Shown: in pieces, positions 1 to 64,000 of the stretch | How positions within the stretch are numbered: the stretch's first letter is position 1 | Layout of the letters: the number at the start of each line of letters is the position of its first letter | NCBI RefSeq assembly: GCF_000482865.1 | Contig: NZ_AXWW01000006.1 | Location: 62,001-126,000, forward strand | Direction of reading: 5' to 3' | Origin: Actinokineospora inagensis DSM 44258 | GTDB taxonomy: Bacteria; Actinomycetota; Actinomycetes; Mycobacteriales; Pseudonocardiaceae | DNA: 64,000 nt | Position numbers and translations under genes: made by a program | Notes under the pieces: model-generated | Database searches by the model: none | What the model was told of the DNA's origin: nothing | Seen by the model: only the letters and a program-made list of their open reading frames with translations

Positions 1-268
1 ACCAGCCGTCCATCCCGGCATCCGGGCTGAGGCGGAAGCGGCCGCCCATCCGGCATCCGGCGGCTGAGGCGGAGACCAGCCGCCCATCCCGGCATCGGGG
101 GTGCTGAGGTGGGGACCAGCCGTCCATCCCGGCATCCGGCGGCTGAGGCGGGAACCGGCCGTCCATCCCGGCATCCGGGCTGAGGCGGAAGCGGCCGCCC
201 ATCCGGCATCCGGCGGCTGAGGCGGGGACCAGCCGCCCATCCCGACATCGGGGTGTCGAAGCGGGGAG
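1..268. repeat. Tandem 38-41 bp repeat array at window edge
   Basis: About seven imperfect direct repeats built around a core reading roughly GCCGYCCATCCCGGCATC followed by a GGCTGAGGCGG block, beginning at about 1, 39, 74, 115, 153, 191 and 229. Positions 1-75 are nearly duplicated at 153-230, so there is also a higher-order duplication of about 152 bp. The array runs off the left edge and no convincing gene lies in it. A short direct pair (CGCTAGGGCCGAGAG) follows at about 466-510. From 393 to 653 I see no gene. Confidence 0.8.
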
Positions 269-336
269 CGGCCGTCCACTGTGCGGCCGGGTTGTCCACA
301 GTGCTGGGAGCCATCCACAGGCCGGGCTCGCGCCTC

Positions 337-392
337 TTGACAAACCGGCCGCCGGGATAGGCTCAGGAATGGGCCCCCGGCCCCCGGGTGGG
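337..392 (+). promoter_or_regulatory. Repeat-borne promoter-like element with leaderless ATG (copy 4)
   Basis: TTGACA at 337-342, 15 bp spacer, TAGGCT at 358-363, then CAGGA and an ATG at 369 that opens with codons for MGPRPPGGWGP. The same arrangement occurs three times on the minus strand at 32.5-33.0 kb. A DnaA-box-like TTGTCCACA lies upstream at 292-300. The frame after the ATG runs on only because of high GC and is not called as a gene. Confidence 0.5.
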
Positions 393-653
393 TGGGGTCC
401 TGCCTGGGCCACGGCGGGGATGGCGTCAAGCGCTGGATCGGGTGAAGGCCGGTGGTCACCGCATGCGCTAGGGCCGAGAGCTGACTCACACGCTAGGGCC
501 GAGAGTCGACTCATGCGCTGGGGGAGGTCATCTCGAACCTGGGGTACGAGGGTCGATGATCGGGGGGCGGACGAGGCGGGGCAGGCAAACGCTCGGGTCT
601 GCGGAGGTCGGGTGCCGGGGTGGTGGTCGGGAGAAGTGCAGCAGAGGGGTGGG

Positions 654-2501
654 TCAGCCGGATTTGCCGTCGGGGTCGCGGATGGATTTGATGGCGAACC
701 AGCGGCCGGGAGGGACTTCCTCGATGCGGGTGTAGCGGGGTTTGCCGCCCTTGGCGGGGGACCACCAGACGTGTTGGTGGCGGTTTTGGGTGACGCCTGC
801 GCTGCGGTTGGCGCTGCGTTCGAGGGGCCAGAGGTTGGTTTCGTTGTCCTCGCCGGTGAAGGCCCAGTCGATGACGTGGTCGATGTCGGCCTTGTAAGCG
901 AGGTCGTCTTCGAGGACGATGCCCTCTTCGTGGAGTTCGCGGATGAAGCGGGCGACGCCGCTGCCCCTGGGTTCCTCGCCGCCGCGGTATTTGAGGGTTT
1001 TGCCCTCGTACGGCCAGTGGTCGACGCCCATGGCGAGGCCGTTGTCGTAGACCTTGTGCGGGAACTTGGCTATCTTCTCGGCGCGTTTGCCGTGGCCGGG
1101 GCGGGTCAGGTAGTCGGGGTACCACTCGGCGGGTTTGTGCCAGACCATCAGGATGGCGTCGGTCTCGCTTTCGCCGGTGCGGGATTTCTCGTTGAGGGCG
1201 TCGGGTTTCTTGAGCAGGGGGATGCGGGGGCCGCCCGCCTGGATGCCCGCCGTGAAGCGTTCCCTGGTGGCGCCGGACGCGGCGCGGATGTTGCGTTTGA
1301 GGATTTCCAGCGGGGAACCCTTGGCGAAGGTGAACGACGTCTGCGCGCCGATGGCGCCGGTGATGTCGAACAGGTGGAAGGACGGCGTGGTGAGTTCACC
1401 GCTGATCAGACCCTCGTCGCGACCGGCCGATTCGTCGAGGATGTTGAGCAGGGAACCCGCCAACCGCAGTCTCGCCTCGGCGGTGAGCGCCAATTTCAGT
1501 GACGCGGACGGGGTGAGGGTGAACTCGGTGCGGACCAGTTTGCCGTCGTGGAAGTGCAGCACCACATTACTGCCGGACAACGCGATACCGGCGGTGGCGA
1601 CCAGGTTCAGCGCGGTCTGCAGTTCGGCGGTGATCTCCGCGAGCCAGTCGAACCCGATCGCGGCGAGGGTCAACCGGACGAAAGGTGTGTAATGCAGGCC
1701 GATTGTACCGGTGATCTGGCCTTGGTCCAGGCGGGCCGTCAGGTTGTAGTCGCCCTGGAACGGGGTGGTCAGCCAGTTGAACACCGAGTCGCTGATGCCG
1801 CCCGCGACCTCCCCGCCCTTCTGGGCGCCGTGCTTGGCCCCGTACAGCGCCCCGGCTCCCCCACCGGCCACCGCGCCGACCGGACCCAGCGGCGTTCCCG
1901 CCGCCGCGCCGAGGATGCCACCGCCGACGAGACCCGCCAGGCCGCCCACGATGCCGCCGGGCACCGCGGCGATGGCCCCGAACACCGTGCGCGTTCCGGA
2001 CCGCTTGCTGTCCCCGGCCGCCCGGTACCGGCTGATCTCCGCCGCGCTGATCGATCCGACCACCGGCTCCAGCACCAGGCTCGGCTGCACCAGTTGGACC
2101 GGGTTGTGCGACCCGATCGCCGCGCTCGCCGTGATGAACTCCCCGATCGGGATCGGCGGCGTCTCCAGTTTCCCCACACCCAACTCGAACTCGCCGAGAT
2201 CACCGACGTCGAAGGTCATCTGCTTGCCCGAGCTGAACACGACCCGCAGGTCCCCACCGCTGTCCGGCAGCTCGACCGGCGCGCTCTCACTGGCGGCAGG
2301 CAGGTTCCCCGGCACCGGCGGCGCGGGCGGCGACACCCCGGACGCGGGCGCCGGGTTCGGCTGGCGCTGCAGATACGTTGACACAGCGCGGTTCCCGGCA
2401 GGCATCAACCGCGAGAGCGCCATCGGGTGCGGGGCGCTCGCGGGGGCAGGAGCCTGCGCGCGGCCCTGCTGCTCGGCCGGTAAGTGATCGGTACTGTGCA
2501 C
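654..2501 (-). CDS. eCIS cargo-like protein with glycine-zipper segment and C-terminal HNH-like motif
   Basis: A 615-residue protein. Residues about 28-48 carry a motif resembling L-x-x-x-x-AGN-x-AV-x-x-YLQRQ, the short N-terminal signature found on many actinobacterial cargo proteins of extracellular contractile injection systems. A Pro-rich linker follows, then a Gly/Ala-rich segment (about residues 180-235) able to form a glycine-zipper or membrane-inserting stretch. Near residues 530-570 comes an HNH-like string: D-x-DHV-x-x-W, G-x-D-x-x-x-NLWPL, then NRSAG. The GTG start at 2501 is preferred over the longer GTG at 2558 because GGGAGGGG lies 8 nt upstream of it. No sheath, tube or baseplate genes are in the window and no immunity gene is evident, so cargo status is inference. 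It could also be a non-toxic relative. Confidence 0.7.
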   Translation of the reverse strand: MHSTDHLPAEQQGRAQAPAPASAPHPMALSRLMPAGNRAVSTYLQRQPNPAPASGVSPPAPPVPGNLPAASESAPVELPDSGGDLRVVFSSGKQMTFDVGDLGEFELGVGKLETPPIPIGEFITASAAIGSHNPVQLVQPSLVLEPVVGSISAAEISRYRAAGDSKRSGTRTVFGAIAAVPGGIVGGLAGLVGGGILGAAAGTPLGPVGAVAGGGAGALYGAKHGAQKGGEVAGGISDSVFNWLTTPFQGDYNLTARLDQGQITGTIGLHYTPFVRLTLAAIGFDWLAEITAELQTALNLVATAGIALSGSNVVLHFHDGKLVRTEFTLTPSASLKLALTAEARLRLAGSLLNILDESAGRDEGLISGELTTPSFHLFDITGAIGAQTSFTFAKGSPLEILKRNIRAASGATRERFTAGIQAGGPRIPLLKKPDALNEKSRTGESETDAILMVWHKPAEWYPDYLTRPGHGKRAEKIAKFPHKVYDNGLAMGVDHWPYEGKTLKYRGGEEPRGSGVARFIRELHEEGIVLEDDLAYKADIDHVIDWAFTGEDNETNLWPLERSANRSAGVTQNRHQHVWWSPAKGGKPRYTRIEEVPPGRWFAIKSIRDPDGKSG

Positions 2502-2725
2502 CTCGTCAGCCCCTCCCGCCGCGCCGAGCGTGCCCACTGTCCCCCACCGAACCCCCACACCACACCGACAACCGGACGGCGTTCCGGACGCGGTTGCCTG
2601 CCCGAAGGTGCAGGACCACGGCCGACCGGGGACACGGCGGGTAGGTGTGATCTAGCGACGAACAGCCGGTGAAGGCGGGGGCGGAGGTGTGTCCTCAAGC
2701 GACTGTGGCGGCTTAGCGTTCGGCC

Positions 2726-4660
2726 GTGATCCGTGTGAAGCGTGTGCTGCTGGGTGGTGTGTTGTGTGTGGCGTCCCTGCTCGGGTCGGTGTGTCCGGCC
2801 GGTGCGGTGGGGAACGGGGTGGACCCGGCGGTGGCCGGGATTCGGGAACCCGTGAGCGGGCAGTTGGTGGACGACTGGAAGTTGGCGGGGCGGGCGAGTG
2901 CGTCGGGGGTGCAGGTCGCGCCGCAGTGGGTGTTGACGACCAGGCACGCGCCGGGGGCGGTTGGGGGGACGTTCACCAACGCGTACGGGACGGCGAGGAT
3001 CGACTCGGTGACGGCGTGCCCGGGGGCGAGCTGCGACCTGAGCCTGTCGCACCTGGTGACCGCGTTGCCCGCGCCCGCTTTCCCGGATCTGGTGGACAAC
3101 GGCATCCCGGGCATCCCGGAGGTGGGTACCACGCTGGCGGGGGCGTTGCTGGCGGTGGGGCTGGGTGGCGGGAAGCTGACGGCGGCGTGGACGTCGCCGA
3201 CCGGTGCACCGACGTTGGCGACGATGGCCAACCCGCCCGCGGCGATCTCCGGGGACAGCGGCGGTCCGGTGTTCTACCACCGGCCCGGTGACCCGGCCGG
3301 GCACCTGGTCGGGTTGATGACCTACGGCGCGACCTGGATCGTGGCGGGGGTGCCGCAATTCTCCGCCGACGCCAAGGCTTTCATCACCGGGGTGGCGGGC
3401 GCCGCGGTGCGGTGGACGACGTTCGACCAGTTGGGGCCGCGGCAGGTGTTGCCCACCGCGATCACCGACTTCACGGCGACCGCGGTGCAGAACACGATGC
3501 GGTTGACCTGGAACCCGGTCGCGGGCGGCACGGCCTACACCGCTGTCCTGATCAACCCGGCCGATCCGGCGGACCGGAAGGTAGTGCGCACCACCGGGAC
3601 CACGGCGGCGTTCACGGTCGTGCCCGGCGTGCGGTGGGCCGCGTTCGTGCTCCCGGAGACCTCGACCGGGCAGGCGCTCGTGCCCGCCGGGATGGACAGC
3701 CAGGGCAGCGGGTTCGTCTACCACTACACCCGGTTCGTCGCCGCAGGGCCCGCGCCGACCCCGGTCCGCAACGTCACCGTCGAGTCGACGCCGACCGGTC
3801 TCCGGGTGAACTGGGACCGCGGGCCGGAGGCGCTGCCGGACGTCAACACCACCGAACTGCGGCTGTGCCCCAGCAGTGACATCCAGTGCGTGACGCCCCG
3901 GCTCCGGGTGACCTCGGAGAGCCCCGGGTTGGACTTCGACGTCCCGGGGATCGCGTACGGCGACCGCTTCACCCTGGCGTTGACCGACCGCAACCCGTCC
4001 GGGGTGTCCGCGCAGACCGCGGTTCCGGTGAGCTACCTGCCGCTGCTGCCGCCCGCGATGACCCGCTCGGTGACGGCGCACCTCACCGACACCAAGATCA
4101 CTTTCGGCTACGACACCCGCGGTGACGACCCGCTGACCGTTTTCCCGCTGACCGGCTACCACAACCACGCCCCGGCGGACATCTTCCGGGTCACCTTCGT
4201 CGACCCGCAGGGCCGCAAGCGCTCGCTGGCCACGGTCGACCCGAAGACGCAGCCGTCGTTCGACGTCGTGTTGGCCAATTGGCGCCTCACCCCGGGCCGC
4301 TACGACTTCACGCTCACCCCGTACAACTGGATGTGGGGCGAGGGCACACCGACCGTCGTCACGGTGCCGGTCGGGACGCCCGGGGACTACTCGGTCGCGG
4401 CGAAGGTCCCGGCCGCTCCGGTGATCACGGGAGGGGTTCCGCTGACCTGGACCCAGCCCGGGACCGAGCGGGTGGACTCCTACCTCCTGGTGGAACTGGT
4501 CAGCGGACAGGTTTACGAGGTGGGGCCGAACGAGCGGTCGTTCGACATCTTCTCGACGCACCTGCAGCAGACCCAGCAGTGGCGGGTGATCGCGACGAAC
4601 CACGCCAGTGGCGAGTCACTGCCGGTTACCGGACCGTACGTCGAGGTTCCGGGCGACTGA
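2726..4660 (+). CDS. Secreted trypsin-like serine protease with C-terminal fibronectin-III-like domains
   Basis: 644 residues with a Sec signal peptide (about residues 1-28: basic start, hydrophobic core, AGA cleavage area). The protease domain follows directly: His in LTTRHA, a candidate Asp in CDLSLS and the nucleophile in SGDSGGP at about residue 178, giving a complete chymotrypsin-clan triad. After about residue 240 come repeated beta-rich segments of about 95 residues with fibronectin-III-like spacing, plausibly for substrate or surface binding. The start is GTG, divergent from the cargo-like gene at 654-2501. No protease inhibitor or propeptide is obvious. The natural substrate is unknown, and the Fn3 assignment is weaker than the protease assignment. 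Confidence 0.82.
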   Translation: MIRVKRVLLGGVLCVASLLGSVCPAGAVGNGVDPAVAGIREPVSGQLVDDWKLAGRASASGVQVAPQWVLTTRHAPGAVGGTFTNAYGTARIDSVTACPGASCDLSLSHLVTALPAPAFPDLVDNGIPGIPEVGTTLAGALLAVGLGGGKLTAAWTSPTGAPTLATMANPPAAISGDSGGPVFYHRPGDPAGHLVGLMTYGATWIVAGVPQFSADAKAFITGVAGAAVRWTTFDQLGPRQVLPTAITDFTATAVQNTMRLTWNPVAGGTAYTAVLINPADPADRKVVRTTGTTAAFTVVPGVRWAAFVLPETSTGQALVPAGMDSQGSGFVYHYTRFVAAGPAPTPVRNVTVESTPTGLRVNWDRGPEALPDVNTTELRLCPSSDIQCVTPRLRVTSESPGLDFDVPGIAYGDRFTLALTDRNPSGVSAQTAVPVSYLPLLPPAMTRSVTAHLTDTKITFGYDTRGDDPLTVFPLTGYHNHAPADIFRVTFVDPQGRKRSLATVDPKTQPSFDVVLANWRLTPGRYDFTLTPYNWMWGEGTPTVVTVPVGTPGDYSVAAKVPAAPVITGGVPLTWTQPGTERVDSYLLVELVSGQVYEVGPNERSFDIFSTHLQQTQQWRVIATNHASGESLPVTGPYVEVPGD

Positions 4661-4662
4661 AC

Positions 4663-4699
4663 GGACCCGGGGCCCGCCACCGGGCGGGCCCCTCGGTCC
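4663..4699 (+). terminator. Strong GC hairpin terminator
   Basis: GGACC (4663-4667) pairs with GGTCC (4695-4699), and a perfect 10-bp stem GGGGCCCGCC (4669-4678) pairs with 4683-4692 around a 4-nt loop. It starts 3 nt after the protease stop. There is no U-tract, as is common in actinomycetes. It can serve the convergent MarR gene as well. Confidence 0.75.
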
Positions 4700-4798
4700 A
4701 CTCGCGACAGAGCAGGAAGTCCCCAACCCGCCGGGCCCAAAGACCCTGGTGGCACGAAAACAAGTACCGGGATTCGCCAGTGGACGGTGGACAACCAC

Positions 4799-5188
4799 CT
4801 ACCGCAGTTCGGTGATCGCCTCGACCAGGTCCGCCAGGTTGGGGTCGGTCGCGCTGCGGCCGAGCGCCTCGGTCAACGCCGACTCGTACACCGGAACGGC
4901 CTTGTGCAGCACGTCGTAGCCGTGGTCGGTGATCCCGGTGTAGACGCCGCGCCGGTCGTGCTCGCAGACGCGGCGCTCGGTCAGCCCCACCCGTTCGAGG
5001 CGGGTGACCATCCGGCTGACCGAGCTCTGGTTGAGGTTGACCGCGTCGGTGAGGTCCTGCATGCGCATCTCGCCGTCGGGCGCGGCGGAGCAGGCGATCA
5101 GGGCGAGGAACTCGGAGAGGCCGATGCCGAAGTGGCGCTGCAACGCGCGGCCCACCACCGCGTCGACCTGGCTGTGCAGTGCGACCAA
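4799..5188 (-). CDS. MarR-family transcriptional regulator
   Basis: A winged-helix MarR protein. The recognition region reads as NLNQSSVSRMVTRLERVGL followed by the wing with CEHDRRGVYTGIT, the typical D-x-R-G/R wing signature. The first recognised start is TTG at 5188 (129 residues). The frame stays open upstream with MarR-like sequence (SWTRLVALHSQVD) up to a GGAGGAGG at 5273-5280, so the real protein may begin about 28 codons earlier at a non-standard codon (CTG at 5272 or ATC at 5266). It is the last gene of the minus-strand cluster and is a good candidate for the local regulator, binding the A+T-rich dyad at 8096-8126. Ligand unknown. Confidence 0.85.
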   Translation of the reverse strand: MVALHSQVDAVVGRALQRHFGIGLSEFLALIACSAAPDGEMRMQDLTDAVNLNQSSVSRMVTRLERVGLTERRVCEHDRRGVYTGITDHGYDVLHKAVPVYESALTEALGRSATDPNLADLVEAITELR

Positions 5189-5372
5189 CCGCGTCCAACT
5201 CGCGGCGGTACCGGTGAGGTCCGCGGATCTGGGCGCCGTGATCTGGGCACTCTTCTTGGCGGCGATGTCCAGCCTCCTCCGCCTCGGCTGACCCGGCCGC
5301 GCCGACGACGGGCAGGCGCGGACCGGTGTCGAGCACTACGCTGGTCGACCCGCAGCATACCCGACGCGAGGT

Positions 5373-6185
5373 CTATGTAGTGGTATGCAAGTTCATCAGC
5401 TTCCCGTAACCCGGCCGGGCGACAGCGGCGCCGGTCAGTTCCATGGCGTGCCAGAGCAGGACCTGGTTGGCGGTGAGCACCGGGATGTCGAGCAGTTCCT
5501 CCAACGCGTCGATGACGCCGACCGCGCGCAGGCCGTTGCCGCCGACGAAGACGCCGGTGGCGTTCCCGGCGATCCGGCGGACCCAGTCGTAGAGCGCGGG
5601 CGGGTTGATGTGCGGTTGACCGCTGGGCAGGCCGCAGGGCGCGTGGTGCACGACGTCGACGCCCAGGGCGGTGAAGTACGCGGCGCCCAGCGAGTCCAAC
5701 TCCTCGTCGAACCACGGCGGGTTAACCAGGGCGAGCTTGTCCACGCCGAGCGTGTTGATGGCCTGCTCGGCGGCGAGGCAGGTGGTGGTGACCGGCATGC
5801 CGCGGGTGTGCTCGGCGAGCCGGTCGACGAGGGCGTGCTCACCGGCCGGACCCACTTTGTAGGCGGAACTGGTGAACGCGCAGGCGATCGCGTCCAGCGG
5901 CGACTCGGCCAGCTCCCGCACGCAGTTGTCCAGGTGCGGCGGCTCGACGAAGGCGCGCACCGGGTCGTGCGGGATCTTCGGGTCCATCTCGCCGCCCGCC
6001 CGCATCGCCCCGAAGTGCAGCCGGGCGGCGTGCACGGAGAGGTGGTCGGGCAGCATCGCGCGCAGTTCGCTCTCGGGGCCGACGTCGGCGTGCGGCACGA
6101 CGACGCCGATGCGGGCCGTCGTGTTCCAGCCGTCGTCGCGCCAGTTGGTGGTGGGCCGGGAGATCCGGGTCGTCATCGAGTCCAC
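5373..6185 (-). CDS. Asp/Glu racemase-superfamily protein (maleate isomerase / arylmalonate decarboxylase relative)
   Basis: 270 residues with the architecture of maleate cis-trans isomerase, arylmalonate decarboxylase and EutA: a two-domain fold in which a CTS-type loop and an SCT-type loop normally carry two catalytic cysteines. Here the first loop reads AFTSSAY, with Phe where Cys is expected, and the second reads GVFVGGNGLR, with Gly for Cys. Cysteines are present elsewhere (TTTCLAAEQ and HAPCGLPSG). The C-terminal helix with LDIPVLTANQ and LLWHAM is typical of the family. It ends the SMR-deaminase segment of the biosynthetic cluster. The reaction cannot be assigned; decarboxylation, isomerisation or a binding role are all possible. 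Confidence 0.75.
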   Translation of the reverse strand: MDSMTTRISRPTTNWRDDGWNTTARIGVVVPHADVGPESELRAMLPDHLSVHAARLHFGAMRAGGEMDPKIPHDPVRAFVEPPHLDNCVRELAESPLDAIACAFTSSAYKVGPAGEHALVDRLAEHTRGMPVTTTCLAAEQAINTLGVDKLALVNPPWFDEELDSLGAAYFTALGVDVVHHAPCGLPSGQPHINPPALYDWVRRIAGNATGVFVGGNGLRAVGVIDALEELLDIPVLTANQVLLWHAMELTGAAVARPGYGKLMNLHTTT

Positions 6186-6206
6186 TTCCGACTGCGTCGG
6201 GGCCGG

Positions 6207-6680
6207 TCACCGGTGGCGGGCGGCCCAGGTGGTGAAGGGGGTCAACGCGTCGTCGACCGGGAACGGCTCGGGGGTGACCCGGCCGCCGTCGGTGCGGTCG
6301 ACGTGCAGGTAGGAGGCGCGGTAGTCGAACCCGTAGGCGGCGGCGTCGTCGGCGCTGACGGCGTAGAGGACCGAGCCGATGCCCGCCTCGTACGCCGCCT
6401 GGTAGCACATGCCGCACGGCTCGCCGGAGGCGAACAGCACGGACTCGCTGATCGCCACCCGGTCGTGCCGCTTGGCCGCGTCGCGCAGGGCGACGATCTC
6501 CGCGTGCGCCGTGGGGTCGCGCTCGACGAACACGCGGTTCACCCCCGTGCCGAGCACGCCGGCACGGGAGTGCACCACGAACCCGGAGAACGGGATCCCG
6601 CCGCGCTCGACCTCGGTCAGCGACAGGGCGACCGTGTCGCGCATGTAGCCGGTGAGCTGGTCGGCGTCGAGTCCGTTCAC
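6207..6680 (-). CDS. Cytidine/deoxycytidylate deaminase-fold nucleoside deaminase
   Basis: 157 residues with the zinc deaminase signature: H59-A-E61 and P88-C89-x-x-C92 (SGEPCGMC), which supply the zinc ligands and proton shuttle. It is closest in style to guanine deaminase and tRNA adenosine deaminase-like proteins. The GTG start at 6680 overlaps the TGA of the SMR gene as GTGA, so the two are translationally coupled. Placement in a metabolite cluster suggests deamination of a small heterocyclic or amidine-like intermediate rather than housekeeping salvage, but that is inference. Confidence 0.85.
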   Translation of the reverse strand: MNGLDADQLTGYMRDTVALSLTEVERGGIPFSGFVVHSRAGVLGTGVNRVFVERDPTAHAEIVALRDAAKRHDRVAISESVLFASGEPCGMCYQAAYEAGIGSVLYAVSADDAAAYGFDYRASYLHVDRTDGGRVTPEPFPVDDALTPFTTWAARHR

Positions 6681-7090
6681 TGTCCGGCTGCCTCGTCCGC
6701 GGTCGCGTACTTGGGGCCGGAGAACAGCTTGATGCTGATGACGCCCGCGATGATCACGGCCAGCCAGAGGATGCGGACCGGGGTGAGCGGCTGGTCGAAG
6801 ACGAACGCGCTGACCACGGCGGCGCCGGACGCGCCGATGCCGGTCCACACCGCGTAGCCGACGCCGACGTCGAGGTGCTTGAGGGCGAGGGTGAGGGTGA
6901 AGACGGTGAGGAAGAAGAACACGACGGCGGAGAGCGACCAGCCGAGGTTGGTGAAACCCTTGGTGCCGCCGACGCTCACCGCGTAGCCGATCTCGAAGAT
7001 GCCCGCGACCAGCAGGATGGCCCAGCCCTTGGCTGAGGTGTCACCGCTCGCGGCTGCCTGCTGCTCGAGCTCGGTGGAGGATGCGGTCAT
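6677..7090 (-). CDS. Small multidrug resistance (SMR) transporter subunit, longer paralogue
   Basis: 137 residues: a hydrophilic N-terminal extension of about 22 residues, then four transmembrane helices. Helix 1 keeps the membrane-embedded Glu (AGIFEIGYA) that binds protons and substrate in EmrE, and helix 3 keeps the GVGYAVWTGIG packing motif. An AAGGAG ribosome site lies just upstream of the ATG. It sits 37 bp after a second SMR gene, an arrangement typical of heterodimeric SMR pumps (compare EbrAB, YkkCD). It probably exports the product of the cluster or a toxic cation such as a guanidinium or quaternary amine. Confidence 0.88.
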   Translation of the reverse strand: MTASSTELEQQAAASGDTSAKGWAILLVAGIFEIGYAVSVGGTKGFTNLGWSLSAVVFFFLTVFTLTLALKHLDVGVGYAVWTGIGASGAAVVSAFVFDQPLTPVRILWLAVIIAGVISIKLFSGPKYATADEAAGQ

Positions 7091-7127
7091 GGTGGGAACT
7101 CCTTGGTCCTGGGTGGGTTCGGCGCGG

Positions 7128-7445
7128 TCAGACGCCGCTGAGCTCGAGGCCGATGACCCCGACGATGACGACGGCGATGCCCAGTGCCTTGCGCCAGTCC
7201 AGCTTCTCCTTGAACACCAGCGAGCCGAGCAGCACGATGCCGACCGAGCCGAGGCCGGTCCAGATCGCGTAGCCGACGCCGACGTCGAGCCTGCGCAGGG
7301 CCAGGCTGAGGAAGAAGGTGCCGCCGGCGCCGATGACCAGGGTCAGCACGGTCGGCCACAGCTTGGTGAAACCCTTGGAGGCGTTGGCCGACAGCGCGAA
7401 CAGGATCTCGAAGACCGTCGCGATGGCCAGGTATACCCAATGCAT
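7128..7445 (-). CDS. Small multidrug resistance (SMR) transporter subunit, shorter paralogue
   Basis: 105 residues, the usual SMR length, with four transmembrane helices. The embedded Glu lies in ATVFEILFAL, ASKGFT follows the first helix, and GVGYAIWTGLG marks helix 3. The ATG at 7445 lies 25 bp after the DsbA-like gene. Together with the next SMR gene it should form an antiparallel heterodimer in the cytoplasmic membrane. Sequence motifs alone do not separate the guanidinium-exporting Gdx subtype from the polyaromatic-cation Qac subtype here. Confidence 0.88.
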   Translation of the reverse strand: MHWVYLAIATVFEILFALSANASKGFTKLWPTVLTLVIGAGGTFFLSLALRRLDVGVGYAIWTGLGSVGIVLLGSLVFKEKLDWRKALGIAVVIVGVIGLELSGV

Positions 7446-7470
7446 GTCTGAGGTGTTCCTCTCGTGTGAA

Positions 7471-8061
7471 CTAGCTGAGGGCGGCGATCGCGGCGCGCAG
7501 GTCCTGGGGGTCGGGCACGCCGGAGAACCGCTTCGGACCGACGTCGATGGTGGGGACGGCCTGCACACCGGCGGCGTAGGACTTGCCCAGCTCGACCTGG
7601 TGGACCTCGGCGAACCGGCGTTCCTTGAGCGCCAGGGCGAACTCGGCGGTGTCCAGGCCGACCTCGTCGGCGATCCCGGTGAGCACCTCGGGCTGCCCGA
7701 TGTCCAGGTCCTGCTGGAAGAACGCCCGCAGCACCGCGCCGTGGTAGGCCTCGACCACACCGTGCTCCCGGGCGAAGTGCGCGCCCTCGAAAGCCAAGTG
7801 CGAGTACGGCTGCGGTGAGATGGTCGGCAGCTTGATCGGCACGCCGAGCCGCTCGGCCATCGGGTAGACCGACTGGCGCCACACCCGGGGCAGGTAGTCG
7901 TCCTCGGGGCGCAGCGTCGGGTTGGGGTGCGGGCGGAGCTCGAAAGCGCGCCAGGACACGGTCGCCCCCGCGTCGGCGGCGGTGATGGTGATGATGTCCT
8001 CGGCCAGCAGGCAGTAGGGACACACGTAGTCGAAGTACACGGTGATCTCAGGCGGGCTCAT
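7471..8061 (-). CDS. DsbA-family oxidoreductase (FrnE / 2-hydroxychromene-2-carboxylate isomerase type)
   Basis: 196 residues with a thioredoxin-fold DsbA domain. The active-site motif C14-P-Y-C17 lies near the N terminus (YFDYVCPYC), and the cis-Pro loop near the C terminus reads VQAVPTIDV. There is no signal peptide, so it is cytoplasmic, as for FrnE-type proteins often found in polyketide and peptide clusters. GGGAG lies 6 nt before the ATG at 8061. It heads the second half of the cluster, just downstream of an A+T-rich promoter-like region. It may reduce or oxidise a thiol intermediate, but the partner is unknown. Confidence 0.85.
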   Translation of the reverse strand: MSPPEITVYFDYVCPYCLLAEDIITITAADAGATVSWRAFELRPHPNPTLRPEDDYLPRVWRQSVYPMAERLGVPIKLPTISPQPYSHLAFEGAHFAREHGVVEAYHGAVLRAFFQQDLDIGQPEVLTGIADEVGLDTAEFALALKERRFAEVHQVELGKSYAAGVQAVPTIDVGPKRFSGVPDPQDLRAAIAALS

Positions 8062-8095
8062 GCTCACTCCCTGTCCGGCGCTCGGCGCGGTCAAT

Positions 8096-8141
8096 ACTTG
8101 CATGCATATACATGCTCTTGTCAAGTACTGATCGGGTATAC
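8096..8141 (-). promoter_or_regulatory. A+T-rich promoter/operator inside the biosynthetic cluster
   Basis: The 80 bp between the transglutaminase-like gene and the DsbA-like gene drop to near 50% GC. They contain nested dyads: ACTTG (8096-8100) with CAAGT (8122-8126), and GCATG (8100-8104) with CATGC (8111-8115). A minus-strand TTGACA lies at 8119-8124, but no good -10 hexamer stands out at 17-18 bp. The dyad fits a MarR-type operator. It would let the DsbA-SMR-SMR-deaminase-racemase segment be induced separately. Confidence 0.5.
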
Positions 8142-8816
8142 TCAGTCGGCCGCGGGTGCCTCGGCCACCAGGGAACCGCCGCCGTGCACGGCGTCCGCCG
8201 AGGCGAACATGCCGGGGTGCCGCTCGCGCATCAGGGCGATGACGGCGGCGTGCTCGACGTCGTCGAAAGAGGCCACGGCCCCGACGAACTCCATGTGCCT
8301 GCGGCCCTTGTCGTCGAACGGGTGGTAAACGGCGTCCGCCGTGCCGTCGAACTCCAGGGGTGAGATGCCGTAGAGCTTGCACAGCATCTTGTTGAAGACA
8401 GGGGTTGTCTTGAGCCAGCGCCCGTCCAGGTGGATCTCGTTGAGCCAGTGCAGGAACACCTCACCGCCGACGAGCTCCTTGAGCTTGTCCGACGCGAGGT
8501 GGTTGCGCACCTCACCGGCGAGCACCCGGCTCGGGATGCCGACGGCGCGGGTGGCCGCCGCGTACAGGATCGACTTGTGCAGGCAGAAACCGGTCTTGGC
8601 AACGGAAACCGCGCTGGCCCGCAACCCGTCCCGGGACATGTCCGCGCCGTAGACCTCGTAGAAGACGCCGTCGCGCACGGCGTAGAACAGCGCGACCGCC
8701 TTGTCCCGGTCGGACACGGACGGGTCCGGAACCGCGGCGGCGACGAACCGGCGCACCTCGTCGGACTCGTGGTCGAGCAGGTCGGTGGCGGCCAACAGCG
8801 CAGTGGCGGTGGTCAT
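8142..8816 (-). CDS. Transglutaminase-like cysteine enzyme
   Basis: 224 residues of the transglutaminase-like (papain-fold) superfamily. The nucleophile is in TGFCLHKSILYAAATRAVGIPSR, the His in FLHWLNEIHLDGRW and the Asp in the same string, so a full Cys-His-Asp triad is visible. Length matches bacterial transglutaminase-like proteins. In antibiotic clusters such enzymes (for example AdmF in andrimid assembly) make amide bonds from acyl groups held on carrier proteins. Its place 11 bp after the acyl dehydrogenase and near a carrier protein makes the same role attractive here. A peptidase role is the alternative. Confidence 0.82.
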   Translation of the reverse strand: MTTATALLAATDLLDHESDEVRRFVAAAVPDPSVSDRDKAVALFYAVRDGVFYEVYGADMSRDGLRASAVSVAKTGFCLHKSILYAAATRAVGIPSRVLAGEVRNHLASDKLKELVGGEVFLHWLNEIHLDGRWLKTTPVFNKMLCKLYGISPLEFDGTADAVYHPFDDKGRRHMEFVGAVASFDDVEHAAVIALMRERHPGMFASADAVHGGGSLVAEAPAAD

Positions 8817-8827
8817 CGCAAGTCCCC

Positions 8828-9970
8828 TCAGCCCAAACCGAGCATGGCCGCGATGCGGCTTTTCTGGATTTCGGTGGTACCGGAGTAGATCGTCCCGGCG
8901 ACCGCGTTGCGGACGTCCTTCTCGAAGCCGTACTCGGCCATGTAGCCGTAGCCGCCGAAAACGCTCACCGTGTGCAGCGCGGTGGCCAGCGCGGCCTCGC
9001 TGACGATCAGCTTGGTGATGGCGACATCGGTCGTGACGTCCTTGCCCAGGGCCAGTTTCCGGCCCGTCTCGTACAACCAGCGCCGTGAGTTCTCGGTGCT
9101 GATCAGCATGTCCACTACGCGGTGCTGCACGGCCTGGAACGAACCGATCGGCGAGCCGAACTGCTTGCGCTCGCGCGCGTAGCGGATGGTTTCCTCAAGC
9201 CGGTGCTGCATCTCACCCAGGTTGATCGCGAAGCCGTAGAGGATCTCGCGCTTCATCACGTGGTCGAGCACCAGGAAACCGTTGCCCGGCCTGCCGAGCA
9301 TGTTCTCCGCGGGCACGTGGGCGTTGTCCAGGAACAGCTCGCACAGGGGCGACGAACGCAACCCCATCTTCTTCATCGGGGTGCCGAAACTCAGCCCCGG
9401 CGTGTTCCGCTCGACCAGGAAAGCGCTGATGCCGTTCGCTGTTCCTGCAGTGTCGGTGCGCGCGTAGACGACGATCAGGTCGGCGATCGGACCGTTGCTG
9501 ACGAATGCCTTGTTGCCGTTGAGGATGTAGTGGTCCCCGTCGGCGACGGCGGTGGTCTGCATGCTCATCGCGTCCGAGCCGAAATCGGGCTCGGTGATGG
9601 CGTGCGCGCCGATCAGCTCACCGGCGCACACGGCGGGCAGTAGCCGCTCTTTGACCGCGGGCTTGCCGAACCGGTTGAGCGGCGTCCCGGTGCTGGCGAG
9701 GTGGGTCGACGCGGAGAAGCTCAGCCCGCCGTCCCGGTTGGCGTGACCGAGGCCCTCCAACACGTACATCGTGGTGGGCACGTCCTGACCCAGGCCGCCG
9801 AAGCGCTCGTCGAACGGCAGCCCGAACAGGCCGGAGGCGGCCAGCTTGTCCCATTTCGGGCGGGAGAACTCACCGTTCTGGTCGGCCTCGATGTGCCCGT
9901 CGGAGAGAACCGGGCCGAGGTCTTCAATGGTGTTCCGGAAGAGTTTCTGGTCTTCGTTCCAGTCAATCAC
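8828..9970 (-). CDS. Carrier-protein-type acyl-CoA dehydrogenase family flavoenzyme (PltE/RedW-like)
   Basis: 380 residues with full acyl-CoA dehydrogenase architecture: N-terminal helices, a central beta domain with the FAD-contact string AITEPDFGSDAMS, and a C-terminal helical bundle with RKQFGSPIGSFQAVQHRV and FGGYGYMAEYGFEKDVRNA. The usual Glu at the IYEGT position is Ser (IYSGTTEIQ). A Glu in MKREILYG occupies the isovaleryl-CoA dehydrogenase-like base position. By memory of pyoluteorin PltE, the spacing and many residues fit the enzymes that oxidise prolyl-S-carrier to pyrrolyl-S-carrier. With an adenylation enzyme and a carrier protein in the same operon, the substrate is probably an aminoacyl thioester on that carrier. 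Confidence 0.88.
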   Translation of the reverse strand: MIDWNEDQKLFRNTIEDLGPVLSDGHIEADQNGEFSRPKWDKLAASGLFGLPFDERFGGLGQDVPTTMYVLEGLGHANRDGGLSFSASTHLASTGTPLNRFGKPAVKERLLPAVCAGELIGAHAITEPDFGSDAMSMQTTAVADGDHYILNGNKAFVSNGPIADLIVVYARTDTAGTANGISAFLVERNTPGLSFGTPMKKMGLRSSPLCELFLDNAHVPAENMLGRPGNGFLVLDHVMKREILYGFAINLGEMQHRLEETIRYARERKQFGSPIGSFQAVQHRVVDMLISTENSRRWLYETGRKLALGKDVTTDVAITKLIVSEAALATALHTVSVFGGYGYMAEYGFEKDVRNAVAGTIYSGTTEIQKSRIAAMLGLG

Positions 9971-9986
9971 GTGACAATCCCCCTCG

Positions 9987-10024
9987 TCGTCCTGGTGTGC
10001 GGCCGCGACCGCACACCAGGACGA
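9987..10024 (-). terminator. 16-bp hairpin inside the operon (attenuator or terminator)
   Basis: A perfect 16-bp stem (9987-10002 with 10009-10024) surrounds the 6-nt loop CCGCGA. It lies in the 135-bp gap between the ectoine-synthase-like gene and the acyl dehydrogenase gene, both on the minus strand. As no other promoter is evident there, it may attenuate expression or stabilise mRNA ends between the first three and the following genes. Confidence 0.7.
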
Positions 10025-10105
10025 GCGTTCTTGGCGGGCCGAGCGGGCTCGGCTTGTGGCGCGGAGGCCGGAAAACGGGATCGGGAAAGGAAACCGGACG
10101 CGGGC

Positions 10106-10483
10106 TCAGTACTGCGAGTAGCCCTCGGGGTCGAGGACGTGCCGCTCGTCGCCGCGGATCGGCGGGTTGAACACGCTGATGAGGTGCATGTCGTCACCGG
10201 AGGCCGCGATCAGCGTGTGCGCGTCGTGCTTGTTCAGCGCGTAGAGCACACCCGGCTCGATGATCTGGCGCACGGCGCCGTCCGCGGACACGACCTCGCC
10301 CTTGCCGGAAACGCAGTAGCAGGCCTCCAGGTGCCGCCGGTACTGCAGCTTGGACGACGAGCCCGCCGCGACGACGGTGTGCGCCATGGCGAATCCCATG
10401 CCGTCGGACTCCACCAGTAATCGGTGGCTTGTGCCGTTGCCCCAGTCGACGGTGTTGACGGTGTCCTTGTGGCGGATGAACAT
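10106..10483 (-). CDS. Ectoine synthase-like cupin (EctC family)
   Basis: 125 residues, close to the 125-135 of EctC. The family strings are clear: DGMGFAMAHTVV, HLEACYCVSGKGEV, GVLYALNKHDAHTL and SVFNPPIRGDE. Glu53, Tyr81 and His89 match the iron ligands known in EctC. EctC closes N-gamma-acetyl-diaminobutyrate into ectoine. No ectA, ectB or ectD is present; the neighbours are an adenylation enzyme and carrier protein upstream and a dehydrogenase downstream. It is therefore likely that this copy cyclises or dehydrates a different, possibly carrier-derived, amino-acid intermediate. Repurposing is inference; fold and metal site are seen in the sequence. Confidence 0.88.
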   Translation of the reverse strand: MFIRHKDTVNTVDWGNGTSHRLLVESDGMGFAMAHTVVAAGSSSKLQYRRHLEACYCVSGKGEVVSADGAVRQIIEPGVLYALNKHDAHTLIAASGDDMHLISVFNPPIRGDERHVLDPEGYSQY

Positions 10484-10501
10484 TCCGGCCTCCTGACGGC
10501 G

Positions 10502-10765
10502 TTAGTTGGCGGCACTCGGCACGGCGCCGAGTTCCGTGATGGTGGCGTGGATCGTGGAAACGGTGCGGAAATCGGCGGGAGCGACGTCGGCGTCCTCGAG
10601 GTTGACGTCGAAGCGCTCACCGAGCCAGGCGATCAGCCGGAGCAGGTGCAGGCTCTCGATGACGCCGTTGGCCAGCAGGTCGTAGTCGTCGGCCAGGTCG
10701 TGCGGCGAGACGTCCGGGGCGAAGTTCCCGGTGATGTACTCTTTGATGACGAAGGTGTCGGACAT
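10502..10765 (-). CDS. Stand-alone peptidyl/acyl carrier protein
   Basis: 87 residues, helical and acidic, with the phosphopantetheine serine at position 38 in NGVIESLHLL. The usual D-S-L is E-S-L here. Length matches the pyrrole-pathway carrier PltL (about 88). The ATG at 10765 overlaps the TAA of the adenylation gene in TAATG, so the two are coupled one to one. It is expected to be primed by a phosphopantetheinyl transferase encoded elsewhere and to hold the aminoacyl group for the dehydrogenase and transglutaminase-like enzyme. Confidence 0.88.
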   Translation of the reverse strand: MSDTFVIKEYITGNFAPDVSPHDLADDYDLLANGVIESLHLLRLIAWLGERFDVNLEDADVAPADFRTVSTIHATITELGAVPSAAN

Positions 10766-12231
10766 TAAACCCCTGCCTCCTGACGCGATTCGCTGATCGC
10801 GTTCCGGTCGATCTTCCCCGTTGACGTCCTCGGCAACGCGGCGTGCTGGATCTGGAAAGTGCTGGGAATGGCGGTGCGGGGCAGCGAGCGCGCGCAGTGC
10901 GAGCGCAGGACCAGGCTGTTGGTCCCGTCCGCGCCCGCGCGCACCGCGGCGTGCAACCGGTACCCGGCCTCGGCGTCCGGGATCGCGACGACCGCGACCT
11001 CGTCGACGTCCGGGTGCCGTTCGAGCACGTACTCGACCTCTTGCAGGTTGGTCCGGACCCCGCGCACCTTGACGTGGAAGTCGTCCCGACCGTCCAAGTG
11101 GAACAGTCCGTCCGCGTCGCGGCGGACGATGTCGCCGGAGCGGTAGAAGACCCCGGTATGTCCGGCGACCCCGGTGGTGAAGCGCTTGGCGGTCAGGTCC
11201 GGGTCGAGGTAACCGTCCGCTTGGAACGGGGTCGACACGAGCAGTTCGCCCCGGCCCTCGCCGTGCACCTCGGCGCCGTCCTCGTCCACCAGGAGCGCCT
11301 GCACACCGTCGATCGGGCGACCGATCGGCAGCGGTGCCGGGACGGCGAAATCGGTGACGGTGTAGCGGAAACTGTCGTTGGTCTCGGTGCAGCCGTAGAT
11401 GTTGTGCAGGGTCGCGTTCGGGAACATGGTGGGAACGCGGGCGAGCAGGTCGGCGGGCAGCACGTCGCCGGTGGTGATCACCTGCCGGACCGAGTCGAAC
11501 ACCCGGTCCTGCCCGGACAGCAGCCGGAAGCACAGCGGTACCGCCTGCGCGACCTCGACCCGCTGCGTGTCGACCAGTTCGGCCAGGTGGCGGCCGTCGG
11601 CGGCGCGCTCCGGGTCGACCAGCACCACCTTGCCGCCCACGGCCAGGGTGGCCCAGATGTCCAGCAGGGTCAGGTCGAAGTTGAGCGGCGCGTAGTTGAG
11701 GACCACCGTGCCGTCGCCGATGCCGAAGGTCCGCGCCGCCCAGCCGGTGAACCGCCGCACCCCGGCCTGGCTGAGCGGCACGACCTTCGGCGCCCCGGTC
11801 GACCCGGAGGTGGTCAGCACCAGCGGCGGGTCGCTGGGCATAGCGTCCGCCGCGGGCGCGCCGGTGGCGTCCGACCACAGCCGGACCGGTGCGCCGGGTG
11901 CCGGTTCTGCCTCCAGGCCGACCTGGTGCGTGCTCCCGGTGCGCGCCAACAGGAGTTCGACCGCGTCGCGTCCCAGGTCGGCGGACACCAGTACCGCCGG
12001 GACCCCGGCCAGTCCACATCCGAGCACCAGGGCGACCGCGCCCGCGGACTTCCTGGCGTTGACCAGGACCGGTCGGCCGGGCAGCACCCCGATCCCGGCC
12101 AGCGCGGTCGCGACCGAGGTCGCCGTGTCCCACAACTCGGCGTACGACCAGTCGCGGCCGCCGTCGTGCAAAGCCGACTTCGCGCTCCCCACGTGCCCCT
12201 GCACCGAGCGCACCAGGTCGGAGGATCTCAT
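10765..12231 (-). CDS. Stand-alone NRPS-type adenylation enzyme (amino acid-AMP ligase)
   Basis: 488 residues with the ordered ANL core motifs: A3 LTTSGSTGAPKVV, A5 NIYGCTETN, A7 YRSGDIVRRDADG, A8 GRDDFHVKVRGVRTNLQEVE and the A10 lysine in LPRTSTGKIDRNAI. The ATG at 12231, with AAGGGGAA upstream, is chosen over a GTG at 12255. Hand alignment to GrsA gives specificity residues D-L-L-Q-I-T-I-D-S-K. The D-L-L start is shared with prolyl-activating PltF/RedM, but the rest differs, so the amino acid is not known. It is the first gene of the minus-strand cluster and should load the adjacent carrier protein. Confidence 0.9.
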   Translation of the reverse strand: MRSSDLVRSVQGHVGSAKSALHDGGRDWSYAELWDTATSVATALAGIGVLPGRPVLVNARKSAGAVALVLGCGLAGVPAVLVSADLGRDAVELLLARTGSTHQVGLEAEPAPGAPVRLWSDATGAPAADAMPSDPPLVLTTSGSTGAPKVVPLSQAGVRRFTGWAARTFGIGDGTVVLNYAPLNFDLTLLDIWATLAVGGKVVLVDPERAADGRHLAELVDTQRVEVAQAVPLCFRLLSGQDRVFDSVRQVITTGDVLPADLLARVPTMFPNATLHNIYGCTETNDSFRYTVTDFAVPAPLPIGRPIDGVQALLVDEDGAEVHGEGRGELLVSTPFQADGYLDPDLTAKRFTTGVAGHTGVFYRSGDIVRRDADGLFHLDGRDDFHVKVRGVRTNLQEVEYVLERHPDVDEVAVVAIPDAEAGYRLHAAVRAGADGTNSLVLRSHCARSLPRTAIPSTFQIQHAALPRTSTGKIDRNAISESRQEAGV

Positions 12232-12970
12232 GGTTCCCCTTCGGTGTCCGAACACCTCAATTGCGATTGCCGAGCCGGACGGAAATGACGGACATGGCGC
12301 CTTTCGTCAACTCGACGCGGGCATTTCGACTTTGACCGCCATCCCAGGCGCGATCCATGTTTGCGCATGTAAGTACCTTCTCGCAATACGCCGAACGGCC
12401 CAAACCACCTCGCGGCCAACCATTGCCACGGTGGCCGAAAGATGGCGTTGAGCTGGGGATTTGTGAATTCGTGACACCTTCCTGCCAGTACGCCCACACC
12501 GGAGTGACCACTGGTAAATAGAAGGTGAATGAGCAGAAAACAACACCTTTTAACAGGTGATAACGGCCCGTTTCGGGCTAGGGGTGCCGGTCGGCGGCAA
12601 TGGGGGCAACAGGTTTACCCCCTGTTCGGTTTCCACAGAACTACGCATACTCTACCCGCCTGGCTGAGCGCTCAACCGTTTCCCGGTAGTGGACTTTTCC
12701 GGCGTTCGCGGCCCCACTCCACCCCGGAAACCCCGGTATCCGGACCGCGATGTCGTTCCCGAACCGGACTGTCCTTTATGGATGATCAGCCCCCATGCCG
12801 CACCCACCACTGTCACCCGCTCCCGCGCTTGACCGGCGGCACGGGTCGCACACCGTGATCGAGATCCGCCGACAGCGGAGCGGGTGACGACGATCGCGGG
12901 TCTTGTCGTACCCACCCACCAGGCTGGAAACCGGGGCTGCTCAGCGCGATTCGATCTTCCCGAACAGCGG
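12232..12970. other. Long intergenic region upstream of the biosynthetic cluster
   Basis: About 740 bp without a convincing gene, and clearly less GC-rich between about 12,260 and 12,660 than its surroundings. It contains a dyad CACCT (12544-12548) / AGGTG (12555-12559) separated by TTTTAA-type sequence, a possible regulator site, and should hold the main promoter for the minus-strand cluster. The right part (12,660-12,970) returns to high GC and leads into the 3' end of the sigma-factor gene. Confidence 0.6.
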
Positions 12971-14116
12971 TCAGCCGAGTCGGTTGGCCCGCGCCACCAG
13001 GTAGTCCCGCTCGGGGGTGCTCGTCGTCTGCCGAGCCGCGAGCCGGTACTGCGCCACCGCGGCGGCGACCTCACCCGCCTGTTCCAACAGGTGTCCCCGC
13101 ACCGACGCGACCCGGTGGCTGCCCGTCAACCGGTCGGCCACCGGGTCGACCACCGCGAGCCCGGCCGCCGGACCGTGCACCATGGCGGTCGCGACGGCGC
13201 GGTTGAGGGTCACGACCGGGTTGTCCGCGACCTGCTCCAGCAGGTGGTAGAGCGCGAGGATCTGCGGCCAGTCCGTGTCGGCGGCGTCGAGGGCGGCCGA
13301 GTGGACGGCGGCGATCGCGGCCTGCAGTTGGTAGACGCCGAAGACACCGCCGCGGGTGAGGGCGGTTTCGGCGAGAGCGCAGCCGCGGGCGATCGCGGTG
13401 TGGTCCCAGCGGGCGCGGTCCTGGTCGGCCAAGGGTACGAGAGCGCCCGCGGCGGTCACCCGGGCGGCGCGGCGGGCGTGGGTCAACAGCATCAGCGCGA
13501 GCAGGCCCGCGACCTCACCGTCGTCCGGGCGGAGCCGGTGGACGTGCTCGGTGAGCCGAAGCGCCTCGACGGCCAGGTCACCGCGCCCGGTGTAGCCCTC
13601 GTTGAAGATGAGGTAGAGGACTTGGAGGACAGCGGCCAGGCCACCCGGGTGGGTGAACCCGATCCCGGAGTCGCGCAGGCGCTGCTTGGCGCGGGTGATG
13701 CGCTTGCCCATGGTGGCCTCGGGAACCAGGAACGCGCGGGCGATCTCCGCGGTGGTCAGCCCGCCGACGGCGCGCAGGGTCAGCGGCACCTGGGCGGCCC
13801 GGGTCAGCGCCGGGTGGCAGCAGAGGAACAGCATGGCGAGGGTGTCTTCCTCGGCGGGGACCTCCGGGGGCACCTCCGCCGCCACGGTCTCCTCACGTCG
13901 GCGGCGGGCCTGGTCGGCGCGCAGGCCGTCGATCAGCCTGCGCGCCGCCACCCGGATCAACCACGCCTTCTGATCGGCGGGAACACCCTCGACCGGCCAC
14001 TGCGTGTGCGCCGCGACCAGCGCCTCCTGCACCGCGTCCTCGGCCGCGGCGAAGTGCCCGTACCGCCGCACCACCGCCCCCAGGACCAGCGGCACCAGCG
14101 ACCGGTCGACGATCAC
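12971..14116 (-). CDS. ECF sigma factor with C-terminal extension (ECF42 type)
   Basis: 381 residues. Sigma region 2 (GHFAAAEDAVQEALVAAH) and region 4 (TTAEIARAFLVPEATMGKRI) are followed by a long helical C-terminal domain of about 200 residues containing FNEGYT and PVVTLNRAVA. This layout defines the ECF42 group, whose extension is TPR-like and needed for activity. The GTG at 14116 overlaps the stop of the DGPF gene as GTGA. ECF42 sigma factors have no classical anti-sigma partner and typically drive genes for DGPF/YCII proteins like the one just upstream. The signal is unknown. Confidence 0.9.
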   Translation of the reverse strand: MIVDRSLVPLVLGAVVRRYGHFAAAEDAVQEALVAAHTQWPVEGVPADQKAWLIRVAARRLIDGLRADQARRRREETVAAEVPPEVPAEEDTLAMLFLCCHPALTRAAQVPLTLRAVGGLTTAEIARAFLVPEATMGKRITRAKQRLRDSGIGFTHPGGLAAVLQVLYLIFNEGYTGRGDLAVEALRLTEHVHRLRPDDGEVAGLLALMLLTHARRAARVTAAGALVPLADQDRARWDHTAIARGCALAETALTRGGVFGVYQLQAAIAAVHSAALDAADTDWPQILALYHLLEQVADNPVVTLNRAVATAMVHGPAAGLAVVDPVADRLTGSHRVASVRGHLLEQAGEVAAAVAQYRLAARQTTSTPERDYLVARANRLG

Positions 14117-14499
14117 ACGTCGCCCATCGGGTTCATCAGCGGCCGGATCTCCACGCTGTCCCCGGTCGCGGCCACCACCCGCGACGCGATCTCCGCCGCC
14201 CGCTCCGCGGTCTCGCAGTCGACGATGCTGTAGCTGACCAGCACCTCCTTCGACTCGGCGAACGGCCCGTCGGTCACCACGGGCACGTCCCCGCCCGGCC
14301 GAACGGTCCGGCTGTGCGCCGGGTCTGCCAGCCCCTCCGCCGCCACGAACTCGCCCGAGGCGACCAACTCGCCGCCCAACTCCGCGAAGAACTGGCAGGC
14401 CGCCGCCACCTCGGCGGGCATCTCCCCACTCGCCGCCCACTCCCGCGTCGCCGCCTCCCAGGCCGCACGGTTCGTGTACGCCAGCAGCATGTACTTCAT
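14113..14499 (-). CDS. DGPF/YCII-related protein linked to ECF42 sigma
   Basis: 128 residues starting MKYMLLAYTN, with VVTDGPFAESKEVLVSYSIVDC, the hallmark D-G-P-F loop of the YCII-related family. A dimeric alpha+beta barrel fold is expected. The ATG at 14499 has GGGAG upstream. The gene is translationally coupled to the sigma gene, the standard ECF42 neighbourhood. Biochemical role of DGPF proteins is not established; they may be targets or modulators of the sigma factor. Confidence 0.88.
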   Translation of the reverse strand: MKYMLLAYTNRAAWEAATREWAASGEMPAEVAAACQFFAELGGELVASGEFVAAEGLADPAHSRTVRPGGDVPVVTDGPFAESKEVLVSYSIVDCETAERAAEIASRVVAATGDSVEIRPLMNPMGDV

Positions 14500-14611
14500 C
14501 GCGACTCCCTCACGTCCCGGCGGCGCCGTCCGGGCACCGCACACCCGAACGTCGGAGTCGACCGGGCCGAAAGGACACTAACCCGGTCGACGAACCCCCG
14601 GCGGCCGTGGA

Positions 14612-14650
14612 CCGAGCCGCCCACCGGGGGATGTGCGGTGGGCGGCTCGG
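14612..14650 (-). terminator. 14-bp stem terminator
   Basis: CCGAGCCGCCCACC (14612-14625) pairs perfectly with 14637-14650 around an 11-nt loop. It lies 45 bp after the stop of the minus-strand gene at 14695-15069 and closes the three-gene operon transcribed from 16429. Confidence 0.7.
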
Positions 14651-14694
14651 GGCGTGGGCAGGCCGCCCGGACCCCACGACCGGGCGGACTGGGC

Positions 14695-15069
14695 TCAGGT
14701 GGCGAGTCGGGGCCGGACGATGAAGTCCGCCGCCAGGAACAGCAGCACGGCGACCTCGGCCACAATGCTCAGCAACGCCTGCGGCGACGGTTCGAGACCG
14801 TGCTCGGAGAAGCCGAAAAGACCGACCGTCCGCGACAACACGAACCCGACCAGCGCGCCGAAGGCCGCCCCCACGGCGGCGAGGCGAAGCAGGACGAGTG
14901 ACGTGAACGGCAACAAAACCGCCAAGGCGAACGAGGCCGCCGCCTGCAAGAGGAACGCCGGGCCGACGAACGAGAGCACCCGGTACCCGTGGATGTAGAG
15001 GTCGGCGTGGATGACGCCCGCCCCGACAAGGCCGAGCGCGGCGGCGATCCGCAGCAACGTAGAGGTCAT
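14695..15069 (-). CDS. Four-helix integral membrane protein
   Basis: 124 residues with four predicted hydrophobic helices and a short polar tail. Helix 1 contains GAGVIHADLYIHGY with two His residues that could touch a metal or heme. Its ATG overlaps the phosphoesterase stop (ATGA), so it is the third gene of an operon with a cupredoxin and a Tat-exported phosphoesterase. No named family is recognised with certainty. Context suggests a membrane partner for the exported copper or phosphoesterase proteins. Confidence 0.75.
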   Translation of the reverse strand: MTSTLLRIAAALGLVGAGVIHADLYIHGYRVLSFVGPAFLLQAAASFALAVLLPFTSLVLLRLAAVGAAFGALVGFVLSRTVGLFGFSEHGLEPSPQALLSIVAEVAVLLFLAADFIVRPRLAT

Positions 15070-16001
15070 GCGAGCTTCACGTCCTTCACGGCCAAGTTGT
15101 GCGACCCCTGCTGGTAGCCGACCTCACGGATACCCAACGCGTCCGCGAGCTGCCCCGCGGGCAGGGTCACCGGCGCGGGTGCCTTCGCCGTCCCCGGCTT
15201 CGGCAACGGGTACGCGGTCGTCGTCGCGCTGTAGAACGTGACGTTGCCCTCGGTCTTCGTGAACAACTGGTGCACGTGCCCGTTCAGACAGGTCACCGAC
15301 GCGAACCGCTTCAACAGGTTCAACACCTGCGCCGCGTCGTCCGTCCCCCACCCCCACTGCGGGTACATCGCGAACAGCGGGATGTGGCTGAACACCACAA
15401 CCGGCGTATCCGCCGACAACCCGGCGACGTCCTTGCGCACGAACTCGATCTGGTCGTTCCCGAGGTGCCCGAGCTTCTCCAGGTTCAACGTGTTCACCAA
15501 CGAGATGAAATGCACCCCCTTGACGTCGAAGCTGTACCACCCGTCGCCAACCGACCCCGCGCCGAACGCCTGGCGGTACTTCTTCCCGCCGTCGTCCACC
15601 GAGTCGTGCTCCCCGGGAACGGTGAAGGTCTCCCCCGCCCGCACCGTCCCCAACATCTGCTTCACCTGGTCGAACTGCCCCGCCGTCGACAGGTGCGTCA
15701 AATCCCCGGTGTGCATCACGAAATCCGGCCGGTACGGCAACCCGTTGATCTGGTTGATGGCGTGCGTGAACGACTCCGTCACCGCCGTGTTCGCCGCACC
15801 CGTGAACCCGATATGACTGTCACTGACCTGCACGAACCGCAGCGCGTTCGGATCATCCGGCACGGCGGCGGCCGCCCCCGGCGTGTGGATGTGACTGATC
15901 ACCTCACCCCCCGCCACCGTGAGGACGACAGCGGACCCGAACCAAGCCGTATGCCGCAACAACTGCCGCCGACTCATCCCCTGCGGATCATCATCACTCA
16001 C
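15066..16001 (-). CDS. Tat-exported calcineurin-like metallophosphoesterase
   Basis: 311 residues. A twin-arginine signal (SRRQLLRHTAW) precedes a hydrophobic stretch, so the folded enzyme is exported. Metal-site motifs appear in order: VSDSHIG, HTGDLTHL, GEHD in place of GNHD, FSHIP and NGHVH, the full calcineurin-like set with an Asn-to-Glu change. The GTG start overlaps the cupredoxin stop by GTGA. Substrate is probably an extracellular phosphoester or nucleotide; the GEHD variation might change metal preference. Confidence 0.87.
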   Translation of the reverse strand: MSDDDPQGMSRRQLLRHTAWFGSAVVLTVAGGEVISHIHTPGAAAAVPDDPNALRFVQVSDSHIGFTGAANTAVTESFTHAINQINGLPYRPDFVMHTGDLTHLSTAGQFDQVKQMLGTVRAGETFTVPGEHDSVDDGGKKYRQAFGAGSVGDGWYSFDVKGVHFISLVNTLNLEKLGHLGNDQIEFVRKDVAGLSADTPVVVFSHIPLFAMYPQWGWGTDDAAQVLNLLKRFASVTCLNGHVHQLFTKTEGNVTFYSATTTAYPLPKPGTAKAPAPVTLPAGQLADALGIREVGYQQGSHNLAVKDVKLA

Positions 16002-16429
16002 GGAGTCACCTCAACGGTCGCCGTCATGAACGGGTGAATGGTGCACAGGTAGTCAAACCGCCCCGCCGTGGTAAACGTGTACCGAAACGTATCCCCGGTA
16101 TTCATCGTCGGCGACTTCAACGGCCCCGCCCCCGAACTCGTCACCGTGTGCGGCTCAGTGTCACTATTGGTCCAGGTAACCGTCGTCCCCACCTTCACCG
16201 ACACCAACGCAGGCGCGAACGCGAAATCCTTGACCGCAACAACATTCGTGGAAACCGCAACCCCACCCCCCGCAGGCGCCGACGAAGACCCCATCGGCAT
16301 CCCCATCGCCGACGACGGACTCCCAGCCCCACCAGGACTCCCGGACCCCGCCCCACTCCCACAAGCACTCACCACAAACACCGCGCAACAAGCCACCACA
16401 AGCCCCCGCGCCACCACCAATCGCTTCAT
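15998..16429 (-). CDS. Cupredoxin-domain lipoprotein
   Basis: 143 residues. A lipoprotein signal ends in VVSAC, followed by a Gly/Ser/Met-rich linker (about residues 25-50) and a plastocyanin/azurin-like beta domain. Copper ligands are visible: His in TEPHTV, Cys in YLCTIHPFM, then His and Met in the same string, giving a type 1 blue copper site. It is the first gene of a coupled three-gene operon and should sit on the outer face of the membrane, carrying electrons or storing copper. The Met-rich linker (GMPMG) may also bind copper. Confidence 0.88.
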   Translation of the reverse strand: MKRLVVARGLVVACCAVFVVSACGSGAGSGSPGGAGSPSSAMGMPMGSSSAPAGGGVAVSTNVVAVKDFAFAPALVSVKVGTTVTWTNSDTEPHTVTSSGAGPLKSPTMNTGDTFRYTFTTAGRFDYLCTIHPFMTATVEVTP

Positions 16430-16674
16430 GCCACCAAATACCCCCCACGGTTACACCACCCTCCAAAAAAACACCCCACCCACCCAACCCCCACCCGCAA
16501 ACCCACCCCTTCGCGACAGCGAGAACCACCCCCACCAACCCGCACCGCCACCCAGCAAACCACCCCACCACAACCCACCACGACCAACCCGCACCGCACG
16601 CCCCAAAAAAAACCCCACATCGACGATGGCCGCCAACCCACCCCACGCGCCTCGAAACCCGCCGAACCCAACCG
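16430..16674. other. C-rich, strand-biased spacer before the palindrome
   Basis: This stretch is strikingly C/A-rich on the plus strand, with runs such as CCACCC, AAAAAAA and CCCACC repeated, so it is almost free of G over long blocks. It lies upstream of the cupredoxin gene. I see no gene in it. On the minus strand it would be a G/T-rich leader for the cupredoxin operon, and promoter sites are not evident. Confidence 0.55.
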
Positions 16675-16820
16675 CCCGTTGTGGTGAAGTTGTTTTGTTT
16701 GGGGGAAGCGGTGGCCTAAGCCGGCAGGCGGGTAAGGCCACGCTTTCCAGTGGCCCCGCCTTTTAGCCTTACCCAGGCCACCGCTAGGGGCCCCAAACAA
16801 AACAACTTCACCACAACGGG
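16675..16820. repeat. 146-bp near-perfect palindrome (cruciform or MITE-like element)
   Basis: Outer arms 16675-16704 and 16791-16820 are 30-bp perfect inverted repeats beginning CCCGTTGTGGTGAAG. Inside them 16707-16717 pairs with 16775-16785 (AGCGGTGGCCT), and 16730-16738 pairs with 16766-16774 (GGGTAAGGC), with a small inner hairpin near 16736-16755. The arms are A+T-richer than the neighbourhood. It lies in the intergenic region upstream of two divergent genes, so it is not a simple terminator. No clear target duplication or transposase is visible. Confidence 0.85.
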
Positions 16821-16932
16821 CACCCCAGCTTTAATCTGGCGCAATCCAGCGGCGTCGCCGAAGGCGACAAGCAGTCATCACAATCACGCATCTCCCACCC
16901 AACCCCCCACCCCACCCTGCTCTGATCACCCC

Positions 16933-17733
16933 ATGCGCAAGCCCACCGGTGTCGCCCAAGGCGCGACCGCCGCCGCAGCCATCGCCTTCGTCACCGCGTG
17001 TTCCCTCCCCTGGATGGCCAACACCCCCGCCCTCCCCCTCCTCGGACACGCCTTCACCATGCGCATCTGGTTCCTCTTCGAACCCCCCGGCCCAGGCCCC
17101 GGCCTCGAGATGGCCACCCTCGGCCTCCTCACCCTCACCGCGATCACAGCCGCCTACTACCACGCCCACCGAACCGCAGCCGCGACAGCCGCCGTAGCCA
17201 TCGCACCAGGCATATCTCTCATCTTCCGAGACCACCCCGGCCTCTCCTCCGGCTACGGCGCCACCATCGCCACCACCGCAGTAACCACCATCGCCATCGC
17301 CCAAACGGCAGCCGCCTTCCACCTCACCCAAGGGCCACCAACCGCAGGCGCCGCCACCGCCGTAATCCTCGCCGTCGCAGCAGGCTTCGCAGGCGCCGCA
17401 CACGCCTCCGCCCGAGACATCGACGCCACCACGTCCGCACCAGGCGGCCCAGTGACGATCAGCACCCACGACAACATCCTCGTCGGCATCACCGCCACCG
17501 ACAGCGTCACCGGAACCGAACGCTGGCACTATTGGTCACGGGATTCCACATGGCCGCACCTCGGACTCAGCCCCGACGGCAACACCGCTTACCTCTTCGT
17601 GAACCGCGTAACCGAAAGAGACGTGCTCACCTTCGACGCACACACCGGAAAGCTGCTTGAACGGAGATTCCTCGCACACACAAGCTGGGGAGACCAATCC
17701 CCCGGCCCAGCAGCGCCACTGGACAACGAATAG
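16933..17733 (+). CDS. Hypothetical membrane protein with short beta-propeller-like tail
   Basis: 266 residues from the ATG at 16933. There are about five or six hydrophobic helices over residues 10-165, then an extracytoplasmic tail of about 100 residues. The tail contains LVGITATDSVTGTERWHYW and LSPDGNTAYLFVNRVTERDVLTFDAHTG, which resemble one or two blades of a WD/YVTN-type propeller. The tail is too short for a complete propeller and may be a remnant or part of an oligomer. The frame stays open upstream into the palindrome, so a longer start cannot be excluded, though the Met at 16933 opens a normal membrane protein. Function unknown. Confidence 0.65.
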   Translation: MRKPTGVAQGATAAAAIAFVTACSLPWMANTPALPLLGHAFTMRIWFLFEPPGPGPGLEMATLGLLTLTAITAAYYHAHRTAAATAAVAIAPGISLIFRDHPGLSSGYGATIATTAVTTIAIAQTAAAFHLTQGPPTAGAATAVILAVAAGFAGAAHASARDIDATTSAPGGPVTISTHDNILVGITATDSVTGTERWHYWSRDSTWPHLGLSPDGNTAYLFVNRVTERDVLTFDAHTGKLLERRFLAHTSWGDQSPGPAAPLDNE

Positions 17734-17734
17734 C

Positions 17735-18388
17735 TCAGGTCTGCACCGACGGAACGAAGACCTCGACCTGCCCACCCGATTCCCGCACCAACAGCTTCGG
17801 CAGCGGCCGCAGGTTCATCGGGAGTTGATGCCGCAGTACCGCCCCGTCCACCGCGAACGCCGTCCGGTGGCACGGGCAGTCCAGTTCCCGCGCCACCCGG
17901 TCCAGCATCAACTTGCAGCCCAGGTGCGTGCACGCCCCCGAAACCCCACGCACCTGCCCACCAACACGCTCGACGAACCCGGACAACACATCCAGGTCGA
18001 ACGGGTGCACGCCACCCTCAGGCAGGTCACGGCCCGCGACGACCGGATGCCAGGAACCGGTGTCAGGAACCACCACCGGCGGTTGCGCCGCAGGAGCGCC
18101 CGCCACATCGGAGATCGCGCGATCGACCGCCACCCCCACCGCCGCCGACGCGGCCGCGACCGAGGTGATCTGGACGAACCGCCGACGCCCCCGGTCGACG
18201 GGGGGTTCCAGTTCGCGGCGGAGGCGGGCGTGCAGGGACGACACGAACTCCTCGCTCGGCGCCCCCTGCTCCGCCCCCGCCGCGCCTAAGAGGACGGCGG
18301 CCTTGACGTCCGCGGCCTCCTCGTCGGTGACGCCGGCAGGCCTGCGGCGCAGGAGGTCGCGGACGTATCGGCGCACCCCGGTCATCAC
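17735..18388 (-). CDS. Membrane-anchored Rieske [2Fe-2S] protein coupled to an ECF sigma factor
   Basis: 217 residues. The N-terminal about 70 residues are cytoplasmic and helical, then RRRFVQITSVAAASAAVGVA forms a single membrane anchor, and the outer part is a Rieske domain. Cluster ligands are C-T-H-L-G-C and C-P-C-H-R, complete. The start overlaps the sigma-factor stop (GTGA at 18385-18388). Sigma/anti-sigma pairs are usually coupled this way, so the cytoplasmic segment may hold the sigma factor while the Rieske centre senses redox state outside. A role in electron transfer alone is the alternative. Confidence 0.85.
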   Translation of the reverse strand: MMTGVRRYVRDLLRRRPAGVTDEEAADVKAAVLLGAAGAEQGAPSEEFVSSLHARLRRELEPPVDRGRRRFVQITSVAAASAAVGVAVDRAISDVAGAPAAQPPVVVPDTGSWHPVVAGRDLPEGGVHPFDLDVLSGFVERVGGQVRGVSGACTHLGCKLMLDRVARELDCPCHRTAFAVDGAVLRHQLPMNLRPLPKLLVRESGGQVEVFVPSVQT

Positions 18389-18885
18389 GTCTCCACTCCG
18401 CCGGCGACCTCACCGGCTCGACGCACCGCGCGGTGCTGCAACACCTTCAGATTCGCCACCGTCACACCCAACTCCGCGGCCGCCTCCTTCAACGAGCACC
18501 CCTGCAGGAACCGCAGGCGCAGGACCGTGGCGTACCGGTCCGGCAGCGCCGACAGGATGTGCTCGGCCCGGTCCCGCGCGCGGGAGTCGATCAGCTCGGG
18601 TACCGCCTCGGCGATGTCGCGCTCGTCGTCGAAGGTGGTGACCTCGCGGCCGAGCGTGCGGCGCCAGTGGCCCGCGAGCACGGTGCGCGCGGTGGCCACC
18701 AGGTAGGTCCGCACCTCGCCGACGCTGGCGGACAGCCGAAGCGGCCGCAGCGCCCGCAGGAAGACCTCGGCGGTCAGGTCCTCCGCGTCCGCCCGGTTGC
18801 CGACCCGGGAGAACACCAACCGGTACACCCGATCGATATTGTCCCGGTAGACCGCCTCCCAGTCCGGGTAAGTCTCCTCCGACAC
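18385..18885 (-). CDS. ECF RNA polymerase sigma factor
   Basis: About 166 residues from the GTG at 18885. Region 2 reads DNIDRVYRLVFSRVGNRADAEDLTAEVFLRAL and region 4 includes RYATVLRLRFLQGCSLKEAAAELGVTVANLK. No SD is obvious at 18885. The frame is open to 19032, so the true start could be up to 49 codons upstream. It is translationally coupled to the downstream Rieske protein gene, its probable regulator. It likely drives its own operon and a redox or envelope regulon. Confidence 0.88.
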   Translation of the reverse strand: MSEETYPDWEAVYRDNIDRVYRLVFSRVGNRADAEDLTAEVFLRALRPLRLSASVGEVRTYLVATARTVLAGHWRRTLGREVTTFDDERDIAEAVPELIDSRARDRAEHILSALPDRYATVLRLRFLQGCSLKEAAAELGVTVANLKVLQHRAVRRAGEVAGGVET

Positions 18886-19250
18886 GACGCGCAGCCGCGC
18901 CCTTGGCTCGTTCGAGCCGCCCGGCTCACGCCGGGCGGGTAAGCGCTGTCCCACCCCGCACCATCCGACTCCCCTCATCCCCGTCGACCCGCCGGGTCGC
19001 TCCGATCTGGGATAGGCGCCAGGGTTACACAACCGGCCGGGTGGACCGGGTTCCGGGGCGGGGTGGACCGCCGACTGTTCGGCGCGGGGCGGGACACGCG
19101 GAACATTCAGCGGTGTGGGATTGTCCGGTTCGCCCCGGGGCGCCCTGGGCAGAGGGCACGGCCGCGGCCGTGTAGCCTCGGTTCGCTCGAGGAGTGTTGC
19201 TCGGGGGCGAGCGAGCGCTCACCGGCACCCGAACCCCGTGGAGTTCTGAG
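18886..19250. other. Divergent intergenic region
   Basis: About 365 bp between the sigma-factor gene (minus) and the membrane-protein gene (plus). It should hold promoters in both directions, possibly including an autoregulated ECF promoter. I see no repeat, RNA gene or clear -35/-10 pair. GGAG at 19240-19243 is the ribosome site for the plus-strand gene. Confidence 0.5.
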
Positions 19251-21323
19251 TTGATCTCGATCGGCGAGATGGTGTTGTTGGTCCTGACCACCGGCGCGGT
19301 CATGATCCTGCCCGGGTTGCTGGTCGGGCTCGCGGTGGGTCTGCGCGGGTGGCTGCTGTGGGGCGTGTCCCCCGTGGTGACCTACGGGGTCATCGGGGTC
19401 GCGGCGCCGACGCTGCCGAAGCTGGGGATCACCTGGAGCCCGTGGACGGTGCTGGCCACGACGGTGGTCATCGCGGCGATCGGGTTCGGCGTCGGCCGGT
19501 TGCTGCGCCGGTGGGACGGCCGCTGGGTCGAGCGGGAGCCGGTGCGTCCACCGTGGTCTCGCGCGCACCACTTGTCGGTCGCGGCCAGTGTTCTCCTCGG
19601 CGGCGGTATCGGCCTGTTCGCCTCTTACCGCGCTTCTCGCGGTTTCTCCGCCGTACCGCAGTGGTTTGACGCGGCGTACCACGCGAACGCCATCCGGTTC
19701 ATCTCGGACACCGGGCAGTCGGCGCCGTCGGCGTTGAAGGTGCTGACCGACCCGGACGCGTCGTCGTACTTCTACCCGAACGCGTTCCACGCTCTTGTCG
19801 CGTTGGTGCGGCAAATCGGCGGCTTCGGTGTGGTGCCCGCTTTGGACGTCGCCAACGGTCTTGTCATCGGCTCGTTCGTGCTGTGCATGACCATCCTGGT
19901 GAAGGTCTGCACGAACAGCCCGGCGCTGACAGCGGTAACGGCGATCCTGTCCTCGACGGTCACCACGTTCCCTTACGACATCCAGGTGTGGGGTCCGCTT
20001 TTCCCCCTCGTCGCCGGTATCGCCCTCGTGCCGGGGTTCTTGGCCCTGCTGCACCGCGCGTTGCTGGAGCGCAGGTTCGGCCACCTGTTCGCGACGGCGT
20101 TGGGCGCCATCGGACTGCTGGCGATCCACTCCAGTGTGGCCGTGGCCGCGATCCTGCTCGCGGGGCTGCTGCTCATCCAGCACTGGATCACCCGCAGGCA
20201 GCGCATCCTGCCGGACCTGGCCGCGGGCGTGGGCATCGTCGTGCTGGCGGTGCTGTTCGGGTTCAACCAGATAACCGCGTTCCTGGGCATCTCGGTGTCC
20301 GCCGACGACGTGGTGTGGCCGCCGACGTCGATGCCCGCCGACGGGTTCGGCAGGCTGCTCGGCGCGTCCCGGGCGGTCGGCTACCCGGCCTGGTCCGGCC
20401 CGTACAGCGCCTGGTACCCGGCGTGGTGGTTCACCGCCGCCCTGGTCGTCGGGCTGATCGGGGTGCGCAAGGCGAAGTTCCGGCCGGTGTACTGGTGGCT
20501 GCTCGGCGGCCTGGCGTTCACCGTCCTCTACATCATGGTCGCGGGCTACTCGACCCCGTTGACCCGGGCGCTGAGCAGGCCGTGGTGGAACGACCCGTGG
20601 CGGATCGCCGCGCTGACCACACCCGGTCTGATCGTGCTCGCCGCCATCGGCGTCGTCACCGCGCGCGACGGCCTGGCCGCCCTGGTCACGAAGGTGTGGC
20701 GGCCCAAGCCGCGCGCCGAGTCCACCCGGCCCACCGAGTTCACTGAGTCAGCCGAGGCAGGCGACCCGGGTGCGACCGCGGTGGTGGGCGACCGCCGCCG
20801 GGCGCTGGTCCCGATCGTGTCGTTGGCCGTGGTGCTGCTCGTGTTCGGCGCGCTCAGCCGCGGGTTCTACCTGCCGCGCAACACCGACCGGCTGCGGTGG
20901 CTCTACCTGGACGGCCCGGTCGTGTCGCACACCAAGGAAGACGCGATGGCCTGGCTGTCCCAGCACGTGCCTGCAGGCACCGTGGTGGCCAACGACCCGC
21001 ACGACGGCTCCCCGTGGATGTGGGCGATCGACGGCGTGCAGCCGCTGTTCAAGGTCTCCGTCATCGGACCGGTCCCGGCGCGCAAGGACGGCAGCAACGA
21101 CGCCGAGGTCATCCTGCGCAGGCTGAACCAGTACGACACGGACAGCTCCGTGCGTCGAGCCGTGGACAACCTGGACATCAGCTACGTGTTCGTCAGCAAG
21201 GGCTCGGTGAAGGCCGACCCGTACGCCCCGGTGGCACGCGGCCTGCAGGACCTGGACCGGGTGACCGGGCTGCGCGAGGTGTACCGGAACGTGGACTCGA
21301 CGATCTACCAGGTCACCAAGTAG
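19251..21323 (+). CDS. Large polytopic membrane protein (DUF6541-like)
   Basis: 690 residues from a TTG at 19251, chosen because GGAG lies 7 nt upstream. The N-terminal two thirds hold many hydrophobic helices arranged like GT-C glycosyltransferase membrane domains. It includes FDAAYHANAIRFI, an acidic/His loop early after the first helices, as in polyprenyl-phosphate sugar transferases. After about residue 540 there is a soluble outer domain of about 150 residues with NDPHDGSPWMWAIDG. It resembles DUF6541 proteins of mycobacteria and relatives. A cell-envelope sugar transfer role is plausible but not shown. It lies just upstream of the PPK2 gene on the same strand. Confidence 0.75.
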   Translation: MISIGEMVLLVLTTGAVMILPGLLVGLAVGLRGWLLWGVSPVVTYGVIGVAAPTLPKLGITWSPWTVLATTVVIAAIGFGVGRLLRRWDGRWVEREPVRPPWSRAHHLSVAASVLLGGGIGLFASYRASRGFSAVPQWFDAAYHANAIRFISDTGQSAPSALKVLTDPDASSYFYPNAFHALVALVRQIGGFGVVPALDVANGLVIGSFVLCMTILVKVCTNSPALTAVTAILSSTVTTFPYDIQVWGPLFPLVAGIALVPGFLALLHRALLERRFGHLFATALGAIGLLAIHSSVAVAAILLAGLLLIQHWITRRQRILPDLAAGVGIVVLAVLFGFNQITAFLGISVSADDVVWPPTSMPADGFGRLLGASRAVGYPAWSGPYSAWYPAWWFTAALVVGLIGVRKAKFRPVYWWLLGGLAFTVLYIMVAGYSTPLTRALSRPWWNDPWRIAALTTPGLIVLAAIGVVTARDGLAALVTKVWRPKPRAESTRPTEFTESAEAGDPGATAVVGDRRRALVPIVSLAVVLLVFGALSRGFYLPRNTDRLRWLYLDGPVVSHTKEDAMAWLSQHVPAGTVVANDPHDGSPWMWAIDGVQPLFKVSVIGPVPARKDGSNDAEVILRRLNQYDTDSSVRRAVDNLDISYVFVSKGSVKADPYAPVARGLQDLDRVTGLREVYRNVDSTIYQVTK

Positions 21324-21359
21324 ATGCGATCAGCCCGGCGGCGCGGAACACTGTCGGGC

Positions 21360-22163
21360 ATGGCCAAGAGCAAGCGGTTCCCCCGGGAGATCTACGAGAC
21401 CGAGCTGCTGCGGCTGCAGGGCGAGCTGGTCCAGCTCCAGGAGTGGGTGCGCACCAGCGGCACGCGCCTGGTCGTGGTCTTCGAGGGCCGGGACGCGGCG
21501 GGCAAGGGAAGCACGATCAAGCGGGTGGCCGAGCACCTCAACCCCCGGGTGTGCCGGATCGTGGCGCTGCCGACGCCGACCGAGCGGGAACGCACGCAGT
21601 GGTACTTCCAGCGCTACGTCGACCACCTGCCCGCCGCCGGTGAGATCGTCCTGCTCGACCGCAGTTGGTACAACCGGGCCGGGGTGGAGCGGGTGATGGG
21701 GTTCTGCACGCCGCTGGAGTACCAGCGGTTCCTCCGCCAGTGCCCGATCTTCGAGAACCTGCTGGTCGAGGACGGGATCCTGCTGCGCAAGTACTGGTTC
21801 TCGGTGAGCAGGGCGGAGCAGGAGCGGCGGTTCCGGGAGCGGCTGGAGAACCCGCTGAAGCGGTGGAAGCTGTCCCCGATGGACCTGGAGTCGATCACCC
21901 GCTGGGACGACTACTCGCGGGCCCGCGACGACATGCTGGTGCACACCGACACCGAGACCGTCCCGTGGCTGGTCGTCGAGGCCGAGGACAAGCGCCGGGC
22001 CCGGTTGAACATGATCGCGCACCTGCTGTCCAGTGTCCCGTGGCAGCCGGTGGCCCGCGAACCGCTTGTGCTGCCCGAGCGACCTACCGACACCGGTTAC
22101 ACCCGCCCACCCCGGGACGTGGAGCACCAGGTACCCGACCACGCGGCGTCCCTCTTGGCGTGA
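21360..22163 (+). CDS. ppk2: Polyphosphate kinase 2 family protein
   Basis: 267 residues from the ATG at 21360 (another ATG at 21324 touches the preceding stop). Walker A is GRDAAGKGS, Walker B is LLDRSWYNRAGVE, and the lid module includes ENPLKRWKLSPMD, all standard for PPK2. The enzyme transfers phosphate between polyphosphate and nucleoside mono- or diphosphates. Class (ADP, AMP or both) cannot be fixed by eye. Next on the same strand are phosphoketolase and acetate kinase, so three phosphoryl-transfer genes lie together. Confidence 0.92.
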   Translation: MAKSKRFPREIYETELLRLQGELVQLQEWVRTSGTRLVVVFEGRDAAGKGSTIKRVAEHLNPRVCRIVALPTPTERERTQWYFQRYVDHLPAAGEIVLLDRSWYNRAGVERVMGFCTPLEYQRFLRQCPIFENLLVEDGILLRKYWFSVSRAEQERRFRERLENPLKRWKLSPMDLESITRWDDYSRARDDMLVHTDTETVPWLVVEAEDKRRARLNMIAHLLSSVPWQPVAREPLVLPERPTDTGYTRPPRDVEHQVPDHAASLLA

Positions 22164-22266
22164 CCGGATCAAGGGTCGAAAGCACTCCACCGGGCGGGGT
22201 GACTGACTCTGCCCTTCCGCATCAGCGCCGCTAGCGTGGGGTGGGACCAGTCGAGGGAGACGCCAA

Positions 22267-24600
22267 ATGCCGTCCTGGACCCATGACGACCTCCGCCGGA
22301 TCGACGCCTACTGGCGTGCCGCCAACTACCTGTCCGTCGGGCAGATCTACCTGCTGGACAACCCACTGCTGCGGGAGCCGCTGCTGCCCGACCACATCAA
22401 GCCGCGCCTGCTCGGGCACTGGGGCACCACGCCGGGTCTGAACCTGGTCTACGCGCACCTGAACCGGGCCATCCGGCAGCGGGACCTGAACATGCTCTAC
22501 GTGGCGGGCCCCGGTCACGGTGGTCCTGGGCTGGTCGCGAACGCGTACCTGGAGGGCACCTACAGCGAGGTTTATACCGGCGTCAGCCAGGACGTGGACG
22601 GTATGCGCGCGCTGTTCCGGCAGTTCTCCTTCCCCGGTGGCATCCCCAGCCACGTGGCACCGGAGACGCCTGGGTCCATCCACGAGGGTGGCGAGTTGGG
22701 GTACGCGCTCGTGCACGCGTTCGGCGCCGTGTTCGACAACCCGGACCTGATAGCGCTCTGCGTCGTCGGTGACGGAGAGGCGGAAACCGGTCCTCTTGCC
22801 GCGAGCTGGCACTCGAACAAGTTCCTCGACCCGAAGCGGGACGGGGTAGTCCTACCGGTGCTGCACCTCAACGGCTACAAGATCGCCAACCCCACGGTGC
22901 TGGCGCGCGTCCCGGACGACGAGCTCGCCGCGCTCATGCGTGGTTACGGCTACAAACCGCACTTCGTGGCCGGGAGCGACCCGATGGCGGTGCACGAGGC
23001 GTTCGCCACCACCGTGGACGCGGTGCTGGACGAGATCGCCGCGGTCAAGTCCGGTCCGACGAGTGCCCGCCCGGCCTGGCCGATGATCGTGTTGCGCACC
23101 CCGAAGGGCTGGACCGGGCCGCGCGCGGTCGACGGTACGCAGGTCGAGGGCACTTTCCGGGCGCACCAGGTGCCGTTGGCGAACACGCGCGAGGACCCCG
23201 GCCACCGCAGGCAGTTGGAGAAGTGGCTGCGCGGGTACCGCCCGGAGGAGCTGTTCACCGAGGCCGGCGCCCTGGTCCCGGAGCTGCGCGCGCTGGCCCC
23301 GGTGGGCGACCGGCGGATGAGCGCCAACCCGCACACCAACGGCGGGCGGCTGCTGCGCGACCTGGCCATGCCGGACTTCCGCGAGTACGCCGTCCCGGTG
23401 GAGAAGCCGGGCGCGGCGACCAGCAGCGCCACGGGCGTGCTCGGCGGGTTCCTGCGGGACGTGATCCGGCGGAACCCGGCCACGTTCCGGGTGATGGGGC
23501 CGGACGAGGTGGCGTCCAACCGGCTGGCGGCGGTGTTCGAGGCGACCGGTCGGGCCTGGAACGCGGCCACCGTGCCCGGCGACGACCACCTGGCGCCCGG
23601 TGGCCGGGTGATGGAGGTGCTGTCCGAGCACCTGTGCCAGGGCTGGCTGGAGGGCTACCTGCTGACCGGCAGGCACGGCCTGTTCACCAGCTACGAGGCG
23701 TTCATCCACATCGTCGACTCGATGCTCAACCAGCACGCGAAGTGGCTGAAGACGACCCGGTCCATCCCGTGGCGGGCGCCGATCGCGTCGCTGAACTACC
23801 TGCTGTCGTCGCACGTGTGGCGGCAGGACCACAACGGGTTCAGCCACCAGGACCCCGGGTTCCTCGACCACGTCGTGAACAAGAAGGCCGAGATCACGCG
23901 GGTGTACCTGCCGCCGGACACCAACACATTGTTGTCCGTGACCGACCACTGCCTACGCAGCAGGCACTACGTCAACGTCATCGTCGCCGGTAAGCAGCCC
24001 GCGTTGACGTACTTGACGATGGAAGAGGCCGTGGCGCACTGCACGCGTGGTCTGGGCATCTGGGAGTGGGCGGGCACGGCGGACGGCGAGCCGGACGTCG
24101 TGTTGGCCTGTGCGGGCGACATCCCGACCCTGGAGATCCTCGCCGCGGCCGCGTTGCTCCGAGAACACCAGCCCGACCTGCGGGTCCGCGTGGTCAACGT
24201 GGTCGACCTGATGCGGCTGCAGCCCGCGTCCGAGCACCCGCACGGGCTGTCCGACCGCGAATTCGACGCGTTGTTCACCCGGGACAAGCCGGTGATCTTC
24301 GCTTTCCACGGCTACCCGTGGCTCATCCACCGGTTGACCTACCGGCGCACCAACCACGGCAACATCCACGTGCGCGGTTACAAGGAGGAAGGGACGACCA
24401 CGACACCGTTCGACATGGTCATGCTCAACGACCTCGACCGGTTTCACCTCGTCATGGACGTCATCGACCGGGTTCCCTCTCTCGCCGGCTCTGCGGCGCT
24501 CTTGCGTCAACGCATGTTCGACGCCCGGCTGGCCGCACGGCTCTATACGCGTCAACACGGTGAGGACGACCCGGCCATCGCCCAATGGACGTGGAGCTGA
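22267..24600 (+). CDS. xfp: Xylulose-5-phosphate/fructose-6-phosphate phosphoketolase
   Basis: 777 residues, close to the 790-825 of the family. Thiamine-diphosphate enzyme motifs are clear: [56 protein letters not shown] with Asp/Glu for Mg-ThDP, and late strings HGYPWLIHR and [22 protein letters not shown]. It splits a ketose phosphate with inorganic phosphate into acetyl phosphate plus an aldose phosphate. A GAGGGAG ribosome site precedes the ATG. Acetate kinase follows 2 bp later, giving a phosphoketolase-acetate kinase module that makes ATP from acetyl phosphate. Confidence 0.95.
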
Positions 24601-24602
24601 CC

Positions 24603-25640
24603 GTGCGCGTACTAGTAGTCAACGCGGGGTCGTCGAGTTTGAAGTTACGGCTACTCGGCGCAGATGACGCTGTCGAGGCCACGGCCGATGTCTCGGATAC
24701 CGACGACATCGCGGCCACCTTGCGCTCTTGGCCCCGTCCGGACGCCGTGGGACATCGAGTTGTACACGGCGGGGCGGAGTTCACGTCACCGGTCCTCGTG
24801 GACGCGCGGGTGAAGGCCGCGCTGCACGACTTGGTGGAGTTGGCGCCGTTACACCAACCGAAATCGTTGGCCGGGTTGGACGCGGTGCAGGACGTGCTGC
24901 CTGACGTTCCTGCCGTCGCCTGCTTTGACACCGCGTTCCACTCCACCATCCCCTCTTACGCCTCCACGTACGCGCTCCCGTCAGCGTGGCGAGAGAGGTA
25001 CGCAATCCGCCGCTACGGCTTCCACGGCCTGTCACACGCGTACTGCGCCAAGAAGGCAGGTGCCTACGGCAGTCGCGTCGTGTCCTGTCACTTAGGTGCA
25101 GGAGCCTCGGTGACGGCGATCGTGGACGGTAAGAGCGTCGACACGACCATGGGGTTCACGCCGTTGGAAGGGCTGGTGATGGCGACGCGCTCGGGGTCGG
25201 TGGATCCCGGCTTGGTGTTGTGGCTGGCCGAACGGATGCCGATCGACGAGGTCACGAACGCCCTCGAGAAGGAGTCCGGACTGCTGGGGCTGGCCGGAAC
25301 GGCCGACATGCGCGAGATCGAGGCAGCGCTGGACGACGACCCGCGCGCCCGGCTCGCCTTCGACGTGTACATCCACCGGCTGGCCGGGTGCGTCGCGGCC
25401 ATGACCACGGCCGCGGGCGGACTCGACGTGCTGGCGTTCACCGGTGGCGTCGGGGAGAACTCAGCCGCCGTCCGCACCGCCGTCGCCGCCCGCCTCGACC
25501 ACCTGGGCGTGCGGGTGACCGGGGCCGCCGAGTTCGACATCACGGCCCCGGGCGCGCCGGTGCGGACCCTGGTGGTGCCGTCCCGGGAGGACCTGGAGAT
25601 CGCCGCCGGGGTGCGGACTGTCCACTTAGGTCATCGGTAG
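24603..25640 (+). CDS. ackA: Acetate kinase, short form
   Basis: 345 residues from the GTG at 24603, with GGAG 8-9 nt upstream inside the phosphoketolase end (an ATG at 24585 is also in frame). Signatures: VNAGSSSLKL, GHRVVHGG, YGFHGLSHAY, CHLGAGASV, TRSGSVDPG and AFTGGVGENS, covering the phosphate, acetate and nucleotide sites. It is about 50 residues shorter than usual, mostly from tightening in the N-terminal domain after the first strand. It converts acetyl phosphate plus ADP to acetate plus ATP, the natural partner of the phosphoketolase. Confidence 0.93.
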   Translation: MRVLVVNAGSSSLKLRLLGADDAVEATADVSDTDDIAATLRSWPRPDAVGHRVVHGGAEFTSPVLVDARVKAALHDLVELAPLHQPKSLAGLDAVQDVLPDVPAVACFDTAFHSTIPSYASTYALPSAWRERYAIRRYGFHGLSHAYCAKKAGAYGSRVVSCHLGAGASVTAIVDGKSVDTTMGFTPLEGLVMATRSGSVDPGLVLWLAERMPIDEVTNALEKESGLLGLAGTADMREIEAALDDDPRARLAFDVYIHRLAGCVAAMTTAAGGLDVLAFTGGVGENSAAVRTAVAARLDHLGVRVTGAAEFDITAPGAPVRTLVVPSREDLEIAAGVRTVHLGHR

Positions 25641-25667
25641 ACTGGCGTCGACGGAGAGGGGACCCCT

Positions 25668-26729
25668 TTGGCCACCGAGTTGCTGCGCCTGCGCTGCCGC
25701 GGCCACCAGGACATCCGGGCGACCCACGGCAAGACCCTGGAGGTCACCGCCGACCCGGACATCACCGGCCGCGCCACCTGCGTCGTCGGGGTGGCGGCCA
25801 AGATCGTCGGGCCGGTTGGCGGGCCGGTCGGCGCCGTCGCGGGACCGGTCGAGGTGACGTTGAGCGTCGCCGGGCTCAGCGTGTCCGTGCGCGCGCTGGC
25901 GAACTCGCGGTGGCGGCCGGGGGCGAGCTTCGTCATCCGGCGCAGCCCGCACCGGCTGCCGAACACCCTCGCGACCAACGCGGACCTGTCCTCGGCCGAC
26001 TTCCCCCGCCCACTCGTCGACGCGCTCGCAGACCCGGCCGCGGAGATCGATGTCGTGGTGACTCGCGCGCCAACGCCAGACCGGTATTCGGTGCTGTATC
26101 GAGCCTCTTATCCCGACGACCGCCTCGTGGCCGAGTGCGCCGCCGCCGACTCGATCTCCGCGACCGACTCCGCTGCCCGCGCGTTGGTCACGGGTCTCGG
26201 CTACTCGTTGAGCACGCGGGTGGGCCGGACCCTCCAGGTGTCCACTGTGGAGTCATTCGCCGAGGCGGCCGACGAGGTCCTCGGCTTGCCGCCGGAGCTC
26301 ACCGTCGCCGCGGTGCTCGAACCCGCGCCCGTGGTCGTGGTGCCCGGTTTACCCCGGCGCGAGGTCATGAAGGTCGCGGCGACGACCCAGCACGCACACG
26401 TCGTGTTCACCTGCCCCGCCGACGAACTCCCCCGCTGGCTGGCCGACGCCACCCGGCTCGCCGGGACCACCCACGCCGCGGTGCTCCCGTTCGACGAGCG
26501 GCCGATGTCCGGAGCGGTCTCGGACATCGAGGCGATCCCCGGATCCGGGACGGTGTGGTGCGCTCTCGCCCGCACCAACTCGTTCACCGAGGCCGACGTC
26601 GATCCTCGCGCCCTGTTCACGTCGTTGAAGGCCGAAGGGGTGTCGTCAACGTCGTTGGTCCGCGCGTTGAGCGGCCAACCGGGCTGGTCGCGCAAACAGG
26701 CGTACGACTTCGTGCTGGGCGTGGAGTAG
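25668..26729 (+). CDS. DUF371-like protein fused to an RsmI-type C-terminal helical domain
   Basis: 353 residues from a TTG at 25668 (GGAGAGGGG upstream). The N-terminal about 100 residues resemble DUF371: GHQDIRATHGKTLEVTAD and ATCVVGVAA. The middle has alpha/beta domains with YSVLYRASYPDDR and EVMKVAATTQHAHVVF. The C-terminal about 40 residues, ending QPGWSRKQAYDFVLG, look like the small helical end of rRNA methylases of the RsmI family. The middle may be a divergent tetrapyrrole-methylase-like half. Function unknown; a role in RNA or ribosome handling would fit the convergent 16S methyltransferase gene 16 bp away. Confidence 0.65.
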   Translation: MATELLRLRCRGHQDIRATHGKTLEVTADPDITGRATCVVGVAAKIVGPVGGPVGAVAGPVEVTLSVAGLSVSVRALANSRWRPGASFVIRRSPHRLPNTLATNADLSSADFPRPLVDALADPAAEIDVVVTRAPTPDRYSVLYRASYPDDRLVAECAAADSISATDSAARALVTGLGYSLSTRVGRTLQVSTVESFAEAADEVLGLPPELTVAAVLEPAPVVVVPGLPRREVMKVAATTQHAHVVFTCPADELPRWLADATRLAGTTHAAVLPFDERPMSGAVSDIEAIPGSGTVWCALARTNSFTEADVDPRALFTSLKAEGVSSTSLVRALSGQPGWSRKQAYDFVLGVE

Positions 26730-26745
26730 CCCGTCGGTGGGACGC

Positions 26746-27399
26746 TCAGGTGGGGTTGATCAGGCCGCGCAGGGCTAGCACGTCCAAGCGGTCGCGAGAC
26801 GAGTTCAGCCGGCGGGTCCACGAGGTGGCCAACGCCGCGATGCCCGCGTCGTCAAGGTACTCGGCGGCGTGGAGGTGCCAGTGGGCGGCCTTGAGCGCGG
26901 GGCCGAGGTCTTCGGCGGCCGAGTCCGGGGTGGGTTCGGGATGGGTACCGACCTCCGGGACCGGCGGGCGCCAGGCGTGCAGGTTGAGGGTGATGAGGAA
27001 AGGCGTGTCGGGCGCACAGAGCGCGGCCAGAGCGGTGAGCATCGCCGGGTCTGAGCCGAGGACACCGCGCAACAGGCTGCCCCAGGGCATCAGGACGTGC
27101 ACCTCGGTGATGTCGGACAGCTCAGCCGGGGGCTGTTCGGCGGCGGCCCACAGGTAGAGCAAATTGGGGAGGCCGCCCTTCTTGGGGCTGGCAGCGGCCT
27201 TGGTGGCCGCCCGGCGCATGTTGTCGGTAGCGGCGTCCAGACCGATGACCAGAAGATCGGGGTGGGCACGGGCCAAGTGCAGCGCGTGCTTGCCGTCACC
27301 GGTACCGACATCAAGGAGCGCGGCGGTGTAGCGGCCGCGCAGGGCGGCGAACTCGGCCCGGTCGACCTGGACGACCTGCTTCCCGGTGACGCGGCGCAT
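26746..27399 (-). CDS. KamB-family 16S rRNA (adenine-1408-N1) methyltransferase
   Basis: 217 residues. SAM-binding string LLDVGTGDGKHALHLA, then GLDAATDNMRRAA, HVLMPWGSLLRGVLG and TSWTRRLNSSRD. The two Trp residues in the last strings match KamB Trp105 and Trp193, which grip the flipped A1408. LNLHAWRPPVPEVG is also characteristic. KamB and NpmA methylate N1 of A1408 in the assembled 30S subunit and give high resistance to apramycin, kanamycin and relatives. No aminoglycoside cluster is in the window, so this may be a resident resistance gene. Start ATG has only a weak SD. Confidence 0.88.
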   Translation of the reverse strand: MRRVTGKQVVQVDRAEFAALRGRYTAALLDVGTGDGKHALHLARAHPDLLVIGLDAATDNMRRAATKAAASPKKGGLPNLLYLWAAAEQPPAELSDITEVHVLMPWGSLLRGVLGSDPAMLTALAALCAPDTPFLITLNLHAWRPPVPEVGTHPEPTPDSAAEDLGPALKAAHWHLHAAEYLDDAGIAALATSWTRRLNSSRDRLDVLALRGLINPT

Positions 27400-27659
27400 A
27401 CCGGGAGCCTAGTAGTGGCTCCACCCAGGACGGTGACCACGTCTCGACCGGCCCACGCCGTCCCTGGCGGCAGTGCCGAACGACCAAATACCCCCAACGA
27501 ACACCGTGGACAGGACCGATCCGCGGCCAGCGCTCCGGGTCGAGCCCCAGCGCAGGGTCGAGCCCCGGGGCCTTGTGGGCCACCGGGGCTCGGCGGTCGT
27601 GCACCGCCCGCGGTTCGCGACGCGGCGGCTCGGCGGGGCGGATCGACCCGCCGGGGATC

Positions 27660-28496
27660 TCAGGGCCGCAGTGTCGGCAGCGACACGGCGGCGGGCAGCA
27701 GCAGGTCCGCCGGGTCGGGCCGGACCGGCAGGCCCGCGGTGGACTGCTCGGAGTCCACCCCGATCGCGGTACCCACCACGTCGACGGCGTCACCCGGGAC
27801 AGCCGACACGTCACCGGTCGCGGCCGAGGTGTCGCCCGTCACCGCGCCGGGCACCGCGGACACGTCTCCGGTCGCGGCGGACACGTCGCTGGGAACCGCG
27901 GCGACGTCGCCGGGGACGGCCGTCACGTCATCGGTCACCGCGCCGGGGGTGGCGGTGGTGTCGCCGGGCGCGGTGACGTCCGGGAGGTTCGTGTCGGCCC
28001 CGGTGCCGGGCAGCGTGACCGGGCCGGGGAGGTCCGGGATGTCCACCGGGGAGCCGGGGTCCACGGCGGGAGTCGGCAACAGGCCGCTCGGGACGACACC
28101 GGGCAGGGTGGCGTACAGCGCGGTGACCAGGGTGTTGACCAGGTCGAGCAGGCTGGACAGCAGGGCGGGGTCGACCACCCCCGGAATCGGCAGGATCTGC
28201 TGGATCTGGGCGGCCCTGGCGTCGGCCGGGTCGGCGAGGGTGCCCGCGCCGCAGCCGCGAACGTGGTTGAGCACGTCGCGCAGGGTGCCGATGCCCTGGG
28301 CGAGCGCGGTCTCGTTGGTGGTGGACCCGGCGATCTCGGTGGAGGCCGCGGTGAGGTCGTGGATGGCGGTGATGGTGCCGGACTGGTCGGCCGACGGTAC
28401 GGGGGTGGTGGCGGCCGCCGCCAAGCCCGCCCCGGTCGCTGTCAGCACACTCGCGACCGCGACGGCGGCCGCGATCCGCGTGAGGTGACGGTTCAT
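27660..28496 (-). CDS. Secreted Val/Pro/Ala repeat protein
   Basis: 278 residues with a Sec signal peptide (about 1-29, ending GLAAA). A short helical domain follows, with a possible disulfide or anchoring Cys in RGCGAG. From about residue 160 a low-complexity region repeats heptad-like units such as DVSAVPG and DVSAATG eight or more times. No catalytic motif is visible. It resembles secreted coat or cell-surface proteins of actinomycetes with chaplin-like size but no chaplin motif. Function unknown. Confidence 0.75.
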   Translation of the reverse strand: MNRHLTRIAAAVAVASVLTATGAGLAAAATTPVPSADQSGTITAIHDLTAASTEIAGSTTNETALAQGIGTLRDVLNHVRGCGAGTLADPADARAAQIQQILPIPGVVDPALLSSLLDLVNTLVTALYATLPGVVPSGLLPTPAVDPGSPVDIPDLPGPVTLPGTGADTNLPDVTAPGDTTATPGAVTDDVTAVPGDVAAVPSDVSAATGDVSAVPGAVTGDTSAATGDVSAVPGDAVDVVGTAIGVDSEQSTAGLPVRPDPADLLLPAAVSLPTLRP

Positions 28497-28772
28497 CGGT
28501 TGGGTGTCCTCTCCGGCTGGCTGGCTTGCTGGTTCCGTGGTCGTGCGTTACCTACGGCTACCAGCTAACACCGACGGTGACCGGATGATCACGGTCCGAC
28601 CCGGTCACCCCGAGCGTTCTTGCCACCCACAATCACAGGTTCGCAGTCACCCAATGGACTGACAGTGGCGGCGAAAAACAAGCCGGGTTCACATCCGGGT
28701 CGGCATTCTCAACATCAACTCACCCATTGGACCCAATATGGGACTCCCGACCCGAAAGGCGGGCGGAATAGA

Positions 28773-29147
28773 TCACCACGGCGACAGCGTGCCCGGCTCG
28801 AGCGCGGCGTCGAGGTCGCGGTAGACGGCGACCAGGTCGCGCACGCCGGTCACCTGGAGGGTGTGCAGGGCAGGCCCGAGCGGGGCGGCGACCCGCAGGA
28901 CCTTGCCCCGGTGCAGGCAGTGGTAGTGCGCGCGGACGACCAGCGGGGCGGCGCCGACGCTGAGGAAGGTGACCTGCACCAGGTCGACCACCACGAGCCG
29001 CTTGACGGTGTTCTCCGAGCAGGCGTCCTCGACCTGCTCCCGCCAGGGCCGCTCGGTGGTCATGTCGATCCGGCCGACCGCGCTGACCACGACCGCGGAC
29101 CGGGTGCCGCGGGTGGTGACCGACAACTGCTCGCGCGGGTGCGGCAC
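28773..29147 (-). CDS. STAS-domain anti-sigma factor antagonist
   Basis: 124 residues forming one STAS domain: SAVGRIDMTT, then KRLVVVDLVQVTFLSVGAAPLV, then RVAAPLGPALHTLQVTG. In SpoIIAA-type antagonists the phospho-acceptor is in a DSxG loop; here the loop reads LSVG, so the Asp is lost and the Ser is shifted. Phosphorylation control may therefore be altered. GTG start at 29147 with GGAGG 5 nt upstream. No partner kinase or sigma factor lies adjacent. Confidence 0.83.
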   Translation of the reverse strand: MPHPREQLSVTTRGTRSAVVVSAVGRIDMTTERPWREQVEDACSENTVKRLVVVDLVQVTFLSVGAAPLVVRAHYHCLHRGKVLRVAAPLGPALHTLQVTGVRDLVAVYRDLDAALEPGTLSPW

Positions 29148-29772
29148 GAACCCTCCATCGCGCGCGGGTCGACCCGGGACCGGGTGGGCGACCGAACTGG
29201 AAAACGATCACGGCGGCGCACCGCTCGAGTTCGCCGACCCTATCCCGATTGTTGTCCGCGATCCGGGCGCGACGCGAGCCCGTGCGCAACAACACACGGA
29301 AAATGCGTCTGATTCAGTGAATGATGCGTTGTTTCAGGCGGCGGTTTCCGGCCGCGCGCTCGCGGTCACGCCGACTCCCGCCGGTCGGCCCGGTCGACGC
29401 AGTGCGGCCCGGGGTAGGCCACCCGGGCCGTCTCCTCCGGTCGGGCCACCCGCAGCCGTCCGCCACCACCCGCCCGCGCCCGCCGAGCGTGCTCCTCGGC
29501 GGCCTTGGCCCACGCCAGGTCCCTCAGTTCCACCGACATACCCGGTCGATCGGCCGAATGGAGCACTTCGTTACCGACCGCAATCAGCACTCACCCGATG
29601 GATGGAGCGAGTACATGATCGGTTGAATGAGGCGGGCGCAATTCAGCGTCGTTCACCTACGTTTCGGCGGCACACCCGCCAACCGTCCCGGGCAACTCGG
29701 GTGACGTCATCACCTGCAGGAATAGTAGTGCCGAGGTGCGGAAACCAGTGCGCCGGGCGGGCCGGTTCCGGC
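29148..29772. other. Mostly non-coding region with one possible small gene
   Basis: About 625 bp between a STAS gene and a PPOX gene. Parts near 29,285-29,340 and 29,550-29,650 are clearly less GC-rich and may carry promoters for the upstream neighbours. The only coding-like stretch is the small minus-strand frame at 29366-29539. No repeats or RNA genes are recognised. Confidence 0.5.
29366..29539 (-). CDS. Possible small basic/charged protein
   Basis: 57 residues from an ATG at 29539 (MSVELRDLAWAK...), rich in Arg, Ala and Glu, with third-position GC near 90%, as in real genes here. No SD sequence is evident, and an in-frame ATG lies 17 codons upstream at 29590. No family is recognised. It is kept as a tentative small gene. 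Confidence 0.3.
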   Translation of the reverse strand: MSVELRDLAWAKAAEEHARRARAGGGGRLRVARPEETARVAYPGPHCVDRADRRESA

Positions 29773-30234
29773 TCAGCCGACCAGTCCCGGTGGGAAACCA
29801 CCGGTCGCGATCGGGCCCCACGAGGTGGGGGTGATCCGGATCAGGCACTTGCCCTGGCGGACCATGGCGGCGCGGTACTCGGCCCAGTCCGGGTGCTCGC
29901 CGGAGATCGACCGGAAGTAGTCGACCAGGGGTTCCAGGGCGTCCGGCAGCGCCAGCACCTCGGCCTGGCCACCGATCTGCACGTACGGGCCGTTCCACTC
30001 CGCCGACAGGACGCAGGCGGACACGGTGCCGGTGCGGCGGGCGTTGACGGCCTTGGCGCGCGCCGGGTAGGTGGCGATCGTGACCCGGCCCTCGGCGTCG
30101 ACGCCGTAGGTCACCGGGGACAGTTGCGGCTCGCCCGAGGACCGGGTGGTGACCAGGACCAGGCGGTCGCGGGCGCGCAGGAACGCGAGCAGCCCATCGC
30201 GGTCGGGGCGCTCGGCGGTGGCCGTGCGCGGCAC
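29773..30234 (-). CDS. PPOX-class (probably F420-dependent) oxidoreductase
   Basis: 153 residues with a split-barrel fold. Strings typical of the actinobacterial F420-dependent PPOX subgroup are LSPVTYGVDAEGRVTIATYPARAKAVNARR and GKCLIRITPTSWGPIATGG. The GTG start abuts the desaturase stop (TAGGTG). Such enzymes bind F420 or flavin and reduce small substrates or serve stress tolerance. Coupling to a lipid desaturase gene could suggest a redox link, but nothing in the sequence proves it. Confidence 0.85.
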   Translation of the reverse strand: MPRTATAERPDRDGLLAFLRARDRLVLVTTRSSGEPQLSPVTYGVDAEGRVTIATYPARAKAVNARRTGTVSACVLSAEWNGPYVQIGGQAEVLALPDALEPLVDYFRSISGEHPDWAEYRAAMVRQGKCLIRITPTSWGPIATGGFPPGLVG

Positions 30235-31173
30235 CTACTTGACCGCCAGCTTCGCCAACCGCTGCGGGGTGGGCCAGCGGACCTCGGAGACCCAGCCGAA
30301 CTTCTCGAACAGCCAGATGAGCCGGGCCGAGATGTCGACCTGGCCGGGCCGCACGCCGTGCCGGGCCGAGGTGGGGTCGGCGTGGTGCAGGTTGTGCCAG
30401 GCCTCACCCATGGACAGCACCGCCAGCGGCCAGAAGTTGGTGGCCTTGTCCCTGGACCGGAACGGCCGCTCGCCGATCATGTGGCAGATCGAGTTGACCG
30501 ACCAGGTGACGTGGTGCAGGAACGACACCCGCACCAGGCCCGCCCAGAAGAACGCGGTGACCGCGCCCCACCAGGACCAGGTGATCAGGCCGCCGAGGGC
30601 GGCCGGGGCGAGCAGGGTCACCGCGGTCCACAGGCCGAACTGGCGGTGCACCCGCTGCAGGTCGGGGTCGGCGAGCAGGTCGGGGGCGAACCGCTCGGCG
30701 TTGGTGAGCTGCCGGTCGAACACCCAGCCCATGTGCGCGTGCCAGAACCCGCGGGCGAGCGCCATCGGCGAGGTGCCGAACAGCCACGGCGAGTGCGGGT
30801 CGCCCTCGCGGTCGGCGAACGCGTGGTGCCGCCGGTGGTCGGCGACCCAGTGCAGGACGGGCCCCTGTAGCGCCATGCTGCCGACGATCGCCAGCCCGAC
30901 CCGCACCGGCCGCTTCGCCTTGAACGAGCCGTGGGTGAAGTACCGGTGGAAGCCGACGGTCACGCCGAGGCAGGTGAAGGTGTAGAAGAAGGCGGCGAGC
31001 AGCACGTCGACCCAGCCCAGCCCCCACCCCCACGCCAGCGGCACGGCGGCGACCAGCGCGGCGAACGGGACGAGGATGAACAGGTACGTGCCGACCTGGG
31101 GCCAGTGCGCGCGGGGCGAGCCGAACATCGGCTTCGGTCCCGTGCTGCTGCTGTCCTCGACGGTCGCGGTCAT
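30235..31173 (-). CDS. Membrane fatty acyl desaturase (delta-9, stearoyl-CoA desaturase type)
   Basis: 312 residues from the ATG at 31173 (GGAGG 6 nt upstream; a longer frame to 31257 has no better signal). Four or more membrane helices surround three histidine boxes: HRYFTH, HRRHH and HNLHH, the di-iron ligands of acyl-CoA desaturases. It inserts a cis double bond into long-chain acyl groups and helps set membrane fluidity. The PPOX gene follows without a gap. Electron donor unknown. Confidence 0.92.
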   Translation of the reverse strand: MTATVEDSSSTGPKPMFGSPRAHWPQVGTYLFILVPFAALVAAVPLAWGWGLGWVDVLLAAFFYTFTCLGVTVGFHRYFTHGSFKAKRPVRVGLAIVGSMALQGPVLHWVADHRRHHAFADREGDPHSPWLFGTSPMALARGFWHAHMGWVFDRQLTNAERFAPDLLADPDLQRVHRQFGLWTAVTLLAPAALGGLITWSWWGAVTAFFWAGLVRVSFLHHVTWSVNSICHMIGERPFRSRDKATNFWPLAVLSMGEAWHNLHHADPTSARHGVRPGQVDISARLIWLFEKFGWVSEVRWPTPQRLAKLAVK

Positions 31174-31386
31174 CTGCGGCCTCCAGCGCTCACCGGCGGC
31201 ACCCGCTCGGGTACGCGCTCGGGCGTAAGCAAACCAGGCCACGGACCCGGACACCAAGGGCTTGCTTGGCGGTGGGCTGTCCGGTATGTCGCGTGTTTCC
31301 CACCGTTGTGGCAGGTCGGCGTGCCTCGCGCGGCCCGATCGCCGCCCCAGGTTTCATCCTGACGTCGCCGTCCGGACGGGCAACGG

Positions 31387-32166
31387 TCAGGAGAGTGCCG
31401 TGATCGCGGACTGGATGCTTTGGTAGTAGTCCGCGATCTCGGTGTACACGCCGGGGAACTGCGGCCGCGCACACCCCACCCCCCAACTGACGATCCCGAC
31501 CTGCCGCCAGGCGCCCGCCGTGTCCACCGCCACCATCGGCCCGCCCGAGTCGCCCTGGCAGGTGTCGATGCCGCCGGTGCCCACCACTCCCGCGCACAGC
31601 ATGGCCGCGGGCACGAACGAGTACCCGAACTTGGTGTACAGCTTCCCGCACGTGGTGTCGTCGACGTAGGGGACGTTGGCGTGCAACAGGTACCGCTGCT
31701 GCTCACCCCCCTCTTGGGTCGCGCCCCAACCCATGACCCGGAACGGCCCGGCGCCGACCACACTGGGTTCGAGCTTCACCACGGGGAACGACAACGGCCG
31801 GGCCAACTTGATCAACGCCCAGTCGTTCCCCTTCCCCGCCGTCGTGTAGTCCGGCGCCCGGTACACCGACGCGGAGTTGACCACGGTGGCGTCCGTGCTC
31901 GCCAAGTCGACCGTGCCGAAGAGAGCCTGAATCCGAGTCTCCGGCCCCGTCCCGGCCACGCAGTGCGCCGCCGTGAGGACGACGCTCGGCGCCACCAGCG
32001 ACCCGCCGCACCCCATGGACAACCGCGCCAACCACGGGTAGATCCCCTGCGGCGCCCGAACTCCGCCGACCACCCGCCCCGGGTCCTCGGTGGCCCGCGC
32101 CATCCCCCCAACCCCGACGAGCACCAGCGCGATCCCAACCGCCAACGCCCGCATGAACTTCCGCAT
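31387..32166 (-). CDS. Secreted trypsin-like serine endopeptidase
   Basis: 259 residues. A signal peptide (about 1-25) precedes RVVGGVRAPQG, an activation-type N terminus that suggests zymogen cleavage. The triad is LTAAHC, NDWALIKL and QGDSGGP, with Asp six residues before the catalytic Ser (DTCQGDSGG) giving trypsin-like Arg/Lys preference. Cys pairs match chymotrypsin disulfides. The ATG at 32166 has GGGGGAG 8 nt upstream. It resembles Streptomyces griseus trypsin. No inhibitor gene is adjacent. Confidence 0.92.
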   Translation of the reverse strand: MRKFMRALAVGIALVLVGVGGMARATEDPGRVVGGVRAPQGIYPWLARLSMGCGGSLVAPSVVLTAAHCVAGTGPETRIQALFGTVDLASTDATVVNSASVYRAPDYTTAGKGNDWALIKLARPLSFPVVKLEPSVVGAGPFRVMGWGATQEGGEQQRYLLHANVPYVDDTTCGKLYTKFGYSFVPAAMLCAGVVGTGGIDTCQGDSGGPMVAVDTAGAWRQVGIVSWGVGCARPQFPGVYTEIADYYQSIQSAITALS

Positions 32167-32560
32167 TGTCGAGTCTCCCCCGATGATCACCCACCGCAAC
32201 CCCGCGGTGGCCCTCCGTCGATCGTGCCCCGCCCCCGGCGGTGCTCGCCGCCCAACCACCTGACCGGGTGATCCACACCGCCCGATCGAGCCCAGCGCTC
32301 GCCTGTTTCGGTGAACCTCGGGCAGCACCATCGCCGTCCGTCGCCACCAACGGGCCCATCACTCGGTCCCCCGAAAACCCAACCCCACCACCAAACCCCA
32401 CCCACCCACGCCACTCCCACCTGGCGCTGCATTAATCACCCGCCCGTGAACCACCCCTCCCCACCCTCACCCGACCGCGCCCCAGCCCCACCCACCCTCA
32501 CCTTGCCGCGATTGGCCCCGGGCGCCACGCAGGGGCCCGCCCACCCGGGGCACCGGGGCC

Positions 32561-32595
32561 CATTCCTGACGGTAGCGCGGATCGTGAGTTGTCAA
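32561..32595 (-). promoter_or_regulatory. Repeat-borne promoter-like element, copy 1
   Basis: On the minus strand: TTGACA (32595-32590), 15 bp, TACCGT (32574-32569), then CAGGA and an ATG at 32563 opening MGPGAPGGRAP. The short distance from the hexamer to the ATG fits leaderless transcription. Confidence 0.45.
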
Positions 32596-32770
32596 GAGGA
32601 AGCCGTGCTGAGCTGTGGACAACTGAACACCCTGTGGAAAACGGCGAGTGTGATTGAACACCTTGTGGACAAGGGTGGGTTCAACATCCACCTGACGAGT
32701 CCCGACGGGTACTTGACATCAACCCCGCCGTGGTGCGAGCAGGGGCCCGCCCTCCCGGGGGCCGGGGGCC

Positions 32771-32805
32771 CATTCCTGACGGTAGCGCGGAACGCGGGTT
32801 GTCAA
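32771..32805 (-). promoter_or_regulatory. Repeat-borne promoter-like element, copy 2
   Basis: On the minus strand: TTGACA (32805-32800), 15 bp, TACCGT (32784-32779), then CAGGA and an ATG at 32773 opening MGPRPPGGRAP. Confidence 0.45.
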
Positions 32806-32949
32806 GAGGGACGGGCGACGGGCTGTGGACAACCGAATGCCATGTGGGCAAACGCGAGTTCGATATCCACCGGACGAGTCCCGGCAGGTACTTGACGTCA
32901 ACGCCGCCGGGGTGCAGACAGGGGCCCACCCACCCGGGGGCCGGGGGCC

Positions 32950-32984
32950 CATCTCTGAACGTAGCAAAGCGGGCCGGTTGTCAA
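32950..32984 (-). promoter_or_regulatory. Repeat-borne promoter-like element, copy 3
   Basis: On the minus strand: TTGACA (32984-32979), 15 bp, TACGTT (32963-32958), then CAGAG and an ATG at 32952 opening MGPRPPGGWAP. The spacer sequence differs from the other copies while the hexamers stay. Confidence 0.45.
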
Positions 32985-33183
32985 GGGCCGCAGGCGAAAG
33001 CGGTGGATGGCGGAGTGCATTGTGGACAGCCGTCAACGACGGTTGCGCTTCACCTGCAGGCGGTTACGGGGCCGCAGCGACCGGACGAAGCGGTCCGCAT
33101 GGTGGCGGGCCGGGGGTGGGCGGGGGTGGGCGGGGATGGCTGCGTGGGGCGGGAGCGGCAGGAGATGAGCAGGCGGGAGAGGG

Positions 33184-34164
33184 TCAGTGGCTCGGGATGT
33201 CGAAGTGGGCGATGGTGGATTCCTCAAGGCTGCCCAGGTACACGCGCCCCCCAACTTCACGCACGCCGGTCACCATGCGGAAATCGCGGGCCTGCGCGTG
33301 GAAGTCGTGGACGACGGCGCCGGTTTCGAAGCTCAGGGCGCGGGTCCAGGTGATCCGCCGGGGTTTGGGGTGGTGGGGTTCGGGGACGCGCCAGAGGAGT
33401 TTGCGGAGGAAGGGCGGGGTGCGCAGGAGGAGGTCCACCACTGGGTCCCGTGGGGCGGCCATGGCGATCCAGAGGTTGCCGTCGGTGCCGGTGGACATGT
33501 TGTCGGGGAAGGCGGGGAGGTTGTCGGCGAAGACGTCGGCGTGGCCCTGGTGGGCGCCGGTGAGGTGGACGCGGCGGAGGCGGTAGTTCCAGACGTCCGC
33601 GACGACGACGTGGGTGGCGGTGGGGGCCAGGGCGACGCCGTTGGCGAACTGGAGGCCGGTGAGCAGGGTGTCGACCGAGCCGTCCGGGTCTCGGCGGAGC
33701 AGGCGGCCGGTGCCGGTGTGTTCGAGGAGGTCGGCCTTCCAGTAGGGCAAATCGAAGCGGTCGGTTGAGTTGGTGAAGTAGATCGTGCCGTCCGGGGCAA
33801 CAGCGGCGTTGTTGCACACGCGGAGGCCGGGTCCGGCAGACACCAAGACTTCTATGTCTGAACCGTCCACAAGCAACAAGCCACGGGCGGCGTCGCAGAC
33901 AACCAACCGACCGTCGGGGTACCACTCCAAGCCGAGGGGCCTACCGCCGGTGTTAGCGACAACGGTGACCTCTTCCGCTGTGATGCGGAGGATGCGGCCG
34001 TCCTCAACCCCGGTGTACACACACCCCGAGGCATCAACGAGTACGTCCTCAGTCCCTTTACCGCCCGCCGGTAGGACTGTCAGCGGCGGTAGCGTCGAGC
34101 CGCGTGGGCCTCGACCAGCTCGTGGGGCCCGCCAGACGACGGGATCGATCCGTGGCCGTGCCAT
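33184..34164 (-). CDS. SMP-30/strictosidine synthase-like six-bladed propeller protein
   Basis: 326 residues of beta-propeller type with blade motifs: GTEDVLVDASGCVYTGVEDGRILRI, NAAVAPDGTIYFTNS, GLQFANGVALAP, and DNMSTGTDGNLWIAMAAPRDP, characteristic of the strictosidine-synthase-like/gluconolactonase superfamily. Metal ligands of SMP-30 enzymes (Glu, Asn, Asp) are partly present. No signal peptide is seen. It is the last gene of an SDR-acyl-CoA synthetase set; lactone or ester hydrolysis is a reasonable guess only. Confidence 0.8.
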   Translation of the reverse strand: MARPRIDPVVWRAPRAGRGPRGSTLPPLTVLPAGGKGTEDVLVDASGCVYTGVEDGRILRITAEEVTVVANTGGRPLGLEWYPDGRLVVCDAARGLLLVDGSDIEVLVSAGPGLRVCNNAAVAPDGTIYFTNSTDRFDLPYWKADLLEHTGTGRLLRRDPDGSVDTLLTGLQFANGVALAPTATHVVVADVWNYRLRRVHLTGAHQGHADVFADNLPAFPDNMSTGTDGNLWIAMAAPRDPVVDLLLRTPPFLRKLLWRVPEPHHPKPRRITWTRALSFETGAVVHDFHAQARDFRMVTGVREVGGRVYLGSLEESTIAHFDIPSH

Positions 34165-34173
34165 GAGCCTCCT

Positions 34174-34923
34174 TCACGCGATCTTCGCCACTACGCGCAG
34201 CGGCAGGAAACGCATGGCGTAACCCACGACGGTCCACGGCCACGCGGGCACGCACGCCGTCGCGACCTCGCGTTCCATGGCGCGCACCATCGCTCGCACA
34301 CCGGGTTCCGTATCGACGAGCAGCGGTGTCTTACGCGCTCGCGCGTTCATCTCCGACCGGATGTACCCGGGGAACAACGTGGTCACCTTGATCGGCGTGC
34401 GCAGCGTGTCGGCGCGCACGCCTTCGGCCAACGCGGCGATCCCGGCCTTGCTGGCGGCGTAGGTCGACATGGTGCGCGGCAGCCCACGCATCGCGCTCAT
34501 CGACGACACGACGACGAGGTGCCCGGCGTCCTGCGCGCGGAACGCGGTCATCGCGGCCTCGCACTGGGCGAGCGCGGCGACGAAGTTGGTCTCCGCCGTC
34601 TGCTTGTTGGCGTGGAAGTAGCCGGTCCCGAGCGGCTGCCCCTTGCCGAGACCGGCGTTCACCACCACCCGGTCCAGGGTGCCCAACTCGGCTTTGGCCT
34701 CGGCGAACACCCGGAACACGGCGTCGTGGTCGGTGACGTCGAGTGCCTTCACCAGCACGGTGATCCCGGGGTTGGCGCGCAGCAACTGCTGCCGGACCTC
34801 GGCGAGCCGGTCGGTGCGCCGCGCGGCGAGGACCAGGGTGCGGCCGAGCGCGGCGAACTGGCGGGCCATCTCGGCGCCGAGCCCGGCGCTGGCCCCGGTG
34901 ATCAGGATGTTCTGGCGGGTCAA
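34174..34923 (-). CDS. Short-chain dehydrogenase/reductase
   Basis: 249 residues. Classical SDR motifs: TGASAGLG for the nucleotide, NAG (VVNAGLG), Ser in VVSSMSA, and Y-x-x-x-K in STYAASKAG. A TTG at 34923 follows GGAGGGAG. A C-terminal segment with ACVPAWPWTVVGYAMRFLPL is hydrophobic and may dock at the membrane, as in SDRs of lipid metabolism. It lies 9 bp from the SMP-30-like gene and downstream of a fatty acyl-CoA synthetase, so it probably acts on lipid or acyl substrates. Confidence 0.9.
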   Translation of the reverse strand: MTRQNILITGASAGLGAEMARQFAALGRTLVLAARRTDRLAEVRQQLLRANPGITVLVKALDVTDHDAVFRVFAEAKAELGTLDRVVVNAGLGKGQPLGTGYFHANKQTAETNFVAALAQCEAAMTAFRAQDAGHLVVVSSMSAMRGLPRTMSTYAASKAGIAALAEGVRADTLRTPIKVTTLFPGYIRSEMNARARKTPLLVDTEPGVRAMVRAMEREVATACVPAWPWTVVGYAMRFLPLRVVAKIA

Positions 34924-35004
34924 CGGTCTCCCTCCACCTGCCGCGAAGTTACCCGTCGGTTAAGTTAGCGCAGACGCGGGACCGCGGCCGACTGGACCGC
35001 GCGG

Positions 35005-36651
35005 TCAGCCGAGCTCGACCAGTCGGTTGCGCAGGACTTTGCCGGTCGCGTTGCGGGGCAGTTCGTCGAGGAAGACGACCTCGCGCGGCACCTTGAACCG
35101 GGCCAGGTTCGCCCGCACGCGCCCGCACAGGTCCTCAGCGGTCACCACCGCCCCCGGCTCGCACACGACGTACGCCTTGAGCCGTTGCCCGAACTCCGCG
35201 TCGGCGACCCCGATGACGGCGGCCTCGACCACGCCGGGGTGCTCGACCAGCAGGTTCTCGATCTCGGCCGGGAACACGTTCTCGCCGCCGGAGATGATCA
35301 TGTCGTCGTCCCGGCCGTCGATGAACAGCCTGCCCGCGGCGTCGAAGTGGCCGACGTCGCCGGTGCACAGCAGGCCGTCGATCACCTCCTTGGTGCCGCC
35401 GTCGGTGTAGCCGCCGAAGGCCAGGCCGCTGCCCGCGAACACCCGGGCGGTCACGTCCGGCCGGGTGACCGGCCTGCCCCCGGCGTCGTAGAGGGCGATC
35501 CGGCAGCCGACCGGGGCGCGACCGACCGTGCCCGGGGCGGCCCGCCAGTCCTCCGGGGTGGCCACCGCGGCGACCGCGACCTCGGTGGAGCCGTAGAGGT
35601 TGTGGATGACGTCGCCGAACGCGCGGGTTGCCCGGTTGCCGAGCTCCGGCGAGAGCACCGATCCGGCGGTGAACACGATGCGCAGGCTGGACGTGTCGTA
35701 CCCGGCGAGCACGTCGTCGCCGAGGTCGAGGATGCGCTGCAGCATCGTCGGCACCACCACCAGCGCGGTGGCCCGGTTGTCCTGGATGGCAGCGAGCGCG
35801 GCCAATGGGTCGAACCGACGCCGTAGGACTGCGGCTGAGCCAAGAGCCAGCGACAGCGTCAACTGCGAATAGCCCGTGGCGTGGAACAACGGCGCCGCGA
35901 GCACGGTGGCCTCGTTGGCGCGCAACGGGATCCGGTCGACGAAATGCGCTGCGGCCAACGGTGACCTCACCTGCCGCGGAGCGCCCTTAGGTGTACCGGT
36001 GGTGCCGCTGGTGAGCAGGACAGTGCTACCGGGCTGCCTAGGGGTTGGGATGGGGCTGTCTTCGGTCTCGGCGATGAGGCCTTCCAGAGTCGGTACGCCC
36101 GCCGGGTCGCCGTCCGTCCACGCCAGAACGCGGAGAAGCACACCGGGTAAAGCACTGGCGAGCGGGCTGAACTCCTGGTCGTAAACGAACGCCGTAACCC
36201 CCTCGCGCAGGGCCACGTCCACGAGCTGGGGACGCGCGAAGCCGGTGTTCATCAGCAACAGCCGTGCGCCTATCTTGGCAGTCGCCAGCATCGTCTCCAC
36301 GGCGCCCCGGTGGTCACGGGCCAGCAGCGCGACCACCGACGCGGGTGTCACCCCCCGGCCGACCAAGGCCCGCGCCAACGCGTTCGACCGGTGGTCCAGC
36401 TCGGCGAAGGTGAGCTTGCCGCGCTCGTCGACCAGCCCGACCGCGCCCGCGTCCCGGTTCGCGGCGACCCGGGCCGCGCCCGCGATGGGACCGAGCCTGC
36501 GGGTGGTCATCATGGCGGTGAGCACGTGGTCCGGCCTGCCCAGCGGGACCAGCCCGGCCCGGTGCATGACGTCCACGCTCCGGATGACGGTGGCGCCCTG
36601 CGCGGCGACGCGGCCGACCAGGTCGCGGACTCGGGTCAGGTACTGGCTCAC
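35005..36651 (-). CDS. Fatty acyl-CoA synthetase (FadD-type)
   Basis: 548 residues of the ANL superfamily. P-loop-like motif VLLTSGTTGTPKGAPR, A5-like NLYGSTEV, hinge region GLLCTGDVGHFDAAGRLFIDGRDDDMIISGGENVFPAEIE, and the catalytic Lys in LPRNATGKVLRN. These indicate an acyl-AMP/acyl-CoA forming enzyme of the mycobacterial FadD12 style. The GTG start sits 16 bp from a perfect dyad (36667-36686), likely its operator. SDR and SMP-30-like genes follow. Confidence 0.9.
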   Translation of the reverse strand: MSQYLTRVRDLVGRVAAQGATVIRSVDVMHRAGLVPLGRPDHVLTAMMTTRRLGPIAGAARVAANRDAGAVGLVDERGKLTFAELDHRSNALARALVGRGVTPASVVALLARDHRGAVETMLATAKIGARLLLMNTGFARPQLVDVALREGVTAFVYDQEFSPLASALPGVLLRVLAWTDGDPAGVPTLEGLIAETEDSPIPTPRQPGSTVLLTSGTTGTPKGAPRQVRSPLAAAHFVDRIPLRANEATVLAAPLFHATGYSQLTLSLALGSAAVLRRRFDPLAALAAIQDNRATALVVVPTMLQRILDLGDDVLAGYDTSSLRIVFTAGSVLSPELGNRATRAFGDVIHNLYGSTEVAVAAVATPEDWRAAPGTVGRAPVGCRIALYDAGGRPVTRPDVTARVFAGSGLAFGGYTDGGTKEVIDGLLCTGDVGHFDAAGRLFIDGRDDDMIISGGENVFPAEIENLLVEHPGVVEAAVIGVADAEFGQRLKAYVVCEPGAVVTAEDLCGRVRANLARFKVPREVVFLDELPRNATGKVLRNRLVELG

Positions 36652-36666
36652 CGACGCCTCCCAAAG

Positions 36667-36686
36667 GTGTTACCGGGTGGTAACAC
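36667..36686. promoter_or_regulatory. Inverted-repeat operator GTGTTACC-N4-GGTAACAC
   Basis: Two perfect 8-bp arms (36667-36674 and 36679-36686) separated by GGGT. The form and position, 16 bp upstream of the acyl-CoA synthetase start and in the divergent gap before the polymerase gene, fit a TetR-family site. No TetR gene is in the immediate area, so the regulator acts from elsewhere. Confidence 0.75.
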
Positions 36687-36746
36687 GATGCCGTGGGACC
36701 TACTCGCGCGTCAACTACGGGCGCGTTGTCGTGGTCATGAACAACA

Positions 36747-38408
36747 ATGCCGGACGTGCGGGTCATCGTGGTACCGGGAACGGCGGGCGCCGGGCGGGCG
36801 CTGCTGCCCGGATCGGCCCCGGTCGACGTACCCGACCTCGCCGCCTGGATGGCCGAGCTGGAACGGCGGGAGGCGCCGCGCTGGGTGCTGCCCGCGCTGG
36901 ACGAGTCCTACCCGGCGCTGCTGGGCGCGGGCGTCCGGCTGGGACGGTGCCACGACCTGTCCCTGGTGGAGGGCATCCTGCTCGCCTTCGAGGAGCGCCC
37001 CGGCCGCCCGCGCAACCTGGCCGCCGCCTGGGCCCGACCGCGCGGGCTGCCCGAGCCCGCCGACCCGCGCCCGGTCACCAGGGGGGAGCAGCCCACCCTG
37101 TTCGAGCCCGACCGGGGCACCACGCCGGTCGGCACCGACCCGGTGCTGGCCGCGGCCGACGTGCTGGCCGACCAGGAGCGCAGGCTGTCCGCCACCGCAC
37201 ACCCCGACCGGCTGCGGCTGCTGGCCGCCGCGGAGTCCGCCGGTGGGCTGGCCGCCGCCGAGATGACCCACCACGGCCTGCCCTGGCACGCCGACGTCCA
37301 CACCGACCTGCTCACCGACGTGCTCGGCCCCCGCCCCACCCCGGGCGCCCGGCCCGCGAAGCTCGCCGCCCTCGCCGACCGGATCGGCGCGGCCTTCCAC
37401 GGTCGCCCCATCAACCCGGACAACCCGCAAAGCATCGTCAAGGCGTTCGCGCGCGAAGGGGTCGAGATCCCGTCCGCGCGAGCGTGGGTGCTGCGCGAGG
37501 TCGAGCACCCCGCGGTGGCGCCGCTGCTGGAGTACAAGGAGCTCGCCCGGCTGTGGGTCGCGCACGGCTGGACCTGGCTGGACTCGTGGGTGGACGACGG
37601 CCGGTTCCGCCCCGAGTACGTCGTCGGCGGCGTCGTGTCCGGCCGCTGGGCCACCCGCGGTGGGGCCGCCCTGCAACTGCCCAAGGCGCTGCGCACCGCC
37701 GTGCGCGCAGACCCGGGCTGGTCCCTCGTCGTCGCCGATGCCAGCCAGCTCGAACCCCGCGTGCTCGGCGCGCTCTCCGGCGACCAGCGGTTCGCCGAGG
37801 TCTGCGCGACCGACGACCTCTACACGAGCCTGGCCGCCGACGCGTTCGCCGACGACCGCCCGCGCGCCAAGATCGCCATGCTGTCGGCCATGTACGGCGG
37901 CACCAGCGGCGAGGCCGGTCCCCTGCTCGCGGTGCTGCGCAAACGCTTTCCCACCGCCGTCGACTACGTCGAGCAGGCCGCCCGCGCCGGTGAGGACGGC
38001 CGGGTCGTCCGGTCCCGCCTCGGCCGCACCAGCCCGCCGCCCAGCGACGCCTGGCACGAGCGCACCACCGCGACCGGCGACGAGGCCACCGACCGCGCGG
38101 GCCGCCAAGCCGCCCGCGACTGGGGCCGGTTCACCCGCAACTTCGTCGTCCAGGCCAGCGCCGCCGACTGGGCGCTGACCACGCTGGCCACCCTGCGCCG
38201 CCGCCTCACCACGACCGCCCCGGACGCGCACATCGTCTTCTTCCAGCACGACGAGGTCATGGTCCACTGCCCGTCGGACGACGCGGCGGCGGTCGTCGAG
38301 GAGATCGGGGCGTCGGCGCGGGAGGCGAGCTCCCTGGTGTTCCCGGACTCCTCGATCCTGTTCCCGCTGCCCGCCGTCGCCGTTTCCTGCTACGCGGACG
38401 CGAAGTAG
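36747..38408 (+). CDS. Bifunctional 3'-5' exonuclease/DNA polymerase I-like protein (family A)
   Basis: 553 residues. The C-terminal half has polymerase motifs: A (VVADASQLEPRVLG, catalytic Asp), B (RAKIAMLSAMYG, corresponding to the O helix) and C (FFQHDEVMVH, second catalytic Asp). The N-terminal part corresponds to a small divergent exonuclease-like domain, and acidic exonuclease residues are hard to see. The 5'-nuclease domain of Pol I is absent. Such shorter polymerases occur in many actinobacteria alongside PolA and are suspected in repair. The Asp-Ala in motif A replaces the usual Asp-Tyr. Confidence 0.88.
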   Translation: MPDVRVIVVPGTAGAGRALLPGSAPVDVPDLAAWMAELERREAPRWVLPALDESYPALLGAGVRLGRCHDLSLVEGILLAFEERPGRPRNLAAAWARPRGLPEPADPRPVTRGEQPTLFEPDRGTTPVGTDPVLAAADVLADQERRLSATAHPDRLRLLAAAESAGGLAAAEMTHHGLPWHADVHTDLLTDVLGPRPTPGARPAKLAALADRIGAAFHGRPINPDNPQSIVKAFAREGVEIPSARAWVLREVEHPAVAPLLEYKELARLWVAHGWTWLDSWVDDGRFRPEYVVGGVVSGRWATRGGAALQLPKALRTAVRADPGWSLVVADASQLEPRVLGALSGDQRFAEVCATDDLYTSLAADAFADDRPRAKIAMLSAMYGGTSGEAGPLLAVLRKRFPTAVDYVEQAARAGEDGRVVRSRLGRTSPPPSDAWHERTTATGDEATDRAGRQAARDWGRFTRNFVVQASAADWALTTLATLRRRLTTTAPDAHIVFFQHDEVMVHCPSDDAAAVVEEIGASAREASSLVFPDSSILFPLPAVAVSCYADAK

Positions 38409-38411
38409 CGC

Positions 38412-39566
38412 TCAGACCCGGCGGAGCGCGGCCGGAGTGAGGTCGGCGGGCGTGCGGTGGCCGGACAGGCCCAGCGTCAGGTCCAGGTCGGCCAGCAGCC
38501 CGCGTACCGCGTGCCGGACCCCTTCCTCGCCGCCGAGTGCCAGGCCGTAGACGTACGGCCGCCCCAGCAGGACCGCCCTCGCTCCCAGCGCCAGCGCCTT
38601 GACCACGTCCGCGCCGGTGCGGATGCCCGAGTCGAACAGGACCTCCAGCCGGTCGCCGACGGCGGCCACGATCTCGGGCAACGCGTCCAGCGAGGCGAGG
38701 GCGCCATCGACCTGGCGGCCGCCGTGGTTGGACACGACCAGGCCGTCCATGCCCGCGTCGGCGGCGCGGCGGGCGTCGTCGGGGTGCTGAATGCCCTTGA
38801 GAACGATGGGGCCGTCCCAGTGCTCGCGCAGGAACGGGAGCTGATCCCAGCGCTTGTCGGTGCCGGTGAAGAGAGAAACCCAGCGCAGGACGGCCATCGC
38901 CTGGTCCTCGGCAGGCGATTTCTCCAGCCCGGCTAAGAAAGCGGGGTCGGTGAACGCGTTGGCGACACCAGTAGCGCGCAAGAACGGCAGGTACGCCTGG
39001 TCGAGGTCACGCGGGCGCCAAGCGAGGGTCCAGGTGTCGAGGGTGACGACCAGAACGCGGTAACCAGCCCTCTTAGCGCGGTGCAGCAAGCTGGCGCACA
39101 CGTCCGGCTCTTTCGGCCAGTAAAGCTGGAACCAGCGCGGTCCGCCCACCGCCGCGACATCCTCCATGGGGTAAGACGACGCGGTAGAGAGCACGATCGG
39201 CACCCCGAGCGCGGCGGCCGCGCGTGCCGTGGCGAGTTCCCCGTCGGGATGCACGATGGACTGGACGCCAACGGGGGCGAGCAACACCGGCGCGGGCATC
39301 TCCGTGCCCAACACGGTGGTGGACAGGTCGCGCGTGGTGGCGTCGGCGAGCATCCGCGGCACGAGACGCCAACGGGCGAACGCCTCCCGGTTGGCGCGCA
39401 CCGTGTCACCGGACCCGGCACCGCCTGCGACGTAGCCGAACGGGCCGGGCTGCATGGCCGCCTCAGCGACCGACTCGACCCGGGTCGGGTCGGTGGTGAA
39501 CGGCGGCACCTCGTCGGCGAGGCCCCGCAGGTAGATCTCGTTCTGGTACTGCGCGTGCCCCGCCAT
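38412..39566 (-). CDS. FMN-dependent L-lactate 2-monooxygenase/oxidase-type enzyme
   Basis: 384 residues of the alpha-hydroxy acid oxidase family. FMN barrel motifs: APVLLAPVGVQSIVHPDGE, LSTASSYPMEDVA, FQLYWPKEPD, VLKGIQHPDDA, VVSNHGGRQVD with the catalytic His, and VLFDSGIRTGADV. The family oxidises 2-hydroxy acids such as lactate to pyruvate or, with decarboxylation, acetate. Convergent with the polymerase gene (3 bp apart). Whether it is oxidase or monooxygenase is not resolved. Confidence 0.9.
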   Translation of the reverse strand: MAGHAQYQNEIYLRGLADEVPPFTTDPTRVESVAEAAMQPGPFGYVAGGAGSGDTVRANREAFARWRLVPRMLADATTRDLSTTVLGTEMPAPVLLAPVGVQSIVHPDGELATARAAAALGVPIVLSTASSYPMEDVAAVGGPRWFQLYWPKEPDVCASLLHRAKRAGYRVLVVTLDTWTLAWRPRDLDQAYLPFLRATGVANAFTDPAFLAGLEKSPAEDQAMAVLRWVSLFTGTDKRWDQLPFLREHWDGPIVLKGIQHPDDARRAADAGMDGLVVSNHGGRQVDGALASLDALPEIVAAVGDRLEVLFDSGIRTGADVVKALALGARAVLLGRPYVYGLALGGEEGVRHAVRGLLADLDLTLGLSGHRTPADLTPAALRRV

Positions 39567-39625
39567 CAGCCCTCACGTCCGCCTCGAAGTCGCGGGCGAG
39601 TCTGGCACCGGGGCCGGTCGGGGCG

Positions 39626-40147
39626 CTAGCGCGGCCCGAAGCCCTGGCCGCCGGGCGGCTGCTGGTACCCGGGCGGCTGCTGGCCGGGGATCTGCGCGAC
39701 GGGCGGGGCGACCGGCGGCGGGTACCCCGGCTGCTGCTGCGGGTAGCCGGGCTGCTGGTACCCAGGCTGTTGCCAGCCTGCCTGCGGGTAACCGGTCTGC
39801 GGATAGCCGGGCTGCGGGTACCCCTGCTGCGGCGGGAACCCGGGCTGCTGCGGCGGCGCGAAGCCCTGCTGTGGGGCGAGACCCTGCTGCTGGTCGAACG
39901 CGGGCTGCGGGCCCGCGTAGGACTGGCCGGGCGGCGGGGGCAGCGGGACCGGGCCCGGCTGGTGCTGCTTGTCCTTGCTGAACACCGTCACCAGCAAGAT
40001 GATCAACACGCCGAGCGCGCCGATGCCGAGACCCATGCCCGGCTGGTACGGGTCCGCCCACGACAACAGCCGGAACTGGATGCCGGTGAAGCTCAACACC
40101 GCCGAACCGAACCCGTAGACCAGCAACAACCCGGCTAAACCGCGCAC
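39626..40147 (-). CDS. Small membrane protein with Pro/Gln/Gly-rich tail
   Basis: 173 residues. Two transmembrane helices (about 1-20 and 38-57) and a long disordered tail repeating QPGYPQ-type units. Tails like this in actinobacteria often occur on septal, envelope or export-associated membrane proteins and can drive self-association. No domain of known function. It is followed upstream by the TPR membrane protein gene in the same direction, 79 bp away. Confidence 0.7.
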
Positions 40148-40226
40148 GACTATCCCCTAGCACGTTGTTCGAACCCGGGGACGCAAACCGCCCGTGGTTC
40201 CCCCAGTGAAAACCGACCCGCGCACT

Positions 40227-41807
40227 TTAGCGAGCGACAGTCCGAATACGCCAGAGCCCGAACCAGGCCACAGTGGACGACCCGATGCCGAGCACCGCGG
40301 TCGGCACCAGCAGCCCGGTCCCGGCGATGCCGACGGCCAGCGCGAGCAGCCACACCACCAGCATGACCAGGCCGAGGAGCAGCAGCACCACCCCGGCGGC
40401 GACCAACGGGACGTGGTCGACCAGATCACGCGGGGTGGGCCGCTCGGCCGCTGGGATGGCTCGATATCCGAACCAGCCCGCGCCGCCGACCAACAGCACC
40501 AGGGCGAGGGCGAACCAGGCCAGTAGTGGACTCGGCTGTGGCATTCCGGCGACTAAAAGGACAAACGACCCAATTGTCAGCCAGCCCGCGCACCGGCGGA
40601 GAATGAGCCACAACGTCACCCGGCGCGACCGGGTGTACCCGGGCCGCCGCGCTTGCGTGGCCACCGCGCCCAGGTCGACCGGGAGGGCGCCGTCGTCCTG
40701 GACGGTCGGGAGTTCCCGGGTGCGCTTCGCGGACGGCTCCGGATCACCGGTCAGCAACCCACCCGGTTCCCGGCGCGCCGCCGCGGGCTCGCCGCGCCCC
40801 GGCCGCACCGAGACCCCGGCCCCCTTGGGTTCCGGTTGGACCTCGACATCGGCCGCGACATCGGCCTCGGCGATCGGCTCTGCGGCGATCGGCTCGACCG
40901 GCACGGGTTCGGCGGTGACCGGGATGACCGGCTCGATCTCCGGCTCCGCTACCGGCGTTGGCCACACCGACGACATCCGCTGCCGCCACTCCGACTCGAC
41001 CGTCCACGACGGCCGGGCCGCACCCGGCTCCGGTGTCCCGCTCGTCTCGGCCTCGGGCCGGGTGCCCGCCTGCGGCACGGTGTCCACCAGGGGCTCGACC
41101 ACGGGCACGATCACTGGCTCGGCCTTGGTCTTGGCCGCGACGACCTCCCCCGGCACGGCGGACTCGCCCGGGTCGGTCCAGTCCGCGCCCGCGCCGAGCC
41201 TGCGGGCGAACCCGCCCGAGCGGGCCGGGCGGGTGGACTTGACCACGGTGACCGGCCGGGGCAGCCGGTCCAGCCGGGCCTTGACCTCGGTGTTGCCCGG
41301 GTCGAGCAGCAGGGCGTCGGTGAAGGCGCGGCGGGCGAGGTTGTCGTCGCGCACCCGGGTGGCGGCCAGGCCGAGCACCTCGTGCACCCGGGGCACCTCG
41401 GGGGCGACCTCGGCGGCGATCAGCGCGGCGGCCAGCGACTCATCCGGGTCGGCGGCGCCGAGCACCTCGGACAGGGTGACCATGGACCGCCAGTCGCCCG
41501 GGTCGCGCCGGGCGGCCTCGCGGGCGGACACGACCGCCTCGTCGTGCCTGCCCATCTCGGCCAGCGCGAGGCTGGCCAGCCGGTGCGCCCAGGACCGCTC
41601 ACCGAGGGTGATGGCCCGTTTGGCCGCGTCCAGGCTCAACTGGTGGTCACCGGAGTCCAGCAGCGCGGCCGCCAGCCTGCACCAGGCCTCGGAGCTGTCC
41701 GGATTGGTGACCAGCACCGGGCGCAGCAGGTCGACCGCCTCGCCCGGTCGTCCGGCCGCGGTGAGCCGCGCGGCCTCCACCAGCACCGCCTCGATCGGCT
41801 CGGCCAT
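40227..41807 (-). CDS. TPR protein with acidic linker and C-terminal membrane domain
   Basis: 526 residues. About five TPR helix pairs occupy residues 1-180 (for example GRPGEAVDLLRPVLVTNPDSSEAWCRLAAALL). A disordered Glu/Pro/Val-rich linker with repeats such as PVPVEPIAAEPIAEA follows (about 210-350). Three or four membrane helices are at the C-terminal end, the last GIAGTGLLVPTAVLGIGSS. The TPR part is cytoplasmic and could hold partner proteins near the membrane. Function unknown. Confidence 0.78.
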   Translation of the reverse strand: MAEPIEAVLVEAARLTAAGRPGEAVDLLRPVLVTNPDSSEAWCRLAAALLDSGDHQLSLDAAKRAITLGERSWAHRLASLALAEMGRHDEAVVSAREAARRDPGDWRSMVTLSEVLGAADPDESLAAALIAAEVAPEVPRVHEVLGLAATRVRDDNLARRAFTDALLLDPGNTEVKARLDRLPRPVTVVKSTRPARSGGFARRLGAGADWTDPGESAVPGEVVAAKTKAEPVIVPVVEPLVDTVPQAGTRPEAETSGTPEPGAARPSWTVESEWRQRMSSVWPTPVAEPEIEPVIPVTAEPVPVEPIAAEPIAEADVAADVEVQPEPKGAGVSVRPGRGEPAAARREPGGLLTGDPEPSAKRTRELPTVQDDGALPVDLGAVATQARRPGYTRSRRVTLWLILRRCAGWLTIGSFVLLVAGMPQPSPLLAWFALALVLLVGGAGWFGYRAIPAAERPTPRDLVDHVPLVAAGVVLLLLGLVMLVVWLLALAVGIAGTGLLVPTAVLGIGSSTVAWFGLWRIRTVAR

Positions 41808-42050
41808 GGCACCTCCCGCCCTCTCGACCCCAGTGTGTCAAGCCACCGGTCGGACCACCGCCACAACCCCGGGCGACGTGGTCACGATTGGCAACACCAG
41901 TGTCCTCCGCACAGGTGACCAATTCACCCGTTTACCGTCAACCCCACCCGACTGGCGGCATCCGGTCACCCGCACGCGTGACCACGGACCGCGACGTGGC
42001 GTTCGTCCTATCGGCCCACCTTTGACTCCCGGTGGCCGAACCGGGCTTCC

Positions 42051-42062
42051 TAGACTGATCGG
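42051..42062 (+). promoter_or_regulatory. Leaderless-type -10 element for the Bcr/CflA gene
   Basis: TAGACT at 42051-42056 ends 6 nt before the GTG start at 42063, the spacing seen for leaderless mRNAs in actinobacteria. No SD precedes the start. TTGACT occurs at 42022 but is too far (23 bp) to be the paired -35. Confidence 0.5.
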
Positions 42063-43403
42063 GTGAACCCCCCGACCAGGGCCACCCGGATCCGGCTCGC
42101 CCTCATCCTGGGCGGGCTCTCCGCGTTCGGTCCGCTGTCCATCGACATGTACCTGCCCGCCTTCCCGGCGCTGGCCACCGGCCTGCACACCGGTCCGGCG
42201 CAGGTCCAACTCACGCTGACCACGTTCATGATCGGGCTGGCGGTGGGCCAGGTGGTGGCCGGTCCGCTCTCGGACGCGCGCGGGCGGCGCGGGCCGCTGC
42301 TGGTCGGGCTGGCGCTGTACGTGGTCAGTTCGTTGGTCTGCGCGATCGCCCCGTCGGTGTATGCCCTGATCGTGTTGCGGTTCGCGCAGGGCGTGGCCGC
42401 CGCGGCCGGGGTGGTGATCGCCAGGGCCGCGGTCCGCGACCTGTTCACCGGGCAGGCGATGGCCCGCTTCTTCTCGGCGTTGATGCTGGTCAACGGCCTT
42501 GGCCCGCTGCTGGCGCCGCTGATCGGCGCGCAACTGCTGCGCTGGACGTCGTGGGTCGGGATCTTCGTCGTGCTGTCCGCGTTCGGCACGCTGCTGCTGG
42601 CCGCGACGCTGCTGTGGCTACCGGAGACGCTGCCCCGCGAGTTCCGCGGCGAGGCGCACCTGGGCCGGACGCTGCGCACCTACGCGCGGATCGGCACCGA
42701 CCGGACGTTCGTGGCGTACGCGGTGTCGGCGGGGTTCGTGCTCGCGTCGATGTTCGCCTACATCGCCGGGTCGTCGTTCGTGCTGCAGGACATCCACGGC
42801 CTCAGCCCGCAGCAGTACAGCCTGGTGTTCGGCGGGAACGCACTGGGGATCATGCTCGCGTCGCAACTGAACTCGCTGCTGCTGCGCCGGTTCACCCCGC
42901 GCGGGCTGTTGATCGCCGGACTGGTCGCGGGAGCGGTTGGCGGAGTGGGCGTGCTCGTATCGGTGCTCGGCGACCTACCACTGGTGTTCCTACTGATCAC
43001 CCTGTTCGTGTCGGTCGCGTGCGTCGGCATGATCAGCCCGAACTCGACGGCGCTGGCACTGGCCGACCACGCCCGGGACGCGGGCGCGGCCTCGGCCCTG
43101 ATCGGCGTGCTCCAGTTCGTCATCGGCGCGGTCGCCTCACCACTGGTCGGCCTGGGCGGCGAGACGACAGCAGTACCGATGGCGGTGGTGATCGCCGTAC
43201 TCTCGGTCGGCGGAATCACCACATTCGCCATCATGCGACCGTCAACGCCGCACCCCACGCCAAACCGCCCGAACGACGACAGTGGCGAAGACGGCGCCGG
43301 GGCGCTCGGGGCGGGTCCTGGCCTCGGGGGCGGACTCGCCGGTGAGCCGGTAGACGATGTTGAGGACCTGGCGGGCCGCGCCAGGGGTGAGCACCCGAAG
43401 TAG
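42063..43403 (+). CDS. Bcr/CflA-family MFS drug exporter
   Basis: 446 residues with twelve transmembrane helices. DHA1 motifs: FGPLSIDMYLPAFP in helix 1, GPLSDARGRRGPLL (motif A) in the first loop, and LVNGLGPLLAPLIGAQLL (motif C) in helix 5. Bcr/CflA pumps export bicyclomycin, chloramphenicol, sulfonamides or cysteine. The last about 54 residues are polar, Gly/Asp-rich and antisense to the 3' end of the neighbouring reductase gene. That tail may be a consequence of a lost earlier stop. Confidence 0.9.
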   Translation: MNPPTRATRIRLALILGGLSAFGPLSIDMYLPAFPALATGLHTGPAQVQLTLTTFMIGLAVGQVVAGPLSDARGRRGPLLVGLALYVVSSLVCAIAPSVYALIVLRFAQGVAAAAGVVIARAAVRDLFTGQAMARFFSALMLVNGLGPLLAPLIGAQLLRWTSWVGIFVVLSAFGTLLLAATLLWLPETLPREFRGEAHLGRTLRTYARIGTDRTFVAYAVSAGFVLASMFAYIAGSSFVLQDIHGLSPQQYSLVFGGNALGIMLASQLNSLLLRRFTPRGLLIAGLVAGAVGGVGVLVSVLGDLPLVFLLITLFVSVACVGMISPNSTALALADHARDAGAASALIGVLQFVIGAVASPLVGLGGETTAVPMAVVIAVLSVGGITTFAIMRPSTPHPTPNRPNDDSGEDGAGALGAGPGLGGGLAGEPVDDVEDLAGRARGEHPK

Positions 43404-45152
43404 TTCCATCAGCACCCCTTCCGGGCGCTGCACGACCTCGTCGTCGCCGATCAGGGCGCGCACGACCATGCCTGCGGCCTTCTCCGGCGAGACGGCGGGC
43501 ACGCGTTTGTAGGCGTTGGTGGCGCCGATCATCGGAGTGCGGACCAGTGGCATCCGCACGGCGCACACCGTGACGCCGTCACCGAGCAGCTCGCGGCCCG
43601 CCGAGCGGCCGAACGCCTCCAGGGCGGCTTTGGAGGCCAGGTAGGCCGAGAAGCGCGGTGTGTCAGTCTGCAGGCCAAGTGTGGTGACGTTGACGACGCG
43701 GCCGAAGCCCCGCGCGCGCATACCGGGGAGAAGGCCGAGGGTGAGCCGTAGTGGCGCGAAGTAGTTCAAGGCCATGGTGCGCTCGTAGTCATGAAGCCGG
43801 TCGACGGACAGGTGCACCGAGCGGCGGATCGAGCGGCCCGCGTTGTTGACCAGCATGTCGACCAAGCCCAACTCCTTGACGAGCGCGTCGACGGCATCAG
43901 CATCCGTGAGGTCGCACGGGTGGACCGACGCGGTACCACCGGCTGCCTCTATTTCGACGCGGACCTCGTCCAGTTCCGACTGCCGACGCGCGACGAGCAA
44001 CACGGTCGCCCCGCGCGCACCGATAGCCAGCGCGGTAGCCCTACCGATACCGGACGACGCGCCAGTGACGACAATTCTCTTACCTCGCAGAGATTTCTTG
44101 TGGAGCCAGGGTTTCTCCGGGTCGAGGTGTTCGGCCCAGTAGCGGACGAGGACATCGGCGTAAGAGGCGAAATCAGGTAGTTCGATGCCGGATTCCTTCA
44201 GCGCGCGAACAGTTGCCGCGGAGTCGAACACGGTCGGCAGGTCCATGTGCGGGAGAACCTCGGCGGGCATGCCGAGTTCGTTGAGCACGGCAGCGGGGAG
44301 TGCACCCACCCGTGTCACGCGCGGCAGCCGGAGCGGCAGCGTCGCCCGGACCTGTGGAGCGCCAACGGCTTTCGCGAGCGCGTTGAACACGTCGGTGACA
44401 GGCTGCCTACCGTTGTGGGTCAGGTGGTAGGTCGCGCCAGATGGGGCATCGACGTGCATGAGGTAGACCATTGCGTCGATGACGTAGTCGACCGGGACGA
44501 CGTTGGTACCACCCAGGTCCGGTAGCACCAACGGCAGTCTCCCCGGGAGTCGTGCAAGACGAGCTACCAGGGGCAAGAAGTAGTAGGGGCCGTCGACCTT
44601 GTCCGTCTCACCGGTCTGCGAATCGCCTACGACGGCGGCAGGCCGGTAGACCGTGTACGGCACCTCGGTCTGCTCGCGGACCAGTTTTTCCGCCGCGAAC
44701 TTCGTGGCGTGGTAGGGCGAGTGGTGCCGTTGGCCCAAGTCGAAATCGGCCTCGGTGAACCTGCCCGCGTAGTCACCGGCCACCGCAATAGACGAGACGT
44801 GATGGAACCGACCCGCGTTGACGGCGGCGGCGAACTCCAACGCGTTCGCGGTGCCGGTCACGTTCACAGTCCGGTTGACCTTGTCGGGCGCGGTGAGGTC
44901 GTACACGGCGCCGAGATGGACAACGTGATCGACGCTGGACAGGCCCGTCGGGTCGATGCGCTCGGAGAGGTCACCGACGACCGGCGTAACCAGGTCCGGG
45001 CGGCTCCAGCGTTGGGCTGCCTCGGTGAACCTGTCCATCGAACCTTGCCGTACCAGCACGTGCACCGCGGTAGTGCCCTCGCGCGCGACCAGCCGTTCGA
45101 CCAACCTGCGGCCAAGGAACCCGGTCGCTCCGGTGACGAAGTAGGTTGCCAT
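43242..45152 (-). CDS. Two-domain fatty acyl-CoA reductase-like SDR fusion (Acr1 type)
   Basis: 636 residues from the ATG at 45152 (GGAGG-CAACG upstream). Domain 1 (about 1-355) is an extended SDR/NAD-epimerase of the acyl-thioester reductase kind: TGATGFLGRRL, HLGAVYDLTA and YHATKFAAEKL. Domain 2 (about 365-636) is a classical SDR: VTGASSGIGRATA, NNAGRS and SAYLASKAALE. This order matches mycobacterial Acr1-like enzymes, which make fatty aldehydes and alcohols for wax or envelope lipids. Its 3' end overlaps the convergent exporter gene by 162 bp. Confidence 0.88.
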   Translation of the reverse strand: MATYFVTGATGFLGRRLVERLVAREGTTAVHVLVRQGSMDRFTEAAQRWSRPDLVTPVVGDLSERIDPTGLSSVDHVVHLGAVYDLTAPDKVNRTVNVTGTANALEFAAAVNAGRFHHVSSIAVAGDYAGRFTEADFDLGQRHHSPYHATKFAAEKLVREQTEVPYTVYRPAAVVGDSQTGETDKVDGPYYFLPLVARLARLPGRLPLVLPDLGGTNVVPVDYVIDAMVYLMHVDAPSGATYHLTHNGRQPVTDVFNALAKAVGAPQVRATLPLRLPRVTRVGALPAAVLNELGMPAEVLPHMDLPTVFDSAATVRALKESGIELPDFASYADVLVRYWAEHLDPEKPWLHKKSLRGKRIVVTGASSGIGRATALAIGARGATVLLVARRQSELDEVRVEIEAAGGTASVHPCDLTDADAVDALVKELGLVDMLVNNAGRSIRRSVHLSVDRLHDYERTMALNYFAPLRLTLGLLPGMRARGFGRVVNVTTLGLQTDTPRFSAYLASKAALEAFGRSAGRELLGDGVTVCAVRMPLVRTPMIGATNAYKRVPAVSPEKAAGMVVRALIGDDEVVQRPEGVLMELLRVLTPGAARQVLNIVYRLTGESAPEARTRPERPGAVFATVVVRAVWRGVRR

Positions 45153-45203
45153 CGTTGCCTCCTCGGCACGATCCTGACACAACCTACTCGTCAGTAGAAA
45201 GCG

Positions 45204-45407
45204 TTAGTCGGCAGGCTCGGTCGAGGCGTCGACCACCGCGTCGCGTAGGGCTGCGCGTAGCCGGCCGACGTCCAGTGGTGCGAAGACGGCGGTTTCTCCG
45301 GGCGGGGCCACCAGCACCACCCGCCCCTGGCGCACGAACACCGTCACGTCCCGCTTGCGGCCCGCAAGGTCGCGACAACTAACTGACCACTCCCTGTGGC
45401 TGTTCAT
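45204..45407 (-). CDS. Small conserved-looking hypothetical protein
   Basis: 67 residues from the ATG at 45407 (GAGGTGGG upstream; a GTG at 45413 is also possible). The core KRDVTVFVRQGRVVLVAPPGETAVFAPLDVGRLRAALRDAV looks like a compact beta-beta-alpha fold. Third-position GC is typical of genes here. It lies 51 bp upstream of the Acr1-type gene on the same strand. Small proteins of this type are common in actinomycetes, but I know no function. Confidence 0.65.
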   Translation of the reverse strand: MNSHREWSVSCRDLAGRKRDVTVFVRQGRVVLVAPPGETAVFAPLDVGRLRAALRDAVVDASTEPAD

Positions 45408-45582
45408 CCGCACCCACCTCTCCCACCATCCCCCCGTTCGGGGCGACGCACCGTCGACATGGTGACGGGCACGGTAACGACCCGTGACGACGAAAGTGAC
45501 GTGATCTCAAGATTTCCCCTTCCGGCGGCCGGACCCGTTGACCGCTAACGTGCGACACACAGCGATTTCACGGAGGTTGGAC

Positions 45583-46782
45583 ATGGCCGGACCGGGCCGG
45601 ATCGTCATCGTCGGGGCCGGGCTCGCGGGCGGCACAACCGCCAAGGGCCTGCGCGAACGGGGATACACGGGCGAGATCACCCTCATCGGGCAGCAACAGC
45701 ACCGGCCCTACGAACTGCCCGCGCTGTCCAAGGGTGTCCTGATCGGCGAGGCCGACGAACCCGACTGGGTGGAACTCGCCGGTGTCGAACCGATCAGCGG
45801 CGTGCGGGTCACCGAACTCGACCTCACCGGCCGCTCGGTCACCGACTCCACCGGCGCCACCCACCCGTACGACCGGCTCGTCCTGGCCACCGGCTCCGCG
45901 CCCCGGGTGCTCGGCGTCCCCGGCGCGGACATGCCCGGCCTGCACAACCTCCGCACCCTCGACGACGCGCTGGCGCTGCGCTCGGTGATCAACGAGGGCA
46001 CGCACGTGGTCGTGGTGGGCGCGGGCTGGATCGGCTGCGAGGTCGCCGCCGCCGCACGCACCCGGGGCGCCGCGGTCGCCGTCGTCGAACCCCAGCCGAC
46101 CCCGCTGTTCTCGACCCTCGGCCCCACCATCGGCGAGTTCTTCCGCGAGATCCACGCCGCGCACGGCATCGACTGGCACCTCGGTGTGGGCGTCGCGGGT
46201 TTCACCGGCACCGACACCGTCACCGGCGTGGAACTCGCCGACGGGACAGTGCTCGCCGCCGACGTCGTGGTGGTCGGGGTCGGCGCGGCCCCGCGCACCG
46301 AGCTCGCCGAACGCGCGGGCCTCGACCTCGCCCTGGGTGGAGTCGCCGTCGACTCGACCCTGCGCACCACCGCCCCCGACGTCTACGCCATCGGCGACAT
46401 CGCCGCCCACCTCCACCCCCGCTACGGCGAACGCGTCCGCGTCGAACACTGGGCCAACGCCAAAGACCAGGGCGCGCTCGTCGCGGGCAACCTCATCGGC
46501 GCCGCCGACCCGTACACCGCCAGCCCCTACTTCTTCTCCGACCAGTACGACCTGGGCCTGGAGGTCCGCGGCCACTTCGACCCGCACGCGGACCAACTCG
46601 TCATCCGCGGCAACCTCCGCGAGTCCTTCATCGCCTTCTGGCTGCGCGACAACCACGTCCGAGCCGCGATGAACGTCAACTCCTGGGACGACGGCGACAC
46701 CCTGCAGTCCCTTGTGGACAACCAAACCGCCGTCACCCCGGACGCCCTCCGCGACAGCGACCTGACCGCCCTGGTCAACTAG
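45583..46782 (+). CDS. FAD-dependent pyridine nucleotide-disulfide / ferredoxin reductase-type oxidoreductase
   Basis: 399 residues; ATG at 45583 with GGAGG 6 nt upstream. First dinucleotide fold IVIVGAGLAGGTTA binds FAD; the second, VVVVGAGWIGCEVA, binds NAD(P)H; and DVYAIGDIA closes the FAD site. No redox-active CxxC, so it is of the rubredoxin/ferredoxin reductase class, the partners of P450 or Rieske oxygenases. No ferredoxin gene is adjacent. The C-terminal domain with NSWDDGDTLQSLVDN is typical of the family. Confidence 0.9.
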   Translation: MAGPGRIVIVGAGLAGGTTAKGLRERGYTGEITLIGQQQHRPYELPALSKGVLIGEADEPDWVELAGVEPISGVRVTELDLTGRSVTDSTGATHPYDRLVLATGSAPRVLGVPGADMPGLHNLRTLDDALALRSVINEGTHVVVVGAGWIGCEVAAAARTRGAAVAVVEPQPTPLFSTLGPTIGEFFREIHAAHGIDWHLGVGVAGFTGTDTVTGVELADGTVLAADVVVVGVGAAPRTELAERAGLDLALGGVAVDSTLRTTAPDVYAIGDIAAHLHPRYGERVRVEHWANAKDQGALVAGNLIGAADPYTASPYFFSDQYDLGLEVRGHFDPHADQLVIRGNLRESFIAFWLRDNHVRAAMNVNSWDDGDTLQSLVDNQTAVTPDALRDSDLTALVN

Positions 46783-47854
46783 CCAGGAACGCGGTAATCC
46801 GCTCCCCCACCCGACCCGCGCCCACCTGCCCCGCCCGCCGCCGCAGCGCCCGCACCCGCTCCACCGTCCGCTCCGACGACAAACCCCCCACCGAGTCCAA
46901 CGCGGCGGCGGTGACGTGGTCGGCCGCCTCGAAGTCCCGCAACGCCAACTGCGCCGCCGCAATGTGAATCTGCGTCTTGGCCCGGGAAGTGACCCGCCCC
47001 TCGGGAAGCGCGTACAGGGCGCGCTCCAACATCACCAACCCCTGCCGGGGCCGCCCGGAATCCCGCAGGCACTGACCGATGTCCGAGGTGAGGTCGACCT
47101 CGGTGTAGTACCCCAGCCACGCCGGTTCCTCGGCGGGCCCCCGCTCGAACGCCCGCTGGGCCTCGCCGAGCGCCCGCAGAACCCCTTTCGTGTCACCGAG
47201 AACGGCCAGCCCCCGCGCCTCGATCGCGTGGATGTACGCCGACACCGCAGGCGTCGCCCGGTCACCCACCACGTACAACGCCGACCGCGCCAACGCGGCC
47301 GCGTGCTGACCCGCGTCGAGCACATCGTCCCCGGTGGCCCGCGCGCTGAGATCGATCGTCTCGCGACTCATCTCCGCCAGCACGTTGCCACCGGACGACT
47401 TGTCGCCCGCCCGCATCGCCAATCCCAACGCCTGCGTGTAATACCGGTGCCCCAACGCGTGCCGACCGGTGTCGACGGTGATCAACCCCGCCAGGAAAGC
47501 CAACTCGGACAAGGCCGACAGCAGGTGCCCGCCCACCTCGTCGGAGTAGCTCCCCTCAACCGCGCGCCGGGACTGCTGGTTGAGCAACTGGACCACCTGT
47601 GCCCGCAACAACCCACCACCGTGCCGCCGGTGCAGCACCTCGAAGTTGCGCAGCACCGACCGCAACACCTCGACATCGGCCATCCCGATCCGCGAGCCAC
47701 CTGCCCGCCCGAGATCACCACCCGGCACCGCCGTCATCGCCAACCACGCTGGCTCGGCGAACACCGCCGCCACCGCCGCCGACCCCACCATGAAGTCCCG
47801 CCGACTCAGATCCCGCCTCGACAGCTCAGCCACAGTAGCGATCGTGCCACCCAC
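46775..47854 (-). CDS. TPR-rich regulator-like protein without DNA-binding domain
   Basis: 359 residues. It starts SRRDLSRRDFMVGSAAVAAV, a string that in many actinobacterial Xre/Cro-type regulators joins the helix-turn-helix to a TPR domain. Here no helix-turn-helix precedes it. The rest is helical repeat sequence (LSALSELAFLAGLITVDTGRHALGHRYYTQALGLA and further TPR-like pairs). It may be a stand-alone sensor domain, a truncated regulator, or a Tat-like leader protein (twin Arg plus hydrophobic stretch). Convergent with the flavoprotein gene, overlapping by 8 bp. Confidence 0.7.
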   Translation of the reverse strand: MGGTIATVAELSRRDLSRRDFMVGSAAVAAVFAEPAWLAMTAVPGGDLGRAGGSRIGMADVEVLRSVLRNFEVLHRRHGGGLLRAQVVQLLNQQSRRAVEGSYSDEVGGHLLSALSELAFLAGLITVDTGRHALGHRYYTQALGLAMRAGDKSSGGNVLAEMSRETIDLSARATGDDVLDAGQHAAALARSALYVVGDRATPAVSAYIHAIEARGLAVLGDTKGVLRALGEAQRAFERGPAEEPAWLGYYTEVDLTSDIGQCLRDSGRPRQGLVMLERALYALPEGRVTSRAKTQIHIAAAQLALRDFEAADHVTAAALDSVGGLSSERTVERVRALRRRAGQVGAGRVGERITAFLAS

Positions 47855-47930
47855 CTACCTGAAACCTCGTGCAGGCGGCCATCGCGGTGGGGTGACGTCG
47901 GATGGCGGGGAAGACAGGCACACTGTGGGG

Positions 47931-48428
47931 GTGAGTGAGTCGGAGTGGGGGTTGCGGGCGCCCGCGAACCTGGTGAGCAAGCGGGCTGTGTGGCAGTGGA
48001 CGGTGCAGGCCGGGTTGGTCTGGGGTGTCCTGGTGGCCGGGTTGGCGGTGGCGCGGCACGTGTTGGACAACCCGCCGGGGTGGTTGGGGTATGTGCTGGT
48101 GGTGGCGGCCGTGGTGGGGGTGGTGCACACCGTGGTGATGCCGCAGTGGCGGTATCGGGTGCACCGGTGGGAGGCGACGGCCGACGCGGTGTTCACGCGG
48201 AGTGGGTGGGTGACGCAGGAGTGGCGGGTGGCGCCGGTGTCGCGGATCCAGACCGTGGACACCGCTCGGGGGCCGGTGCAGCAGTTGTTGCGGCTGGCCA
48301 CCGTCACGGTGACGACGGCGTCGGCGCAGGGGCCGGTGAAGATCGACGGGTTGGCGCTCGACGTGGCGGCGCGGTTGGTCGAGGACCTGGCCGCGACCAC
48401 CCAGGCCACGCCGGGGGACGCGACGTGA
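47931..48428 (+). CDS. PH-domain membrane protein (YdbS-like)
   Basis: 165 residues from a GTG at 47931. Two membrane helices (about 28-75) are followed by a bacterial PH (bPH2) domain with YRVHRWEATADAVFTRSGWVTQEWRVAPVSRIQTVDT. In Bacillus, YdbS and YdbT form an envelope complex linked to bacteriocin tolerance. The TGA stop overlaps the GTG of the next gene (GTGA), so the two proteins are coupled as in Bacillus. Confidence 0.88.
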   Translation: MSESEWGLRAPANLVSKRAVWQWTVQAGLVWGVLVAGLAVARHVLDNPPGWLGYVLVVAAVVGVVHTVVMPQWRYRVHRWEATADAVFTRSGWVTQEWRVAPVSRIQTVDTARGPVQQLLRLATVTVTTASAQGPVKIDGLALDVAARLVEDLAATTQATPGDAT

Positions 48429-49882
48429 GCGCCGAGTGGGGGCGGCTGGACGCGCGGATGATCGTGGTACGGCCGCTGAACGAGTTGATCGGGTTGGTGC
48501 CGCCGCTGGCCGCGTTGGTGTTCCTCGGGAACTTCGACACGTGGCGGACGGTCACCAGTGTCATCGTGGTCGGGCTCATCCTCAGCCGTGGCCTGTTGTC
48601 GTGGGCGACCACGAAGTACCGCATCACGGACACCCGGGTCGAACTGCACAAGGGTGTCCTCTTCCGACAACGGCTGGCGATTCCCCGCGACCGCGTGCGC
48701 ACGGTAGACCTAACGGCGAAACTGGGGCACCGCCTGTTCGGACTCGCGGCCGTGCGCATTGGCACCGGGCACCACGAAAAGGACCGGGAGGGCGTCACCC
48801 TTGACGCTGTCACCGCCGGTGAGGCCGAGCGGCTACGCCGGGTCATCCTCCGACGGGTGGTGGCCGCGGAAGGGGCACCGCAAGACGACGGGGTGCTCAT
48901 CTCGAAGCTCGACAACCGCTGGTACCGCTACGCGCCGTTGACGATGTCCGGTCTGCTCAGCATCGGGGTCGTGGTCGGCTTCCTGATGAACATCGCGCAC
49001 GAACTGGATCTGCGGTTCTCCGATGTCGGCCTGGTCCGGTCGATCTTCACCTGGGTCAGCCGGACCGATGTCGGCGAGGTGGTCCCGGTCGTCGGTGTGT
49101 TCGTGCTCGTGTTGTCCGTGCTGGCTTCCCTCGTCGGCTACCTGCTGCAGAACCACGACTACCGCCTCACCAGCCATTCCGACCACACCATCCGAGTACA
49201 AAGAGGACTACTCACCACCCGTTCCGTGTCCATTGAGGAAAAGCGCCTCCGTGGCGCCGTGCTGCACGAGCCCCTACTACTACGGGCAGGCCACGGCGCA
49301 AGGGTTTCCGCCGTCACCACCGGTCTACACACGAAGGGCGGCAGTAGCCAACTCCTACCCGCCGCGCCGCGCGAAGAGGCCGACCGCGTCGCCGCAGAGA
49401 TCCTCCGGCAACCACACACACCGACCGCCGCGCCGCTGACCAAGCATCCCGCGAAGGCCAAGACACGCAGGCTTGTCCGCGCGATAGTGCCCACTGTCGT
49501 CATTGCCGCTTTCCTGTCGCTGATGACCGTTGTCGCCAACTGGCCCGTGTGGCTCGCCGTCATCGCGATCGTTCTTATCCCCGCGTTCGTCCTCGTCGGA
49601 CTCGACCGGTACCGCAACCTCGGCCACGCGCTCACCGACGACTACCTGGTGTCCCGGTCGGGCTCGCTGGACCGGAACACGGTCGCGCTGCAACGCACCG
49701 GAATCATCGGTTGGACGATCCGCCGCACCATCTTCCAGCGACGCGCCCGCGTCTTCACTCTTACCGCTGTCACCGCGGCAGGCGCAGGCGGCTACCGCGT
49801 ACGTGACCTCGGCAACCAGCAAGGCATCGAGCTCGTGGACGCTACCGTGCCCGACCTGCTAACCCCGTTCCTGAAGCACTAA
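48425..49882 (+). CDS. Large PH-domain membrane protein (YdbT-like)
   Basis: 485 residues with three bPH2 domains, each after a membrane hairpin: YRITDTRVELHKGVLFRQRLAIPRDRVRTVDL (first), YRLTSHSDHTIRVQRGLLTTRSVSIEEKRLRG (second) and DDYLVSRSGSLDRNTVALQRTGIIGW (third). This is the YdbT pattern, about 490 residues. GTG start coupled to the YdbS-like gene. Its stop overlaps that of the convergent glutamate-cysteine ligase gene by 4 bp. Ligand of the PH domains is unknown; envelope stress or secreted-peptide tolerance is suggested by family precedent. Confidence 0.88.
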   Translation: MSAEWGRLDARMIVVRPLNELIGLVPPLAALVFLGNFDTWRTVTSVIVVGLILSRGLLSWATTKYRITDTRVELHKGVLFRQRLAIPRDRVRTVDLTAKLGHRLFGLAAVRIGTGHHEKDREGVTLDAVTAGEAERLRRVILRRVVAAEGAPQDDGVLISKLDNRWYRYAPLTMSGLLSIGVVVGFLMNIAHELDLRFSDVGLVRSIFTWVSRTDVGEVVPVVGVFVLVLSVLASLVGYLLQNHDYRLTSHSDHTIRVQRGLLTTRSVSIEEKRLRGAVLHEPLLLRAGHGARVSAVTTGLHTKGGSSQLLPAAPREEADRVAAEILRQPHTPTAAPLTKHPAKAKTRRLVRAIVPTVVIAAFLSLMTVVANWPVWLAVIAIVLIPAFVLVGLDRYRNLGHALTDDYLVSRSGSLDRNTVALQRTGIIGWTIRRTIFQRRARVFTLTAVTAAGAGGYRVRDLGNQQGIELVDATVPDLLTPFLKH

Positions 49883-51354
49883 ACCGGCCATGTGTGCACA
49901 GGTTCGTTGCTGTGCATGTGTTCCCGGTACCGCCGCACCATCTCCCGCAACGCCTGGGTGCGGTCGACGGAAGTGCTGTCCTCGATCGAGCGCACGGTCT
50001 CGACCTGCCACGTCGCACCGTTGCGCCCGGTCAGGCACCGCTGCTCGATGACGCCCAGCAACCGGTCCCGCTCGGCCGGGTCGACCCCCCACGCGTCCAG
50101 CCCCTGGTACGCCAGCGGCAGCAGCCGCCGCAGCACCAACTCGGTCACCGGCACCTCCCCCACGCCCGGCCAGTACACCCGCGCGTCGATGCCGTTGCGG
50201 GCCGCGGTGTGGAAGTTGTCCTCGGCGGCGGCGAAGCTCATCTGCGTCCACAGCGGACGGTCCTGGTCGGCCAGCGCCCTGGTCAGACCGAAGTACAGCG
50301 CCCCGTTGGCCACCGTGTCCAGCACCGACGGCCCGGCGGGCAGCACCCGGTTCTCCACCCGCAGGTGCGGCCGCCCGTTGACCACGTCGTAGATCGGCCG
50401 GTTCCACCGGTACACCGTGCCGTTGTGCAACCGCAGCTCGTGCAGCTCCGGGATGTCGCCGCGGGCCAGCACCTCGGCCGGGTCCTCGGCGTCGGTCAGC
50501 GGCAGCAACGCCGAGAAGTACTGGGCGTTCTCCTCGAACAGGTCGAAGATGGACGTGATCCACCGGTCGCCGAACCACACCCGCGGCCGCACCCCCTGCG
50601 CTTTCAGCTCGTCCGGCCTCGTGTCGGTGGCCTGCTCGAACAGCGCGATCCTGGTCTCGGCCCACAGGTGCTTGCCGAACAGGTACGGCGCGTTCGCGCC
50701 CAGCGCAACCTGCGGCCCGGCGGCCACCTGGCTCGCGTTCCAGAACCGGGCGAAGTCCTCCGGCGCCACCTGCAGGTGGTACTGGACGCTGGTGCACGCG
50801 CTCTCCGGAGCGATCGAGTCGGCCGTGGCCACCAGCCGCTCCGGCCCACCGATGTTGATCTCCAGGTCCTCGCCGCGGGCCGCCAGCACCTGCTCGTTGA
50901 GCAGCCGGTACCGCGGGTTCGCGGACAGGATGTCGGCGCCGATGTGCTGGGCCCGCAACGTCGGCAGGATGCCCACCATCAGGATGTGCGCGCCCAGCGG
51001 CGCCGCCTTCGCCTCCGCCTGGTTCAGGTCCGCCCGCACCAGCCGCTCGAACGCGCCGAGACCACCCGGCGCCAACCGCTGCGGCGGCAGGTTGATCTCG
51101 ATGTTGAACTGGCCCAGCTCCGTCTGGAACGCCGGGTCCGAGATGGCGTCGAGCACCTGCGCGTTGCGCATCGCCGGGTCACCCGCCGGGTCGACCAGGT
51201 TCAGCTCGATCTCCAGGCCCGCCATCGGCCGGTCCGCGTCGAACCGGGACTCGGCGAGCATCTGCGCGAACACGTCCAGGCACGCCCGGACCTTCTGCCG
51301 GAACCGGGCCCGGTCGGCCCTGGTGAACTCGGTGGCCTCGACGTCCTTGCCCAT
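49879..51354 (-). CDS. Glutamate-cysteine ligase family protein (GCS2)
   Basis: 491 residues from the ATG at 51354. GCS2 motifs: MAGLEIELNLVD (Mg and Glu-binding acidic residues), FNIEINLPPQRL, ACTSVQYHLQVAPEDFARFWNASQ, and RVENRVLPAGPSVLDTVANGALYFGL. These proteins join the gamma-carboxyl of Glu to Cys or another amine. In actinomycetes related enzymes include EgtA of ergothioneine synthesis, but no egtBCDE genes are here. The frame is open upstream to 51747, so a slightly earlier GTG is possible. Confidence 0.88.
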   Translation of the reverse strand: MGKDVEATEFTRADRARFRQKVRACLDVFAQMLAESRFDADRPMAGLEIELNLVDPAGDPAMRNAQVLDAISDPAFQTELGQFNIEINLPPQRLAPGGLGAFERLVRADLNQAEAKAAPLGAHILMVGILPTLRAQHIGADILSANPRYRLLNEQVLAARGEDLEINIGGPERLVATADSIAPESACTSVQYHLQVAPEDFARFWNASQVAAGPQVALGANAPYLFGKHLWAETRIALFEQATDTRPDELKAQGVRPRVWFGDRWITSIFDLFEENAQYFSALLPLTDAEDPAEVLARGDIPELHELRLHNGTVYRWNRPIYDVVNGRPHLRVENRVLPAGPSVLDTVANGALYFGLTRALADQDRPLWTQMSFAAAEDNFHTAARNGIDARVYWPGVGEVPVTELVLRRLLPLAYQGLDAWGVDPAERDRLLGVIEQRCLTGRNGATWQVETVRSIEDSTSVDRTQALREMVRRYREHMHSNEPVHTWPV

Positions 51355-51511
51355 GCCGACCAGCGTGATCCATTCGCACCCCGCTCGCCACACGTAGTCG
51401 ACTCCTCCCGCCCCCTCTTCCCCGCCCGGCATCGTTCCCGGCTTGGCGGGGCGGGGCCTGCAACCCGGGACGCCCGGCGTGCCGCCGACCGGGCGGGCTA
51501 AGCTCGCCCAG

Positions 51512-52117
51512 GTGACTGACCGGCTGGTATGGATCGACTGCGAGATGACCGGGCTCACCCTCGCGCACGACGCCCTCATCGAGATCGCCGCTCTGGTGAC
51601 CGACTCCGACCTCACCATCCTCGGTGACGGCATCGACCTGGTCATCCACGCCGACGACGGCCAACTCGACGCCATGCCCGCCGTCGTCCGCGACATGCAC
51701 GCCCACTCCGGCCTCACCGACGAGGTCCGCGCCTCCACGCTGACCATCGCCGACGCCGAGCAGCAGGTGCTCGACTACCTGCGCGAATGGGTCCCCGACC
51801 CCGGCGTCGCCCCCCTCTGCGGCAACTCCATCGCCACCGACCGCGGCTTCATCGCCCGCGACATGCCCGCCCTCGACGCCCACCTGCACTACCGCATGGT
51901 CGACGTGTCCTCCATCAAGGAACTCTGCCGCCGCTGGTACCCCCGCGTGTACTACGCGCAGCCGGACAAGGGCCTCGCCCACCGGGCCCTCGCCGACATC
52001 CGCGAGTCCATCCGCGAACTCCGCTACTACCGCGGCACCGCCTTCGTCCCCCAACCCGGCCCCAGCACCGACGAGGCCAAAGCCGTCGCCACCGCGGTCT
52101 CCACCCCCAACACCTAA
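51512..52117 (+). CDS. orn: Oligoribonuclease
   Basis: 201 residues, GTG start at 51512. DEDDh exonuclease motifs: [10 protein letters not shown] (Exo I), [16 protein letters not shown] (Exo II), and [17 protein letters not shown] (Exo III, His-Asp). Degrades 2-5 nt RNA oligomers including pGpG from c-di-GMP turnover, which is relevant to the GGDEF gene in this window. TAAGCT lies 8 nt before the start, so the mRNA may be leaderless. An extra C-terminal Thr/Pro-rich tail of about 20 residues is present. Confidence 0.95.
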
Positions 52118-52193
52118 CCCGTTTCAACCCCCACCGCCCGACACGCTACGATATTCCAGCACCAGCGGAGCCCTGGCTCCAGTGGTGTGGATG

Positions 52194-52266
52194 GTGGGTG
52201 TAGCTCAGTTGGTAGAGCACCTGGTTGTGGTCCAGGATGTCGCGGGTTCGAGTCCCGTCACTCACC
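52194..52266 (+). tRNA. tRNA-His (GTG)
   Basis: Acceptor GTGGGTG pairs with CACTCAC; D arm GCTCAGTTGGTAGAGC, anticodon loop with GTG in CCTGGTTGTGGTCCAGG, T arm with GGTTCGAGTCCC. A G precedes the acceptor at 52193 and C is at the discriminator position, the -1G:C73 pair expected of tRNA-His. CCA is not encoded. Confidence 0.95.
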
Positions 52267-52271
52267 CGCAG

Positions 52272-52307
52272 GCGCCCTGTGCCCACGGACAACGTGGGCC
52301 GGGGCGC
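52272..52307 (+). terminator. tRNA-His terminator hairpin
   Basis: GCGCC (52272) and GCCCAC (52281-52286) pair with GTGGGC (52294-52299) and GGCGC (52303-52307). It is followed by TTT, a better Rho-independent signature than most here. Confidence 0.75.
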
Positions 52308-52321
52308 TTTCGTCATCGCCC

Positions 52322-52440
52322 CTGGGGGGCGACCCCCCAGACCCCCACGGTGCGGCGGGCGCCGGAACCAGCGTGCTCGCTCGGGCCTGTCGGCCCTCAC
52401 ATCGGTAGGTAACCAATGGGCTTGTCGCCCACGGTGCGGT
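52322..52440. repeat. Post-tRNA repeat, single diverged copy
   Basis: Begins with the hairpin CTGGGGGG-CGA-CCCCCCAG (52322-52340), then ACCCCCACGGTGCG and one copy of the 87-bp unit found after tRNA-Lys, including GGGCCTGTCGGCCC, CTCACATCG and CCAATGGGCTTGTCGCCCACGGTGCGG. It lies between tRNA-His and the S4 gene. No gene is called in it. Confidence 0.8.
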
Positions 52441-52459
52441 GAGGGCCGGGGGCCACGGC

Positions 52460-52672
52460 TTAGCCTGCGGTGACCCGGATTTCGTCCGGGCCGACGGTGA
52501 CGTGGTCGCCGATGAAGATCTGGCGGCCGCGGCGGTCCTCCGGCTTGCCGTTGACGGCCACGGCGCCGTCGTCGAGGAGGTCTTTGGCGTGGGTGCCGTC
52601 GTCGGCGACGCCTGCGAGCTTGAGGAGTTGACCGAGGCGGATCATGTCGTCCCGGATTTCGACGTCGCGCAT
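52460..52672 (-). CDS. S4-domain RNA-binding protein (YbcJ-like)
   Basis: 70 residues, a bare S4 fold: IRLGQLLKLAGVADDGTHAKDLLDDGAVAVNGKPEDRRGRQIFIGDHVTV. It matches small YbcJ/YlmH-type S4 proteins that bind structured RNA or ribosomal RNA. It lies 9 bp downstream of the L,D-transpeptidase gene on the minus strand. Function beyond RNA binding is unknown. Confidence 0.88.
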   Translation of the reverse strand: MRDVEIRDDMIRLGQLLKLAGVADDGTHAKDLLDDGAVAVNGKPEDRRGRQIFIGDHVTVGPDEIRVTAG

Positions 52673-52681
52673 TGGTCGAGC

Positions 52682-53869
52682 CTACTTCTTGCCGCCCGCC
52701 TGCCAGGTGGGCCAGGGGACCTGCCAGTCGCCGAGGCCGTCCCAGGGTTCCAGGGCGGGGCCGCCGGAGTTCTGCACGGCGATGACGTCGCCCTTGGCCG
52801 AGATGCTCTGCAGCCACGCGGCGTTCTCGGTCGACATGTTGATGCAGCCGTGGCTCACGTTGCGGACGCCCTGGTCGCGGACCGACCACGGGGCCGAGTG
52901 GTAGAAGATGCCGCTGTTGGACATCCGTGTCGCCACGGCGACCTTGGTGCGGTAGCCGGCGGGCGAGTCGGACGGGACGCCGTAAGTGGACGAGTCCATC
53001 GTGTAGTCGGTGTGCTCACTCATCACCGTGTACGTGCCCACCGGTGTCTCGTGGCCCTTCTTGCCCAGTGACACCGGGATCGTGCGCGCGAGGACACCGT
53101 TGACGGTCACGGTCATCTGATGGGTCGTACCGTCCGCGACAGCGACAACGGCGTCGCCGATCGTGACAGTCGCCTTACGGTCCTCGCGGCCGAAGAGTCC
53201 GTTGCCGAGGCTTTTACCGTAGATGGCAGCGTCAACGGTGACGGTTGTCCCGGACCTCCAGTAGTCCTTCGGGCGCCAGTGGACCTCCTTGTCGGAGAAC
53301 CAGTAGAACGCCCCCTCCGCCGCCGGGGACGCCGTCACTTGGATCGCCTTCTCCGCCGCGGCCTTGTCGGCGACCGCGGTGTCGAAGTAGAACGCGAACG
53401 GCTGCCCCACACCGACCTTCTGCCCATCGGTCGGATTCATCGTTAGCGCTACCTGCCGCCGCGGCTTGACGGTGGTGAAGGTCGACGTGGACGTTGACGG
53501 CTTGCCCTGCGAGTCCTGACCGGTCGCCGTTGTCGTGTACGTCTTGCCGTACCCCAACACCTCCGTGCTCCGCCACGACCCGCCATCGGCGGCCAACGCA
53601 CCCGCGACCACCCGACCGTCCTGCCCGGTCACCGCGACCGACGTCAACCTGCCCCCGGTCGCCGCCACCGTCACCGGCTCCCCCGGCGCCACATCAGCGG
53701 CCCGGTCCGCCGGGGTCAACGCCAACGCCAACGGCACCGGCGGAGACGTCATAGTGGTCGACGTAGTGGTCGACACGGACGTAGACACCGACGGCGGAGC
53801 CGACTCGGTGGCGGTGCACCCGGCCACCGCCATCACCACACCCGCCCAAGCCAGCCCAACCCGCCACAT
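52682..53869 (-). CDS. L,D-transpeptidase lipoprotein with Ig-like domains
   Basis: 395 residues. A lipoprotein signal (GVVMAVAGC) sets the start at 53869. Residues about 40-240 form two Ig-like domains, followed by the YkuD catalytic domain. Active site: HSAPWSVRDQGVRNVSHGCINMS, with His and the nucleophilic Cys. It makes 3-3 cross-links in peptidoglycan, the same layout as mycobacterial LdtMt2 type enzymes and a usual target of carbapenems. It is anchored to the outer membrane face. Confidence 0.93.
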   Translation of the reverse strand: MWRVGLAWAGVVMAVAGCTATESAPPSVSTSVSTTTSTTMTSPPVPLALALTPADRAADVAPGEPVTVAATGGRLTSVAVTGQDGRVVAGALAADGGSWRSTEVLGYGKTYTTTATGQDSQGKPSTSTSTFTTVKPRRQVALTMNPTDGQKVGVGQPFAFYFDTAVADKAAAEKAIQVTASPAAEGAFYWFSDKEVHWRPKDYWRSGTTVTVDAAIYGKSLGNGLFGREDRKATVTIGDAVVAVADGTTHQMTVTVNGVLARTIPVSLGKKGHETPVGTYTVMSEHTDYTMDSSTYGVPSDSPAGYRTKVAVATRMSNSGIFYHSAPWSVRDQGVRNVSHGCINMSTENAAWLQSISAKGDVIAVQNSGGPALEPWDGLGDWQVPWPTWQAGGKK

Positions 53870-54016
53870 ACCGGACCGCCCTCCCAAAACACCCACCCGG
53901 CCAGTGTGCCCCAACCTGCCCACGAACGAGTGAGAGCGCCACCGCACCCCCCTGATTTCTTCCGGGGAGACACCCTGTGCTAACTTTTTCCCCGTCAGCA
54001 GGAGAGATCCTGACGA

Positions 54017-54089
54017 GCGCCGCTAGCTCAACTGGCAGAGCAGCTGGCTCTTAACCAGCGGGTTCGGGGTTCGAGTCCCTGGCGGCGCA
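54017..54089 (+). tRNA. tRNA-Lys (CTT)
   Basis: Acceptor GCGCCGC pairs with GCGGCGC; D arm GCTCAACTGGCAGAGC; anticodon CTT within CTGGCTCTTAACCAG; T arm GGGTTCGAGTCCC region; discriminator A at 54089. CCA is not encoded. Confidence 0.95.
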
Positions 54090-54099
54090 CGACCTCGGT

Positions 54100-54132
54100 C
54101 GACCCATGTCCACGGAAAGCGTGGACGGGTCG
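54100..54132 (+). terminator. tRNA-Lys terminator hairpin
   Basis: CGACCC (54100-54105) and GTCCACG (54108-54114) pair with CGTGGAC (54120-54126) and GGGTCG (54127-54132) around GAAAG, with a 2-nt bulge on the left. Confidence 0.75.
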
Positions 54133-54145
54133 GCCGTTAGTGTTT

Positions 54146-54600
54146 CTGGGGGGCGACCCCCCAGACCCCCACGGTGCGATCACTCTCGACCCGGCGTTGC
54201 TCGCTTGGGCCTGTCGGCCCTCACATCGAGCATGCAACCCAACGGGCCGGTCGCCCACGGTGCGGCGGACGCCGGAACCAGCGCTGCTCGCTTGGGCCTG
54301 TCGGCCCTCACATCGAGCATGCAACCCAACGGGCCGGTCGCCCACGGTGCGGCGGACGCCGGAACCAGCGCTGCTCGCTTGGGCCTGTCGGCCCTCACAT
54401 CGAGCATGCAACCCAACGGGCCGGTCGCCCACGGTGCGGCGGACGCCGGAACCAGCGCTGCTCGCTTGGGCCTGTCGGCCCTCACATCGAGCATGTAACC
54501 CAATGGGCCGGTCGCCCACGGTGCGGCGGGTGCCGGAACCGGCGTTGCTCGCTTGGGCCTGTCGGCCCTCACATCGAGTGTGTAGCCAATGGGCTGTCGC
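54146..54600. repeat. Post-tRNA 87-bp tandem repeat array
   Basis: Opens with CTGGGGGG-CGA-CCCCCCAG (54146-54164), identical to the hairpin after tRNA-His. Then five direct copies with exact 87-bp period start at 54204, 54291, 54378, 54465 and 54552. Each copy has the hairpin GGGCCTGTCGGCCC, CTCACATCGAG and GCCCACGGTGCGGCGG. The last copies drift. 87 is a multiple of 3, so long frames run through on both strands, but none has gene-like start signals. 54601-54693 is a short leader to the next gene. Confidence 0.9.
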
Positions 54601-54693
54601 CCACGGGGGGGTGACTCTGGGGGTCTGTCGACACCCGGCTTTCTCCTCGGCTTCTTCACGGGATGGGCACGGGGCGCCGGCAGGGTGGGGGGT

Positions 54694-55521
54694 ATGCCGT
54701 ACACGCTGTCGCATGTAGCTGCTGTGTTGCCGTTGGTGCGGCGGAGGCCGTTGGTGGGGGCGGGGCTGGTGGTGGGGTCCATGTCGCCGGACCTGTTGTA
54801 CTTCGTGGCGTTGGAGCCGGGGGTGGACGAGCGGTCGCACACGTGGGTGGGGCTGGTGGCGATGGACCTGCCGATCGCGCTGGGGGTGATCGGGGCGGTG
54901 TACTGGCTGGTGGTGCCCGCGGTGGTCGCGTTGGCGCCCAGGTGGGTACGGGTGCGGGTGGTGCCGGTGCGGCCGCCGGAACTGGACGTGCGCGGGGTGC
55001 TGTGGCTGGTGGTGTCGGTCCTGCTGGGCGGGGTCACGCACCTGGTGTGGGACAGCTTCACGCACCACGAGGGGTGGGTGGTGCGGCACTACCCGGAGCT
55101 GCGGCTGTGGTTCGTGGAGGGGATGCCGCGGTACCAGTTCCTGCAGTTGGCGAGCAGCGTGCTGGGGATCGCGGCGGTGCTGTGGTGGTCGTGGCGGGCG
55201 TTGAAGGGGCGGACGCCGGTGGCCGAGGTGCCCGCGTTGTACGCGCCGCCGCGCAGGCCGGGGCTGGTGGTGGCGGGGGTCGTGGCGGCCGGACTGGTGC
55301 TGGCGGCGGTGCGGGCGTTCACGGTGATGGCCGGGGTGGGTCACCAGTCCGTGGTCGGCTTCGCCCGGACGGTGGCCGCGGGGGTCGCGCCGAGTCACGA
55401 ACAGGTCACGGCCGGGGTGACCCGGGTGTCGATTTGTGTCGTTACCGGGGTGTTCGCGGCGTTGCTGGCGGTCGGCCTGCACCAGCGGGCGCGGGCCCGC
55501 GGCGGACGGGCAGTGGACTAG
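54694..55521 (+). CDS. DUF4184 family membrane protein
   Basis: 275 residues with an N-terminal MPYTLSHVAAVLPL and GSMSPDLLYF, then HTWVGLVAMDLPIALGV and GGVTHLVWDSFTHHEGWV. His and Asp residues near membrane helices resemble a metal-dependent hydrolase site, as in the related YdjM/DUF457 families. Six or so helices. GGTGGGGGGT precedes the ATG. It follows the tRNA-Lys repeat array. The exact function of DUF4184 is not known to me. Confidence 0.85.
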   Translation: MPYTLSHVAAVLPLVRRRPLVGAGLVVGSMSPDLLYFVALEPGVDERSHTWVGLVAMDLPIALGVIGAVYWLVVPAVVALAPRWVRVRVVPVRPPELDVRGVLWLVVSVLLGGVTHLVWDSFTHHEGWVVRHYPELRLWFVEGMPRYQFLQLASSVLGIAAVLWWSWRALKGRTPVAEVPALYAPPRRPGLVVAGVVAAGLVLAAVRAFTVMAGVGHQSVVGFARTVAAGVAPSHEQVTAGVTRVSICVVTGVFAALLAVGLHQRARARGGRAVD

Positions 55522-55816
55522 ACCGGCCAGTCCGTGCTGGACTGTCCACACAGGCCATCCCAGCGGGCGGGTGGAGCGCTCCCAGATCAACCGGGGAGTG
55601 CTCGGCCGACTACGAAACGCGGTCGACCGTCGCCGGATCTGCAACTTGCAGATAACGTCTACACGTGTGGGCGTACACCCGGACCCCTGAACCGCCACTG
55701 CGCGGTCGCTGAGCGAAGTTGTCGCTAACAGCAGGTGTCCGATCAACAACGGGCAGAACTCGTGCGCGCAGGTCCTAAAGCTTGGCGTCTGTGATCCTTC
55801 GGCCTAGCTTTGTCCC
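55522..55816. other. Intergenic region before the LysR gene
   Basis: Just under 300 bp with no gene. Contains ACTTGCAGATAACGTCTACACGTGTGGGCGTAC-type sequence near 55,640-55,675 with local A+T enrichment, possibly a promoter. LysR operators (T-N11-A) may be present but none stands out. Confidence 0.4.
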
Positions 55817-56800
55817 ATGGAGCTGGAGCTGCGCCACTTCAAAATCATCGTTGCGGTCGCCGAGGCGGGCAGCATCACCAAGGCCGCGTCCACCCTCGGG
55901 CTCGCCCAACCCGCGCTGACCGCTCAGCTCCACCGGATCGAACGAGCCCTCGGTGGACCACTGTTCGAACGCGACCGCAAGGGCGCCAGACCCACCGCGC
56001 TGGGCGAGCTGGTGCTGTCCCGGGCGCGGCTGCTGCTGCCCGCCGTCTCCGGCCTGCGCGAGGAGGCGGCCCGGTTCGCCAACAACGCCTCGCTGCCCGG
56101 CGACACCCCCGCGCGGCTGCGGTTGGGCTCGGCGACCGGCCCGGTGCTCGGCGGCCTGGTGCACCAGCTCAACGCCGCCTACCCGGACCTGCACGTCACC
56201 ACGCACGTGTCGTGGTCGTCGGAGGAGCTGGCCTCGATGGTGGCCGACGGCCGGGTCGACTACACGCTCGTCGGCGTGTGCGGGGACGCCCCGCCGCCGT
56301 CGCAGCCGGGCCTGATCTGGCGGACGCTGGCCACCGACCCGGTGTTCGTGCTGCTGTCCGAGAAGAACCCGCTGGCCGAGCAGCAGGAGGTCGACCTGGC
56401 CGACCTGGCCGGGGTGCAGTGGGGCGCCACCCCGGGCGACGGTTGCTTCGCCGACTGCTTCGCCGCCGCCTGCGCCCGCGCCGGGTTCACCCCGCGCACC
56501 CTGTACGAGACCGACGTGAACAGCTGCATCGACCTGGTCGAGTCCGGCGACGCGGTGGTGCTGTGCCAACCGATGTTCCGCCGGATGCCCGGGGTGGTGC
56601 CGGTGCCGATCGCGGGTAACCCGCTGCGCTGGCGCAACCTGATCGGGTGGCACCCGGACGGGGCGGCGGCCGCGTTCTCCGACCAGTTGGTGAAGATGGC
56701 CAGCACCGCCTACGCCGACGTCATCGCGCGCAGCACCCGCTACACCGAGTTCCTCCGCGACCACCCCGGGTTCGGCGTGGAGCGCCCGGAAGCCATCTGA
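55817..56800 (+). CDS. LysR-family transcriptional regulator
   Basis: 327 residues, start ATG. N-terminal winged helix-turn-helix: ELRHFKIIVAVAEAGSITKAASTLGLAQPALTAQLHRIERALGGPLFERD, followed by the linker helix and a periplasmic-binding-protein-like effector domain. No metabolic operon is adjacent, and the gene upstream is a DUF4184 protein. Regulon and effector unknown. A LysR gene beside a GGDEF gene might control it, as the two converge. Confidence 0.92.
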   Translation: MELELRHFKIIVAVAEAGSITKAASTLGLAQPALTAQLHRIERALGGPLFERDRKGARPTALGELVLSRARLLLPAVSGLREEAARFANNASLPGDTPARLRLGSATGPVLGGLVHQLNAAYPDLHVTTHVSWSSEELASMVADGRVDYTLVGVCGDAPPPSQPGLIWRTLATDPVFVLLSEKNPLAEQQEVDLADLAGVQWGATPGDGCFADCFAAACARAGFTPRTLYETDVNSCIDLVESGDAVVLCQPMFRRMPGVVPVPIAGNPLRWRNLIGWHPDGAAAAFSDQLVKMASTAYADVIARSTRYTEFLRDHPGFGVERPEAI

Positions 56801-57206
56801 CCGGCGGCGAACCCGGGGGTCCCGCAGGCGCACGACCGCACTATGACGCGGGTCATCCGCCCACGTCTGTCCACTGAGGACTCGCCGTCCCGTGTGGTGT
56901 CGCCAACGGCTCGACCGGTGCCAGTTCAGCGTGTGCACAACCACGTCAGCCGAGTGTGGCGCAGCTCTCACTTCGTGGCGAGACCGCCATTCGCAGCACT
57001 GGCGATGCGGCGAACAGTCCGTCACCCGGCGGTCGGTCCGGGCTGCGGGCGGACCAACGGGGCGCCCGCCAACCGGCCCAAATTCCCGCGCCGGGCGCCC
57101 GTGCGGAGGTTGGGGTCGGAGGACCCTGGCGGGTGCCGGGCGCGTCCGACTCGGGTGCGGCACTGGACTGCCCGGTCGGTCCCGGGAGCATCCCCGGCGC
57201 GGTGGC
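56801..57206. other. Convergent intergenic region
   Basis: About 405 bp between the 3' ends of the LysR gene and the GGDEF gene. No terminator with a clear stem, no repeat and no gene are seen. High GC throughout. It may hold transcription end signals only. Confidence 0.4.
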
Positions 57207-58493
57207 TCAGACCGCGACGTCAGCCGGGGGCTCGGCCGCCCGGACCTGGTTGCGGCCGCCGTTCTTCGCCTCGTAGACGGCGGCGTCCGCGCGCCGGAGG
57301 AGGGTCTCCAGGTCGACGCCGGAGCCCGCGGCCACCCCGATGGACGTGGTGCGGTCGCTGATCACGACCGGTTGGCCGCGCTTGTCGGTGGCGGCGACCT
57401 GCATGCCCGCGACGCCGCGGCGGACGCGTTCGGCGACCAGCGCCGCGCCGTCGATGTCGGTGTCCGGTAGCAGCAGGACGAACTCCTCGCCGCCGAAGCG
57501 CCCGACCACGTCCCCTTGGCGGGTGGTCTCGCGCAGCACGGCGCCGACGGAGCGCAGGACCGCGTCGCCCGCCGGGTGGCCCCAGGTGTCGTTGACCTGT
57601 TTGAAGTGGTCGAGGTCGAGGACGGCGACGGCCAGGGTGGACTGGGTGCGGGCGGAGCGGGACAGCTCGCGGCCTGCCTGTTCGTGCCAGCCGCGGCTGT
57701 TGAGCAACTGGGTCTTGTGGTCGGTGCGGGCGTCGCCGCGCAGGTTCTCGATCTGCAGGGCGCCCCAGTCGAGCGCGACGAGCAGCGGCACCACGAACAG
57801 CGGCGCCAGCCAGGCGTGCGCGATGGCGAGGGCGGCCAACGCGCCGAGGCAGACGGTCAGCGCGGCCATCAGGTTGTCGCGCCGGGTGCCGACGACGACC
57901 GTCCAGGTGGGTTGGGGTGTGGACAGCGCGATGACGCCGCCGATGGCGACCGCGTTGATCACGAAGTAGGTGAGGCCCGCGAGGGCCAGGACGAGGGCGT
58001 CCTGGGCGCCGAAGGTGCTGGTCACGTGCACGCCCGCGAGGCGGACCACGGCCAGCGAGCCCAGCGCGGCCAACAGGATGCCCGCGGTGCCGAAGGTGTA
58101 CCGGTAGAGCGGTCGCCGGGCCACCGGGTACAGCTGCACGCGCAGCAGCAACATCGACAGCACCGCCATCCACGCGGGCAGCAGGACCATCGCGGGCAGG
58201 ATCCACACGACGCTCGTGTCCATGTGCGGGCCGGTGCCGCTGTCGCGGCGGGTCTCCTCGGTGCGCCGGGTCAGCCACAGGTGCACCGCGCCCGCCCCGA
58301 CGAGTACGGCGAGTCGGCGCCAATCCGAAGCCGTGGGTGGTACGTCGGTGAGGCAGGCGAGGGCTACCGCGGCGACGGCGAGGAGTTCGAAGATGATCAC
58401 ATACCGGCGGGCCGCGCTCGGCAGCGACCACAACCCCCACGCGCGGACCCGCCGCCAAGACGAAGGGTGTTCAGTGCGCAGCGAGTCGGTCAC
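57207..58493 (-). CDS. Membrane-bound diguanylate cyclase (GGDEF)
   Basis: 428 residues from the GTG at 58493. Six or seven membrane helices (about 25-235), then a GGDEF domain: DHKTQLLNSRGWHEQ, AVLDLDHFKQVNDTWGH, and RFGGEEFVLLLPDTD with GGEEF intact, so cyclase activity to c-di-GMP is expected. The allosteric I site (RxxD) is not clear before the motif. The frame is open much further: a TTG at 59651 has AAGGAGGG 6 nt upstream, and a GTG at 58646 has AAGGTGA. A much longer protein (814 residues) with a Ser/Thr/Gly-rich N-terminal part containing about ten TSR-type repeats cannot be excluded. The tiny-ORF array lies antisense to that part. Confidence 0.85.
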   Translation of the reverse strand: MTDSLRTEHPSSWRRVRAWGLWSLPSAARRYVIIFELLAVAAVALACLTDVPPTASDWRRLAVLVGAGAVHLWLTRRTEETRRDSGTGPHMDTSVVWILPAMVLLPAWMAVLSMLLLRVQLYPVARRPLYRYTFGTAGILLAALGSLAVVRLAGVHVTSTFGAQDALVLALAGLTYFVINAVAIGGVIALSTPQPTWTVVVGTRRDNLMAALTVCLGALAALAIAHAWLAPLFVVPLLVALDWGALQIENLRGDARTDHKTQLLNSRGWHEQAGRELSRSARTQSTLAVAVLDLDHFKQVNDTWGHPAGDAVLRSVGAVLRETTRQGDVVGRFGGEEFVLLLPDTDIDGAALVAERVRRGVAGMQVAATDKRGQPVVISDRTTSIGVAAGSGVDLETLLRRADAAVYEAKNGGRNQVRAAEPPADVAV

Positions 58494-58708
58494 ACTTAGC
58501 CGTGAACGGAACCGGCGCCACCCGAGTCCCCGTGTGCCACCGCGGCGGGCCCTGGTCCGCCCGGCCGCGCGACGGCGACCCACGGCGCGCGGAGCCGCCC
58601 CAGACGCGCCACCACCGGTGCCGCCACGGTTGCGATCAGCGGCCACGGCGTCACCTTCCGGCTTGTCGAACGTTTCGTCCAGCGTGGATCCCCTTGGAGG
58701 TGTGTCCG

Positions 58709-59425
58709 GTGCGCTCGCGTGACTGGTGACCGTCCGATCAGGCCGGTTGTCCACCTCGTCCCCGTCGACCGTCTTATCGGCGCTGTCCACTTCGACCGAA
58801 GGAGTCGCACCCGATGCGTTCCCGCGACTGGTGAGCGAATCCTCCCCGGCGCAGCGCTGTGCCGGGAAATCACCGACCGACCCGGTTCCGGGTACCCGAT
58901 CCGCCCCGACCACAACCCCAGGAGAACCCGATGTCGCGCGACTGGTGAACCCCGAACGACCCGGACCTGTCCCGCCCCCGCCGACCCGAGGAGAAGCCGA
59001 TGCGCTCGCGCGACTGGTGACCACAGACCCGCTCGACCCGCTCGAACCGTCCACACCGACCACTGGAGAACCCGATGTCCCGCGACTGGTGACCACCGGC
59101 CCGTGCCCACCGTCCACTTCGACCGAACCGTCCGCGCCGACCTCAGGAGCAGCCGATGTCCCGCGACTGGTGACCGACCCGACCACCGCAGCCGAACCCA
59201 CCGAAGGAGAGCCCGATGCGCTCACGCGACTGGTGACCACCGATTCGTCCAGACCACCCGAACCGACCACAGGAGACCCCCATGCGTTCTCGCGACTGGT
59301 GACCGCCGACAAGTCCGAACCGAGCACACCGACCCCAGGAGAAGCCGATGTCCCGCGACTGGTGAAACCCGAATCCCCGCCGACCGAACCGACAGGAGAC
59401 CGCGATGCGTTCGCGCGACTGGTGA
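58709..59425 (+). other. Array of ten micro-ORFs encoding MRSRDW or MSRDW
   Basis: Ten tiny frames on the plus strand. Starts and ends: 58709-58729 (GTG), 58814-58834, 58931-58948, 59000-59020, 59075-59092, 59156-59173, 59216-59236, 59282-59302, 59348-59365, 59405-59425. The third, fifth, sixth and ninth encode MSRDW, and the other six encode MRSRDW. Each ends TGA. GGAG lies exactly 6 nt before the ATG in copies 3-10 and 8-9 nt before the start in copies 1-2. The Ser codon uses all four TCN forms and the Arg codons switch CGC/CGT, while GAC, TGG and TGA never change. All ten starts share one frame, so spacing (57-117 bp) is always a multiple of 3, which also fits a long overlapping frame. A degraded eleventh copy is at about 59468-59485. 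Function unknown. Confidence 0.6.
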
Positions 59426-60005
59426 AACCCGAATCCCGTTCCACACCGGCGACCGAGCCCCCCGGGTTCCCGCGACCGGTGCCCGCTTCCGCGCCCCGCC
59501 GACCGTCCACACCGGCGCGCGGTGCCGCGTTTGCCGAGCCCGCTGAGACCACCGAGTCCGCCGTGCCGGGCGACGCCGAGCGCGCCGCCGGGATGTCCCG
59601 CTCGGCGGAGGGTGACCCACCGCGCGCGGGGTCGTGGTCGTTGCGGCCCAACGGTCGCCCTCCTTCCTCTCGAACCGACACCGGGGGCGTGGCGAATGGG
59701 ACGCCTGAGCGGCCGAGGGGTTGTCCCACCCCCGGCGCGCTCGAGACGGACCACGGGCTCTCGCCCGTACTATCGCCGTCCGCTCACGCGGTGTGTCACG
59801 CGGCCGTGCCGGGTCCGCGTCCCAGTTCCGCTTGCACTGTCCCCACGGTACGTCCTGCGCCGACAGTAGCGACCCCGCTACGCCAAGCAGCGCCCGAACG
59901 GAGCACGACAGTACTCGGACGGGTCGGGTAGCCGACTACGGCGTTCCGCCCAGCGGACCACCCGCCAATGGTGGTACACCACTTATCCCCCGCCGGGGTG
60001 GTTGA
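59426..60005. other. Region beyond the micro-ORF array
   Basis: About 580 bp with no independent gene called. The minus strand has AAGGAGGG (59665-59658) 6 nt before a TTG at 59651, which would start a long N-terminal extension of the GGDEF protein. A decayed array copy lies near 59468-59485. From 59730 to 60005 I see no feature except a possible promoter area for the minus strand. Confidence 0.45.
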
Positions 60006-60884
60006 TCACGCGCTGCGCACGGGCGCGAGCCACTTCCGCAGCCGCGGCGGCAGCCGCTTCTCCAGGCCGTACGGCTCCAGGTGCCCGCCCAGCACCTCGG
60101 TGAACGCCGCCGCGACCCCGTCCACGTCCCAGGCGTCCCGGTGCAGGATCGGCGGCTTCAGGTAGGGCTGGCCGACGATGTGCAGCTCCGGGCCGGTACA
60201 GCGCAAGATCTGTCCGGTCACACCGGCGGAGCGCTCGTCGAGCAGGTAGTGCACGAGCGGGGCGACCAGGTCCGGGGTGTGTTCGGGCGGTGTGTGCCGG
60301 GATGCCCGTTCCGAGGTCCACACCATCCTGGTGTACGCCTTCGGGCACACCGCGTTCACCCTGATGCCGCAGTCCTCCAGGTCCAACGCCCACGAGCACG
60401 TGAGCGAGGACACAGCACCCTTCGTGGCCGCGTAGGTGGCGATCGTCCGCTGTCCGAGGGACGCCCCGGAGGAGATGTTGACGATCGATCCACCGCCCGC
60501 GGCCCGCATCCGGCGGATCGCGGCGAGCCCGGTGTAGAGCACACCGAGCAGGTTGACCTCCACCACGGCCCGCGCCCGCGCCGGGTCGTCCTCCCACGGC
60601 AGCGCCTCGTAGGTGAGTCCCGCGTTGTTGACCAACCCGTCCACCGCGCCGAATTCGTCCACGCACAGCCGGACGATCGCCTCGGCCTGCTCCGGGTCGG
60701 CGACGCTGTGCTCGCTGACCACCGCGGGGAACCCGGCGCCGCGGATCGCCGCGGCCACCCGGCGCGCGCTCGCCCCGTCCACGTCGTTGACCACCACCGC
60801 GGCGCCCGCCCGCGCCAGGTGGTGCGCGAACGCCTCACCCAGGCCCCGGCCCGCACCGGTCACCACGACAGCCTTGCCGTCCAT
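60006..60884 (-). CDS. Short-chain dehydrogenase/reductase
   Basis: 292 residues from the ATG at 60884. Motifs: VVVTGAGRGLGEAFA, NDVDG, VNNAGLTYE, NISSGASLG, and YAATKGAVSSL with the Tyr-Lys pair. A C-terminal part with EHTPDLVAPLVHYLLDERSAGVTGQIL resembles 3-hydroxyacyl-CoA or steroid dehydrogenase-type SDRs. A GTG nine bases upstream is an alternative start. Divergent from the MFS exporter gene, with 418 bp between them. Confidence 0.88.
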   Translation of the reverse strand: MDGKAVVVTGAGRGLGEAFAHHLARAGAAVVVNDVDGASARRVAAAIRGAGFPAVVSEHSVADPEQAEAIVRLCVDEFGAVDGLVNNAGLTYEALPWEDDPARARAVVEVNLLGVLYTGLAAIRRMRAAGGGSIVNISSGASLGQRTIATYAATKGAVSSLTCSWALDLEDCGIRVNAVCPKAYTRMVWTSERASRHTPPEHTPDLVAPLVHYLLDERSAGVTGQILRCTGPELHIVGQPYLKPPILHRDAWDVDGVAAAFTEVLGGHLEPYGLEKRLPPRLRKWLAPVRSA

Positions 60885-61302
60885 CCCGCTCACCCCGCAC
60901 CCCGCGCAGCCGGCCCCGATCCCGCGCCGGGCCGGTGCCCGCCGCGGTGGCGTCGTGCTGTCCGCCACCGGCTGCCCGCCAGTGTTGGGCACCCGCGAAC
61001 CCCGAGTCGCCGCACGGGGTACGACGGCGACGAGCGGTGACGGGGATGCGCCGAGCGTGGTGGTCCGTTCAGCCCGCGGGTAGGCGCGGACCGATCAGAG
61101 CCGTTGCGCCGGACGGGCGCATCACCGGGATTTCCGGCCCCTGGTTGCTTCACCGCCACCGATGACCGCCGATACTGCCGGTACTCTGTGCGACGCCGCG
61201 ATGACCGTGCGGCAGGCGTCACCGGGTTCACCGCCCCCAGACCCCGGGGTGCGGAGGATGGAGTCAGCCAGCGGGCCACGAACCCGCCGGACGGGAGCAC
61301 AC
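60885..61302. other. Divergent intergenic region
   Basis: About 418 bp between the SDR gene (minus) and the MFS gene (plus). Possible -10-like GATACT and TACTCT strings occur near 61171-61190, but no paired -35 is clear. No repeat or RNA gene recognised. Confidence 0.45.
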
Positions 61303-62553
61303 GTGAGCCGAGCAGCGCCGGGAATGGCGGCGGTTCTGCGGAACCGGGAGTTCCGCGCGCTCTGGGTCACCGAGGCGTTCTCCGTCGCCGGTGACCAACT
61401 GACCCGGGTCGCGCTGGCGATCCTGGTGTTCGAGCGCACCGGTTCGGCGTTCTACGCGGCCGGGATCTACGCGTTGACCTTCCTCCCCGCGCTGGCAGGC
61501 GGACTCGGGCTCTCCCAACTGGCGGACCGTTATCGTCGACGCACGTTGATGGTCGTGTGCGCGGCGATCCAGGCCGTCGTCGTCGCGGTAATGGCAATTC
61601 CCAGTATACCGCTGTGGTTGCTGTTCGTTCTGGTCATCATCGTGCCGATGGTGCAATCGCCCGCGTTGGCGGCGCAGAACGCGACCACCCGCGAGGTTTT
61701 CGCCGACGACGACCAGCTCTACCTGCGCAGCCAAGACCTGCGCGGCATCTCCACCAACACGATGATGCTGATCGGCCTCGGTGGCGGCGGGTTGCTCGTC
61801 ACCGCCATCGGTACGACGTGGGCGCTGCTCATCGACGCGTCCACGTTCGTCATCTCGGTCGTGCTCGTCCAGCGCGACGTCCACAACCGGCCGCCCGCGG
61901 GCTCCAAGGACGACGGGTGGTTCGACGGCGCCAAGTGGGTGTTCGGCGACCGCAGGCTCCGGGTGCTGATGACGTTGTCCTGGCTGGTGGGCTTAGCCGT
62001 GATCCCCGAGGGCCTGGCCGCCCCGCTCGCGCAAGAGGCGGCGGCGCCCAAGGGAGCGGTCGGCTGGCTGTTGGCCGCGGACCCGATCGGTTTCATCATC
62101 GGCACGTTCCTGCTGTCCCACTTCGTCCCCGACCGGCACCGGGTCAAGCTGATCGGGGTGCTGGCCACCGCGTCGGTCGGCGTGCTGGTGGCGTTCTTCG
62201 CCAAACCCAGCCTGATCCTGGCGCTGGTCCTGCTCGCCCTGGCCGGAGCCGTTGGCGCGTACCAGATCACCGTGATGGCGGTCTTCAACTCCATCGTCCC
62301 CAACGAGATCCGCGGCGGCGCGTTCGGCACCGCCCGCACCGGACTCCGCGTGTCCCAGGGCCTCGGCGTCGCACTGGGCGGTCTGGTCGCCGAACTGGTG
62401 GGTTCGGCGATGAACGCGGTAGCCCTGGCCGGTTTGCTCGGCGTCCTCATCGCGGTACCGATGACCATGGTGTGGTCCCGCATCCACGAGGCACCCGAAC
62501 AGGCGGGTTCGACAGTGCGGGATCCGGCCGGGCGCCGGGAGGAAGCCGCCTGA
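61303..62553 (+). CDS. MFS transporter (DHA3/EntS-like)
   Basis: 416 residues from the GTG at 61303, chosen for GGGAG 5 nt upstream. Twelve membrane helices; NREFRALWVTEAFSVAGDQLTRVALAILVFERTGSAFYAAG at helix 1, and LSQLADRYRRRTLMV (motif A) in the first loop. This subgroup exports siderophores, macrolides and other products. The SAM methyltransferase gene follows 13 bp later, suggesting co-expression. It might serve a product of nearby genes, but no cluster links are proven. Confidence 0.9.
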   Translation: MSRAAPGMAAVLRNREFRALWVTEAFSVAGDQLTRVALAILVFERTGSAFYAAGIYALTFLPALAGGLGLSQLADRYRRRTLMVVCAAIQAVVVAVMAIPSIPLWLLFVLVIIVPMVQSPALAAQNATTREVFADDDQLYLRSQDLRGISTNTMMLIGLGGGGLLVTAIGTTWALLIDASTFVISVVLVQRDVHNRPPAGSKDDGWFDGAKWVFGDRRLRVLMTLSWLVGLAVIPEGLAAPLAQEAAAPKGAVGWLLAADPIGFIIGTFLLSHFVPDRHRVKLIGVLATASVGVLVAFFAKPSLILALVLLALAGAVGAYQITVMAVFNSIVPNEIRGGAFGTARTGLRVSQGLGVALGGLVAELVGSAMNAVALAGLLGVLIAVPMTMVWSRIHEAPEQAGSTVRDPAGRREEAA

Positions 62554-62566
62554 GTACCGTGGTCCG

Positions 62567-63355
62567 GTGATCACCCCCGAGCACGACCGGCTCCGCCGCA
62601 CCTTCGGCGAGGACCCCGAGCTCTACCACCGCCGCCGCCCCGGCTACCCCCGGGCGATGTACGCGGACTTGGCCGTCGGCAAGGGAACCCGGGTACTGGA
62701 GATCGGCTGCGGCACCGGTCAGGCCACGGTCGCGCTCGCCCGGTCGGGGTGCGTGGTCGTCGCCGTGGAGCTGAGCCCCGAGATGGCCGCGCACGCCACC
62801 CGGAACCTGGCCGAGTTCCCGGACACCCTCGTCGTCACCGCGCCGTTCGAGGACTGGCCGCTCCCGGACGGCCGGTTCGACCTGGTCTTCTCGGCGACCG
62901 CGTTCCACTGGGTCGACCCGGACATCCGGGTCGCGAAGTCCGCCGATGCCCTGCGCCCCGGCGGGCGGCTGGCCGTTGTGTCCACTTTCCACATCGCGGG
63001 CGGCAGCGACGCGTTCTTCGCCGAGGCGCAGACCTGTTACGAGCGTTGGGACCCGAGCACCCCACAGGGTCTACGCCTGTTGACGTCAGCCGGGATTCCC
63101 ACCGACTCCACGGAAATCGACGTCTCCGGTCGCTTCGGCCCGGTCGCCTTCCACCGCTACGAGTGGGACCAGACCTACACAACAGACGAGTACACCGACC
63201 TGCTGCTCACCTACTCCAACCACCGCGCGCTCCCGGAAACCGCGCGGCACGGCCTGATCGACGACATCGCCGACCTCGCCGACACGCGCCACGGCGGGCG
63301 GGTCACCAAGCGGTACCTGACCCAGCTCGCGGTGGCGGAGGTCAGTCCGCGCTGA
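62567..63355 (+). CDS. Class I SAM-dependent methyltransferase
   Basis: 262 residues, GTG start. Motifs: VLEIGCGTGQATVALA (SAM binding), VAVELSPEM, and FDLVFSATAFHWVDP (motif typical of trans-aconitate/UbiE-like small-molecule methyltransferases). Substrate is unknown. It overlaps the convergent TPR regulator by 14 bp at the 3' ends and is coupled with the MFS gene upstream. Confidence 0.88.
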   Translation: MITPEHDRLRRTFGEDPELYHRRRPGYPRAMYADLAVGKGTRVLEIGCGTGQATVALARSGCVVVAVELSPEMAAHATRNLAEFPDTLVVTAPFEDWPLPDGRFDLVFSATAFHWVDPDIRVAKSADALRPGGRLAVVSTFHIAGGSDAFFAEAQTCYERWDPSTPQGLRLLTSAGIPTDSTEIDVSGRFGPVAFHRYEWDQTYTTDEYTDLLLTYSNHRALPETARHGLIDDIADLADTRHGGRVTKRYLTQLAVAEVSPR

Positions 63356-64000
63356 AGGCCGCCAGCAGCGCGCGGACGTGGGCGCCCTCGGGGACGCCGA
63401 GTCGCTCGAAGACCGGGAGGGCTGAGCTCCAGTCGTCGACCGCGCCGTCGGAGTCGCCGCGGAGTTGGCGCAGGAGGGCGCGGACGTGTCGGGCGCGGGC
63501 GGCGGCGAGGGTTTGGCCGGTGCGGGTGGAGATCTCCAGACCGTTCTCGATGTGGTGTTCCGCGCCGTCCGGGTCGCCGCTGTCGAGGTGCGCGTGGGCG
63601 AGTTCGGTGAGGGCGCGCGCCTCCAGCAGGCGCATCCCGGTGTCGCGCATGAGGGACAGCGCGTTGGTGCCGTGCTCGATGGCGGCGCGCGGGTCGCCGG
63701 TGCGGCGGTACAGCGCGCACAGTCCGGTGAGGACGGACGCCTCGCCGTAGCCGAACCGGATCTCCCTGGCCAGGCCGAGTGCGCGCGTGTAGTGGGTGGC
63801 CGCCGAGGACCACTCGCCGGTGCGCTGCTGGATGGTGGCGAGGATGTCGAGCCCGCTGACCTCGTGCCTGCGCTCACCGAGTTGCCGCCCGGCCGCCATG
63901 GCCGTGCGGACCTGGGCGGCCGAGGTGGCGTAGTCCCCCGCGTCGCAACCGGTCTCGGCGAGGCAGATGAGCATGCTGACCTCACCGTGCCGGTAGCCGT
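63342..64000 (-). CDS. C-terminal part of a TPR-containing regulator (truncated by window edge)
   Basis: At least 219 residues, open to the right edge. TPR helix pairs are regular: GEWSSAATHYTRALGLAREIRFGYGEASVLTGLCALYRRTGDPRAAIEHG and more. Such C-terminal TPR arrays are typical of AfsR/SARP-type and other NB-ARC regulators of actinomycetes, whose DNA-binding and ATPase domains would lie beyond the window. Ends AAFSAD at 63342. Confidence 0.75.
   Translation of the reverse strand, partial: GYRHGEVSMLICLAETGCDAGDYATSAAQVRTAMAAGRQLGERRHEVSGLDILATIQQRTGEWSSAATHYTRALGLAREIRFGYGEASVLTGLCALYRRTGDPRAAIEHGTNALSLMRDTGMRLLEARALTELAHAHLDSGDPDGAEHHIENGLEISTRTGQTLAAARARHVRALLRQLRGDSDGAVDDWSSALPVFERLGVPEGAHVRALLAAFSAD

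Follow-up and report, generated by a model that had tools for sequence, protein, structure and literature searches.

Tandem arrays of micro-genes for peptides of five to eight residues beside a membrane diguanylate cyclase gene in Actinokineospora and other actinobacteria

The window, a stretch of 64,000 nucleotides from Actinokineospora inagensis DSM 44258, was found to carry between positions 58709 and 59425 of its plus strand a tandem array of ten micro-ORFs, six encoding MRSRDW and four encoding MSRDW, and these micro-ORFs are genuine micro-genes. The array lies opposite a gene for a membrane diguanylate cyclase (DGC), and a DGC-array-MFS transporter arrangement recurs in related genomes, with different peptides beside different DGC paralogues. 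The position of the arrays between a membrane signalling enzyme and a transporter suggests a peptide signalling system that has not been described.

The ten frames and their Shine-Dalgarno (SD) sites were present as the initial annotation had proposed, with GGAG located 6 nt upstream of the start in eight copies and 9 nt upstream in the other two. Its claim that the copies differ only synonymously in the micro-ORF frame was also true of all ten, apart from copy length and one GTG start. When the organism's own 7.28 Mb genome was searched, all 10 occurrences of TCNCGNGACTGGTGA were inside the array; the 15-mer pattern of micro-ORF ends was confined to it. The features of the locus are collected in Table 1; the conserved block upstream of the array is a promoter candidate by its position.

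Table 1. Features of the array locus and its neighbours in the window.
Feature	Position	Strand	Evidence
Strongly conserved block upstream of array, promoter-like (GTTCAC..CACACT)	58461..58510	+	12 Actinokineospora genomes aligned
Micro-ORF 1, MRSRDW*, GTG start	58709..58729	+	
Micro-ORF 2, MRSRDW*	58814..58834	+	
Micro-ORF 3, MSRDW*	58931..58948	+	
Micro-ORF 4, MRSRDW*	59000..59020	+	
Micro-ORF 5, MSRDW*	59075..59092	+	
Micro-ORF 6, MSRDW*	59156..59173	+	
Micro-ORF 7, MRSRDW*	59216..59236	+	
Micro-ORF 8, MRSRDW*	59282..59302	+	
Micro-ORF 9, MSRDW*	59348..59365	+	
Micro-ORF 10, MRSRDW*	59405..59425	+	
Degenerate eleventh copy, in phase, without start or stop	59462..59482	+	search allowing up to 3 mismatches
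Membrane diguanylate cyclase (DGC), GGDEF domain with GGEEF	57207..59651	-	PF00990 E 2e-41
Short-chain dehydrogenase (SDR), frequent neighbour	60006..60992	-	Pfam adh_short E 6e-43; synteny
MFS transporter	61162..62553	+	synteny; Pfam MFS_1 on two homologues

Across 12 Actinokineospora genomes, 160 copies were collected with up to three mismatches in the 12-nt core, so that broken copies were included. The 183 codon changes in the micro-ORF frame comprised 154 synonymous and 29 nonsynonymous ones, against an expected synonymous fraction of 0.178 (about 18%) for random single changes. The Ser codon was TCN in 118 cases and AGY in 35, with TCC, TCT, TCA, TCG, AGC and AGT all in use, and exchange was also observed between CGC and CGT for Arg, between GAC and GAT for Asp and among TGA, TAA and TAG for the stop. 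With synonymous change far above neutral and with exchange of start and stop codons, the frame bears the signature of a translated micro-ORF under purifying selection. Selection on a very short peptide, as initially claimed, is strongly supported at the amino-acid level by these results. The further claim that the same changes alter amino acids in other frames held for the minus-strand DGC frame (40 synonymous and 124 nonsynonymous changes across the same arrays) but failed for the antisense wobble-matched frame, which reads H-Q-S-R (107 synonymous and 30 nonsynonymous). The H-Q-S-R frame was ruled out as a gene because it is interrupted by 65 stops across 14 arrays.

A search for related arrays, which had been recommended as a check, revealed frames at the equivalent place in all 16 Actinokineospora genomes examined, where 1 to 23 such frames were antisense within the 5' part of the membrane DGC gene. 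The extremes were single copies in G015 and G018 and 23 copies in G014 (A. iranica). The core was found at 169 places in these genomes, with a start no more than three codons away in 161 and absent in 8. Most of the peptides were MSRDW (77 of the 161 frames with a start) and MRSRDW (63 of 161); the variants were mainly MSVRDW and MTVRDW in G006, mainly MIRDW in G020, MRNRDW in G015 and MRSRDR in G018, whose single copy (L066) is a possible decaying member. A pattern search of contigs yielded ten stretches, nine in Actinokineospora and one in a Verrucomicrobia MAG (L075); the latter, within a TGG-rich repeat, was taken to be a chance match. A second pattern search gave single matches in G049, G050, G281 and G319, and a DGC relative was not found in the matched stretches of G049 and G281.

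The initial annotation had also suspected, without naming it, a long overlapping gene. This gene is real: it is the minus-strand DGC, the frame of which stays open through the arrays. In particular, the 11,457 nt of arrays from the 14 genomes with at least two copies contained no stop in the DGC frame and 40 to 184 stops in each of the other five frames. The DGC frame was open through the micro-ORF copies, and the phase between micro-ORF and DGC was identical, in 16 of 16 genomes. Each of the 153 spacings between copies was a multiple of three, which reflects the passage of the DGC frame through the array on the opposite strand. A possible start behind an SD-like motif was found beyond the last copy in all 16 genomes, with an encoded peptide resembling [LM]G.T.RG in most of them, with some exceptions. 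The Actinokineospora DGC therefore presents a reading frame that seems to be translated through the array antisense and to bear a long low-complexity N-terminus. In the window, the DGC start is probably TTG 59651 behind AGGAAGGAGG, and the ORF could alternatively begin at GTG 59729. In Actinokineospora, a single stretch of DNA appears to have a different frame under selection on each strand, and 153 of 153 spacings keep step.

Several membrane helices were predicted for the window DGC in a low-confidence AlphaFold model (mean pLDDT of 52, from an alignment of 7 rows), and the GGEEF site was intact in 24 of 24 aligned orthologues. MASE9 gave a weak match to the window DGC, below the cut-off, and was not listed for three orthologues. 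The multi-helix membrane domain and intact GGEEF are reminiscent of the MASE-type membrane DGCs. The passages of a review on such domains (PMC8846402) count MASE1 as one of the domains whose purpose is not known, and micro-peptide partners such as those found here are not mentioned in these passages.

DGC matches at E 1e-65 or better were present in 265 of 390 genomes of the family. We selected 40 DGC orthologues from 15 genera, chosen for spread among the best matches listed and not at random, and four other loci from the second pattern search were added to give an outgroup set of 44 loci. By a strict pattern (nearest start, an end of R-[DE]-x-stop and an SD-like motif), divergent micro-ORFs were found at 39 of the 40 chosen orthologues, G039 being the exception, and at all four added loci, for a total of 150 frames; a looser listing gave a candidate frame upstream of the DGC in 40 of 40. 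Six codons made up 148 of the 150 frames. The commonest peptides were MSDRDF, MRDREA, MSDREA, MAGRDF, MSSRDF and MSSRDW, and the C-terminal residue was aromatic in 112 of the 150. The 107 spacings were distributed over the three remainders modulo 3 (32, 43 and 32 for 0, 1 and 2). Since this is no three-periodicity, the array is generally free of the DGC frame in these genera; in G184, G188 and G227, the DGC start may also run across a micro-ORF.

Adjacent outgroup copies revealed which part of the peptide is kept. Codon 2 showed 19 synonymous and 51 nonsynonymous changes, residue 2 being free. At codon 3 and the last codon, both left unfixed by the search pattern, the counts were 22 to 0 and 12 to 1, or 34 to 1 together. 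The Arg codon (35 synonymous) and the Asp/Glu codon (32 synonymous) showed no nonsynonymous change, both being partly fixed by the search pattern. Because codon 2 is free and the later codons are kept, the C-terminal tetrapeptide, SRDW in the window, is the conserved part. The case for selection on the peptide is strengthened here, as the other genera keep it with other codons and without the 3-nt spacing. A GGTATCATCTCAC.. block before the first micro-ORF was common to 17 selected outgroup loci, with variants at some of them, most of all in G204, G205 and G380, and is by its position a promoter candidate.

The tandem arrangement was set against opposite-strand and shuffled controls. The Actinokineospora arrays (12,469 nt) contained 163 SD-equipped micro-ORFs of 5-7 aa and 349 tandem pairs sharing the last three residues; the sequence outside the arrays plus the arrays' minus strand (16 loci, 456,759 nt, both strands) contained 61 such micro-ORFs and no tandem pair. 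The plus strand of the outgroup loci (57,200 nt) gave 176 micro-ORFs and 174 tandem pairs, the minus strand gave 4 and none, and 20 Markov shuffles gave no tandem pair each. Because the controls yielded no tandem pairs, chance was excluded for the Actinokineospora arrays.

To cover DGC paralogues, eight chosen genomes, not a random sample, were searched with a profile of 24 DGC orthologues, and 29 loci were obtained. Divergent micro-ORFs were present at 21 of the 29, and the peptide type differed by paralogue. The orthologue type (MxGRDF, MRDREA or MRSRDW) had micro-ORFs in eight of eight genomes. A second DGC type had a single MR[ST]K[DE]Q micro-ORF at 5 loci, recurring at a nearly constant place, and MRDNNW[T/A/S..]R arrays of 6 to 12 full copies each were found at another 5 loci. 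MRDVNW, MRNREY and MRDKGW were each found at one DGC locus. No clear micro-ORF of the array kind was seen at 8 of the 29 loci. Single-copy loci made up 6 of the 21 positives, and tandem repetition cannot exclude chance at these. A comparison of peptide class with a DGC membrane-domain tree, a quick tree with several long branches, required 10 changes against 27.2 when shuffled; in this same tree with its long branches, the REA class formed one clade spanning two genera. Neighbour linkage alone could yield such tracking of the DGC tree.

We also observed some further frames beside DGC genes. The second DGC of the window genome (G000:C22, near 61466; L144, L178, L198) has two divergent MRNREY* micro-ORFs, and another DGC in G018 has the same two peptides. 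A recurrent MATD[WC]PA* frame was seen at varying distances from the DGC paralogues L180, L181 and L186, and two frames ending in NSRVG were seen in G093; these frames are perhaps a further peptide type.

A class-wide search gave a DGC match in 54 of 296 genomes. Twenty upstream regions were taken from this search, 16 of them outside Pseudonocardiaceae and three of the other four being window-genome paralogues already among the 29 loci. At least two copies were found in eight regions (G000.C22, G018.C202, G581, G491, G606, G430, G523 and G395) and a single related frame in four (G408, G572, G447 and G604); in the remaining eight, the micro-ORF was absent or unclear (G000.C26, G000.C1, G615, G550, G560, G621, G406 and G426). 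Outside Pseudonocardiaceae, arrays occurred at five of eight loci of family f21 and at the one locus of family f8, and the peptides included MRDNTWT in 8 copies, MRDTTW[S/R] in 13 and MRHTSWS in 2. A further count of 58 synonymous and 104 nonsynonymous changes, which took in G581 and G491, was set aside because two overlapping starts of a single frame had entered it as distinct copies in these two genomes.

The gene on the other side of the array was usually a transporter. At 39 of the 44 outgroup loci, the next gene past the array encoded an MFS transporter; it shares the strand of the DGC and converges on the array. The stretches of G227, G255, G256 and G343 contained an SDR and no MFS match, the SDR being co-directional beyond the array in G255, G256 and G343, and G208 had neither gene. 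In the eight genomes, an MFS homologue was directly beyond the micro-ORFs at 19 of the 21 positive DGC loci, namely seven orthologues, the five MR[ST]K[DE]Q loci, the five MRDNNW arrays, G165b and G116c; at the MRDNNW arrays, all five MFS genes were visible only with longer flanking stretches. MFS was not found within 4.5 kb at the MRNREY locus G000.C22, and it was present at G000.C26 and G116f, which are without a micro-ORF of the array kind. Family f21 had an MFS match at six of eight loci, including G615, which lacks a micro-ORF. In Actinokineospora, MFS was within the examined stretch in 12 of 16 genomes, nine of them with an SDR between (a fragment in G017). In the window, likewise, MFS is one gene away from the array, with a convergent SDR between them. 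The Actinokineospora SDR-MFS pair looks as if inverted relative to the other Pseudonocardiaceae, where MFS faces the array; in the window, the two genes form a divergent pair at 60006-62553.

We lean towards the view that the micro-ORF peptides signal to the DGC beside them, or regulate it, as its cognate partners and set the c-di-GMP level; the MFS protein may first export them. Each micro-gene would yield a leaderless peptide of 5 or 6 residues from an array read opposite to the membrane DGC gene and, in most relatives, also to the MFS gene beyond. The peptide, perhaps exported by the MFS protein, would act on the neighbouring DGC, and the many copies with their strong ribosome sites would raise the peptide level and so set c-di-GMP. 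The steps that we infer are transcription of the arrays, their translation in the cell, processing and export of the peptide, its binding to the DGC and an effect on c-di-GMP. According to one report (PMC6495379), the 7-codon mccA was translated in vitro for 71 rounds per ribosome, compared with 30 for 11 codons and 6 for 15 codons; by analogy, the short fixed length and many copies of the arrays would be compatible with high peptide output. More tentatively, and with rather less confidence than we place in the cognate role itself, the arrays may represent an old and widespread actinobacterial module in which MFS-exported leaderless peptides of 5-8 residues are ligands of a membrane DGC family, with one peptide per paralogue type.

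A different reading takes the micro-ORFs to encode the precursors of a small natural product, with or without modification, which would resemble microcin C or the biarylitides and be exported by the MFS protein, with the DGC only a regulator or neighbour. The microcin C pump is of the MFS type, and the biarylitide core has an MxYxH-like motif. The size of the frames, their strong SD sites and the nearby transporter recall microcin C, whose mccA has about seven codons, a strong SD site, no leader and a pump in its cluster (PMC6495379), and the five-residue biarylitide precursors with their 18-bp genes are comparably minimal ribosomal precursors (PMC13417212). The MFS gene at 39 of 44 outgroup and 19 of 21 paralogue loci, MRDNNW arrays included, and the aromatic C-terminus of 112 of the 150 outgroup peptides also fit a product of this kind. 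However, a Pfam scan of ten near-neighbour proteins from six loci revealed neither a P450 nor a ThiF-like enzyme such as MccB. The C-terminal Asn that MccB requires was found in none of the 150 outgroup and 161 Actinokineospora frames, and the peptides end in RDW, RDF, REA and the like rather than in an MxYxH-like motif. Up to 23 tandem copies and a constant DGC partner also differ from microcin C, and that partner would be unexpected for a natural product; the MFS gene is here a frequent neighbour, and export of the peptide through it is putative. We regard a natural product as unlikely. A rather improbable reading is a cis-acting translation device, in which ribosome stalling or repeated re-initiation controls the transcription or stability of the array RNA and of the antisense MFS-DGC transcript, and the peptide has a role only within the ribosome. 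Very short frames, strong SD sites, fixed residues beside the stop, the antisense position of the array to the MFS-DGC interval and the capacity of a single ribosome to translate a 7-codon frame again and again in vitro (PMC6495379) would suit such a device, but at the same 39 outgroup loci the next gene converges on the array, as does the SDR in the window, so that normally no downstream gene is there to be attenuated, as a leader peptide would need; the co-directional SDR genes of G255, G256 and G343 are exceptions. Moreover, the C-terminus varies by DGC type (F, W, Y, A, Q or TR), a variation not expected from a general effect on the ribosome, and a leader has no need of up to 23 copies.

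Two further readings deny the peptide any role. An untranslated repeated DNA or RNA element, whether a protein binding site or a structured RNA, would account for the regular spacing (mostly 57-89 nt) and the conserved sequence blocks, but we consider it very improbable, given a codon-degenerate pattern that extends to TCN/AGY, GAC/GAT, three stops and three starts; an Rfam scan of window positions 57000-61500 gave no match up to E 1, and RNA folding of ten units gave z values between -1.6 and 1.8 and no stable structure. Hardly credible is the proposal that a DGC repeat region, with TSRG..SP repeats on the minus strand, is what is selected and that the micro-ORFs are accidental on its antisense. 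The stop-free 11,457 nt from 14 genomes and the 153 of 153 spacings in multiples of three are in its favour, but it is already contradicted by the DGC-frame substitution counts (40 synonymous, 124 nonsynonymous) and by the outgroup spacings (32, 43 and 32; n=107), where the peptide is kept all the same.

The cognate-peptide reading has a parallel in the Gram-positive peptide pheromone systems, Phr, arbitrium and NprX. Both have a short peptide beside a presumed receptor, with types that differ by paralogue; in contrast, the arrays have no secretion leader, the entire ORF being the peptide of 5-8 residues, and they have many tandem copies and a DGC as the candidate receptor. A link to the BldK oligopeptide signal of Streptomyces is a speculative possibility. 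Tandem micro-ORFs beside a DGC did not come up in searches of the open-access literature, and a description in print elsewhere is possible. Ordinary annotation overlooks genes of only five to eight codons, and here hundreds of copies in dozens of genomes show a clear coding signature and constant partners, one of which has known biochemistry. c-di-GMP governs the development of filamentous actinobacteria. If the peptides act on the DGC, a membrane sensor domain whose signal has not been known would gain a defined ligand, and these organisms a new means of c-di-GMP control. Ribosomal peptides from genes too short for annotation would in this way feed into c-di-GMP signalling, and in Actinokineospora those genes would lie antisense within the gene of their own receptor.

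Two other tandem repeats were observed in the window: an 87-bp repeat of 4.8 copies with 95% matches at 54194-54606, in which several frames are open, and a 39 or 74 bp repeat at the left edge (1-253).
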